Positions 1-64,000 of a stretch of DNA of 64,000 nucleotides are shown piece by piece. Under the pieces are notes generated by a model. That model saw only the letters and a list, made by a program, of their open reading frames with translations, did not search any database and had not been told where the DNA came from. The stretch lies in the NCBI GenBank assembly GCA_950295325.1, contig OX485809.1:15810001-15874000 (forward strand), in the 5' to 3' direction. Source of the stretch: Polytrichum commune (lineage: Eukaryota > Streptophyta > Polytrichopsida > Polytrichales > Polytrichaceae). A program made the translations under genes and the position numbers. Position 1 is the stretch's first letter, and each line of letters opens with the position of its first letter.

Positions 1-2466
1 AAGCACTCTCATCAACATTTAGTCAAGGTACGATTCCATGTCGTGGCAGCACACCGCGTTTTTTTAAAGGTTTGTGGTCGCATTTTGGGTCCAGAATGGT
101 GCATTTTTTTTCTTCATGATCACTCTGGTGGCGAGACCGGTGTGCTTTGTCAGTGAGAGAATCTCTTCTTGTGCTATCCATTGGATGGAAAATCATGGAC
201 AACCGAATTCTTTTTTGGCATTGCCATTGATCTCGTAGGTCGTGTGGTACTGCAAATGTGTGAAGAGGTGGCAAAGCAGTGCTGCGGAGAGAGATGTGAA
301 TTAGGGTTTCTGGTCCACGTCATCGACTTAAGATAACGAGTCCGCAAAATTTTTCCTTGAAAAAAGTACTGATGAAAGGGACGTTGCTTGCATTCATCAA
401 TCCAAGATGCCCACCTTCTTGGTCATATAAGAAGAGGTGACTCCGATATTAACACCGGCCGGAATCATGGTGTTGCTTCATCTTTTGAGTTGGTCTAAGT
501 GTATATGGAATCTCAATAAGGGCACCAGGAGAATTAGAGGCTCCTCGAAGATTACTGTCTCTTGCGAAAGGTGAACACCTTGAACGGCCGCGGGCGCGGA
601 CAAGCCATGCCGCATGCAAGCCCTATATTCCCACTTGATTGGTGGAAAATATCCAGGTAAAGGGGTACCCCATTATGATTGGGTGGACCATAGCGGTGAG
701 GTGCACTAGAATTCAAGTGCTAGAATAGTCACCAATCCGAGCACTATTCCGGCCTTGGGCAGCTCAACCTCGGAATTCCCATGAGATCCGGGATACGGCC
801 TGGGTTTAAGCAAACCCTTTATTGGCCATATACTACTGAAGAAGTAAGCGATGATATGTAGATTCAAAATCATCCCGGCTGAGGGAGTGCGAATGAGAGA
901 CAATTATCTGGCTCTCGGAGCAGGTGATTGGGAGATTTATCTTCTCAGTTGCCATCAATCTAATTAGTTCTTGACTTCCTTACAAGTAGCATGTGCTGAG
1001 GCATTGGCCAAAAGCAAGATCGGGCAAGATCATAAGATGACCTATGTTGCATGATCAGGCTAGCGTGATCTGCGACAGGGTTCTAGCTTGATGTATGTGG
1101 TTTCAAATGAACTCGTCTGCTGAATACAGGAAATGTCCTACATATAGGAAAACATATGTCATACTACAGTCATGGAGATGCTGTGATATTGCTATGTTCC
1201 ATTGAATGAGATGTTCGAGATAGATGGCAACTGGATGTGATGAATTTCCCAATAGACATCATGGGTTTGGTTCCACATCAAGGAAGGATGGAATATCATT
1301 GTGGTTCTTGATGATCAAACTGAAAGACAGCACACATTTGCAACATTAATTTGTTTTAGAAGGATAGGGTTTAGCTGGTCATAAACCTAATGTTTCTTTG
1401 CAGAATGCAGGACTGTCCTTGGAGCCAAAATTTACTTGTTGCTCAAAGTCGTTCTACAAGTGTCATTGGGCGTCTGCAAGAAGGTCTTGAAAGTGATTAT
1501 GAGTGTCTGTTAGTAAGCCTTGAGGTGGACATGAGCAGACTATAATTATAAATACTTGCAGAGTAGAAGCGTCTGCCCCCATGGCTTATGAATCTTGGAG
1601 ACGCTTAATTGTCCATGTCACTGAAAGTATGACGAAGGTTGCTATCATGTCACATCAAAATTTACAGACTGAATCTCCTTTCTCAATTTATCTGGCGGGA
1701 AACAGAGTCAGGTTTAAAGCTGAGGCAGAGGTCTGTATGTTTAGTCAAGAGCACCCTGGGAGAACCACAAATTCTGATCAAGAGGGAAGAGGAGCCAGAA
1801 GAAGTGGATATGCATTTAACATGAGGGTACCTTGAGACTACTGTGATTACCTTGGATGAACACAGTAAACATGTGCAAGCAAAGTGAGAAGCTGTTGGCT
1901 TGAAGAGAGCCCAGGTAAACGCCTATGCAAATACAGCATTTGTTGCAATCCTTTATGGAGAGCACAGAAAAGTATCTGGAAAGCAACTCCAAGCTAACAG
2001 CACTCTACAGAAGCCGTAGCAAATTTGATGTTCCAGATAGCAGGTAACTAGGACATAAAATCTTGCACAAGGTGAGACAAAATTATGAAAGAAAAGGTGA
2101 AATTGCACAGAATGTGACTCCAAATCCTGCAATTTGCAACAAAATTAACAAATTTGCACCATACTAGATTCAACATCATGAAAAAATATGTGATGTCCTA
2201 AAAGTATTGTAAGGTCTAATATTTGTGTTGTCTGACAAGATAGATGAGTTGATGGGTCTATTTTATCACCACACAATATATCACTGTTATTCACTGCAAT
2301 ATGAGAGTGAGGAGGGATTTCAAGGAGTTCAGGGTATTTAGGGAGACATGTTGTGCCTTACTCCTTTTGTATCTCAAGAGTGATATCTGGGTATGGAACT
2401 TGTATCACCAGGGACCATCTTCTCTGTCAAAGAGTAGTGGACAGAAGGCAAATATAACTCTACGAC
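1..2466. other. Intergenic sequence upstream of the ankyrin-TPR gene
   Basis: I see no coding region here. Open frames on both strands are short (84 codons or fewer) and lack recognisable motifs or consistent splice partners. The last few hundred bases probably hold the promoter and 5' UTR of the gene starting at 2467, but no core promoter element stands out. Confidence 0.5.
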
Positions 2467-5400
2467 ATGGCCCCTTCACCATCGTCCACTCCTAAGGATA
2501 CAGCGGGTGCCTTATCTGGTTCGTTCATTATACTAGTAGAGCATTGGACTATAATTGTCAATACTTTGTTCTTGTACAGCTTCTTTGTCTCTTTTGGCAT
2601 CATTTTTGTATTTGCAATCGAAGCAGAAGGATATCCAATTCTAAAGTATCTTGCTACACAATTTGAGAGTGCTTGTGCTTTGATACTTGTACACCTCAAG
2701 AGGGCATCTGGTTCTGTATGGACTGTTGACTTTTGACTCTGGTCATCACTGGGGATTGAGGATACAGTCTCTAAACATAAATTTCATGTCCTTCCAATTA
2801 AGTTTATTCATATTATTTCCACATTTATTTGAACTGCATTTTTGTCAAGGCCTGGCATACTTTTACCATACTACAGATTAAAATTGTACCCACTAGATCT
2901 ATTTGCAGAACTCATCTGCTTGTGTCTGACTATGAGTCAGAAGAAGGCAAGCATCACTCTGACCCATTTTTCGATTATATCTGCAGCTCGTGAGAAGGTT
3001 TCAAAACTCCTAAGTTCTGCACGTGATGGCAATGTACAAGCTTTTAAAGGTAGGTCATTGTAATTTCTAGCTTTCAACTTTTGATTCAGTGCTTCTATAT
3101 TGAACTGTTGTTACCATTTATTTCTGTCTCTTGCTGTGAATGGGATTGTAGTATCTTCACTATCTTGTGTTGCCTCACATTTTGCAATCTCAGAACCTTG
3201 TCTTGGATTCTGGAATTTCTGGATCTGTACTTGCACAACTGTAACATTGCAACATACTTATTGCCAAGTATTACGATTCTTTGAAGCAGATGCAGCTAGA
3301 GCATTGAATGATGGACAAGGAGTAGCTCAGGCGTTATCTGATGTTAAGGATGGAAATGGACGTGGCCCTCTGCATTTTGCTGCTCGTGGTGGATGCAATG
3401 AGCTTTGCCAGTATATGGTTGAAGAGCTGAAGCTCCCTGTAGATCCTAAAGACAATGATGGTATGGCTATTATGGACTTGACATTTTCAAGATTTGGTGC
3501 TGTTTTCTGTGTAAAGGATTGTTTCTTAGAAATGTCGAGAGAATGACTATTATATTTTCCTAGATTGCTTTCATATATTATTCATTGTTTGCCATCCACT
3601 AGAGATGGTTACTTCAATTTGCTAAATGTGCTTCTCTTATATTTTGTCTTGTATTCTGTAAGGACTGTTATGTAGAGATACTCTTAATGTTAAGAGGTCA
3701 CACAACGAGTTTGTACAGAATGGCAAGGGTGATTATTAATCCAAAAATACACTGCTGGTTGGGATTATCATACAGGTGATACCCCTCTTATCCATGCTGC
3801 TCGGCAAGGTCACTCTTCAACTGCTCAACTCTTGCTCCAACATGGAGCAGATGCATTTGCCACTGCCAGCGAGAATCAACCAACTGCTTTGCACCATGCC
3901 TCTGGAACAGGTCTTTAGTTTTCTCCTGTGACTTGTTGATCTCATCCTAGCCTCGTGTAGTCTTCAAAAATGTACACAGTATACAAGGTCAAAGAATCCA
4001 TTATAAATCATAAACTTTACAACACATTGTCTTGTGCTTGATTGTTTCACAATGGGGTGGAGCCGCCAAGCGTAATAGTATATTTGCTACACAGGTGCTT
4101 TGGAGTTGATGAAGGCTCTGTTGGAGAAGGGAGTGGATGTGGACTGTCCTAGTGATGCAGGCTCACCACTCATTTGGGCGGCAGGCCATGATCATCTCAA
4201 GGCTGTCGAATTACTTCTGAGTAATGGTGCTAATGTACGTTCTGGTCACTGCAACAAACCAAACAATTATGTGCTTCCACAAGAAACTCTTGGTCTTGGC
4301 ATGACCAGAAATTTGAGTGTGTGTTTCACGAAATTAACACCCTTTGTTAGTTCCTGATTATATTGGCTCAGTTTCTCACTGCATGGTAGTTCTTTAGCTA
4401 CTTTGTGTTATTCCTGCTATGCCCATTGCATTGATATCCAACTACTATTTGTTCCAGCCAAATGCAGCTACAGATGATGATGTTACACCTCTTTTGACAG
4501 CAGCAGCAGCAGGAAGTTCCGAGATTGTGGAAGTTCTATTGAAGGTAGTCACATTTGGATGTTTTCATGTGCTTTTCATGCAGTAAAGGCAAGATATGTA
4601 AGTTGTGAAATGCCCCAGTTGCATAGAGATGATAAGCCATTTTCGTGAACTGTGCCCTGTACTAGAAACTATCAAATTGATTTATTAGAGTTGTCCACCT
4701 GAATGGCCATTGTCAAATGAGATTTGAGCATTTCAAAGAGCATTTTGCAATAGCCAATGTGTTCTGACCACATATTCCCATGATATCTTGTCTCATGTTC
4801 TTGGTTTACTGAGTCAAAAGCTAGAGTAGGAAACAATCCTCAATCTTGAAGGGCTAACTTTGAAATGTCTGGCCATACAGAAAGGTGCAGATGTAAATGC
4901 AAGTGCTGGGGGGGGAGTTACCCCGCTTCATGTTGCAGCAGATCGTGGTGATGAGCGCATGGTGGATTGTCTTCTAGCTGCTGGAGCAAACCCGGATAGT
5001 TGTGATGATGTATAGCTCTAATTTCAATCCCTTATGGCGCTTGGTTCTTTGGTCCACTTCTTCTCTGCTGCATGCATCTCCTTCATTTTCAGGATATGAT
5101 GAGTTGATTGCTTTGTCAAGAATATCATTTATGATGTGCTTCTAACATTTGTAAGTGACTGCTGATTAGGTCTGCACTTTCCTTGCATGGTTTTCCTGTC
5201 TGAGTTGTATATTTGAATTTTGGAAGAACTAAAACTTCTTTAATGCAGGAAGGTGTAAAGCCTATATTTGCAGCTGCAGCCAAAGAGTCACGTGCAATAG
5301 TGGAATGTTTGCTGGCACTCACCACCCCAGATGTTTCTGTTAAGGAGTGGACAGTTGATGGTTTGCTTGCTCACACAGAGCAAGTAGCTGCTGAAGAAGA

Positions 5401-6910
5401 GGTAACACACATTTAGAGGAATTTGAGACATTGTTTATTCACAGAACAGAGAAAAGTTTATGGGTTGAGAAATTGTGTATTGGTTATCAGGAAAGCAACA
5501 TGCTTCAAACTTTCTATTTGAAAGCATTAGTGTACCAAGGGAGTCTATTGTGCCTTTATGAAGCAGACTTGGCTTAAGTCATCCTCATGGGAACTCCTGA
5601 TGGTCTGATTTGTACAGGCTGCTCATCAAAGGAGCAGAGAAGCAGATGAGAAAAACAAAGCAGCTCAAGCTGAGAAATCTAAACTCCCAGAGGTATGTCT
5701 TTCTGATGTACATTCATGTAATTTATTTATTTTTTGTTTTCCCAATTTGGGGTTGGGTATTATGATCTTGTGCAGAATTTTTTTTTCTATTTCCTGAAAT
5801 AGTTGTTTGTGCTTACACAGGTCTCAGCTGAGAATAAGAAAAAGGCCCTAGAGGCAAAGGCCCGAGGTGATGAAGCTTTTAAGAGAAAGGAGTTCATGCT
5901 TGCGATTGATGCCTACACGCAGGTCTCCTATCCTTTTGTTACATGGATCATTTCCTGCCGATGAACTATCAATTGAATCTGTGGAAATTGAGGAGCTCTG
6001 CTGATATCCACTGCTGTCATTGATGGAACGATGCACTTACATAGATTCTTATGTAGCCTTGTAGAACATGTCACCTATGTCTTATTATATGCTTCTTTTG
6101 AAAAAAAATACAGATTAGGCTGCAAGGAAGTGGTGGTAATTGACAGATTAAGCTTTGAAAGTGACATGAAAGGTGCTTATTTGTGCAGGCAAGTGATTTT
6201 GATCCTACCAATCCAGTACTTCTGTCCAATCGTAGTGTGTGCTGGATGCGACTAGGCCAACCTGAACAGGCCTTAACTGACGCCAGGTCAGCAAGAGAAT
6301 TGGACCCTACGTGGTCAAAGCCTTGCTACCGCGAAGGTGCTGCATTGCGACAACTAGAGGTTCCTCTCTTCCTTTTGATGCATACGACCTTATGTTTAAT
6401 TGTCAAAACAATGACAAATGACTTCCATCTGTTTCTTGCTGCAATGCTAGTATTATCAGGTTCATGGATGCATGATCTTATTGTCTCACCACCTTTGTCT
6501 GATGATTATTTGTAGACTGTTGTTTGAAGGGGTAATAATCTAGATTTCTGCTTCCTGCTATAACCTGTATTGTAGTGACACATAGTTTCTTGGTGCAGAG
6601 GTTTCATGAGGCTGCAGATGCATTTTATTGTGGTGTCAAAGTGGATCCTCACAACAAAGAGTTGATTGAAGCTTTCAAGTGAGTATATGATGGACAGCTC
6701 GCCTACTGCAAGATTTTTAAATCACTATGCTTTTATCACAGATGCAACTTAAAAGGAATTATTCAACATTACATGAGTTGGTTCTTGCTGTCTTTTGTGT
6801 TGATTATTATTTGTATTCGTATCCATCTCACATTGTAGCAACTTATTATATCTTTCAATTTTTGCAGGGAAGCTGTAGAGGCGGGGAAGAAGCTCCATGG
6901 GACAGCATAA
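2467..6910 (+). CDS. Ankyrin repeat and TPR domain protein (TPR10-like), 13 exons, 466 aa
   Basis: This is a cytosolic or nuclear scaffold-type protein with N-terminal ankyrin repeats followed by a TPR domain, the layout of Arabidopsis TPR10 (At3g04710). Exons: 2467-2518, 2987-3049, 3290-3460, 3776-3910, 4095-4234, 4458-4544, 4881-5009, 5249-5401, 5618-5692, 5821-5922, 6189-6359, 6599-6678, 6868-6910. All junctions are GT-AG and phases agree to a TAA stop. Ankyrin signatures include GRGPLHFAARGG, GDTPLIHAARQGH, SPLIWAAGHDH and VTPLHVAADRGD, roughly residues 60-300. A charged Lys/Glu linker (about 310-345) precedes TPR helices containing ARGDEAFKRKEF, NPVLLSNRSVCWMRLGQ and PCYREGAALRQLERF. In the family, such Asn/Lys/Arg positions form a carboxylate clamp that can bind Hsp70/Hsp90 tails; that role is inferred. 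The start fits because MAPSPSS joins in phase to AREKVSKLL. The first exon is the least certain part. Confidence 0.9.
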
Positions 6911-8770
6911 GAGGGTGTTTGGGTCGATACAGAGCAACCTGAATTTTTTGGATATATAATTAGGGTGAGAGACATAAAGTGTATAATTAGTGTGGAGGAT
7001 ACTTAGGTTCCATCTCTGGTATAGAGAGTTCAAGCAACATGTAGGCCTTTGTTAAAGCTTTACTGGTGTTCTATCTCACATAAATGAAAAGACAGGGAAG
7101 GTAGAAAGAAATGAGATTTGCTTGAATCATTACACCCCTTTGTATTAGTACTGGTGGTCATGACACATGTGATTTAAGTCATTATGACTGCACTTTGTTT
7201 GACACTTGTGATGGATTTGGATTTTGTCCCTGAGATGCACATAATTTATTCATTCTTTATGAACTACACAAAGAATGTTGACCTTGCATAATGAAATTGA
7301 TGAAATTTGTTCCAAAAAGTTCCAGAGACATCTACTTTACTCGACCATTTGGTATGGGAACCACAAAAATTCAGAGGAGCCTTGCACATGTCTTTTAAGT
7401 TCTAAGATTTAGTTTATTTTTTCTTTGATTATTAATTATTAATTATATTAATTAATTTTTTTCTATAATTTATTGTCGAATGTGCCATGTTCAAGTTTCT
7501 TGGGATTGTCCATTTGACCATAAGGTGAGTGACCTGGCACCTCCAGCTATTAGCTTACCTACACATCATTAGATATCATGTTACTTTTCAATGCTTGGTA
7601 ACTGCATTACAAGTCCGATGTCATTGGAATCATTCAATTTTGATGAGTCATGAATCAGTATTGACTTTTCTAAAGTTAAAAAATGTGGATGACCCAAGTC
7701 CCGTTTAGGGTACCTTAAAACCAAAAGTATCAACTTTCAGGAGGGTGCAAAGTCATGTTGATTTTATTCTATTCAAGCCAATGACCTGTGCTTTGGTCTT
7801 TAGACTAATGTCCCTACATAGTGTTTGTTTTCATATTCATATTCATAGTGTGCCCAGTCGAGGATTTCATTTCATAGGTTTGAAATTATCTTTAACACTA
7901 ACAAATATATTGCATGTGTATGGGTTGGTAAGATTGCTTTATGTTACGGAGCAAAGGCTTGATAACTACACTGATTATCCAATTAGTGCGTGTTACTATT
8001 AGGAGTTACGCAGTGCTGTAACTATTTAATGAGAATGTAATATTTTACCAAGAAAAGTCGTTTATGTTCTATAATGTCCAAACAACCTACTGAACTTTCA
8101 TTAGTAAATATTAAACTCTTGAGTAAGACGTTATTGCAACGCGTAGCTTAGGATAGTAGCATGCACAAATTGCGATGATCAACGTACCTAATGGCTTTTC
8201 ATCATTTTTGCATGACTAGAGTAAGTATTGTATTTAGTGTCACCAATTCTATTTGTCTTGCTCAATACTAATTGTGAACCGCATGTGTAGTGTGAACTTG
8301 ACATTATTTGTCATTCCTTGTAAAACAAATTCGGGCATTATAGATTTACAATGTTGCGATTACTTTCACTTACTAAGTGATATTCCCTCCAAATTTTAAT
8401 CATCCATGACAATATTTCATTATAGAAATATTAGGATGCAAAATATACCAAAAGTGGATGTACAAAAAGTAAGCTGGGATGATAGTCTTTTTGTAAACTT
8501 ATTCATAAGAATTGATACCACATTGACGTAAAATACCATATGATACTAAATACAATATTTAGTGTATAGTGCATATCCTCGCTGAAGGTAGCTTTCATCA
8601 AACTCATGCACCCTCTAATATCAAATCATGATTGTTGGTATTCACATACATGTAGGGTTTGGGACATATATATATATATGCATATGGTCATTTTCCTATG
8701 TTATTTTGAACCTCACTAAGCCATTCCCCATATGAACATAATTAGGGCCCCAAACTAAATTTAAACACCC
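6911..8770. other. Intergenic region downstream of the ankyrin-TPR gene
   Basis: The first few hundred bases are likely 3' UTR. The remainder is AT-rich with no supported ORF. From about 8225 it contains one copy of a dispersed repeat shared with 51905-52297, listed separately. Confidence 0.5.
8225..8570 (+). repeat. Dispersed repeat copy A (partner at 51905-52297)
   Basis: About 350 bases align by eye with 51905-52297. Shared blocks include GTCTTGCTCAATACTA, ATTATTTGTCATTCCTTG, TTTTAATCATC and ACATAAAATACCAT-like stretches in the same order and spacing. There is no coding capacity and no terminal structure that I can define. It is probably an old non-autonomous element. Confidence 0.75.
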
Positions 8771-9240
8771 ATAACACCTTCCCTCAAACTCATAGTTCAA
8801 CTCATTGAATTCACATATTGTCATGACAAATTCCTTGACCAAGCCCTCACATACAAACACATCAAATATGACCCACTAATCAACACCATACAAAATCAAG
8901 GTTGGCAAACAAACCCCCTTATCACCATCACGGCCGGAGTGAGAGGGGCTATACATGAGCACTCCATTAACAAACTTGCTAACCTCAAAATCCCGAAATC
9001 CACCATTAAAACCCTCGTGAAAAACATACACCGAAATGCCATCAAATATCTCACGTACCTTGTCCTAAACAAAAGGAAACTAGACAACAAACAAATTCCC
9101 GTGCCCCCTCCCCCATAAACTGGGATTACTTATGCACCCCCAGAGCCCACCTCCCAAAAGAGGCATAACACCTCATACTGCATCACGATACCCGTGATCA
9201 GCATTAGGCCAATGGGCTCACATTCACGCTGGTACTCATG
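8771..9240 (+). mobile_element. 5'-truncated LINE-like retroelement: end of a reverse-transcriptase ORF plus 3' UTR (copy 1)
   Basis: An open frame of 116 codons runs from 8771 to the TAA at 9116-9118. It contains LIEFTYCHDKF, QNQGWQTNPLITITAGVRG, AIHEHSIN and IKTLVKNIHRNAIKYLTYLV. The same peptide is encoded by the second copy at 28930-29253, although the DNA has diverged, so this was once a translated protein. It looks like the region downstream of the reverse-transcriptase domain in non-LTR retrotransposons; this assignment is from memory. After the stop, a further 120 bases containing GCCCACCTCCCAAA and GTGATCAGCAT-like blocks also match copy 2, as a 3' UTR would. No catalytic RT motif is present, so the element is dead. 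Confidence 0.65.
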
Positions 9241-10149
9241 TACAGGCGTAATTTTTATTTTATTTATTCCCCATATGAAAACATCCATAACCACCAAATC
9301 TTTTCATCCCATTATTGGTAAAATTTCAAGTGAACCTTGGCATGAAATCCTCCTTGTTGTTTGTTTGCATATACTACGACATTGTGTATGGAAGGACTCT
9401 AAGTCAACCATCCTAGGTGACATTGATACGCATGTATACGTTTTTTACACTAGATACACGGATAATGACATGATTATGGATAACTAGGTTGCCTTTCACC
9501 TGCTTGGAAGGTGAACATGATGTCATCCAAAGACAATAATGCGCCCAAACCAATGGGAGACCAAGACTTGGGAGGGTGACTTTGATTAGTCATATAATGG
9601 TGATGCAATTGGTGGAGCAAATTAATGTACACACAAACAAGCATATGCAAGATTCAACCATGTGCCCTTTAGTACCATCATGGGACTATTGTCATATTTA
9701 TATTTCCTAGTAACAATTGTGACCCCATCTAGAGGAGTTGTGGCAACGCAATTCAATGCTTTGGGAGTGATGCATCAAAAGCCATGATGGAATCATGAGC
9801 ACATATTCACTAAGTAAGAAACAACTCAAAGTCACTCAATAGTTGACATGCATGCTATTTTACGTTGCGTTGGTTGTTAAACCTTCATGTCCATAGAGAC
9901 CAAAAAGTGATTACGCATCTTTCTTTCCTTACCCCTTTAGTGTGGCCAAATGACAACTTTGATGAATCAACCAACTCCAACAATGATTTAGTGCTATCTA
10001 ATGCACCATCTAGTCTTGTGCGAGACATTCAACATGTTTAATGTGTAGAGAGGTTGACCAAATCGTCACATAACACCGGTTTCGTTAAAAGAGCAATTCA
10101 ATATGTAAAAGTGCACATGAACAAATTATTGCAAACGCATAGATTTCAA
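9241..10149. other. Gene-free stretch between the LINE tail and the first satellite
   Basis: I see no coding region or defined repeat. A short block around 10070-10105 (AACACCGGTTTCGTTAAAAG) resembles, in inverted orientation, a block inside the duplicated unit at 13517-14223. The match is too short to define an element. Confidence 0.4.
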
Positions 10150-10490
10150 TTAAAATATGACCATATGCCCCACCCCCTTAAAACTTAAAAAAAAACTAAT
10201 TACTGCTTCACAAGGTGAGGCATATGCCCCACCCCCTTAAAACTTGAACAAAAACTAATTACGGCTCCACAAGGTGAGGCATATGCCCCACTCCCTTAAA
10301 ACTTGAACAAAAACTAATTACGGCTCCACAAGGTGAGGCATATGCCCTACCCCCTTAAAACTTGAACAAAATTTAATTACGGCTCCACAAGGTGTGGCAT
10401 ATGCCTCACCCCTTAAAATCTTGAAAAAAAAATCAATCAAGGCTCCACAAGGTGTGGCATGTGCTTCATCGCTCTAAAATATGTAAGGGT
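10150..10490 (+). repeat. Satellite array 1: about 6 copies of a ~59-bp unit with a palindromic core
   Basis: The block CATATGCCCCACCCCC recurs at 10162, 10221, 10279, 10339, 10398 and 10458, a period of 58-60 bases. Each unit carries a near-palindrome of the form GGTGAGGCATATGCCCCACC, an AAAACTTGAACAAAAACT segment and a CGGCTCCACAAGG segment. The last two copies are diverged. The core palindrome and period match the larger array at 11262-12835. Confidence 0.9.
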
Positions 10491-11261
10491 AAATACCAAA
10501 TATGGGAGAATATAATATAAACAACCTCCCGTTACCCCTAAGTTAAAATGAGCAATACTTGAATTGAATTTGAACAAATATGGATATTGATGTAAATATG
10601 TTTTTATAATATATATTACAATAAATTATATTTTGAAGTTGTATTTATAATATTTATGTAAATTAAATTAAATGTTTATATAAATTCTATTTTATTTCTA
10701 AAAAACTAAAAACATTGCTACGTATGAGTAGAATAGTGCCACCGACCCACCTAAAAAAATTCAAGTGTAAATTCTTAAATTTATGCATGATAGACCAATA
10801 CAAAGTTTATCCACACATATAAGATTAAAAAATAAACGTTTGAACTAACCTAAAACGCCGCTTAGGGTTAGGTCAAGTTTTTCAGCCGCCACTCTTTCCA
10901 ACGCCGTTCTTTTCCAATGTCTCTCTTCTCCAACACCGATCAACTTCGGCGCCTCTCACTCCTGCAACTCTTACTCCAACATCTTCTTGTTTCTCTCCGA
11001 TGGTCTTCACTCCTTTTTTTAATTGTTATTTCTCCAAAGTTTAGAAGTTTTCCTAGTACTACATCATCTAATCTATTGCTGCATATTTTTGATCCTTCAG
11101 CTCTCTATCATCTTATTGCGTTCAATCCACTATCCAATAACTCTAATATCTTCCTTTGCACCTCAACTGATCTTCGACTCTACTTTCTACTTATATAGGC
11201 GTTTCAATACCAACTCTTATTCAATATTCAAATACCGTCGTATTTTAATATGAATTTCTCC
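10491..11261. other. Spacer between the two satellite arrays
   Basis: The region is AT-rich. A 93-codon frame at 10917 (MSLFSNTDQLRR...) is leucine and serine rich with no recognisable domain, and I do not support it as a gene. The sequence just before it (GGGTTAGG, then CT-rich) could be an old promoter or UTR. Confidence 0.35.
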
Positions 11262-12835
11262 TTAAGCTTGTACTTAGAAGTGAGGCACATGCCTCACCCT
11301 TATCAAACAAAATTCTATGTTTAAATTTTTTTTTTTGGAGTGAGGCACATCCCTTACCCTCCTTGAAAAATCAGAATTTCTCCTTAAGTTTGTACTAAGA
11401 GATGAGGCACATGCCTCACCTTCCTTAAGAAATTTGAATTTCTCCTTAAGCTTGTGCTTAGAGGTGAGGCACATGCCTCACTCTTATGAAACAAAATTCT
11501 ATGTTTTGAATTTGTTTTCTTGGAGTGAGGCACATACCCCACCTTCCTTGAAAAATCTGAATTTCTCAATAAGCTTGCTATTAGAGGTAAGGCACATGCC
11601 TCACTCTTATGAAACAAAATTCTATGTTTTGAATTTGTTTTCTTGGATTGAGGCACATGCCTCACCCTCCTTAAAAAATATGAATTTCTTCTTAAGCTTG
11701 TGCTTAGAGGTGAGACACATGCCTCACTCTTATGAAACAAAATTCTATGTTTTAAATTTGTTTTTTTGGAGTGAGGCACATGCCTCACCCTTCTTGAAAA
11801 ATATGAATTTCTTAATAAGCTTGTGCTTAGAGGTAAGGCACATCCTTCACCCTTATGAAACAAAATTCTATGTTTTGAATTTGTTTTTTTTGGATGAGGC
11901 TCATGCCTCATCCTCCTTGAGAAATCTGAATTTTTCCTTAAGCTTGTGTTTAGAGGTGAGGCACATACCTTACCCTTATGAAACAAAATTCTATGTTTTG
12001 AATTTGTTTTCTTGGGGTGAGGCACATATTTTATCCTCCTTGAAAAATATGAATTTCTCCTTAAGCTTGTGCTTAGAGGTGAGGCACATGCCTCACTCTC
12101 CTTAAAAAATCTGAATTTCTCCTTAAGCTTGTGCTTAGAAGTGAGGCACATGTCTCACCCTTATGAAACAAAATTTTATGTTTTGAATTGATTTTTTTTG
12201 GGTGAGACAGATGCCTCACCCCCTTTGAGAAATATGAATTTATCCTTAAGCTTGTGCTTAGAGCTTAGGCACATGCCTCACCCTTATGAAACAAAATTTT
12301 ATGTTTTGAATTTGTGTTTTTGGGATGAGGCACATGCTTCACCCTCCGTGAAAAATCTGAATTTCTTCTTAAGCTTGTGCTTAGAGGTGATGCACATGCC
12401 TCACCTCCTTAAGAAATCTGAATTTCTCCTTAAGTTTTTGCTTAGAGGTGAGGCACATGCCTCACCTTTATGAAACAAAATTCTATGTTTTGAATTTGTT
12501 TTTTTTGGGTGAGACACATGCCTCACCCCCTTTGAGAAATCTGAATTTCTCCTTAAGCTTGTGCTTAGAGCTGAGGCACATTCTTCAACTTTGTGAAATA
12601 AAATTCTATGTTTTGAATTTGTTTTTTTAGGATGAGACACATGGCTCACCCCCTTTGAGAAATCTGAATTTCTCCTTAAGCTTGTGCTTAAAGCTGAGGC
12701 ACATGCCTCACCCTTATGAAAAAAAAATTATATTTTAAATTTGTATTTTTGGAGTGAGGCACATGCATCACCCTCCTTAAGAAATCTGAATTTTTCCTTA
12801 TGTTTGTATTTAGAAGTGAGGTACATGCCTCAACC
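11262..12835 (+). repeat. Satellite array 2: 123-bp unit built of two ~61-bp halves, each with a GTGAGGCA-CA-TGCCTCAC palindrome
   Basis: The landmark AAGCTTGTGCTTAGAGG or a close variant occurs near 11264, 11388, 11449, 11571, 11694, 11817, 11940, 12063, 12124, 12247, 12371, 12431, 12554, 12677 and 12798. Spacing is 121-124 bases, with occasional 60-61-base steps where half a unit was lost. Each half carries GTGAGGCACATGCCTCAC, an inverted repeat with a 2-base centre. The halves differ outside the palindrome: one has CTTATGAAACAAAATTC, the other CTCCTTGAAAAATCTG. Long open frames on both strands come from the repeat and are not genes. Confidence 0.95.
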
Positions 12836-13516
12836 TTAGTGAGAAAATCAAATTTTATTGTAATTGCATAAAATGTAATGTGTTTAGAGGATATTTTTAT
12901 GTCCTTGAAATTGTTTATGTGTGCTTGTAAGAAGTGAGTTTGGAGGTGATATTATGCGGGACAAGGGGGTGGGCCTTCAAGGGCCCCCCGAATAAATATT
13001 TGAAGCCTTCGAATGCTTTTAAGGATTATGGATGGTTTCTCACACGCGATGACAAGAATGTGCTCCTAAAGATTTATACTTATCCGTGGATGGAAAACAA
13101 GTATGGTGTTCTAAAGCATGGTCCAAAGGAGAAATTGTTCAAAAAATTGTTACTCCTACCTATTGACATGATATGGATTCTTGCGAGATATTCGTTATTT
13201 CAAAAGCCTCAAATGCAATTTCTTCTTATGTTTTGAAATGCGCCAACATCATTGGAAATGTTGTTGAAAAAAATTTATATAGTTTGGAAAAAAAATGTTT
13301 GTTATATTATATATTGATATTTCAATATAAGGTGACACAAGTATGTCGTTATTTTCTTTGGAACGATGAACTTCAATATTATTACTTCTATGGTGAAGCA
13401 AATGTTGTGTCACTTAGTTTCAATTTATTTTCATGTGTTTGGTCCAAGGGTGAGGTGTATGTATCGCACTTTTCATTAGGTTTAGAAATAATGTATTTTA
13501 AGCTATGCACAAACGG
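12836..13516. other. AT-rich flank of satellite 2 with two short frames of unknown status
   Basis: A 100-codon frame at 12934-13236 contains GPPNKYLKPSNAFKDYGWF and MENKYGVLKHGPKEKLFKK. The composition is protein-like but I recognise no family. A second frame (13173-13535) is very AT-rich. Neither has a supported start or splice partners. They may be remnants of a transposon protein. Confidence 0.3.
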
Positions 13517-14223
13517 ATGTGTTTTATTCCTTTGATTTATTTCATAACCTAAATTTTTTTACTAAAAAAGTGAAACACAATATAAATATGATGGTCATAT
13601 AGTGTATAAGCCTTGTCTTGGAATTATTTGAAACTAATTATATTTGAAAATATTTGTGTCAAAGTACGAATTTATTGCGCAATCATTCCAAAAGTTGAGA
13701 ATAAAATATTAAAAAAAATCCCCCAAAAAAGTGCACATGCTAATGTGTACTTTTAACAAAACCGGTGTTACATAAAGATCATGTTGAAAGTGGCTTTTGA
13801 CATAATAACCAAAATATAACTATTGAAAGATGTCAAGGTTGAAGTTTATTTCCACATAACATCAACTTTTATGTGTTTTATTCCTTTGATTTATTTCATA
13901 ACCTAAATTTTTTTACTAAAAAAGTGAAACACAATATAAATATGATGGTCATATAGTGTATAAGCCTTGTCTTGGAATTATTTGAAACTAATTATATTTG
14001 AAAATATTTGTGTCAAAGTACGAATTTATTGCGCAATCATTCCAAAAGTTGAGAATAAAATATTAAAAAAAATCCCCCAAAAAAGTGCACATGCTAATGT
14101 GTACTTTTAACAAAACCGGTGTTACATAAAGATCATGTTGAAAGTGGCTTTTGACATAATAACCAAAATATAACTATTGAAAGATGTCAAGGTTGAAGTT
14201 TATTTCCACATAACATCAACTTT
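13517..14223 (+). repeat. Perfect tandem duplication of a 353-bp unit
   Basis: Copy 1 is 13517-13869 and copy 2 is 13871-14223, separated by one base. Every base that I compared is identical, including long A runs and the block AAAACCGGTGTTACATAAAG. There is no coding potential. The duplication is either very recent or an assembly artefact. Confidence 0.97.
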
Positions 14224-15529
14224 ACCACACGTTCCAACCCACCGGCACGCGACATGTGGCACCTCCACTCAAGAAACATGTACTTTATGCCAAAACCGAT
14301 AAGGTAGTTGGCAAAAAAATAACCATCAACATCCAATGTTTGCCACATATGATTCTTCAACTTCAGTCAATGCAACTATGACACATGGAGTTCCCTTTGA
14401 ACTCTTATCATGTTCACACCGTTAGAGGAAAATTCAAAAGTAAGAGGGCAAGGCAAGGTGGTGCCGTGCTTGCTGGTGTAGCAATGCTTGGTCTATGAGA
14501 GCCACAAGCAGAGGACTAACCGTCATGGTCTTGAGGGGTTCGGTATTCTATGGAGAGTGTAGATATGGGGCGGAAATCAACCATGGGGGTAGATGGTGGG
14601 GAAGACATGAGGGGAAGCTTAACCCTTAGATGCTCAAGCAACCCGAAATAGGTCGCTACCTAACATTCTACTGGGGTTTGCGACCCACTAGGTGGCAATC
14701 TATGTGGATGGAAAGGCATCTATTGATGTTAGGTGGTGCCCACTACTATGTGGGCCAAAATAACATACAAAAACCTCATACTCCAATCATGTAGGATTTT
14801 TTTGTTCGGTTGGCATTGCTTGTTTTGAGAGGTAGTACTATGTGTTGCTCAAATGTAGGAGTTAAATTTAGGAGCCAATATTATTTTGCATATGATGCCC
14901 AATTTGGGTGGGTTTTCTTTTTTTCCCTCCTTACGACAAGGTGGCGGTTATGCACAACTTGACCGGAATGATTTGGAAAAAACTTAGTGCACATTGTGCT
15001 TGCTTCATGAAAAAGGAGAAATCTCCCAAAATGACCTCATGTGGTCCCTCCAACTTTGAGGGTGACGGACTTCATTTGAATTTGCTCAAAAAGACCCAAG
15101 TTTTTGGGAGTAGCTCATTTGTGATCCAAATAACATATTATGGCAAAGTCGTCAACTTTCTAAAATTTGTGGCATGACTGAAACGGTCATAAAACCAAAA
15201 TAAATAAATAAATTAGAGTTTTCTCTAGCTACCAACTGGATGAAGGCCATGTTCATATGTGAATATGACGTAAACAATGTGGTCCAATGACTTCAAAATT
15301 TCACAGGAAGAATATACGATAATCTAGTTCCCATCTATACAGTTGGATTTGAAAAAAGAAAAAGAAAAAGAAGAAGTCTGTTTTCTAGCACTGGTGCTGA
15401 AAATGCCCGAAACTGGAATGTGAAGGCTTGAGCGGTAAGGGGTTAAATTGATACAAAGGCATGGGGAGGAATTCCTTGGCTTCTTGCAACGGAAGCTTTG
15501 CGGGAGGAGGAGGCAGCAACGACGTGACT
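14224..15529. other. Gene-free stretch before the RHD3 pseudogene
   Basis: I see no supported gene. An 89-codon frame at 14908 and a Ser-rich 112-codon frame on the minus strand at 15324-15662 have no recognised domain. The latter overlaps the antisense of the RHD3 pseudogene and is a shadow. The tract AAAAAAGAAAAAGAAAAAG near 15350 is simple sequence. Confidence 0.4.
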
Positions 15530-18500
15530 TGGAGAGCGTTGCTGCTGCAACGCTGTAGCTAGTGGACAGGAGCGGAGTGTTCAATATGCAGGGATTGGAT
15601 CCATTGGTGAAGAATGTGAGGCTGGCGGATTGAAGTCTCTCGTATGCGACGGTGGCCATCATGGGGCCGCAGAGAAGAGCAGAGCAGAGCAGCGGGAAGT
15701 TGACATTGATGAATCATCTGTTGAAGACGAGCGAGGTTTGTTGGAAATGGATGCGTTCAACGGGCGGAGCCAGACGATACAGCGAGTGTGGTTGGCGTGG
15801 GCGGAGGGGACCGATCCGTGCACATTGGTTATGGACTTGGAAGCTACAGATGGGAGGGAGCGGGGGAAGATGAAACATCATTCGAGAAGCAGAGCTTGTT
15901 GTTTGCGTTGGCGGTGTCGGACATTGTTGTTGATCAACATGTGGTGCCATGACATTGGCTGAGAGCAGGCGGCCAACAAGCCCCTGCCTGCCCAAGACTG
16001 TCTTGCAGGTCACGATGCGACTCAGATTCATTCCTCGGAAAAGGACGCTCATGTTCATCGTCATGGGCAAGATGCACACGCCAATTTGAGACTCTGTAGC
16101 CCGTGTTGCGGGAGGACATATAGAAGATTTGGGACGGAGTTCCCAAGCCGGCCAATCAATCAGCACGCGCCTTCGAGCAAGTTCTTCAATGCGCAAGTGA
16201 TAGCATTGGCGAAATATGAAGAGAAAGAGGAGCAATTCAAGGAGCAGGTGCCAGAACTGTGGCAATGTTTTCAAGATTTGGTCACTCCAGGTGCACTGGC
16301 AGGTGACTGGAGAGGTATGGTAGCAGCCATTAGGGTTCCCATACTGTACACATGAGATTTGGCAAGTGATCAAGGAGATTAGAATCCCGTGGCTGGGAAA
16401 AGGAGCTTTATTAGATTTATTTGAGTTATGTGTGATAGCCATGTCTCCTTCTTTTAGATAAGAAAATAGAAAACAACAGATGTCAAGCCTTCACATTTTT
16501 TTCTTTCTCCATTTAATTTAAATTTTTATTTAATACTTTTGATTTCATTGATTTTTTGATTTCGTTAAAAAACATTTACTGAAAATTTCAAACTATATCC
16601 GAGATTTTTTTAATAGTTATTTTTTTGTTTTGTTTTTCATACACAAATTCATCCATTACCATGTAAGAAGGGTATTGCAGAACTTTTCTATACGATTTCT
16701 CAAATTTAGATGTAGTATGTGACTTTGTTCAGAGAGAAGAGCAAGCAATTTATTATGTAAAACATCGTAGTCATGTTTTGAATACAAATTATTAAGTTCT
16801 TCTAAAATGCAATAGTAGTTAATAGGATTGTGGGGAGGAAAGATAACAATAAAGGTGAAGTCAAGCTCCAAAGAAATAATCAAGCATCCTTGAAAAGAAA
16901 TTATGAAATACTCTAGCAATAGCATGTGTACGAAACCTTCGCTCTTTATATAAAACCGTTGACAACCTTTATTACTATCTTTCCTCCCTGTGAGGAAGCT
17001 TTGCTCTTCGTATAAAACCGTTGATAATCTGAATAGGTGTGTCTCTTCATGTAAATGAAATTCTGTATGGAATCATACTGCACCGTCCACGGATCCATGG
17101 CATGAGATTTTTCTTTGACAACGTTGTGGATAAATCTAGAGAACGAGGATCTGGATCTCCCTGCGCACTAGGTGATGGTTGCAACTGTGAGGTGCGAGGA
17201 AATTGCACATGAGAAGTTCAAGGATTCGTTGTCGGATGAATTTGGAGCAGAAGGCACGGGAGGATGTGGTGTTAGGGTTTGGCAAATCTGCGAGCGATTC
17301 ATTAGACAAGTACCTGTATGAATACGAGTCGGAGGCGGCCTATTTTGAAGAAGGCGTTAGGACAACAAAAAGAAATTTTTTGATTACGAGGGCTCTTGAT
17401 ACTATTCAGCCTGCGTGCCAGTCTGTTCTTGCTCATCACCGATCAAGGGCATTGGACACCTTCAAGATGAGCCTGGATACTGCTTTAGAATCTGACTCCA
17501 ATGAAGGATTTGCTGACATTGTTCGACATTGTTCTGAAATTGTCTTGATTGAGTTTGACCGTGGATGTGCTGGTGCGATCCCATTGCCGCATGGTTCGAC
17601 AGTGTGTTTGCCGTCTTGTATTTGTGGCGTGACATATTCATATTTCCGGTTTACGTCGTAAGGCTGGGATTTAAAACAAAGGAAAGCTTCACTCTAGAAC
17701 GATTATGTTTTGTGTCTCTCGATTCCGTAGGTAGAACAGAAACTGATATACAAGAAGAAATGCAAAGTCCTGAACCTTTTCAGGGTTTTCCGAAATCCTA
17801 AGAGTTCAGGCATTAGAGGGGCACCCTCCTCCCATTGTATGTACAAAAGGGTCAAAGCATTATCACTTGAAGACGAAAACTTAGTTGAAGTTTTTTCGCT
17901 AGTAACTGAAGAAGTTGAAGCTTAAGCTAAGTTCAGTTACTAGGACACTGCAGCTTGATTGACGGGTCTGATATTTTCATTGGACAATTTATGAATTGTT
18001 GCTAATGTTTGTCTTGGTCTGTCATCTCGCAAAGCTGTCAGCCTCTACAGTCAATGGTCGGTTCCCTATCTCTTAGAAATCCATAACCGAGGAAGAATGA
18101 ATAACCTGGTCCAGCCGTTAATAAGTAAGTCAAAGTGCTTTTTGTGTGTGTGCTGTAAAGCCCGCCATAGTAGATTTCTTGAAAGCAATGCTTTGGCTGT
18201 TTCATCAAGTCATGAATTTAAAGTTCTTAAGATAGTCTTCTACAAAGAAACTTTTACGTTGTCATCGTACAAAGATAGAGTACCTAGGAATAATGTTTCT
18301 AAGTGTATATTGTAAGGAATACAGTTCCGTTTTCTATTCCTACTTAAGAATTGTTGCGAAGTGTATTTTGAATTGAAATGCAGATGCTGAAGTTTCTCAC
18401 TCAGGATGGGATCCCCTGAAGACGAAGGAAAAATTGTGTCGCGACATTGACGCGCATGCTCAAGCAAAGAGAAAAGAGAGTCTTATAGAGGTCATGTCCA

Positions 18501-19603
18501 CTTTTGAGAAGAATCTGGAAGCTGCCCTTGGAGAGCCTACTGCATCCCTTCTGGATGCTGCCACTCCTGATACCTGGCCAGCCATCAGTAGACTACTAGA
18601 GCAAGAAGTCGAAGCTGCAACTTTAAGATTATCGGAGGCAATCTCTGGGTATAAACCATCTAAAGAAGAGCAAGCAAGCATGTTAAGTTCTTTGGCAAGA
18701 CATGGACGGAACATAGTTGAGAAGAAAGCTAGGGAAGAAGCAGGCCGGGCCATAATTCGAATGAAGGACAGGTTTTCCAGTGTATTTGGACACGAATCAG
18801 ACAACATGCCAAGGATTTGGGGAGAGGAGCATGATGTCCGTGCCATCACAAAAGATGCCCGGTCTTCTTCTTTGAAACTTCTTGCTGTTCTTGCTGTTGT
18901 AAGACTGGATGAAGACATTCAAAAAAACGACAAAGTGGAGTCCTCTTTGATGGCGTTAGTAGGGGATGCCCCAGAAACTGCTTTACAGCGGACAATATCA
19001 AGAACAGTATCTGCTGGTAACAATACTATTGTTGTTGAAGAAAAATCTACAGGTTTACATGCGCTTGCTGTAAGCACTTGGCCAGGGGTACCATCAAATA
19101 CTACCCTGATCACTCCAGTGCAATGCAAGTCCATCTGGAGGCAATTCCAAGCTGAAACAGAGTACGCTATTAGCCAGGCCCTTGCTGCCCAAGCAGCAGC
19201 TAAGCGTGGAAAGTCCTGGTTACCTCCTCCATGGGCAATGTGTGCAATGGTTGTTCTTGGGTTCAACGAGTTCCTGACCCTGCTTCGAAATCCTCTGTAC
19301 ATTGCTATACTCTTCGTGCTCTATCTGGTGGGGAAGGCTGTCTGGGTGCAGCTGGACATCACCGGAGTGTTTGAGCATGGGTTCGTTCCGGGGATGGTTT
19401 CTGTCTCCACGAAGCTATTGCCTACTGTGATGAATATCCCCAAGAAACTTGCTGACGAAGGGTCCGGGTCGAGGCCCGGCTCCAGCGGCACCAGTTCCAC
19501 ACAGAGCATGTTCACCTGTTATCAATATAGGGCCCCACAAGGGGACAATGTTGGGTTTAGTCCGGGAGCCACGTGTCAGGCCCAACCGTTATTGTACCAT
19601 TAG
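15530..19603 (+). pseudogene. RHD3/SEY1 (atlastin-like, ER-shaping) GTPase pseudogene with an intact C-terminal half
   Basis: RHD3 proteins are dynamin-superfamily GTPases that fuse ER tubules. Similarity starts near 15560 (GVFNMQGLDPLVKNVRLAD) and runs through a damaged P-loop (GPQ, about 5 extra residues, then SSGKLT), MDAFNGRSQT, TDGRERG, INMWCHDIG, EQAANKPL and KYEEKEEQFKEQV to about 16375. It resumes at about 17140 (ENEDLDLPAH, stop, VMVATVRCEEIA). After a frameshift near 17235 it reads through YESEAAYFEEGVR to a GT donor at 17571, and continues from the acceptor at 18383 to a TAG/TAA-type end at 19603. In-frame stops include a TGA after VRLAD, TGA after CHDIG, TGA after HTPI and TAG at about 17168. 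The helical middle domain, two membrane segments (about 19220-19350) and the Gly/Ser tail are uninterrupted for 389 codons from 18434. The GTPase half runs about 780 bases without an intron. Confidence 0.9.
18434..19603 (+). CDS. Intact 389-codon ORF: middle domain, membrane hairpin and tail of RHD3, inside the pseudogene
   Basis: This open frame keeps conserved RHD3 blocks: TWPAISRLLEQEVEAA, EEAGRAIIRMKDRF, DVRAITKDARSSSLKLLAV, TLITPVQCKSIWRQFQ, LPPPWAMCAMVVLGFNEF, LTLLRNPLYIAIL and WVQLDITGVF. The hydrophobic hairpin that anchors the protein in the ER lies at about residues 262-300. The last 30 or so residues after STQSMF do not look like the usual RHD3 tail, so the original stop has probably been lost or read past. 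In the parent gene the reading frame would enter from 18384. Whether this fragment is made is unknown; without the GTPase domain it could not fuse membranes and might act as a dominant partner or do nothing. Confidence 0.5.
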   Translation: MCRDIDAHAQAKRKESLIEVMSTFEKNLEAALGEPTASLLDAATPDTWPAISRLLEQEVEAATLRLSEAISGYKPSKEEQASMLSSLARHGRNIVEKKAREEAGRAIIRMKDRFSSVFGHESDNMPRIWGEEHDVRAITKDARSSSLKLLAVLAVVRLDEDIQKNDKVESSLMALVGDAPETALQRTISRTVSAGNNTIVVEEKSTGLHALAVSTWPGVPSNTTLITPVQCKSIWRQFQAETEYAISQALAAQAAAKRGKSWLPPPWAMCAMVVLGFNEFLTLLRNPLYIAILFVLYLVGKAVWVQLDITGVFEHGFVPGMVSVSTKLLPTVMNIPKKLADEGSGSRPGSSGTSSTQSMFTCYQYRAPQGDNVGFSPGATCQAQPLLYH

Positions 19604-21204
19604 CGGGGCCTGGAAAGCTCTCATGGGTCGGAATAGCTTGGGTCTGCTGCGGTGTAGCTTTTAACTTCTTTATAAGAAAATTAATTATCAATATATCACA
19701 ATCTTTGACCAAATGAAATCTTAGTTTCAATTACTTTTATGTAGAGCCCTGTGTATTATAAGATATTCATATTGATCACGGGACCCATACTTTATGAACC
19801 TCACATACAGTGAAAGTGTGGGACATGTAATGAGACTACTCCCCTTTGAAATAACGTTACATGATTTAGCACCCCTTTGTGTTTGCGTTTGGTGTACAAC
19901 GTGTGAACATGCATGCACTCACAACAATGGCACAACCCTAAACAAGGAGGTGGAGGACTTGGCGGCAAGATCCAATGCAACCCTACCTCTTCAATATGAC
20001 AAATTTGAGAAACGAGAAAACCATCATGTTATCGAGGTGTCACATATTCAATAATATGACAAATTGGAGCTCTTGTCATGATAATGAGGTACTTCAATAT
20101 TCTTTCAAATGTCTTTTCAAATATGCAAATTTCTCTCATGAAATTTATGTGGACTTGAAGAAGGAATCAATAGTCCGTTGATGTTGCCACTTCAATTAGC
20201 AACATATATTTTATTGAGCTTCTCCAATATGGCTTGGAGTTTCATTACATATGTAGGATTAAACTCTAATGGATGAAACATTCAAGAGCTTTCCAACAAT
20301 ATGCAGATCAAAACAATTTGATAAATATTGAGTTCAAAATGCTCAACAATGAATTGTGCACCTTGGTTTAGGGTTTAAGTGAAACACTATTGCGAAAGAG
20401 ACAAATGCTAATGAGTCTCTTGATCAGGTTTTGAGATGAAAAGTTTGATTTACAAAATTTGTGTCATTATATCGAGGTTGTTGTATCATCAAGTATCGTA
20501 TTAAAGAGGTAGGACTGTATGAGAATGGGCGATGATTCATACACTTGTAATAAACTGAGACAATGGCAGCCGGTTAAAGTGACTCATTTAGGTCAGGGTT
20601 ACCAGTTGTCGCTTTTTAAATTTTTGAACCAAGAGGCGTAATCTTTCCTTGTGAGTAAAGAACACAAAGATGCCTAATTTCTCTGCTGTTGATCACATTG
20701 TAAATTATTTGCACATCATTTTGTAGGACTTGAGAAAAGCCTGTTGTTTCCTTCAGACAATCTCTGATCTCTGTGATTTGGGCAGATACATGGTCCTCTA
20801 TTATGAGTCAGTTTTGCTGGGCTCCCTGTTGTCTGTTCATTATTATCAATTTTGCAAAGAGGATAGTAGCTGAGCTTGTTTGAGGCAAGTTTGTAGAATT
20901 CTGAGAAAGAAACAATGTCGAGGCCCCTGTCAAGCTGTGGTGATACCCACTGTAGCTCTTCTTCTTATTGATAGTTTCTCTTGTACAATTCAAGTGTAAT
21001 TTTGTTTGCCCTTTCATTTCAAAAGCACTAAAGTCGAACGACCTCATGTCCTCCACTACTGCCTTCTCTTGTAAACTATCAAAATAGGAAGTTCACAGGT
21101 TGTGTTTTGTCTATCAACCACAGCGCTCTGTGTGAAAGCTATTGGACTTAGCTTTGAGAGCACTGTTCTAGCAAGAATAGAAAATATCGCCACATCCATT
21201 ATTT
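19604..21204. other. Intergenic region with a decayed repeat (about 20020-20640)
   Basis: I see no supported gene. The segment 20020-20640 shares short blocks, in order, with the TIR element at 62380-63340: TATCGAGGTGTC, ATATGACAAATTGG, a TGTTGCC..CAA.TTAGCAA block and GTATCGTATTAAAGAGG. It is probably an old relative of that element. The last few hundred bases may be 3' UTR of the minus-strand gene. Confidence 0.4.
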
Positions 21205-22734
21205 TCATTTCTTGCCTTTTGTGGGAGCTGGTGGTGGTGGTTCTTCTACAACTGGTGGCAGTTCTTCAGCTGGCTCGGGTGGAGGAGTAGCAAATGGATC
21301 CACTATTACTGGTTGTGTGATCACCATATCTTTCCGTGGGTTGTTCTTCAGGAAAAAGGCAGCCAACCATTCTGCAGGGTCGCTTGGCCTGGAATAGATA
21401 TCATTGATTGCACATGGTTTTTATGCGATTCATCTTGGGATGTAGATCATAATAGTAAATTGAAAATGTTGTATGTAAAAGATTTCGATTCTCATCAACG
21501 ACGACATCCACCATAACAATTAATTCAGCTGAGGTTACAAGAATATATGCACCTTGCAGCTGCAAGATGTTGTAGACCTTGAAGCAACAACGGTAAGATT
21601 GTCCTCTCCTGTACAATTTACACCAATTGTTATGTGGCAAATAGATCGATGGTCACTTGATAATGTAGTATGAAACACTAAATAAATATTGTATCGACCC
21701 AGTTCTATACTGAATCTATACTTTAGGTTTGTGCATACCAGATAGATCCTTGGTGTCTCGGCCATCAACACCACATTATCCCTTATCTCCAAAGCCAATC
21801 GTTGTGCCTCCGCACCCTGCGCAGATGCAAATGTCGACTTCAGTGTTTGTTTCTCCGTTGCCAAATCATCTGGATCTCCCTTGCTTATCTCGTGGTCAGT
21901 CCTAATTCCTTTTCCGTTATCGTGACTTTGAAGTTCTTAGAAGGTTCAGGACGGATATCTTGCTCTTGACAGCATTGGTATTTTATAGAGGACTTCCCGA
22001 ATCTGAAGGTTTAGCTTTGAGTCATCCTCAATCTGCGGTAAGATGGTTTTGCATTCTGAAGTTGATGAGTTTTGGACTACTTGGAAACTCTGGCTGTCGT
22101 CAGTCGACCTTCATCATCTTCTGCTTTCGAATTATGGTCCTCTAAGGTGCTAATAGGAGCTCAGCAGTGCACCTCGATGGGATCGTCAAACCACATCTCT
22201 TCAAAAGTTGGAGGGGGAGGTCCTTCAGGCTCGCCCTCAGCAGGAGATCCATCGCCCGCTGCAACTGTGGCTACAATTTACAACAAATGCTATGATTGAG
22301 CAATGAGAGTGTTCTGCCAAAGTAAATATATGAACATCTGTACGAGTAATGCATAAGTCCACCGTCATGTGCTGAAAATCTGAGACCATTAGTGCGTGTT
22401 TGAAACCATGGCGCAAGCGCCTTCGTTCCTTGAGAGAATGAGAGGGTCTTCCGATTCGTCGATGGTGGCCTTTGGAATTGCACCAATTTCTGGAGCTTGG
22501 TTTATGATTGATCTTGTGAACGTTGACGTAATAAGGTCATGGAATGGAGATATGTTGAATAAGAAGGTGCAAGATTCTCATCGTGGAGAGGGTACTGTGA
22601 TAGATTGGTGAGAAGGATGTTTAAGACACGACTCAGTTTCCGAAATGCAAAGGTCGTCTCAGGTGCTTGCCAGAAGCACGTGGAGCTGGATCTGGTGGCT
22701 TCTTCTCTTGAACGCTCTCCTTCTTAGGTGCCAT
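21205..22734 (-). CDS. Dpy-30 motif protein, candidate flagellar/axonemal component (5' exons uncertain)
   Basis: Three 3' exons fit together: 21739-21901 (EISKGDPDDLATEKQTLK to ETPRIYL), 21553-21608 (ERTILPLLLQGLQHLAAAR) and 21205-21388 (PSDPAEWLAAFFLKNNPRK, then a Pro/Glu-rich tail ending TKGKK). The joined segment is a clear Dpy-30/RIIa-like dimerisation motif, a short helical docking module used by radial-spoke proteins, adenylate kinase 7 and NDK5 in cilia and by COMPASS complexes in chromatin. Upstream, 21953-22032 (IEDDSKLNLQIRE) joins in phase through a weak donor. Acidic Pro-rich coding sequence at about 22190-22290 (EEMWFDDPIE) and 22410-22490 (ATIDESEDPLILSRNEG), and a start MAPKKESVQEKKPPDPAP at 22734, probably belong to it, but the joins are unresolved. 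The gene is divergent from triosephosphate isomerase, about 790 bases away. Confidence 0.65.
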
Positions 22735-23526
22735 GTCTACGGATCAGGGCCGTACACTCAACAAATTATCTGCAAATAATCACATCCAACCCAGCCGAAG
22801 AATAGAGCTGGTCCAAGTGATTACCAAATGGCAGCAGCACAGCTACCCCAATCTGCCAGCATTTATTTACCTATGTCTGACACCTTGTTCCTCTCACAAA
22901 TTTCGAACAACAATTTGCCTGCCTTTTGTGTTGATTGAGATGCACATTCAAGAAGAAAGAACGTGGAAACACCGATCTCATGATGCCCTAACTTATCATC
23001 GTGTGTATGTGCCAAATGTGCTCACGAACGGAGTCCTCTACGAAGTACACGCAAGTCCCTAACAGAAATGGAAGAAAATGCTAACCGCTTCGTTCAAGCA
23101 CTAACCTTCCCATACTGTGAAGATGAGCGAAGGACGGTCCCACGTGACATCGCAGAGATGGAACAGTTACGTCTAGAAACAGTTACGGTTGTGCTTGCCA
23201 TGGAAAGCAAGGGAATTCAAGCACCTGTTTCAGTCGACATCCTCGCATATCTGCGTGGCAAAGCATAGTTGGTCGACTATGTTTCAAGCGCTTTCTCAAA
23301 CTGTGACCCGGCTGTTACACCTTGGACGATCTTCATCAATCCTTCTCAACTTTTGTTGCTCATGCGGAATGATACTCTCGTCCTAACTTCGACAATCAGA
23401 TGTTGAACGCTGAAATGTTCTTTCCTGCTCTCAATTCTAATGCAGAAGTTGAACGCTGAAAGCCGCGGGTCTTCCTGCATGCAACACGGCGGAAAAGATA
23501 TCCCTTAGTGATTTCTCTCTGGCAAC
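22735..23526. promoter_or_regulatory. Divergent intergenic region between the Dpy-30 gene and TPI
   Basis: This ~790-bp interval separates two genes read in opposite directions, so it should hold both promoters. Two frames on the plus strand (22733-23062 and 23068-23268) have no recognisable domain or splice partners. No TATA box or known operator is obvious; the assignment rests on position only. Confidence 0.4.
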
Positions 23527-26349
<2,823 letters not shown>

Positions 26350-26499
26350 CGTAATTGAAGGAAGCCAGGACATCAGTTCATCTTCACAATTCACATTGTT
26401 GTAAAGCCAGATTTTGCTGGAGATTGAAATCTAAGAAAGTCCTTGGACCGGTTTCAATCAGACTAGGTCTTGAAGGATTTGCCTATTCTATTTTAGAAG

Positions 26500-27230
26500 A
26501 ATGGACAGGTAAAGAATGCTATCATTGGCTGACAATCCTTTCGAATCCCTCTTTTCAAATTGCAGTTCCACAATGTGATGCATGTCTGCACATGCCAACT
26601 CTTGTTTGCGGTCTCCTCTGTGCATTTCTTACGGGTGACCGGGGCTCTCATTCACGTCTGTGATTGTGCATTGACATTTTCTTTTTTCCTTCGGTTCATT
26701 GAACATCCTGTACAAACACCCCTGGTAACAAAACATCCCGAAGCTTGCTCCTCACAGAGAGCCAGAATGTGGCAACGAGAGTAAAACAGGGATCCATTAA
26801 GAATGATTAAAAAAGGTCTTGAAGGATTTTCTTTCTCTTTCAGAAAAAATGGATATCAGGAAAAGAACGCTATCATTTGCTGATAATTCTTTCGAATTCC
26901 TCTCTTCAAATTGCAATTTACATAATGTGATGCATACACCTGCTGAAAATACTATCGAATTCCTCTCTTCAACTTGCGACTACACAATGTGACGATGCAT
27001 ATCTGCACATGCCAACTCTGTCTTACCGTCGTCCGCTTTGTGCATTTGTTACCCGGGGTGACCGTGCTGTCATTCACGTCTGTGCTTGTACACAGACATT
27101 TTCCCTCCTTTATACCATGCACAAACATCCCGAAGCTTGACCCTGACAGAAGAGCCAGAAGGTGACAACAAGAGTAAATGGGGATCCATTAAGAATGATT
27201 GCAGCACATCATTGAATGTGCACGCAGGCC
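26500..27230 (+). repeat. Diverged tandem duplication (~470-bp offset) just downstream of TPI
   Basis: The order of blocks GAA(T/C)GCTATCATT, TTTCGAATCCCTC, CACAATGTGATGCAT, TCTGCACATGCCAACTCT, TCATTCACGTCTGTG, AACATCCCGAAGCTTG and GGGATCCATTAAGAATGAT occurs twice, at about 26513-26810 and 26865-27200. A smaller internal repeat (TTCGAATTCCTCTCTTCAA) occurs twice in the second copy. It is non-coding and begins within a few hundred bases of the TPI stop. Confidence 0.85.
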
Positions 27231-27299
27231 AGGTAAGCGGCAGCCATGAATGCATGTGCACGACCAGCAGTGTGGCCCCGCATCCAGCGATCCCGATAA

Positions 27300-28400
27300 C
27301 CCAAGCCCCCCCCCCCCCCCTCGGTGATGAGTGGCAAACCGTCTTCCCAGGACCTTCTTGGATGAACGTGTCTCCTCATCCGTGTCTATTCATCCATTTC
27401 ACCGGCAGTTGGCTGTCAGGTGTTTCTGGAAACTGACTGCACTGGTCACTTCCAGGTCAACGACTTCCAACTGTATCTGTCTCCTGAAACCTCACCAACG
27501 GAGTCCGGGGAGATTTTGGGGCATAACTCGAGTCGAGATCCTAGCATTTCCAAGTCCAACCAGTTACATGTTGATATCTTCCGGGATTTTCTTTGTTGAT
27601 TTGAGGTGTATTCTATAGATTCTTCTAGAATGTTCCGTAATTTCCTCTGGAAATCTTGAACCTCAGCCGGTTTATTGGCTTTGCCTATAGGACAAAGACT
27701 ATGTATCAACTTCTCTGTTTCAAGAGCAAATTTTCTAACCACTTTGCGTTCACACTTGGACATTATTTGTTCTTGCTATTTTTGGTCCAATCGATTTAAT
27801 GTGGATGTTAACTATAGTTATATGTATATCTAGTTAACTTCATCATCCATCATGCATGAAGGGACAATAGAAAAACAAGATCTATATACGTAGGTTGAGG
27901 GCCAATTCATTACAATTGGAGTCCTATTAAACTTATTCGTTCACTTCAAGTCACTTGCATTTGGTTGTTGGATGACTTTGAACATTGATTGCATTGGTCA
28001 TCCAAAAGTCAACCATTTCAATTGTGTTCCTCTCATGTAAACCTCGCCTAGGACATGACTCGGACTTCATGGCGTCCAATTAAAATTCATCGTCATGATG
28101 GATGAAGGGGCTTTAGTAGGAACAAGTTCCTTATAAGTTGAAGGCCCATTCATTTCCAACGCAAGTCGTATTAGACAAAATCCATTACTTGTCCATATAA
28201 TTCATCCACTCCGTGCCCAATTGGTTGTCATGCGTTGATGAAGTTGATTGCACTAGGCTCTTGAATGCCCAAATCTTCAAGTTGTCTCAGGTAATGAGGT
28301 TGAAGCTTCATGGCATCTAGGTAAACTTCATCATCCATCATGGGTGAAGAGAGTTCTAATAAACCCAAAACCCTTGTAGGATGAGGTTCAATCCATTCCA
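27300..28400 (+). repeat. Poly-C tract and diverged ~245-bp tandem repeats
   Basis: A run of 15 C lies at 27306-27320. From about 27400 a unit recurs with landmarks TTGCACTGG-like, TCCAA(G/A)TCAAC and AACTTCATCATCCATCATG; the last occurs at about 27838, 28084 (variant) and 28325. Spacing is 241-248 bases. Part of the first unit (27480-27690) also matches 45750-45970 and, inverted, 51340-51490. No gene is seen. Confidence 0.7.
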
Positions 28401-28929
28401 AATAATGTACGTACTACTGGACCAATTTTGGGTTTTTGATGTCATATTTGGACTCAAACCAATCTAGAACAAAAGATTTATGGCTAAGGTATGTGGGTGT
28501 TATTTGATTCGTTCTTCATGTTCTCCAACTTCTGCTGATTAGATTTACATGACAAAACTCGTGTTGCATGAGAGAATTTATAATGAAAAATTTGCAAACA
28601 TCGGATTGAAATTTGGACCTCCGCCCATTTAGTTATGGTTATCGGAAGTGTATGTTTGTTGTTTTCTTAGTTGGATACATAGGTACTCCCATATATGTTC
28701 ACTATTGAGTGTTGAAGTAGTTATTAAGATGTAGTCCAATCTCTTTAAAACATGTGTCTTCATGATGTTTGCACTTTGATCCTCGCCGAACCACATACCG
28801 ATGATTCATTGGGGTCCAATTAAGAAAACGAGCCACTTAAGACCCATCTACCTTATAGACTAAATCACTACGTTTCCATGTTCTTGTTCACCTAGAAACC
28901 ATGAAGCTCAAGATAACATGTGAATGATC

Positions 28930-29271
28930 ACCCTCTGCAATGTGGACATTCACCAGTATACACATAGTCCAATTCATCAAATTCACATACTGCCACGATA
29001 GATTCCCCGAAGAGCCCTCACGCATAAGCACACCAACTTCAACCCACGAATTAACATCATACAAAATAATGGATGGAAAACCAACTCCCTCAATACCGTC
29101 ACATCCGGAGTAAGAGGAGCTATTCACGAACATTCCATAGATAAACTCACCAAACTTAAAATCCCAAAATCCAACATTAAAACCCTCTTGAAAAATATAC
29201 ACCAAAATGCCATCAAAGATCTCACATATCTAGTCCAAACAAAAGAGAACTAAACAATAAATAAGCCCCTG

Positions 29272-29303
<32 letters not shown>

Positions 29304-29450
29304 AATGAAATGGGATAACTAATACACCATCAAAGCCCACCTCCCAAAGGAGGCATAATACCTTATGTTGCACCACGAAACATCGTGATCAGCATAAGGC
29401 CAATTCCAATGAGCTCACATTCAAGCCGGCACTTAGATACAAGCGTATTT
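28930..29450 (+). mobile_element. 5'-truncated LINE-like retroelement tail with frameshift (copy 2)
   Basis: This copy encodes FTYCHDRFPE, then after a one-base loss LTHKHTNFNPRINIIQ, GVRGAIHEHSIDKLTK and IKTLLKNIHQNAIKDLTYLV, ending in a TAA at 29251-29253. It parallels copy 1 (8771-9118) residue for residue. The 3' UTR-like part follows after a 17-base C run (29274-29290) and an (AC)n run to about 29303, which are absent from copy 1. The frameshift and missing RT core make it non-functional. Confidence 0.65.
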
Positions 29451-30460
29451 TTTTCTTTTTCTTTGGACATTCACTCACACACATGCAATTTCATCCATCC
29501 AACGATCATCAAACGGATGAGAAAGCCAAATCATGGTTTGGGAGACGGTTTCCATGGCTTGATTCCAAATGCAAGTTACTCATCATATAATTCACCCTTC
29601 GCCGTGTTTTTTACACGATGTGATAAGCATGAAACGCAATATATTACATTAAACCCCTTCTCAACTAGGCTTCTAAATACCCCATTTTGGCTTGCACGTA
29701 TGATACAACAAGTCTTGTTGGAACACGCGAAAATTCGAGCATCCACCGTGCAGCCTCCATTTTGGTTGAGGGGAGACCACAAAATAGATAAGGAGACCGA
29801 TTCCAAATAGTAAGGTGGAAGATGCCAAATATGGCGGTCCATTGTGTGAAGCCTCGTTGCAATATAAAACGTATTCTTGCATAGAACCCCGACTATACAT
29901 AGACATTTACATTACACAACGTTTATATAAGTTGTACGTGGACCTTGGGACTCAACTATGCATAGGTGTACGTGTTCTTTCTTTGGCAAATGCGGTTTGT
30001 GGAAAAGGTACAACCTTCATTAGACGAACATTGCATCCGATTATAATATGCAAAGAAACGAGCAATAAACATGTGCAAGGAGAAGTACTATAGTGTTTTC
30101 ATAGGCATGTGGTAAGGAAAATATGTTGTGACCTAAATATGTCGGTTCCATACGAGGACGGTTTGGGGTCCTTGAACTTAGATTAGAAAGTTCTTCTTCT
30201 AGGTTGTTGACTGATCGAGTTTTAGAAGTCGTATCCTTATTTCTAAGTTATTTATATTTCACAAACATTGTTATTGTTAATAAACTCTTTGTTAGGTTCT
30301 TGTTAATTCATTCTAGGTTTTTATTAAGCAAGAAATCTCCTTGGATTGAGGGAGAGCATGCTTGATTTGAATAAACAAATAGTGGTAAACTCCACGGATG
30401 GTTAAAAAATCCTGCCCCACAAACACTCAATTACTCTAACTTGGGCTCATGTTACTTAAT
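29451..30460. other. Gene-free stretch
   Basis: Frames of up to 141 codons exist here (29385-29810, +) with overlapping minus-strand frames, but none shows a domain, a compositional bias for coding, or splice partners. Nothing else is defined. Confidence 0.35.
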
Positions 30461-30461
30461 A

Positions 30462-30593
30462 CTCCCTCCGTCCCAAAACAAATTGATTTTCCTACCCCCT
30501 GGAGTTTTCTATCCTAATATGTTTTTTTGTTTGACAAACATTTTGGGAGAGAAAATTCTGGGGGGTAGGACAATCATTTTGGGACAGAGGGAG
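30462..30593. mobile_element. Stowaway-like MITE, 132 bp, with TA target duplication
   Basis: The left end CTCCCTCCGTCCCAAAA and the right end TTTTGGGACAGAGGGAG are inverted copies with one mismatch. Both are flanked by TA (30460-30461 and 30594-30595), the target of Tc1/mariner elements. The inner arms also pair (TTTTCCTACCCCC against GGGGGGTAGGAC), so the whole element can fold into a long hairpin. It has no coding capacity. The CTCCCTCCGTCCC end is the classic Stowaway terminus of plant genomes. Confidence 0.95.
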
Positions 30594-30595
30594 TA

Positions 30596-32610
30596 CCATT
30601 ATAGTGTTACTTTAATGGTTGCAAGCCCCAAGTATTTGCTTAGCATACAAATACCCTTGTCCACTCATGCTAAATATGGGTGGAGAGGACATAATTTTTT
30701 TTAGTATAAACCAATATCTCAAAGAAGAGAAAAAGCCAATTGCCACAAAATAATGATACGATAATAAATACACAAATAAAATACAGGCTCAAAGCTTGAG
30801 TGATCCAGTTTTATATGCCATTATCTCGTTGGATATGCAATTCAAAGTGGATTTGAAAGCCATGCAACAAAGTGTATTTCTAAGTGAAATTTTCCTATGA
30901 CCTATTATGGTCACATAGGGGCATCCATTGGCTCTACCCATCTTGGTCATATCCCAACTTTTGCATGGGATAAAGTGCTTCTTGAATACATTATTATTAT
31001 CTTGCCTCAACACACTTATGGTGTTGAAGAATGCGGGACCACAAGTTACACATCACGCTTGTTTCCGAGGCATTATTATATAATTCATTAAAGTGTGAAA
31101 GTGGTAAATCCATGACGCTCTCTATGTTGGAACCTCCACTCACTTATTTATGTCATGTTGCACTAGTACCGAGTAAACGTGCTGAAAGCACACATAAGAC
31201 ATATTATACACCTCCAGTTGGATTTTTTTTTTTTTTTGAGAGGGCCATTTAACATGATATGCTATACCTTGAAGTTTAGGCACCCACAATAGATCGTGTA
31301 TACCGGAAACAACCCCTTCCATCACGAGCAATGAACCAAGAGTAACGCTTGCAATGACAAGCTCACCAAAACCTAAAAAGGAAAATATAAAAGGACGAAG
31401 ACAGAAAGAGAGGGATGATGAAGGAATTGGGCAGCCGACAAGAAGAGGAACATTGGAGCTCTGGATCATCCATGATGGATGATAAACAGGAGGACCTCAT
31501 TCATCCCTGGTGGTGCGAAGGTTTGCGAATGGACGCTCACTGCGCGTGATGGCAAATCTCGCAACAAGGACTCGAGTAAGTAATTCTTGCACTGACACGA
31601 GGAAGAGTTTTCTCTCGCTTCTTACAGACTCTTTCCTCCCGCAATGTGATTTTCCCTCCTACGTGTACTATGTGATCATCTCAGTCACTCTGAATCTTTG
31701 CGCTTCTCTCCTCAGGTTCTCTCTTTGGCAGTTTTTGCTTCCGCATTGAGCTCATTTTTATCACTATTCGTAAGTAGTTTGCCAGGACGGGTCCGCGCAC
31801 TGCAGTCTTGTCAAGTCGGCCATTCATCCAAATCTAAGCTCACGAGTTACCGAGAACGGAGACCGATTCATACATTTTCCTTTGCTTACATTTACTCTGT
31901 TCTTTGCTGAGTTCTTGCAACTTGTTCCAGCGAGGACGTTGAAGGGTCGAGTCCCCTGTCATGCGAGTCGTTGTGCCGGGGCGATGATCTTTTTAAAACG
32001 CAGGGGCTGTAATATAGTACAGTAGCGAGAAGGTAGGTGTATTTACGTGTCTGTGGTTAATTATTATTTGCACTTCTGGATTGCCTGCGGAAAATCCGTC
32101 ACTCTGCGTTTTGCCAGAGAGACAATATGTTCTCAAAGTTATCTGGTTGCGGAGGTCGATTTTTCTTTCGCAGCATTGTTCCTGTAGTAGTCTGTGATGA
32201 TTTTTTTGTTGTGAGAGTCCGTCGTGGTTTTCATTCCGTGAAATTGGAACATCGGAACCGTACTGCGGAGCTTTGAAGAAGTTATGAATGACCTAAATTA
32301 ATTGGAGCTCTGTTGCCATGTATTTTCTTCACAGAGAATGAATGTGACTAGGCGGCCTTAAGTTGTGCTGTGTTTTGGTCGATTGTTTTCTCCCTCCTAC
32401 CTATGTAAGGTTCTGGAAGATCGTTCTGTGTTCCTTGCTTCAATCAATGGCTCAACATGCGATTTCTTTCCGGCCTCTGTAATGAAGGATTTAAAGCACA
32501 TCTGTGATGCAAGAAATGCCAGAGATGGATGTCGAGTTACCGTGGAGGTAGTAGGTGCCTCCTCATCAGCGTAGGAGAACCTGCGAAATCCGTGTGAATC
32601 ATTTGGCAAA
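30596..32610. other. Intergenic region and probable 5' UTR upstream of PDK1
   Basis: I see no supported gene. A T run (14 or more bases) lies near 31220. CT-rich sequence from about 31600 to 32400 and a possible short upstream frame at 32365-32574 could be 5' UTR exons of the kinase gene. The exact transcription start cannot be seen. Confidence 0.35.
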
Positions 32611-35600
32611 ATGATGAGAGTACCAGAGGACAGCGTGCAATCGCCGCAAGGGGCGAATCCACGACCTGCTATGCGCGCACCGCAGGAGTCTCTTACTCCC
32701 AGCGACTTCGTGTATGGTCACGTGCTTGGCCTAGGCTCTTACTCAAAGGCAAGTCGCCCGCATTTCCGGTCTTTTTGCATTTGGAGGCGTTAGCTCGAAT
32801 TGCTAAACTTGCATATTTTCTGCCATCCTTTCCGGGATATTGAATACGCACGAATTGGTCCTTTATCTGCACTAAGGTGTTAGATTGTGGTGGCATATCC
32901 AGGAGATTTTTATGGTTTCAGCTGCCTGTTCCACATTGTAGCTCTGTACCAGGCCCCTGTACATCATTCTTCTCGTTGCGGTGTTTGCTTAACCAACTTC
33001 TAATGGCTGTTATTAGAGGCATCAGCTCGAATTGCTGAATCCGCAGATTTTGCATAATATTGCTCTATACGCGTCTATTACATTAAGCGGTCTTCGGGTG
33101 ACAATGAGATTGAGGTTACTATATGTATGATTTTATGCCATCTATTCCGGGATGCGTGAACTCGTACAATCCTTTATCTGCACTAAGGTGTTAGATAGCG
33201 ATGGCAGGAGATTTCTATGGTTTCAGCTGCCTATTCTACATCGTAGCTGTTTACCAGGCCCCTGTATATCATTCTTTCATTGCGGTGTTTGCTTCACCAA
33301 TTTCTAACGGCTAATATTTGATGACTTAGACCTCCTTTCTGTCACGTGTGCAAGGCTCCTCAGCTCGAGCAATTTCGTTGCATTTTCTAGCTCGTTTCGC
33401 CAAGTTTATAACAAGTAGTACTGGAGCAGGTTGTAAAAGCGAAGAGGAAAGACACTTCTGAAGTTTTAGCGCTGAAGATAATGGACAAGAAGCACATTAT
33501 TCGGGAGAATAAGGTCAAGTTTGTGAAAATGGAGCGAATGATATTGGACCAGCTTGATTTTCCAGGCGTAGTCAGGCTTTGCTTCACATTTCAAGATGTT
33601 TACTGTCTTTGTAATCATCCCAAGCCACTCTTGACCTTCTTTTGTTTGTCAATGCTGAGCTGCCTGCAATTTCCTTGCAGCAATAGGTAGTCTGGTTTTG
33701 AAGCTCCGGTTTATATGATTCAACGCAATAATCTAGTGTTATCAGTTGTCATGGCTTTTTGTAAGACTTGGCATACTCCTATCAAATTTTAAACTTTGAC
33801 AACCTGGCTTTGATGGGTGTGTCAGACATGGCGCTTGAATGTTGCTCTGGAGGGGAACTCTTCGACCAGATAAGAAGGGTACTTTTCATATCAGAAGAGA
33901 TAACCCCAACAGTATCACTCACCTATTATGGATTTTGTTGAGGATAATAATATCAATATCAAGATTTGTTATGTGCCCCTTTCATGTATACAAGTATTTT
34001 AAATGTAAGGTTAGATCTAAGAAACCTCATGGATTCCTGATGAATCTACCAAGACCTGCCAATCTGCTTGTTAATCCTCAAAGACATTCATAAAGAACCT
34101 TCAAGTTTCCATTTCATTTGTCTCGTCACTGTTCAAATGCTTTACAGGCATGATGAAGGGTATAAGACCCGGGCTTTTTTTGGTATCTGTAGAAAGGACG
34201 AATGCATCAGAAGGAGGTACGATTTTATGCAGCAGAGATTGTTGAGATTTTGGAGTACATTCATGGCCAAGGTGTCATTCACCGGGACCTCAAGGTAGTC
34301 TTTCTATCTATTTGAAGTTAATAGCACCTTTTATCGTGTCATAATTCCAATGTAATTCCAAAATACTGGATGTGTATTGTTCAATTGTTTCAATGCAGAA
34401 AGAAGAAAAGTGGATCTCCATGTAGAGGGCTCATGTGTCCCCAAGCAATTTCTTTAAGTGAATGTCTAGTCCTAAATTGCCTCTTCTTCATATTTGTCTG
34501 TCATTTACCCATGCACTATCTGTCTCTTGAATTTGACAAGGCAGTCAGTTCAATGTGCATATCAGTTATTTTGTGGCTTTGATACTACCTCTATGTCTGG
34601 CAGCCAGAAAATCTCCTTCTCACAACAGACGGACACCTCAAACTTTGCGATTTTGGCAGTGCAAAGATGGTCCGGCCCTTACCCAATGGGTTTTTCCAGC
34701 AAGAAGATGGTGATTATGACAAAAGCCTACTTTTATTGCTGTAATCTATGAATGACAGCATCGTACTTCCACTTCATTTTCGTACCTTTTTTTTTTAATC
34801 TTTTGAATGTAATTCAAAAGAAGTATATTTATTGTAAATCATCAGGTCAAGTGCAGCACCTGTGGTGGAAATGACAATTCGATACCAAGTTTTTGATTCT
34901 ATATATCTATTGTGTAGCAGGTGATAAATCATTTGTTGGCACAGCAGACTATGTCTCACCAGAAGTTCTCACCAGCAATCCAGCAAGTTATGGGTATATA
35001 ATTATTCTCCTTGGGACAATTGCAAGTATGTGTGGGAATTGTTAATTCTAACGGAGGTGCAATTTATTGTCTTCACTTTTCAGCCTACAATCCACTGGGT
35101 TTCTTCTTTAAGTGAAGATACTGTTAGGATCTTAAAGTCAAGTCATGTGTGGTGGAGCTTCTAATGACTTGGTTTAAGGAAAGAGGAATTTATAGACTTG
35201 CTTTATCTCTAGGTATGAAATGTATCAGTGTTTCTATTTCTATGATGGGTTGGAACATTGTCTATATTACAAATTGATTGTTCTGGTACCACCATGATGT
35301 CCTTTATCTGGCTTCTTTTGGATGTAAGGTTTTTTCTGTGTGTCTGGAACAGAGTGGATCTGTGGGCTCTAGGGTGTGTCATATACCATATGCTGGAGGG
35401 CAGACCACCATTCAAAGCAGAGACTGAATATTTGACCTTTCAGAAGGTATTGTCAAGAGAGTTTGTGATGCCTTCGCATTTCTCCCCTGCAGCCAAAGAT
35501 TTGATCAACAGGCTGCTGGTAAGTTCGTGACTTGCACCATTCAAAGAGTTGTCCATTCTGGTTATTACACTAATTTGTATGCAGTGCCCTTTCCCTGTTA

Positions 35601-37412
35601 ACGCAGTGAAAATGTTGAGATACAAAAAGGCATTTGTAATCCTTTCTTGATGAGTATTTTTTGACTGCAGGACCTGACCCCAGATAAGAGGATTGGCGCC
35701 CAAGGATTTGACACAATAAAAAGTCATCCATTCTTTGAAGGCTGCGATTGGTCCAGGCTTAGGAAGCTAGTTCCTCCTAAAACAGTGAGACTCCCCAAGG
35801 TACAGTTTGTGTGTGAGTTAGTTTCATGGACAGTGCAGTCATCTTCGATTTAAATTAAGACCTTCAAAGTTCAACAAATGTGTCATATCAGGATTTTTAA
35901 ATATTCACATGTGGAAACACACTGCTCTCCACATCACTGATGTCTTTCTTTCTTAATCACCTGCCAGGCTATCAGCTCGGGAGACAACGATGAGTCGTCG
36001 GAACAGAAATGGGAAACAGAACTTGGTCAAGCATTTAGAAATCTGGATATTGGGGGTTCGGCTAGTGAGTCATCCACGTCTGATGGATCACTTGCAGCCT
36101 CAAAGTCAGCATCGCCTGTGAACCAAGCCAAGCTCTCCTATACCGCTGGTCCAAGTTCATCAAACTCTCCAAATGGCAGGTCACCTGCTCATTCAAATTC
36201 CAATTCATCACAGTCTGGATATAGGACAGCTGCACAGTCATCAGTGGTGTCACCTTCAAATAGATCAACAGAAGAGCGCGGGAGCTTTACTTCTGGAACA
36301 ATCACTGATGACTGTCAAGCAAAGCAGTGGTACATTTGGCCCCTCAAATGCTCTCATTGCTTCAATCTTCTATGGTTGTGAGTAGACTGTTTGTTGATGC
36401 TGCCAATATGTAAGACTTCTGACATTGCAAACAATTTTTAATCTGATGGCATCTTCAACTTGATCAAATTGATGCACGCCTTGCCAATTTAGGATTCACC
36501 AAAATCAGACAATGATTCAATTCAGTATATGATTTTCAGAAATTCCTGATTGTCTAGCATTTTCTGGCCCCGCCTGATGGTAATGCTTAGATTTTGATGA
36601 ACTGTTACCACACTGATGTCATTGTGTAGCTCCATTCATTCCATGATATCTTCATGATCACCATGTACTGAAATATTTAGGATCTGACTGTGACATACTA
36701 AGGCAGGGCTACAGTGTCTTTGCTACCTCAATCTGGACCCTGATGTGATCTCTTTTTGCTCGATTTCCACAGGCAGAGATTTATACAGCCAGGAGAGACT
36801 CTGGTGGCAACTGCACCTGTGAAGAAGCACAAAGGTCTTCTAGTGAAGAAACTACAGCTGCTTCTCATTGATAAACCAAGTTTAATTCTTGTAGACCCTG
36901 CAAAACTGATTATTACTGGTGAGATTCCATGGTCTTCAGACATGAAAGTACGGGTCGACAACACATTCAGATTCAAAGTTGTTACAGTAAGTCAATTTGG
37001 CCTTCTCTTCTCTTTCATGTAAAACCTTGCTTGTTTGTCATTTCAAAACCTTGTTGAAAGAGAGGTTGTCAGGTTCTTGAATATACAGTTTGAGTTTAAT
37101 TAGTGCACACCATTGTGTTGCTTCAATCTAGTACCTGCTACTCTGTATGATCCTTGATAAAGTAAGTAAGCAGCTATCAGAACCTTCTCATAGTATGCAG
37201 CTCATGCATGCTTGGAGAGTGCTTTACCATTGGTATTTATTTATTTATAAGTGACAATTCATTCTGGTCATTGTTTCCAGCCAAACCGAACTTTCAACCT
37301 CGAAGACCTAAGAGGACAAGCTTGGGTGTGGAAAGATGCTATAGAGACGCTCCAGAGACGATTTCCTTCATACTCAATCTCCACCAAAGGTGTTGTGTAT
37401 GTTCAACAATGA
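32611..37412 (+). CDS. PDK1: 3-phosphoinositide-dependent protein kinase 1 with C-terminal PH domain, 11 exons, 551 aa
   Basis: PDK1 is the AGC kinase that phosphorylates the activation loop of other AGC kinases. Exons: 32611-32748, 33430-33610, 33826-33878, 34193-34294, 34604-34709, 34921-34993, 35353-35518, 35671-35799, 35968-36329, 36773-36986, 37281-37412; phases agree throughout. Kinase motifs: glycine loop GLGSYSK (40-46), catalytic Lys62 in LALKIM, IHRDLKPEN (Asp156), DFG at 174-176, Ser197 in [14 protein letters not shown] as the expected autophosphorylation site, and VDLWALGC. A Ser/Asn-rich linker (about 315-435) leads to a PH domain ([12 protein letters not shown] to [14 protein letters not shown], about 437-540) that should bind phosphoinositides. 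Intron 1 starts AAG|GCAAGT, a GC-AG intron. Physcomitrella PDK1 is reported to lack a PH domain, so its presence here is informative. The ATG has a second ATG immediately after it. Confidence 0.95.
32825..33320 (+). repeat. ~180-bp direct duplication inside PDK1 intron 1
   Basis: Sequence at about 32825-33010 is repeated at about 33138-33315. Shared blocks include CCTTTATCTGCACTAAGG, TATGGTTTCAGCTGCC, TACCAGGCCCCTGTA and TTGCGGTGTTTGCTT. Identity is roughly 85 percent by eye. It lies wholly within the intron and does not touch either splice site. Confidence 0.9.
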
Positions 37413-38461
37413 GATTGGTGGACTCACATTTTAATTAGTAGGAGATAGTATGATATTTATGATCAGGGCAAGCATTAGATGCCCATGGAATGTGGCCCAC
37501 AAATTGGGGTCTGCAATAAGGGATTAGAATCAAAATCAGTAAGTGGTTAATGAATGATCATGCATAAATTTGCAGCACAAGATATATATTTTATGTATAA
37601 CCATGAAGGTAGGTACACCCTTTCTATGTGCAGGTAGACCTAAGAACTCAGCAAGACTTTGTCTTATGCGCTTGTACAATGTTATTCTCACACAGCGAAC
37701 TTAATAGACTTTGTCAGGAAATTGGTTTCACACAGGGAGATGGTGTTTTCATTTCTGCAGGTAAGATGTCAACAGTTGTTGTTTGAATGCTCCTGTGAAA
37801 TCCAATAGAAATGTCTCAGATCACTGTACAAGCCTGGACGGTGGGAAGCACCCGAGCAGCTGCCTTGCATAAAGAAGTCATATCTCTTGGTAATCTTGGA
37901 GCTGAGACACAGAATATAGTTGAACGAGTGCTATAGAAGTGTTCGGAGAAAGAAAGAGCGGATAACTGTAACATGAAGCCAAGGATGACGTGCATCTGCA
38001 TTGCACAGGAAACTCTTGACACTCTGGGTGTCAGTATGTGTATTCTGGAGACAGGTTATGTCTACTGAACACGGCTGACAAAAACTGCAGAATTAGCTTG
38101 TACATCGTTCATTGGAGTATAAGGAATGGGATTCTCGTTTTGCAGTTCTACACTGCCTTCTGCAGCTCCATTCGAAGGTTTGAATCTACTAATCAAATGC
38201 TCACCCCATGAGGATATTCTAGTTTTCATTCACAACTAGCAGATTGTAGCTTTCTTTGATACACTACGTCCTGCATCTATCCAAAGGAAGGTGGGGCTTG
38301 ACCACAAATACTGCCTGCTGATGATTGTAGACCAAAGAGAATTTGCGTACAATCTGCGTTTGCATTTTCAAAAATCCAGATATGCGTCAGTGGCGTCATC
38401 AAGTCTTCCCTCATGAGATCGTACTGGGTCAATATGAGCTTTCGATTCATTTAAAGTTTCA
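37413..38461. other. Region downstream of PDK1
   Basis: The first part is probably PDK1 3' UTR. The rest has no supported ORF. The minus-strand ORF at 38462-39331 ends here, so its 3' UTR would also fall in this interval, making the two genes convergent. Confidence 0.4.
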
Positions 38462-39331
38462 TCAAAAGTCATTGTTCCAGCCTTGTTCTAGGACGAGATT
38501 TTTGTGACACACACACTTGCACCGCCGAACTTTCTCACAATGCGCTTCGTGCAGGTGACAGAGACACTTACATTGCTGTTGTCTGTGAGCGATGCAGGGA
38601 CACAGAAGTGCATCATGGCAGTGACAACCACAAGGGCCCTGGCTAGCGCCGCAGGAGTAGTGACTACAATTACAAGGTCGCTGTTTATGGCAGTGGCACT
38701 CACAGAATCCGTCTGTATGGCACGAACAGATGCACGGGTCTTGACGAGCAGAGGATCTGTAATGCAATTTAGGCTTTGACTGCTTCCCACCACCAGGTGC
38801 GGCATAGCTTGGACTCAGAGACGCCCATCTTGATTCCAGGTACTCCAGCTTCGTAACATACTCATGGTCTTGTTCTGGTCCTGGGCCGTAGTAGAAAAGT
38901 GGCCAGAACACGTTGAGTTGCGTCACCTCCCGGTCCTGGTACACGAGTAACCTGGATCCATTCCGTCCCTCCACCGAGTAGATGCTGTCAAATTGGTGGG
39001 TTATGGCGCCGTAGATATGCTCCATCCTCGAAGCCCACGGCCGGATCAAGTTGGGTCTCGTATGGAAGATCTGACCATACTCGTGGAGCACTCTCTTCGA
39101 AAGAGGAGGCAACCAGGTGCATATGTAAGATGGTGCCCGCACAAGCTGGAGCTCTGCTCTCCACCTTGGGCATTTGAAATCCTGCAAACGAGCCCTCTCC
39201 AAAGTGTCCCAAGTTTTTTTGCACGCCGTTTGCTTGGTGTTGTAATTCAGCATCTGGCATAGATTTAAATGTGAGCAGCCTTGCTCTCCTTTCATTTTCG
39301 TATAGCTTCGTGGTGCGCATTGGACTCGCAA
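38462..39331 (-). CDS. Unknown protein with CxCxCH decapeptide repeats, 289-codon ORF
   Basis: I do not recognise this protein. The C-terminal 90 residues contain about 21 Cys and many His arranged in units of ten: CICSCHTDGF, CECHCHKQRP, CNCSHYSCG (interrupted), CGCHCHDALL, CPCIAHRQQQ, CKCLCH (longer spacer) and CKCVCHKN at the end. This should bind several metal ions, as a zinc-finger-like or metallothionein-like array; that is inference. The N-terminal 190 residues include RLLVYQDREVTQLNVFWPLF and HEYVTKLEYLESRWASLSP, look globular, and match nothing that I know. No signal peptide or membrane segment is visible. The true start may lie in an upstream exon; the ATG at 39331 is only the first in the ORF. 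The gene is convergent with PDK1. A chance frame is possible, but the regular CxCxCH spacing argues against it. Confidence 0.5.
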   Translation of the reverse strand: MRVQCAPRSYTKMKGEQGCSHLNLCQMLNYNTKQTACKKTWDTLERARLQDFKCPRWRAELQLVRAPSYICTWLPPLSKRVLHEYGQIFHTRPNLIRPWASRMEHIYGAITHQFDSIYSVEGRNGSRLLVYQDREVTQLNVFWPLFYYGPGPEQDHEYVTKLEYLESRWASLSPSYAAPGGGKQSKPKLHYRSSARQDPCICSCHTDGFCECHCHKQRPCNCSHYSCGASQGPCGCHCHDALLCPCIAHRQQQCKCLCHLHEAHCEKVRRCKCVCHKNLVLEQGWNNDF

Positions 39332-39639
39332 TGATCACATGCCCTCCTCCCTTCATCGCCAGAACTTGTCAGATCATCTTTGTTTTAGTATTGTAGGATC
39401 GAAGTCTACCCATCGGCAACTCAAAAATATGTTCTTAGCAACCTTCCCTTTCATTTTTGGAAATCGGTGCACCGGTCTTCATCTCATGTGAATCCGTCAT
39501 GCGTTCACAGTCGTCGATTCAATTGACTTGTAATTCTACCGCATGCAAAAGAAGGTCCTGCAGAATGTGAGGGGAATGCTTCCTCAATGGTATCCTTTGA
39601 AAAGAGGAGTGCAATTTTTATTCAACTGAAACGACAAAG

Positions 39640-40430
39640 AAGGTGCGAGAGTTTACTTTTGCACGGGATACGAGAGTCAAGGTTCGGACAGATACAAGAC
39701 TTGATGAAGCTAAACTTTTTCGTGATACTAACTGCCCATGAATCTCCTCAACGTTCCATGCCACAACAGTTTGAGAGGCCTGCTGTAGAATAAAAAACCT
39801 CAATGCCTTATAGAATCTTATGGCCACACCATCCTTGGCTGCTAATTCCACAAACTCACGGCTGCACTCTCAACCGGTGACCGCCGCATCGTGGAAGAGA
39901 CAGCTACCTAGCAATTTCAGCTCATGCCATGCTGTGCTTCCAAAGTCCTTTTCCTCATCATCACCTTCCACCTCGTTTCAATGTCACCTGAGGATGCTTC
40001 AATCATGTGTGAAGGCAGATGGCAATGCTCGCGAACAAGGTGTAAGAATTCACCAATGCACGGGATACGAAAGAGGCCAGGTTCGAAAAGACACCAGACG
40101 CGATGAAGCAAGTGTTTCGTGATGCTAACTGGCCGACATTCTCTTCAACGTTCCATGTCGCAACAGTTTGAGAGGCCTGCTGCCGCCTAACGACCTTGGA
40201 TGCCTTATTGCCCGCCCTCCTTGACTGCTAGTTCCACAAAACTCACGGCTGCGCTCTCAACCGATGACCGCTGCAACGTAGAAGAGATAGCTGGTCGATT
40301 TCAGCCCATGCCATGCCCTTCCACCCCATGGACTCATCTGATGATAGTGCTTCAATTGTGTGTAAACCAGATGGCAACGCAGGGCGGCACTCGTGAGGTG
40401 CCAAGCGGAAGACAGATGGAGACGAGAAGG
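39640..40430 (+). repeat. Tandem duplication of a ~398-bp unit
   Basis: CACGGGATACGA occurs at 39662 and 40059, and CAACGTTCCATG..(C/T)..CAACAGTTTGAGAGG at about 39750 and 40148. The intervening sequence keeps the same order: CACGGCTGC.CTCTCAACC, ATTTCAGC.CATGCCATG, then a CAGATGGCAA block. Identity is about 75-80 percent. On the minus strand the first copy has a frame with ELAAKDGVAIRFYKALRFF that is broken in the second. It may be a degraded gene fragment lying just upstream of the Cys-rich ORF. Confidence 0.85.
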
Positions 40431-41794
40431 GAAGTTGGGTTGCCAAACGGCAGTGGCAGTTTTCACGTGAAGTCCGAACAAAGAGGAGGTGCGTGGCATC
40501 CTTTCCTCTGGATGTGAACTAACATCCCATGAATGAAGACTTCCTTACGCACTGAACCTAAGAAAATTGGATGTTATATGGATACGAGGGCAGAAAAACC
40601 TTATGGCAGGACACCGGTGTCTCATAATACTCCGGTTCTCACGTAAAGTCCGTGTCGACGTAAAAAATGGTCAGTTGAAGGCGATTGAAGCAACGTTCAA
40701 ATTGTCTTGGCGTCTTGTACAAGCTCTGATGTTCGAAGTTGATTTTTGTTAATTTTCAACCACTTACAACCACAAAACCGATCACCAAGGAGGCTCTGGT
40801 TTATTCGGGACACCTGTGTCCCGCCATAAGGTTCCGTTGTTGAATATGACAATGTTATTTGCATGAAACACATTTTCATTGATTCGGTCTTGGCCCCTTG
40901 GCACGCTCTGCATGTGGAGTTAGTTAACATGCTAGACCATGGCCATTTTTGCACCGTCCATCCAACAAGTCATTGTCGAGCACATGCCGTCCTACTAATG
41001 TTGCAAGCGAACTATGTCAATGTCCATGTGGCATTGCCGTTCCAACTTTCTAAAATGTATAATAGACTAGTTTGGGTCCATGCTGTCCTAGGCCATTGCA
41101 CCCGTGCATATGAACTAATATCCATGGCCACCCTTGCACTGTCCACTCAACGTGCCCTGTCAATGGTTGACCTTGTAACTTTGGAACGGTGATTGCTTCA
41201 AGGCCCATGCACCCTCACCGTTCCAAAGTATATAATAGATGGATTGCATCTACACTGTGAATAAGATATTGCATACGAGCATACCTATGATGATATATAT
41301 ATGCTAGGTGTTAGGTGTATATATGCTGATGATGGGTTCCCTTTTCGTGGATTTGACATTGGAATCAGCTTCACAATCCCAATATTAGTCCAGTGAGATG
41401 AAATCACCATAAAACCTATTCAAGGGGTGGTATTTAACACGAATGGATGAGAGGAACACTTGTAATCAACAAACAATTTCCTCCCACTTCCATGTGCTTG
41501 AGAAATAATTATATGAGGTCAGTTGTCCTGATACGGATGAACCTGCTCTTAAAAAAAAAAAAAAAAAAGTCAGTCCGCCTCAATTTTTATGTAGAGGTGG
41601 CAGGGCTACATATCTTAGCAATAACTGTTATAGATTTTGTTCTCGGTGAAGTTGCGAAAGTGTTCAAGAGATGGAGTTGAAGGCTACTGATCATGATTTA
41701 TGATACACCTCAACCTCTAGACCCCTCTCATTGCCCTCTGCTTCTTGGATGTGAAGCATAAATTACTCGGGTTTGAAGGACATCAACAGCTATG
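40431..41794. other. Gene-free stretch with a small tandem repeat (about 40900-41240)
   Basis: Two diverged copies of a ~180-bp unit share CCATGGCCA..TTGCAC.GTCCA and GT.TATAATAGA. A run of 18 A lies near 41551. No supported coding region. Confidence 0.5.
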
Positions 41795-41796
41795 TA

Positions 41797-42519
41797 AGGT
41801 AGAGGGTGCTAAAATCAACACTTTAAGGTATTGCACGTACATATGGCTATGTTGTTGATATAAAAAATATGTATTCATATTAGCCTTTGGGCTAAACATA
41901 GGTATCAAGAAAGAAAACATAGTTTTAGTCTCAATTGAATATTTGATGAATATTCACAATCAAAACTACTAGCTTCCTTAAACCATTTCATAGGCCCCGT
42001 GTATTGCAACCTTGCATATGATGAGGACCCCCACCTTCATTGCCTACAACTAACACAACATAGTTGGGTACTAGACCCAAACTACATCAAAGCCCAAGTA
42101 GTAATGGTACGCAAAGCCACACAACTACCTTCATGATCCCTCCTGGTTCGCTTGCAAAACCATCAATCACCTTGCATCCCGGGAACCAACCCCCTTGCAT
42201 CCCAGGAGATGACCCTTTTGTGCTTTGTGGACCTACCTTCTTGGCGTTGTGAATAGAATGGCTAGAATAGGCATTGACAAGCCACCCTAATTCCACCTTG
42301 AACCAACCCGAGATATAGTGGAGCCCGTTACCCACCGTACATGAAGGTCCTAGAGGCCGTTATGAGGTGGCACCACTAATGGCACCTAAAACCGTCACCC
42401 CATGGGCCCTGACACTCCTACACTGCCGGGTATGCTTCAAGGGAGTAGAGTGTTGGTGATTAGGAGGCATTTATAGGTGTTGGTTTTGGATGGGGTGTTG
42501 ATTTTAGCACCCTCTACCT
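41797..42519. mobile_element. Non-autonomous TIR element, 723 bp, with TA target duplication
   Basis: A 25-base terminal inverted repeat, beginning AGGTAGAGGGTGCTAAAA, is perfect at both ends (41797-41821 and 42495-42519). TA dinucleotides flank it (41795-41796 and 42520-42521). A related pair of ends occurs at 47749-48020. The interior is richer in GC than its surroundings and holds no transposase. The right end is 37 bases from the next element. Confidence 0.85.
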
Positions 42520-42521
42520 TA

Positions 42522-42556
42522 AGCAAGTGAAAACATCATCATCATCATCATCATCA
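42522..42556 (+). repeat. (ATC)n microsatellite between two TIR elements
   Basis: About six to seven ATC/CAT units fill most of the gap between the elements ending at 42519 and starting at 42557. Confidence 0.9.
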
Positions 42557-42900
42557 CTACACTAAATAGGTAGATTAGTGTTAGATGAAGATTAGTGTTA
42601 GATGCAATAGTTACCTAAAACACTAATTTTCAACTGATATTATAATTAGTGTTTGAATAGGGTTTGAACAAATTATACCTTTTACGAGGTTCTCATATTC
42701 TTCTTCCTTCAATTCTTCATTCCAAGATTTACAAAATATCATCTAACACTAAATGCGCTCAAGTAAATATTTAAAGTTACTACTTGGTACAAATAGTGTT
42801 AGAGTTGACATTTAGTGTTCTAACACTATAGAGACAATTTACATTTAGCGTTTTCGTCGACTATTAGTGTTTCCAACACTAATCTACCTATTTAGTGTAG
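42557..42900. mobile_element. MITE, 344 bp, perfect 26-bp TIRs and subterminal TTAGTGTT motifs
   Basis: The left end (42557-42582) starts CTACACTAAATAGGTAGA and the right end (42875-42900) is its exact inverse. TCA flanks both sides (42554-42556 and 42901-42903), a 3-base target duplication, although the left one sits in an (ATC)n run and so is weak evidence. The octamer TTAGTGTT or its complement AACACTAA recurs about ten times inside, in both orientations, as in the subterminal transposase-binding arrays of CACTA elements. There is no coding region. Superfamily assignment is tentative. Confidence 0.88.
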
Positions 42901-42903
42901 TCA

Positions 42904-43761
42904 CTAAACATCCTCAATATGTGACCTTGACTTGCCAAACACTTGGAATGTCCCCTGCACGCAAAAATTCAAGGGTGACAACACACACCTGCTGAAGGCC
43001 CCTCAACTTACTGCACGAGCTTCTCAAGTTGTATGTAGTTGGTGTTACATTTTTTATTCTGGAGGTCGGAGGCGGCATTATAAAAACACATGTTAATTCA
43101 AAGTCATCGAAGACATCAATCTGTGAGGTCCTTTATGACAAATCACTGTCGAAAACATTCCCCTTTTCCAAGATGAGTTCTTTGAGCTCTTCCTCCACCC
43201 AAGTATTGATCCAAGACTGCGCCTGGATCGTCCCCGATGCAAAATTTGTCTTGTTCGACACCGTCATCATCAACGCCACCGTCGTCATTCTCCATCCAGG
43301 GTTCAAGCACTGCCATTGAGTTTGAATGTACTAATGCTATATGGCAATATGGAACAATTGGCAAAGTTGCGCGTGTCTATACTCACCCTAATTGTAGTAG
43401 TGAATTTATGATTCAAAACATTACAAAACACCTCAAAATTTGCCAAGTAAATGAAAATGCATTTAAAATGCATATTTTAAAATGAATCAAAAATAGATGC
43501 ACCCTTACATATAGTTTTTGCAAATCATAAACAAATCATCTCAAACAAAAACATTTGGGATGAAATACAGGTGGATGGGTTTCAGCCACTTCTGTACAAA
43601 TGAGTGGATGTAGTGTTCCTCCATTGTGTGCATGAATTTGAACAGTAGGAGAGGGAGGGGGGGAGGGAGTTTCAATTGATAGGTAAGAGTCCACCCTTGT
43701 CCAAATGCTTAGACCACCCGTTTCTTCCAGTCCTTTGACTGCAACCAACATTCTCTACACA
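42904..43761. other. Downstream of the threonine aldolase gene
   Basis: No supported gene. This should contain the 3' UTR of the minus-strand aldolase. Short frames (96 codons or fewer) lack domains. Confidence 0.4.
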
Positions 43762-46700
43762 TCAGGCTTTTGCCTTTTGACAGTTCCAAAATAGACCATC
43801 ATCACCTACGTTAATTTCCAAAAGACTGGTGGATTTTTGGTTTTGCAGGATTGAATGCAGAGAAAAAGAAAAAGAATCAAGGGAGCAAAGTTTGGCTCTT
43901 GCCTGGAAGAAAGCCAGCGCATAGTGCACATCATCCTCGGTGATTTGATAGTGAGTAACCACTCTGAATCTGGCCACCCCAACACGAGTAAGGTCAGTGG
44001 AGCCTAAAGTGGACATGTTTTCTTGGTGTCCATTCTTAGATCCACACAATCATAGGTGTCTGCTTTTGATATATGGCCGAATTAGGCCAGCTTACCTTGG
44101 ATCAATGATTTGTGGTTTTGCTCAGCACTAAGTTACATCATGGATCACATGAGAAAGGATACAACGAGGTACTTAGCCGGCAGAGACTGCTTACTTGTTG
44201 CTCCTACCAAGGGCCATTGCAAGAACACCGTATTTTTTCCACTCCTGGCAGAATTCCTCCGCACTTAGCGGGAACTCTGCTGTGACTTGCACGATAACCT
44301 GCCATGTTGCCATCATCATCTTTAATTTGACCTCCATAGAGCATGTTCACCACAGCCTCATTGGTGTTAGATTTGAAAAACTACCAAATGGTCATACTAT
44401 TATTGTGTGTGCTTGACACCTAGTGTGGTGGGTGCTCTTTAATTCTATCCAACCACCTACCCATCACATTGACAAGTTGCACTAATCTTCAGATTGACGT
44501 CCTACTCTTGTGAACGACTTTGGAGTGACATGTCTCCTCCTTGCATATGCTGATATACATTTCAAGACAGGGGTTCCGTGTCTCTATATATTCACATCTT
44601 TTGTCCCCACCTGCTGTTCAATCACAGCTTCTTCCTCTGTATTATTGAGACAATGAGAATTACAGAAACGCCTGAGCAATAGCTGCATCATTTGACCCCT
44701 GGAATGGTAGGTTTCAGAATGGCCCTTACCATATTTGTATCCACATTTGCCACATCTACACTGAGTCCTTCAATTGCATTCAATCCCTCTGCATACACAC
44801 CCACACATGTCTGTATAAATTTCCTGCAGCAATGGAACTGAAGCTGTCGGTGTAACATATAGGCAAGGTTCGCCAAACTTCATGTGTATTATCTGCTGTT
44901 TCATAAGAATACTTTTCCGCAGTCCACACCCACTGGGCCATAACATTACTGAGCCCATAAAACATGTTCTCTTTCTAATCCTAGTAAACTGCACTCTCAT
45001 ACCTCTCATGTCTGCTTCAAATTGATGCAATGTATCCTCCACTTTAACTCTAAAGAACCAAAGCACAGCGAGCTGGGATGAATCCCAGGGAAAGTGAACA
45101 GACTCTCCCACTTAACAATGTACGAACTATATAGATGCAGATTTTCTACAAGCCTGGCCAAGTCTTAATAAGGTAATTTTAATTTTTTTAGATGTGCATC
45201 ATCTTTTGTAAAGGAGAAAATCAAAATATACTCGTATGTGTCATTGAAGATCAAGTACAAGTATATGTTTGCCTTCAAGGGCACCCACGCTGTAGATATG
45301 AACCCAAATCTTCTCTAATGTTACAGACTTTAACAGATTTGGAAAAGTGCACTTGAAGAATGAGTTAATTTTGATAGAAGTCTCTTTTGACACAATTAGC
45401 TAAAAATGGAAGTATGTAGCTCAAATACACGTTTGTGTGCATGGAGAGGGCCTCTCGGACACTTCGAGGTTAAATTATCCCTTGGAGGTTACCTGCAAGC
45501 AGGCGTGCATTGCAGTGATCATCTTTGAGACGAGCAACCATGTCACGCAATGCAATCAGCCCACAAGCACCTAGAACACCAACCTGACGCATTCCTCCTC
45601 CAAGAGCTTTTCTAAGTCTCCTTGCCTGTGATCATCTCAACAGATCCCAACAATACCCAACAGATCAGTGATGGCCAGGCTTGCCATATTGCTTGTGAAA
45701 TGTTTCATAGGAAGGTGAAATGAGCTGTACCAAAAGTTTGTCATCAAATTTGTCTTGCGATTGTAGGCTCCAGTGTCCCAGGAGATGTTTGGGTATAATT
45801 AATCGATATCCTAGCGTTTCCAGGTCCAACCGGTAATATGTGAACATCTTTCGGTTTTTCTTTACTTAAATGGGGTATATTCTATAAATTCCTCAAAAAT
45901 AATTGGTAATATTCCTGAAGTTTTGAACTTCAAGCAGTCATTTCTCAAATTCAACCGGTTCATCTGTAACTAGCAGCCAGTTCTCCCCATTCATTGATAG
46001 ACTCTCAGATGACTTACATAGTGTACATACAATGTAAGCTTGAACTGCACCACTTGAAAACATCATGTAATCAGCTGGCTTCTGATGTATACCTTCATGA
46101 TAAATATACTGGGGCCGACCAAGACTGTGCCAGCAGGTGTTCCCAAGCCCTTTGATAGACAGACCTGTATTCTTACGTCGTTAGTCCATGCCACTTGGTA
46201 ACTGCAAAACCTTGATTAGAACTGAAAAACCTTCTGGTACAGGACTACAACCAGGCACCATAAGTGATACGAAAGTTATCTCATGATTCAATGATGCAAT
46301 ATATATGGTGTGACAACAATGAATTCCAACAGTGGTCAATCAAGCATTAGATATGTAAGAGGGTATACCGAAGCGATGTTGAGAATCACCCTAAGTGTTC
46401 TTCACCATGGAATAGAATCCAATTTAAAGAAATCATGAAGACCCTCATAGAAACTTCAACAAGGCCCCAATAAGCCCTTTGTAATTCTTTATTGCAAGCT
46501 GAATATACAGAGGTCTTAACATTCACCATGAAAAGTCTCAGCAATCCATCTCCATGTAAATCTATCGGACTAGGTGATACTTTTTGGCAGGTTACAAATA
46601 GCATTGGCTTTTCAAGTTTAGAATGCTTACAGAGACAGTATCTGCGGCTCGTGCTAACCTCTCAGGGGTAACTCCTAAGGCCTGAAGTTAGCCAGACGTT

Positions 46701-48420
46701 AGAAAGAGATGAATCCACCCTCACGTAAGTCCCTCAACATGCAGAAAACAAGAATTGGAGTGCAATGAGCTTCAATTACCATGATCGAAAATTCAAAAAT
46801 AATTTCTTCTTCAAAGGAGCTTCTTAGAGCTTTACAAAACAAACTTTTCATCTGCTTGAAATGCAGTGCTTGTACTACATCTTCTAATTACATCAACAAG
46901 GAAATCATCATTTGCAGACTCCTCAGTAGTCGCCTAAGGTGACCGTTAATTTGAGTACAATATGGCAGCTCAACTTATTGCAAAAGCACATATCAGACAA
47001 GAAACGAGGATACAGATCTTTAGTCTTACAATAGATGCATTGAAGATACGGGCACCATCAATGTGCAATTGCAGACCATATGTCTTAGCGAGCTCTCCAA
47101 TTCTGTCTGTGTACTCAGCTGAAATACATTTACCTCCGCACCTGCATCCCCACTCACTTTTACAGATATTGAAATCGAAGGGACGAACTAATCGATGTCC
47201 ACAAATCAAAACAACGTTGATGGACAACATAGGGTTGATTTTGCTATGTTCTATTATTGAACAGAGCAGATTAAGAGAATTTCTCTTAACATTTGCATGC
47301 GTTTGAAGAATTTCTCATGTATACATGTCCAGGCTTTTAAGGGAGTGAGGGAAGGCGGTGCACCTTGCTTGACTGTTCTCGATACAGATAAGCCGGGTGG
47401 TGGGGTAATGAACGTCATTCAAAGGCCTAATGGCAGCCTCCACCATCGCCAGGTCCATGGTGCCATCTAATTTGTTCGGAACTGTTCGTGGATGCACACC
47501 GCCGAGAGTTGAAATCCCACCCTGCTCGTACACTGTAATGTGGCTGTCGGCTCCGAGAATGACTTCACTTCCTCGCACCTGCACCCACATTTGTATGTTT
47601 GTAAAAATATTTACAACTTACCAGATGCCACAAGATACACTGAACGTGCATCGCTGAGCCCTACAGAAGGTCTATCTATGAAGCTATATTTTCAGATATA
47701 TTTCATTCCTCACAATTTGGTCCGCCTTAGTTGACAAGCTTGCCAATAAGGTAGACGGTGCTAAAACCAACACCCTCAAGTCTTGCACAATAAGTACAAT
47801 TTATTTTGAGAATGCCCACCATCTTAATATTAGGCTCTCGTAATCCTTTTGAGTCTGCTACCAATGATAAAACTTTGGAACTCTGATAAGGTTTGCATAC
47901 GAAATTCAAAGAAGACATACTTTCCCCTCCCCATTGCTAATAAAGAACTGTTTGAGAGTTTAACAATATAATAATATCTATACTCAGCGCTTTAAGTGGC
48001 GGTTTTAGCACCATCTGCCTCATAGGTTAGCATATAAAGAAGAGATTGAACGCTCTCGACGTTGAGGGAGGAGTAAACCTCGCAGTGCGCGAGAACGGCA
48101 ATGAGGTTCCCCATAGTTCCTGATGGAACAAACAACCCCTCCTCCTTTCCAAAAATTTGTGCCATCTGTTTCTGTAATTCGAATACTGTTGGATCGACGC
48201 CAAGGATGTCATCGTCGACCTCCGCGCTCGCCATGGCTTCACGCATGGCAGCTGTAGGCTTGGTCACTGTATCCGAACGTAAATCCACAATGCGCCAGTC
48301 CAAAGGCGAAGCTGCCATTCCCATTTCCACCGCTTCATCAGCGCCGCTGCTAATAATAGGAGGGAGTTTGGAAGCAGTATCCAAAGGCGGGTGCAAAACA
48401 CCATTTCCTATTGACCCCAT
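43762..48420 (-). CDS. THA: L-threonine aldolase (PLP enzyme), 9 exons, 438 aa
   Basis: The enzyme cleaves L-threonine or L-allo-threonine to glycine and acetaldehyde. Exons in gene order: 48420-48079, 47578-47364, 47141-47030, 46681-46631, 46164-46093, 45625-45493, 44788-44730, 44298-44208, 44003-43762; phases agree throughout. Family blocks: [88 protein letters not shown], the PLP lysine in [12 protein letters not shown] (about Lys245), [12 protein letters not shown] and [15 protein letters not shown] ~43-residue N-terminal extension precedes the usual start, and a ~45-residue tail ([10 protein letters not shown]... to KAKA) follows the usual end. The tail may mean that one more splice was missed. 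The extension is not a convincing organelle signal. Intron 1 contains a TIR element. Confidence 0.95.
45750..45970 (+). repeat. Dispersed repeat copy (family at 27480-27690 and 51340-51490), in an aldolase intron
   Basis: Blocks TCCTAGCGTTTCCAGGTCC, GGGGTATATTCTATAAATTC, TTGAACTTCAA and CAACCGGTT match the same order at 27530-27690 and, inverted, at 51340-51490. It lies in the intron between aldolase exons 5 and 6. Confidence 0.7.
47749..48020. mobile_element. TIR element, ~272 bp, in threonine aldolase intron 1
   Basis: Ends AGGTAGACGGTGCTAAAACC and, inverted, AGGCAGATGGTGCTAAAACC match at about 21 of 25 bases. They belong to the same family as 41797-42519. A TA precedes the left end; the right flank (CATA) is not an exact duplicate. 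The element fills more than half of the 500-base intron 1 without touching its splice sites (48078 and 47579). Confidence 0.8.
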
Positions 48421-49590
48421 GGTGAAGCAAACTGGATCAATTCGCTCACCAACAGTTGTTTAATTTCCTCTGTATGCGCAACACGATTTTTTTAATAATT
48501 AAAGGCTATAGGAATCTAACAAGAAAAACGTTTCCGAAATCAGGAATTATGATGGAAGAAACCTCATCAAAATACAGCAGCTCTATATTAACAGCAATCA
48601 ATTGTATATTTTTCAAACAACCCTTGATGGCATAGACTCAAGCACATGACGGGTGGTCGATCGGCATATTCGTAACAAAAATATATGTAAGAATATTCTT
48701 TCAAGAAATACCCCTCGAGCATTACTAGCATGCAACTTTCCAACTTGGACGAAGACAGTACTCACATTATTCTTTCGCAACTCTGGAGCAAGAGCGCGGG
48801 AAGAGCGCTTCTTAAAATTTAGGGTTCGACAACCAGAGAGGTGATATATATATATATATATATCCACTGGTTCCTACCAAGAGTAAGATTAGCTTCTCAT
48901 CACCTGACAACTCTTACGAAGCTTTATCAAAGAAATCAGTTTCCTATTACTTGACTGCTCCATCCCGCTACAATTTTCACTATCGCCGGTTTCATTATCC
49001 AAATGATCGAAGCTTCAACAGCGAACCTGCAAATTCGAGCGACCACATAGATACTTTGCTGGCATTTAATCTCCACAAATTATATCTTCCGCTAAAACAG
49101 GCTTCACAAAATTGCAGTCTAACAAGTCTTCCTCATCAATGCTTACATTAATCCATGTCCACTCTCACAGTGCGGTTTTTTTCTGTCCATAAACCTGCTC
49201 TAAGACTAAGCCTCTCGCCTGAATCATCTACGAGCTCTCTGCTTCCAAAACAGAGACACAACTATCTGAGAAGTAAAACGCAAATCCTAAACTTGCGACA
49301 ACATATATTACGTAATATTCGAAGAAGTGTCATGAAAACCTCAACCAACCTCTAACACCCCAAGGAGATATAAATCGGCTGACGACCTCGTGTAAATTAT
49401 AAGCAAACACGATAGCTTGACAACCGAATCGACTGCCACCAGCTTACACTTCGCAAGATAACAACGGATACCAAGGTCTTAAACAATCTCTTAGAACTCC
49501 CATTCCCTTACACATAGGTAACCAACAACCGCAAGAACTGTAAAAATCACAAGTGCCGGAGGCCTAAAAAGTGCACCACAGTATCCATGC
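48421..49590. promoter_or_regulatory. Upstream region of the threonine aldolase gene, with a (TA)n run
   Basis: The first few hundred bases should contain the aldolase promoter and 5' UTR; no core element is obvious. A (TA)n run lies at about 48843-48862. No other gene is supported. Confidence 0.35.
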
Positions 49591-50700
49591 GGCCACCGGA
49601 AACCGAACAATGCCTTTGTCTGCATGCTACCAGACTCCACAGAGCAGCATCAACTGAAAAAGTTGATGTTAAAGTGATTCAAGAAGCAAAATCTCGGGGA
49701 TATTCCTACGTCGTTTGTGTACCTGAAAGTATCGGAAGAAGTAATGTAAAATGTAAACTACAGTAAGGAACCAGACTCCCGGGAGCAAAACGAAATAAAA
49801 AGGTGGATATTAAAGTGATTAAAGAAGGTAAAAGCTCGGGAATATTCCTAATTACCTGAAGTATCACATCCATCGAAGCGGGGAGTAGTAATGATGTAAA
49901 CTGTAATTGCGACCGTAGCTGGGGGCCAACAACGAACAGATAATTAAACTGGAAAAGTTGCCATAACAAGCTGATGAAATGAAAGATACGGCTGCATAAA
50001 GAAATCCGGGGGGGGATCAGACTTCGATGATCTATGCACCTGTGAATAAGAAACTGATTGTGGTTGAGAGAAACTCGATGAAGGCGAGAGGAGTAATTAA
50101 GAGCGTAAAGAGGAAAATATGAACCACGCACCGAAGTGTTGATTTCGACAGAGATGGTAAGTATTTGGAGAAATGCAGGCTAAACTATACCTCGCCAAAG
50201 AATATATGTATCCATCTGAAAGCTCCAATGCATTTGTCTGCATGCGACCAGACACGGAGCAAAACAAAATGAAAAAAGACGGTGGTAAAGTGATTGAAAA
50301 TAAAACTCGGGGATATTCCTACTTCGTTCATGTACCTAAACTGTCAAATCGATCGAAGTCGGGCAGTAAAACCGTAAAATTAGACCATTCGGAGCCAGAC
50401 AACAAACAGATGAATCCGAAAGATTCTGCTGCATAATGAAAGTGCATAAAGCAGAACTCCGGGGGCAACCACACTTCGATGATGATGACGTACCTGTAAA
50501 ACGCCGAACTGATTGATCCCTGGTCGAAGTTGACAGTATCGATGAAGCCGAGGGGGAGGAAATTGGACCGTCGAAGCCGGAATTAAATGCACCACACGCT
50601 GACCATGCGATTTCGGAAAAAGGTGATAAGTATTTTAGGGGGAACGCAGCCGAGATTACACGTCCTCGCCAAAGAATGTATTATGTATGTATCTACCTAT
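49590..50700 (+). repeat. Complex diverged tandem repeat (~615-bp unit with internal ~140-bp sub-repeat)
   Basis: AATGC.TTTGTCTGCATGC occurs at 49608 and 50226, CTCGGGGATATTCCTAC at 49692 and 50307, with a shorter version GCTCGGGAATATTCCTA at 49831. CTGCATAA.GAAA followed by ACTTCGATGAT occurs twice (about 49990 and 50430), and TCGCCAAAGAAT.TAT twice (about 50192 and 50663). The region is GC-richer than the surroundings. Frames at 49706-50131 (-) and 50173-50436 (+) show no domain. Confidence 0.75.
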
Positions 50701-51904
50701 CCGAAAACCCCAATTCAATGGACGTGGTGAGAATCGGTGCAGCCGTAGAGATCAATGGCTTACAGTGCGAAGCTCCCGATGGCCAGAGCAATGAAACAGG
50801 TGGCAAAGTTGGTAAGCAGTGTATGAGTACTTATATACTTCCGCTGGAAAGTTATGGTTGGTGGATGTACCTGGCTAACTTACCTACGAAAGGGCGAGAG
50901 TGATGCAAGGTTGTGATCGATTGATGTAGGCGAAGAAGCGTAGGGAGGAAGGGAAGATGGGATGCTGTACGGAGTGGCAAAGGGAGCGCCGCCGGGGAAT
51001 TGAATGAATGAGCGAAGCAGCTAAGGCCGCTAGCTAGGGAGCGCGTTCTGGCGATGAAGACGCCATGTAAGCATCGCATGCCTCCATGTGGTTCTTGAGT
51101 CAGCCGCCCTGACACACGCGCACACTCCCCCCCCCCCCCCCAAGCCTATCATGCATAGGCCACACTAATTAAGTTAACATAACACCAACTTGAGGGCCGG
51201 TTTCGACTGCAGTGAAGAAGAAGTGCACCGGTCGGTCAAGAATTTCCACCCAACGCAAGGCTATTTGAGGCCATTGAACAAGGAGGACTGACCGCTGGGT
51301 ACATATGAAACGGTGGAGTTGGAAAAATAATTAACCGGTTGAAGTTCAAGACTTTAGGAAAAAACTACCGATCGTTTTAGAGGTATCTAGAGAATACACC
51401 CCAAATTAATGAAGAAAATACCAAAAGCTCACAACATGTAAAGACTAGGATTTTGACCGATTGTGCCCAAAATCTTCTTGGACGCTAATTGAGGCAATGG
51501 TTTGTATGGCAAACAAGATGGAGGAAAAAACAATTTTTAATTTAAAATAAAATAAGAAAAAAAGCCTCGAGTTGGAGTTCTCTAGAGGTCAAGTTTCTTG
51601 TTGGAGAGTTTGAGGTTGCTCAAGAAACTTGACCTCGGAGAACTCCCGTAGCACAAAGTGTTGCCATGTTGACATCCATGTCATTTTTTCATCCGCGCTT
51701 GAAGTTTTCCACTGGAGAAGTCTTGGCCGTAGTGCAAACCATGGCTAGTGAAGATCCCATTTTGTAGCCAATCACACATTGATTTGTAATACAAAACAAA
51801 TATTACTCAACTTTGTATGCATGACGTCTTTGAATGCCTTGAGCCATTTGTTGCTTTCACCTTTGTCAGGCCCTATGAATGCCGATAAGCACAAAGAGCT
51901 ACAC
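50701..51904. other. Gene-free stretch with poly-C tract and an inverted copy of the dispersed repeat
   Basis: A run of 15 C lies at 51127-51141. About 51340-51490 is an inverted copy of the family at 27480-27690 and 45750-45970. Around 51060-51115 the sequence GCCATGTAAGCATC and a following GAGTCA.CCGCC block are shared with about 59970-60015, another small dispersed repeat. No supported gene. Confidence 0.5.
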
Positions 51905-52297
51905 AAAATATTGTATCTAGTGTCACCAATATTAGTTGTCTTGCTCAATACTATACTAATTGTAAACCGCCCGTGTACTATGTCACTAACATTATTTGTC
52001 ATTCCTTGTAAAGAACAAACATTGGGCAGTATAGATTCCTAATGTTGCAATTATTGTTACTATGTTATTAAGTGATTTTTCATCCAATTTTTAATCATCT
52101 CTGATAATATTTCATTACATAAATGTCATGATACAGAATATATGAAACTGAGTTGCAATAGAGGACATCTGAATGAACGAAGAGTAAGTTGGAATGACAT
52201 GACTTGTAAACTTATTCAAAAGAAGTGTCATTAGAGAAGTTACCACAGTGACATAAAATACCATGTGATGCTAATTACAATATTTAGTGTAGTATTT
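51905..52297 (+). repeat. Dispersed repeat copy B (partner at 8225-8570)
   Basis: It aligns with 8225-8570 over its whole length in the same orientation, with several small insertions. Shared blocks include TCTAGTGTCACCAAT-like, GTCTTGCTCAATACTA and ATTATTTGTCATTCCTTG. Confidence 0.75.
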
Positions 52298-54830
52298 AGT
52301 TTACAATATTTCACTTTGTGATAACAGAGAAGAAATGAAATAAGGACAGCAGGAAGATCAAATGTATATATAAGAGCTCACCTCTGAGAAACTCCAACCC
52401 TACAAACTGAGCTTATATACCCAACTTGGCACAAACATCATCATTTACTAAGTAAGACTACACTTTTCTTGAGCCAAAAATTGCTTGTTGTCTCACTCAT
52501 AATCAATGAAGTCAAGGTTATGCCAGCAACATTATTCAAACCTCTAACTAGGTATCAAGAGCCGCTGCACACCATCACATACCAAGAGCCGTGGGAAATA
52601 GAAATTCAATTTTGCAATTGATGGGCCCTCAAGCTTAGTGTGCATTGAAAGTGGACCATGTTGAGGGACCGCAACATATGTTTGGGTTCGAATCCCCACG
52701 ATGGTACTATAATATTTTCTAGGAGCCAACGGCAGTTTAATTGCATTAGACCCACCTCCTTTTGATGAGCCTAACACTATATAAGGTAGATCATGAAACA
52801 TTATCCACTTGGCGTCATGTAAGACCATCATATTAAATTTTTCATCCATTCGAATTTCTTTGGTCCTTGAGACCTTCAAGGCCTAGTGTAAAGTGAACTT
52901 GGACCATCTCCAACTTCTTCACCAATCACATAATTTATATATCATGAGTCAAGGGCCCTCAAGGTCTAGTGTTGTAAAGTGACCTTCAAATGAAAGGGAA
53001 CATTGATAATACATTGTATCAAAGCCTCGTCAAAGTTTTTGGTTTGGTGATTCTTCTCTTGCCCTGTGACTATTAATGAGACTGTCAATGTGAGCGTGGG
53101 AAGGTTCTTTCTTGCGAGGGATATTGTATTCCAACTGGATGAGATGCAATAACATAACATTATTCATATCCATAACAATGTTCTGTGGGATCGTCAATAT
53201 TCCACAACATAATCCTAGATATTCCTACATTCAATCCCGCATAACATTATTATGGATTTGAATAATGTTATAAACACAAGCCTTAAATCCGCGTTTCTCA
53301 CTTAGAGATAAAGCCCATGATCGCTCCCAGCTCCATCAACATTACAGGCTGCAGCTTCTGGCATGATTTACAAGCAAATTCTCCATTTTTGAACCATGCA
53401 AAGTCTTCCCAGCCAGGAAAAACCTAAGTTTCCAAATCGAAGCCCAAATCGAGAATTAAGACTGTGATCGTCTTTGAGCTCCAACACTAGAAAAAGAAAG
53501 AAAAGAAAAAATAACGCCCGTACTATGTACCGGCATGAATGTGAGCCCGTTAACCGCTCCAACACTACCTAATACCTGTGACTCTTAGCATAAAAAGGCA
53601 GATCTCTTCCTCTGCACAAGCCATTTCTTTTGGGCCAGAAGAAACACTTGTCTCCAATAAAATCAAAGTGAATGCACCAACAACACAAGAGCTTAGGAGT
53701 TGAGGACTAAATCCTGTGAGAGCATAATGGACTTTTGTGTGTGGATGGTTCTAAGTGGCAATTCAAGTATCATGTAGAACTTGGCTGATGAGTTTTTGGA
53801 GAATTTGGGGTGAGTGGTGTGATTTGGGGTAGGAGGGCTGTGCTTTTGATTTTTGGATGTGGCTTTGGGAGTATGAATGTGGTGATCAGGTTGGTGTAAC
53901 TATATGTGTTGGTGATTTCTTATTTGTGGTTTGGTTGTGTAGCCGGAGGGTCTTAGATAGTTGCAGGATGGAGACATTGTCCAACAGTGAGTTAGTCACC
54001 TCACAAGTTTGTGGCAAAAGATTCAAGGTTAGTGCAGATTTTCTTACCTGACCTCCAAAAAGATGGGGAACCTCTAGGCCGATGGCTCTTCAAAAGCATG
54101 CAAGTAGTGGATTTGATGTTTGAGAATGTTGCCACGAGAGCTACTGCGATTAGGGCCAATGGTGTCTACAACGCTATGATCCACATTTGCTTTGATTCAA
54201 GAGTGGGCTTGCTGTACAGATTGACGTGGATTGAATTTGTCTCTCCTCCGGCTAGTGAAAGGTGATCAAGAGCCTCTTCGATCTGTACTTTTGCAGAGCT
54301 TCAAAAACTCAAATCATGTGAAGTTAATCTTGTTGTGTAGATCTTAGAACGGCCAATTAAATGGCATGTGTCCAGGGAATAATTCACTAAAACACATGTT
54401 TCCAATTTGTTTGCAGATTGATAGAGAGAAGTGCGGGGTGTTTCTTTAGGGTTTCCATAGAACATGGAGCTCTCATCACTTTTAGAGCTCTCAGACAACA
54501 CCAAGTTCAAAGTCCCAAAGCAACCTCATGACCAGTATGCCAAGGAAAATATTTTTTTGTGCTCAAAATAATTGGTTGGTGAATAAAGATTCATCTTTGC
54601 TTTGGACTTACCCTTGTCAAAAGGTGTTCACTATCCTTGTTCTCCTCCTTACAATCCTTAGCTTGATGCCCCCTCTAAGCACAAAGGAAACATTTTCCTT
54701 CATGTTGAAATGCATTCATTGTTTTAAGTCCAAGGATTTGCCATTAGACAAATTCATAGCCTTGTCACGTTTCTTATCCTTACATAAAGATCCACCTGAG
54801 TGTCAACCCGTGTATGATTAAAAAATAAAG
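52298..54830. other. Gene-free stretch
   Basis: Frames up to 111 codons occur (52544-52879, -; 54011-54265, +; 54528-54821, +). None has a recognisable domain or a supported splice pattern. The block GGGTTCGAATCCCC near 52685 resembles a tRNA T-arm, but no full cloverleaf can be formed. Confidence 0.35.
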
Positions 54831-57800
54831 AGCATAAAATAAAAAAGAAACAGAATGTAAAAGTATGTGACCAAAAATAAGATTAAAATATGTACATAGA
54901 ATTAAATACAATGGGCCACAATATAGATCATTGTATATAAAAATCAAAACCAAAATTTATATTTTTAATTATAATTTATGATATATAAATTCAATCCATT
55001 AAAAAAATTATGGTGTCTAATCAACTTAAAATAGAAATATATGGGTTGCATACTATTTCATAATGATTATCATATTTTGTTTTTTACGTATTCATTTTTG
55101 AAACCACACTTAACTATATATTATTGAAATATAAGTACATGATTAAGATAAGTAACATAATTAAGTTCTTGTAGTGAGTTTAGTACCTACAGATTCAATG
55201 AAAGGACCCTCCCAATCAATAATTAGTTCTTTAATTAGATGATATTCGGGTTGTTTGTAATGACATCTCAATCTCAAATGTAGATTGGAGGTGGAGAAAA
55301 AAACAACAACACATCTTTATCATTTTGTTTTTCTTCTACTCTATCTTCATACTTTGTTTTTATCTACTCGAACTTGAAGTTAATCATATAGGTGCTTGAC
55401 ATTCTAGACACATGTTATTTAACATGAAATGAAGCTTGTAAATTAAGACAATCTCTTAATTATTGACATTGCAAACAATAAATTTTGTGACAGAGTTTGA
55501 ACTCTATGTTTTATACTCTAAATGAATTTTTTTTAAATTTTTTGTGATAATTCAAAATAATATACATAATATTATGTAGCTTCAAGTTAAATTAATATAA
55601 AATCATAAACTAAATGTTATGATGTAATCAAAATTTTCAAACATCTCTAGCAACTAATAAACTCTTATTATTAAAAAAAATTACTATGATCAAAAATTCA
55701 TTAATTATTAATTATACAAAACATAGTGTACTCAAATCCAATACCAACTTCTCAAATTTGACAAGTTTGTTGAGGTAGCCAAGGTATTTTATATTTAATC
55801 AATATTTAATAAATTTTCTTGTATTAAAATATTCTATAAACATGTTAAAATGATGAATTATTTAATAAAAAATCTGAAATTTTCATTTTTTATGGATAAT
55901 ATATTAAAATTTTATTTAAAGGTTTTGTATTTATGAATTAGATTAAAGGTAGTCAGATAACATATCATTCATTTTTAATATTTACAGTGATGATTTTTTT
56001 GAATTAAAAAAAGGTCCATTTTGTTAACAATGAATGAAATTGTAATATTTTGAATATTTAGCTTAAATTATTATTTAAGTAATCCAAACAATTTTAGATG
56101 TTTATAACAAAAAAACAAAAAAACAAAAAAATAAACATTTTAGGATTAATGTTATCATTATTGCCTAAAAGGAAATTTCATGTTTAATGCATTGATATAA
56201 GCATAGGTGAACAACTTTTACCGCTCTTTCCATCGTCCAAATAATTTAATTTTTGTTGAAAGTGGCGATTAAATTGTGACAAGTTCAATTTTTAAAAGTT
56301 CTATTGTCTTCAAGCAAATTATGCTCTCATTTTTGTATTATCGTTTTTTTTTTCCATGAACCTCTTGAATAATGCATGCTATAAATATTACAACACATGA
56401 ATAAAAGTATTACACCGATATAGCAAATGCATGGAAGGGTGGAAAGAGGATTTAAACAAAGGTGAGGAGAATTATGACAATAGGAAATTATTGGAGGAAA
56501 TACAATGCAAGAATATGTCTCCAAGTCTCTAAAGAAGAAAACAAAGGAAATCGTGAATACTCATGCGACAGGAACTAACATCCTATTCACGACTCTAAAG
56601 CAATGCGTGAATTAATTTTGTATCAAAATTGTTGTGAAGTCACTGTTATCATAGCTTAAGAATATGTGCATCAATATGAAATGCAAATACAAAGATTGTA
56701 GTGATATTTTCTTCAAATACCAAACTCTTTTCACTTTGCAAAATTTAAACTGAAAGTTGTTATTTATTTCACAGAAAAACAAAACATGTTCGCAAACATG
56801 GTTGTTGGAAAGATCACATAAAGGCATGACATAGAGCACTGCTTAGTCTCCCTATTGTAAGGAGTGAAACAAATGTGTGTGGTGGAGATGTATAACTTCC
56901 AAACACCCTTGTAGTGTCCCGATGAATCGAGATCGATCTTCAAGCTATCACATGTGGTCAACATGAAACATTATGTATCCAAAGGGCGTGCCATCAATGC
57001 AACGACATCGATGCAAGTTGTTTTTTTGTCACAATGGACCAATTTTTGTTCTAGTGATAGTTTTTTATATTGTCATCTATAATTATCTCTTGATACTAAT
57101 TCAAAGCATCTTGTGACAAATAAATCTTAAGAAAATAAATCTAGATAGTTGCGCTCTAAACAAATTTTGAATTATTTTTCTCAAACAAGATTAAACTAAG
57201 AATATCCATAACTTACCATAATTAAAGCCTTGGTTGGGGTGCTTCCACACCTTAGTCTACATGCTTTCGCTAAGAATATTTCTATATAAAAAATATTATA
57301 TAAAAAATCATTCTTTGAAATATTAATGCAAAACATATAGACTTTGTTTATAAAATAAACTTAACATATGACCCTAATGATGTAGGATTATTTTGATGTG
57401 AAGAATAGAAGTTGAATCATAGATCTTTATTTTTAAATAAAGATTGTACAATCATGTTACAATTTTAACAAATAAAGGTTGTTTGAATTTAAATTTTTAA
57501 AATTTTTATAGAATTTTTTAAAAAAGGGGCCCACATCAAGTAATGTATAAAGTTGTGATATTTTGAATGATTAAGCATTTTTATTCATTAAATCTCTTAT
57601 AGAATTGTCATAAAAGGCTTAGATATTTTTAATAATTTTCATTTGAATGTAATAAAATAAAAAATTCAACGTAAATCATTTTCAGCTTTTCACATGCATG
57701 GTTTTCATAAATTTTATAAGAAAAATAAAATTTATTTATGGATGATCATGTGGATTTACAAAGACAAGCATGTGCAGGTCATCCAATGATCGATTACATA

Positions 57801-58000
57801 ACATTGATTAAAAATTCCACGTTGATAGCATTACACATTAAATGTAAGGCCATGAATTTAATACCGTATTAGGCCCCAAAGTCATAGGTTGCTCACATAT
57901 TGCTCCATTCCCCTAAAATTCTTGACCAGTGTACTTCACCGTGGTCTAAAGTGGCCCTAAGAGTCATATATAATGTAAAGAAGTCTTGAATGGAATCTTT
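54830..58000. other. Very AT-rich desert
   Basis: Long A/T runs dominate, few frames exceed 60 codons and no conserved motif is visible. It could be old, decayed transposon sequence or a matrix-attachment-like region. No gene is seen. Confidence 0.5.
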
Positions 58001-61000
58001 TAATTGGCTCTACCATGAGGGGAAAGACTGAGGTGGTCTTTGAAATGGGTAAAAGTTTGGTAGCCAATCATAGGTGTTGCGATTTTATGATGTTAGTAAC
58101 TTGCTCTCCAAGTGCAAGTCTAATTATACATAAGTGAGTGTTGATCTAAAGTGGTCTCCAAAATGAGCCAAAGTTTGGCCTTGGTCAAATAATCGACCGG
58201 AATTTGCCACGTGTGCATGTTAAAAATAAGGAAAAATAGTCTTGGGGCTAGCCGCTTATTCTCTTTGCACCCACTGCTTGTAGGATACGCAACATGCTAT
58301 TAGTGAAAAATTATCAGCAAATCCAAATTGTGCCATAGCCACTTTCTTCTTGAATTAAGGACCTCGTATGAATATCCTGTTAATCCTTGCTCAGGGAGTG
58401 CACTATTCATTAAAACCAAGAATCACGTGCGTGCATGCCCCTTATTAAAACACCCATGTATACATTTTATTTTTGCTAAAATCAAGCAATATACTTACAA
58501 ATCTCATTTTTCAAATACATTTCCATATGTACACAAGGGTCCAAAAACAAAAATAGAAATTGTATATAACATGTGTACAAATGTTTGAAAATGCAAAAAT
58601 ATGGCCATATTATATGTATAATATCAAATCATGAATTTTTAGTTATAAATTCGTTAAAGACTTTTTCATCACTTGGATGAAGTTCGTACGTGTCTGTTTC
58701 AGCATCATACGTCAAATTGGCCAAAGCAATAACCGTATCCAATTCTACCATAATATGATCTGTGAGATCATAACTCCAAATAAGGTCGTTACTTAATGGA
58801 TGAAAAAACGCATGATTCTTGGTCCAGGTCTCACTTGAACGCGTAGACCCGTACTTTACATATATTTTTCTATAGCCTTATCTCCAGCCTCATGTATATC
58901 TACTTCCTGCTTAATAACAATATGTCTCTTGTACGTACATTTTGTACATGCTTGTTCTAAATAATACCCCTTTTGTGCACGCACGTGTATGTTTACAATA
59001 CTTGAACAGTGCACTCCTTGGGAATCCTTGTCAAAGTGAAGTTGTTTTTTTGTGGAGGGGTTATTACATGATCATATAGGTCCACTCTAGTTATGTTGAT
59101 TATTGCGTCTAGAATTTGGCTAGTAAATTTTGAGGACATAGTCCAATGCTTTTTCTTATTCTTTTCAATACATGTCTTTTTGGTGTCCATTCTTAAATTC
59201 ACACCCAACCATGATTGTTGAAGGTCAAACATTGATATAGACAAATGATTCTACCTTAAGGTAGATGTGCCTGGTTTGGTTAATCATCTTGATCAGACAC
59301 ACTTATATTTGAGTGTTGTGGTTAGGTCACATGTGTGGATCTTAGAGCATATACCAAAATGACCTATGTTCTAAAAAGATAGGACTACACGCTCAAGCTT
59401 TGCTACTTATGCTAGATTTAATAGTTAACACAAATGGGGGAGCCTAGCTAGTTGTTATATGGCTTTGGCATTTTCAACTTTAAGAATGCATAACAACATG
59501 TGGGAGATTAAATTCATAGATGGTTGCTAAAATTTCATGTCACATATGAAAAGTCAAGAAGACTCCTAACTTTGAACCCCAAGTTGAGAATCATGGGATA
59601 AAACAAAAATTAACCAATCAAGACACGTTTCTACCTTATGTACGTTTTTATTTTCTCCTAGACATAGTAAGATAAATGTACTAGATACACTCTTAATCCA
59701 TGAATTATTTTATTTTATTTTTTAAATTCCTAAAAAACTTGAAACTTGTTGAGGATTGTAGAATTGTTTATGTGTGTCCTACATTGAGATCCTACATCCT
59801 TTGAGGACCCACATGACATGAACTATGTTCATCCAAAATATCCAGAAACAGTTGTGAGGAATTTAACAATAGCATTTCGGATCTGAGCAAAATGTTCCCA
59901 ATTTCATACTTTATAATACCACCTAGCAACATACGCATTGCCACTTGGGAGGTTCGAGTGGGGATGGGGATGCCATGTAAGCATCTCAATGTTTCCCACC
60001 TTGAGTCACCCGCCTTAAAGTTTCCCACCCCTCGTTACTTCAATTCCTAAGTCCACAAGTATTGGTGTCCCAATTCAACGATCTAAGTCTATTGTAGAGG
60101 GTAGAGCATTAGATTGCTCGTAGTCAATAGAAATATAAAAGAAGAAGCATGAGAAAGAATAAGGTTAGAATAAGGCTACCATGCTAGTCCGAAGAGGGAT
60201 ACGAGTTATCCCATATTGTTTGTGTGAACCAATGAAGAGAAGAAAAGCAATAAAAGGCAAAAGCAAGGAGAGCATGAGACCATCTCACTCCAAGCATTGT
60301 TCATATGTCTTTGTATAGGTGTCTATGCTTATGCAATCTTATCTCCTATTGATTCCAATATTTATAGGTATACTTTAATTTCATATTGTTTGGTAGTCTA
60401 ATTAGTAAGTAATGTGGGCCACAATTGTCCTTGGAGGGAGAGAGGGAACTTCTCTTGAATACGAAGAGCTCGATGTTATCAAGTGTGTGAGCGCACTTCT
60501 CATTCATCCAATATAAAAGCGTTGAAATAATATGCATCTTGGAGGGTTACTTTTTTTAGTTAATTTGACACATGAATTAGTTTTAAAGGCCTTGAACTAG
60601 TGCATTTGAGGTCATTGGAGATGAATCGGCAACAAACCTATAGGGGGTCGAGTTTTTATGTTAGATGAATGAGAGGTATGCTCACATTCCATCTCCCCCC
60701 CTTGGAGTCCAATGTTGAATTCATCATGAATTGTATATATGACAATAATACAATACACTCAATAATTATGGCCAATACATACGTTAAATTTGTGTAATAT
60801 GTAATAGTAGCATGTACTACAGAACCAATCACGTGCCAACAACTTTAAATGTCATGTCAAATGCAAATATTGTAAGAAGTAAAACGATGACGTGATTAGA
60901 CAATGTTCTTGTAGTACAATGCAATATTGATGACTCATTCATAGTACAATTTGGAAGCCTAACTCACTCACAAATGCAAAGTGAATCGGGATTTGACCCA

Positions 61001-62379
61001 ATTGTGCATTTTTTTCCGTGATTTTAGAACACGGTCCACCCTTTGCAAATTAAACCCTTGAACGAGACCTCGGAGTCACTGAACATCAGTCAGGTTGACT
61101 TAATAATTAAGTGATGTGGAGCTTCGCACAGAAATGGGGAATAAAGTCATGAAGGCAATCAATTAAGTTCCCGAGTGACTCAGTCCATGTACAGTGGAGA
61201 GTTACCACAGAACTGACAAGATCAATGAATAAGTTAAATGTAATGTAAATGTATCACTGGAAGAAGATTGACAACAGTCCTACTTCTCTTGCATCAAATC
61301 CCTGGGCAAATATTTCTTTGAAGACAAAATACAAAGTAGCGTATATATGTTGAAGGCCTGCTGTCTACTCAAAGTGATTGATATCCATGTTGCCTTTGTT
61401 GTATAGCACTAGGCGATTGTTCCTGTTATCAAAATTCGGTTTGAATGAGATTGTCGGTTGAGGGAAGCTTCTCTGCAGGCATTAGTCCCGTGTTGTTGGT
61501 TATTTTGATGCTTGCTTTCTGTGCTGTTAATTGCATGCCTTTGCAGGGCCAACGTCTGGTGCCCCCCATCAGGAACTAGCGTCCATGGTCCCACAAGCAA
61601 CTGTCACGCAAATTGGAGTTTTTAGAAGTTTCTCACATTCAAAAGTGTGGATCATTGCCATGTGGTTGGTTTGGAGGTCACAGGGGAATTCCATCAGGGA
61701 CTGTCCCATTATTCACGGATGCGCAATATTTCCATATGAGTGTAAAATGGTTGCATACAAGCAGGTAAAGTATCATCTTTTCCCATATGAAATGCATTAT
61801 ATGGCCCTTGTGGGACATCCAACAACATTTTCTTGTAGTGAATTACAAGGTTCAAGGACTGATCATGGGAATCGGCTTGTAATTTGTAAAGGAGTTGCAT
61901 TGAATCTTCATAAATGCATAATGTGCATAAATTACACATCTGTATTATGCGCTCCACCATTCTTCTGGAATGTCGAGGATTGGATGATGGACTCAGACAT
62001 GAATATTGTGTTTCGATGCTTTGCAAACTAGCTACTCCGGTGTTACCATCTTCAATGTGGCATACATGTACTTGATCAACGACACTCTGCTCCTTGAAAA
62101 CTCATCTTCTCTGGAGGTCAAGTGGACTCTAAATTGTGCACTTGTTGGGGAGTCCAATCCGCTGAGCTAGATTCTTCGGTGTTCTGGAGTGGCGGGATTG
62201 TAATTCTACACTGAACATGCTAAGTTTAACTCTACACTCATTCAATCCAAGGTCACTCTGAATTTGCAGTCGGCTGAACGTATCGAATTTCACTTATCTG
62301 TGCTGCCATCATAGGTGTTAGTTGTTGACATTGAATTAAAGTTTCACAAAATACCCATATTTCAGTAAGGAGTTGAAGT
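58001..62379. other. Gene-free stretch
   Basis: The longest frame (61531-62031, +, 166 codons) has an overlapping 105-codon antisense frame and no recognisable domain, so I do not call it. A small dispersed repeat shared with about 51060-51115 lies near 59970-60015. Confidence 0.35.
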
Positions 62380-63340
62380 GGAGGCGTTTGACTTTGGTCT
62401 AACGACTGTTAAATCAAAATGGAATTCATAGCAAAGTTTTGAAGGGACCTAGTAAGGTGCTCTCCAGACTTTGCCAAGGATTTCATATTTATATAATGTT
62501 CTCCCTCGTTAGTATGACATGTTTGGGATACACAAAAAAAAAAAGTCGTATTATCGAGGTGTCGTCTTCTCATTCATATGACAAATGGCATAAAGTTGTT
62601 GTATTATTGAGGGAATACGAAAACATAAGTGCTATGAGCTTAGAAATATATTCAACAAGTTTAAGCAATATAGATGGTATGAAATAATAACTTATAACGT
62701 CAAACAAATCCAAGGTTCTCAAGATCTCTTGAAATAGGAGTGCAAAGATCTTTGGTGTTGCCTACTCAAGTTAGCAATTGTCATCTTATCTAATTATTCT
62801 ACTAACTTACGAAAACTAATAATTTCATTTACACCAAAATATAAAGAGTTTTCTAATAAGAAACTAGACAACAATGATGCATGACACTTAGCATCAAGAT
62901 ACTGGTGATACTATATCACCCGTGTACAAGGCAACATACTAGGCAGGAGGCCACTCTAACCCTAGTCATGTCCATTCTACATTAGTAACCCTAATTCTCA
63001 TTAAGTTCCCAATGATAAGTGAAGTTCCCAAGTAGTTCCCAAGTGAAAATGGATGTATTTTAGATACCTAGTGAATATATAGTGCACACAATGTACATAT
63101 ATACCTAGTGTACATAACATAGATGGAAGAAATTCTAGCATGATCTACCTCTTTGATATGACAAAATGGAGATTCTTCATGTTACATTGTTGAGTATCGT
63201 AGTCGTATGAAAGAGGGAGTTTTGAACTAAAAAGTATGGTCTTGCAAAAATGTGTTGTAATATCAAGGATGTCGTATAAACGAGTGTCATATTAACGTCA
63301 TTAGACTGTAGCCATTTTTTAGCCAAAGTCAAACACCTCC
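62380..63340. mobile_element. TIR element, ~960 bp, non-autonomous
   Basis: The left end GGAGGCGTTTGACTTTGG and the right end, inverted, GGAGGTGTTTGACTTTGG match at 18 of about 20 bases (62380-62400 and 63321-63340). No clear target duplication is visible. No transposase frame is present. Interior blocks are shared with a decayed copy at about 20020-20640. Confidence 0.6.
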
Positions 63341-64000
63341 CTGGTTAGAATTGATAAGCAATTTCATCTTAAGCCATATCACTTATCAAAAGACTGTAAT
63401 GGTTATGGATCCAATCAACTCTACTCTTACGATTACCTACAACATCACAACAGTACTTGACATTCAAACATCCATCCCCTTTCAAATCTTTGCCAAACCC
63501 AATGTATGAGGAATTATTATTGTAGAGCATCTGAAGCCCATCTGAAGGTCTTCCCAGAAAACAATAGCCAATGGCCATATTCCTAACCAATTAAGCATGT
63601 GAACCTGAGAACATCCCGAAGTCCAGCTTTGTAAAATGTTAAGTGATTCATGTATGAATGACAATCTCCCTCAAATCTTTGGCAAATCCAATGCATGAGG
63701 AAACCTTCCTGTATAACATTCCAAGATTTTTCCAATGAGTTATAGCTAACATCAAATTACTCACCAATCAAACGAAATGGCACGTCTTAAAGTTTGGGTT
63801 CTCAAATCATTTTCAATTGTAATTGAAATCAGAGGATCGTGCCATTCTATCTATCAATTTCGGATCTTTGAGGCGATTCAAGTTCCTCAAGTTCCTGGAT
63901 TCCTTTGTCAAAGGTCACACTCACCTACTACATATCTCAAATTCGTTTAAGTATGATGACATCAACTCAAACTAACTCAATTCTTCCAACATATCAACAC
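63341..64000. other. Gene-free end of window
   Basis: A sequence of about 35 bases containing CAAATC.TTG(C/G)CAAA.CCAATG and ATGAGGAA occurs at about 63481 and 63673, a small direct repeat. No gene is supported. Confidence 0.4.

Follow-up and report, generated by a model that had tools for sequence, protein, structure and literature searches.

An array of seven cysteine- and histidine-rich units forms the last third of an open reading frame (ORF) on the minus strand of the window, the whole 64,000-nucleotide stretch of Polytrichum commune DNA analysed here. The array is a real, non-random sequence feature, and the ORF carrying it is probably coding. Our leading reading, held with a little less than even confidence, is that the ORF covers a genuine nuclear gene of a plant-like eukaryote, either entire or only its 3' portion, whose product would consist of a Cys-free stretch followed by a putative metal-binding tail. 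This tail is best read as metallothionein-like, unusually rich in His and predicted to bind Zn(II) or Cu(I).

The preliminary description of this DNA had correctly reported an ORF on the minus strand here, but with a length of 289 aa, whereas the frame holds 290 codons from stop to stop (Table 1). The start context is good at ATG 39025 (AGGATGG) and weaker at ATG 39295; from start context and codon score together we prefer the former, and a longer protein is possible. A simple pyrimidine scan of positions 38700-39900 gave five acceptor candidates. Four of these (39535-39779) are 5' of the stop codon at which the frame opens, and the fifth (38880) lies inside the frame at residue 152, so that a shorter last exon following upstream exons is also possible.

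Table 1. Location of the Cys/His ORF, its array and the neighbouring genes in the window; the last two lines are loci outside the window.
Feature	Position	Strand	Length	Remark
Cys/His ORF, stop-to-stop frame	38462-39334	minus	290 aa	
ORF from first in-frame ATG	38462..39295	minus	277 aa + stop	ATG at ORF residue 14
Preferred minimal coding region, ATG 39025	38462..39025	minus	187 aa	ATG at ORF residue 104; start context and codon score
Cys-free stretch ahead of the array	38735..39025	minus	about 96-97 residues	residues 104-200; no Cys in 104-199
Cys/His decapeptide array, seven units	38504..38734	minus		five CxCxCH, CNCSHYSC and CPCIAH
Unit 1, CICSCH	38717..38734	minus		ORF residue 201
Unit 2, CECHCH	38687..38704	minus		ORF residue 211
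Unit 3, CNCSHYSC	38651..38674	minus		ORF residue 221; degenerate
Unit 4, CGCHCH	38615..38632	minus		ORF residue 235
Unit 5, CPCIAH	38585..38602	minus		ORF residue 245; degenerate
Unit 6, CKCLCH	38555..38572	minus		ORF residue 255
Unit 7, CKCVCH	38504..38521	minus		ORF residue 272
Ankyrin/TPR protein exons	3.3-6.4 kb	+		Pfam
RHD3/Sey1-type protein exons	16-19.5 kb	+		Pfam
Triosephosphate isomerase exons	25.4-26.1 kb	+		Pfam
Protein kinase with PH_3 domain	33.4-37.4 kb	+		Pfam
Beta-eliminating lyase	47-48.4 kb	minus		Pfam
L016 (Parcubacteria), apparent small membrane protein with tandem CxCxCH	7359-7814			
L087 (uncultured archaeon), apparent small membrane protein with tandem CxCxCH	2474-2728	minus		

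With their spacers the units read, in order, CICSCHTDGF, CECHCHKQRP, CNCSHYSCGASQGP, CGCHCHDALL, CPCIAHRQQQ, CKCLCHLHEAHCEKVRR and CKCVCHK. All of the roughly seven units on C-x-C-x-C-H that had been proposed were located, five of the seven being exact and two degenerate. The proposed ten-residue period is approximately right: four of the six intervals between units measure 10 residues and the remaining two 14 and 17 (10, 10, 14, 10, 10, 17). Residues 200-278 contain 21 Cys (27% of 79 residues) and 11 His, and CxC occurs 12 times in the whole ORF. Of all window frames open for 40 codons or more, the Cys/His ORF is alone in containing CxCxCH. When the array DNA was shuffled with its dinucleotides kept (n=3000, best of six frames per shuffle), 2981 shuffles contained no CxCxCH and 19 contained one, compared with the five observed; amino-acid shuffles of the tail (n=20000) gave three at most, a value reached three times. 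Tandem Repeats Finder at score 30 found no tandem repeat in 38400-38800 and no tandem (TGYCAY)n hexamer in the array DNA, in agreement with the earlier impression that the underlying DNA is not visibly repetitive.

Pairwise comparison of codons between units showed where the array varies. In the Cys and His codons of the five exact units the differences were 0, 0 and 0.55 at positions 1, 2 and 3, the two zeros being partly a consequence of picking the units as exact; in the core codons of all seven units they were 0.20, 0.13 and 0.52. Spacer codons of the five exact units differed by 0.73, 0.63 and 0.78, near the 75% expected by simple arithmetic for unrelated sequence. A free third position together with seemingly unrelated spacers argues against recent amplification, and suggests that Cys/His identity has outlasted synonymous divergence. 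Variation peaks at position 3 only when the array is read in the described frame. These observations favour protein-level constraint in that frame over a young minisatellite or a reading in the other largely open frame. The preliminary description had likewise preferred selection of the metal-scaffold type to a young minisatellite, and Cys and His do persist across units that vary in their third positions and spacers; metal binding itself is predicted. The 30-bp repeat conserved at all codon positions that it had named as contrary evidence was not seen, the third positions of the Cys/His codons in the exact units differing by 55%.

Codon scores, trained on 1073 codons from ten recognised exon pieces, give a mixed picture of the ORF. 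Three of the training exons, scored in sample, reached 0.153-0.191. Residues 131-199 are exon-like (0.148; next best frame 0.124), and residues 1-65 and 66-130 are not (about -0.02). The array has an in-frame score of -0.144 and scores higher in each of the other five frames (up to 0.127); its low value is partly due to the rarity of Cys and His in the training exons. Over the whole ORF the described frame scores -0.021, tied for lowest. The synonymous-only score over the whole ORF, 0.044 for the described frame versus 0.012-0.019 for the others, carries little weight because this score does not separate the frames even in three known exons.

The profile search suggested in the preliminary description returned no Pfam family for the whole ORF, for the array or for residues 65-197, and no NCBIfam family, which accords with its remark that no family with this decapeptide repeat was known. 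No relatives of the ORF were found in PHROGs, PDB sequences, phages, plasmids, IMG/VR or GTDB prokaryote genomes. None of the collections searched is a plant genome collection, and the absence of relatives therefore says little on conservation among plants. The IMG/VR and GTDB scans start from exact short peptides taken from a single sequence and thus reach close relatives only; each yielded two pattern matches, none of them confirmed by tblastn. The Cys-free stretch had no relative in Pfam, the PDB or IMG/VR, none of them a plant collection. A ubiquitin-like protein in the PDB (best E 0.063) was discarded; another PDB sequence search gave luffin P1 as its best match (E 0.17). The cysteine clusters of KDZ transposases (CxC1-CxC6) and the Tesmin/TSO1 CXC domain, which we take to be Pfam families, were set aside since the array alone gave no Pfam match at E up to 10. 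AlphaFold2 on the single ORF sequence gave a mean pLDDT of 33.8, too poor for a structure. A literature search found nothing on a CXCXCH motif, no CxCxC tandem-repeat metallothionein and no lycophyte cysteine-rich repeats, and CHCHCH, among the matches listed, denoted a chemical chain or something seemingly unrelated.

The two-unit pattern CxCxCHx4CxCxCH occurs in at least 118 stretches in genome contigs and in 38 in viral contigs. Of the 156 matching open frames, the 45 listed are dominated by Cys-His alternation, and 20 frames over the 156 loci remain when a Cys-free spacer is required. Two of these 20, L016 and L087, are likely genes. They resemble the Cys/His ORF in having the local motif and the four-residue spacer in apparent genes, but nothing indicates kinship and no conserved array family was found among the loci read. 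Within its own phylum (286 genomes) the L016 protein is matched by two other sequences, both weakly, and for the L087 protein (295 genomes) there are 31 matches apart from the query; a motif search of the relatives' loci, covering two of two for L016 and seven of 31 for L087, found no CxCxCH. The likeness is at most convergence, with a motif able to arise independently. The L087 protein also shows a weak LiaF-TM match below cut-off. Four IMG/VR contigs were rejected as matches, their CGCQCHHSED lying out of frame with a longer frame of 667-673 aa in which the 30-bp repeat encodes VTTAKIADAN. On a Stutzerimonas contig (L071) a 519-aa open frame from 5106 onward is largely (CH)n and accounts for 244 CxCxCH matches.

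If the ORF is indeed a gene, most units would supply three thiolates and one imidazole, and neighbouring units, mostly with four-residue spacers between them, would jointly wrap Zn(II) or Cu(I) in the manner of metallothioneins, Zn(II) being favoured by the high His content. At about four ligands per ion, 21 Cys and several His would by arithmetic hold five to seven ions. The array, its improbability by chance and its codon pattern are established; expression, metal binding, the identity of the metal and a role of the Cys-free stretch in targeting or regulating the tail are inferred. A further-reaching version, which we consider improbable, sees in the ORF an undescribed class of plant proteins, in which about seven CxCxCH-x4 modules would serve as a His-tuned zinc store or sensor joined to a new domain, each ten-residue module giving a tetrahedral Zn(II) site of three thiolates and one imidazole. 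If real and conserved, the protein would give plant metal biology a metal-binding module that is rich in His and short in period, along with a simple, testable rule, namely that the number of bound metal ions scales with the number of units; a lineage-specific one would be an example of how Cys-rich tails arise.

Metallothioneins are small proteins composed of Cys-rich modules only. In Cys content and CxC clusters the present protein is of that kind (Cys makes up 21 of 79 tail residues, and CxC occurs 12 times in the ORF), but it would measure 187-277 aa and include a 96-aa Cys-free stretch, if its N-terminal part is coding. As no family profile matches (0 Pfam, 0 NCBIfam) and the architecture differs, the ORF is not classed as a metallothionein. 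The plant type 4 (Ec) metallothioneins have three Cys-rich blocks, long spacers and two His as zinc ligands; they share with the ORF a plant origin, richness in Cys and His ligands for zinc, but differ in their blocks, spacers and number of His, and the ORF has no Pfam match. The excerpt of PMC4862169 reports CXCXC clusters for a yeast and a nematode metallothionein and, rarely, for Tetrahymena Cd-metallothioneins, repeats of CKCX2-5CXC in Tetrahymena Cu-metallothioneins, and one to four His per molecule, raising zinc affinity, in some metallothioneins. Measured against these, the array is similar in its Cys density, its CxC and CxCxC clusters, its repetition and, as in the Tetrahymena Cu-metallothioneins excerpted there, its CKC-starting repeats (two array units begin CKC). 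It is unlike them in its 11 His, compared with the one to four per molecule given in the same excerpt, and furthermore in units that mostly end in Cys-His, in the ten-residue unit and in the attached Cys-free stretch.

Among the rival explanations, the most serious, although we think it unlikely, is that the open frame is non-coding or a pseudogene, belongs to a mobile or duplicated stretch that escaped annotation, and leaves the array untranslated. It would fit the direct duplication (75.6%) and the 25-nt inverted repeat pair just upstream, the lack of exon-like codon usage in residues 1-130 and in the array, and the lack of relatives in the collections searched, none of them a plant one. The length of the frame bears on it in both directions: under a second-order Markov model trained on 38000-40000, the ORF itself included, 82 of 4000 simulated 2-kb strands contained a frame open for 187 codons or more, so that the length of a 187-aa protein alone is not exceptional, but a stop-free run of at least 290 codons arose in only one of the 4000. 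Shuffling 37001-42000 sixty times gave no stop-free run above 198. Against a non-coding frame also speaks the third-position variation within the array. Moreover, nowhere else in the window is the ORF convincingly duplicated (best other match E 0.028, gapped, Cys-driven and running through a stop), and the mismatches of the duplicated block show no clear codon-phase bias (22/20/14), so that this block looks non-coding and separate from the ORF. Very improbable, in our estimate, is that the array is read in the minus-strand frame at 38488-38814, likewise largely open, with the Cys/His units as its out-of-frame shadow. That frame is open over most of the array and scores 0.121 versus -0.144 in codon usage, and the four IMG/VR contigs demonstrate that a 30-bp repeat can give out-of-frame CxCxCH decapeptides; in the five exact units, however, its second position is the most variable (0.58) and its third the least (0.22), the reverse of coding constraint.

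The array might also descend from a (TGYCAY)n poly-Cys-His microsatellite, now decayed, with the alternation inherited and the ten-residue pattern accidental, an origin that we disfavour and hold to be about as improbable as a new protein class. In residues 201-262, 16 of 17 Cys stand at odd and eight of nine His at even positions, the arrangement expected of a decayed (CH)n tract; the Cys-His alternation that dominates the 45 listed of the 156 matching frames indicates that such tracts arise, even-position codons other than His lie slightly closer to CAY than do the codons of residues 104-199 (1.61 vs 1.97), and the Cys-run test is not significant (as few runs in 7.4% of permutations). But in 200000 parity-keeping permutations, with statistics chosen after the data were seen, 0.75% contained at least four CxCxCH, 2.6% showed the lag-10 agreement and 0.012% did both. 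Nor do the replaced codons lie significantly closer to the hexamer than codons shuffled within parity (P 0.13), and the last unit is out of the odd/even register. Still less probable is a secreted Cys-rich structural or defence protein with its Cys in disulphides rather than on metal. The Cys of the VEGF-C tail are disulphide-bonded. This secreted tail repeats Cys-X10-Cys-X-Cys-X-Cys according to the excerpt of PMC3328748 and so resembles the array in its CxCxC repeated with spacers, but VEGF-C is an animal growth factor, its period is longer and the pattern given there has no CH pairing. Read by eye, neither ATG 39295 nor ATG 39025 is followed by a signal-peptide-like start, although an upstream exon could supply one, and 11 His in 79 residues together with the CH pairing would better suit a metal site.

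The Cys/His ORF lies about 1.1 kb past the last PH_3 match, on the minus strand and convergent with the kinase gene, which is read as PDK1-like; the beta-eliminating lyase is read as threonine aldolase. Not all of the recognised gene pieces reach the curated Pfam cut-off; among those falling short are the TPR, the RHD3 GTPase and one kinase exon. Both the kinds of gene present and the wide spacing of their exons point to plant nuclear DNA. ARAGORN, run with the bacterial code, found no tRNA in the window, and there was no Rfam match. Upstream of the ORF the imperfect direct duplication occupies 39637-39932 and 40034-40316, followed by the inverted repeats at 40597-40621 and 40809-40833, which are 92% complementary, 187 nt apart and resemble a small, MITE-like foldback element. 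Further repeats occur at 13517-14223, where two tandem copies of 354 bp are 100% identical, having either been duplicated very recently or been produced by misassembly, and at 11253-12856, where an array of units of about 62/123 bp with the palindromic GTGAGGCACATGCCTCACC contains open frames of more than 250 codons on both strands. A dispersed repeat pair (8788-9256 and 28960-29453) is 74% identical.
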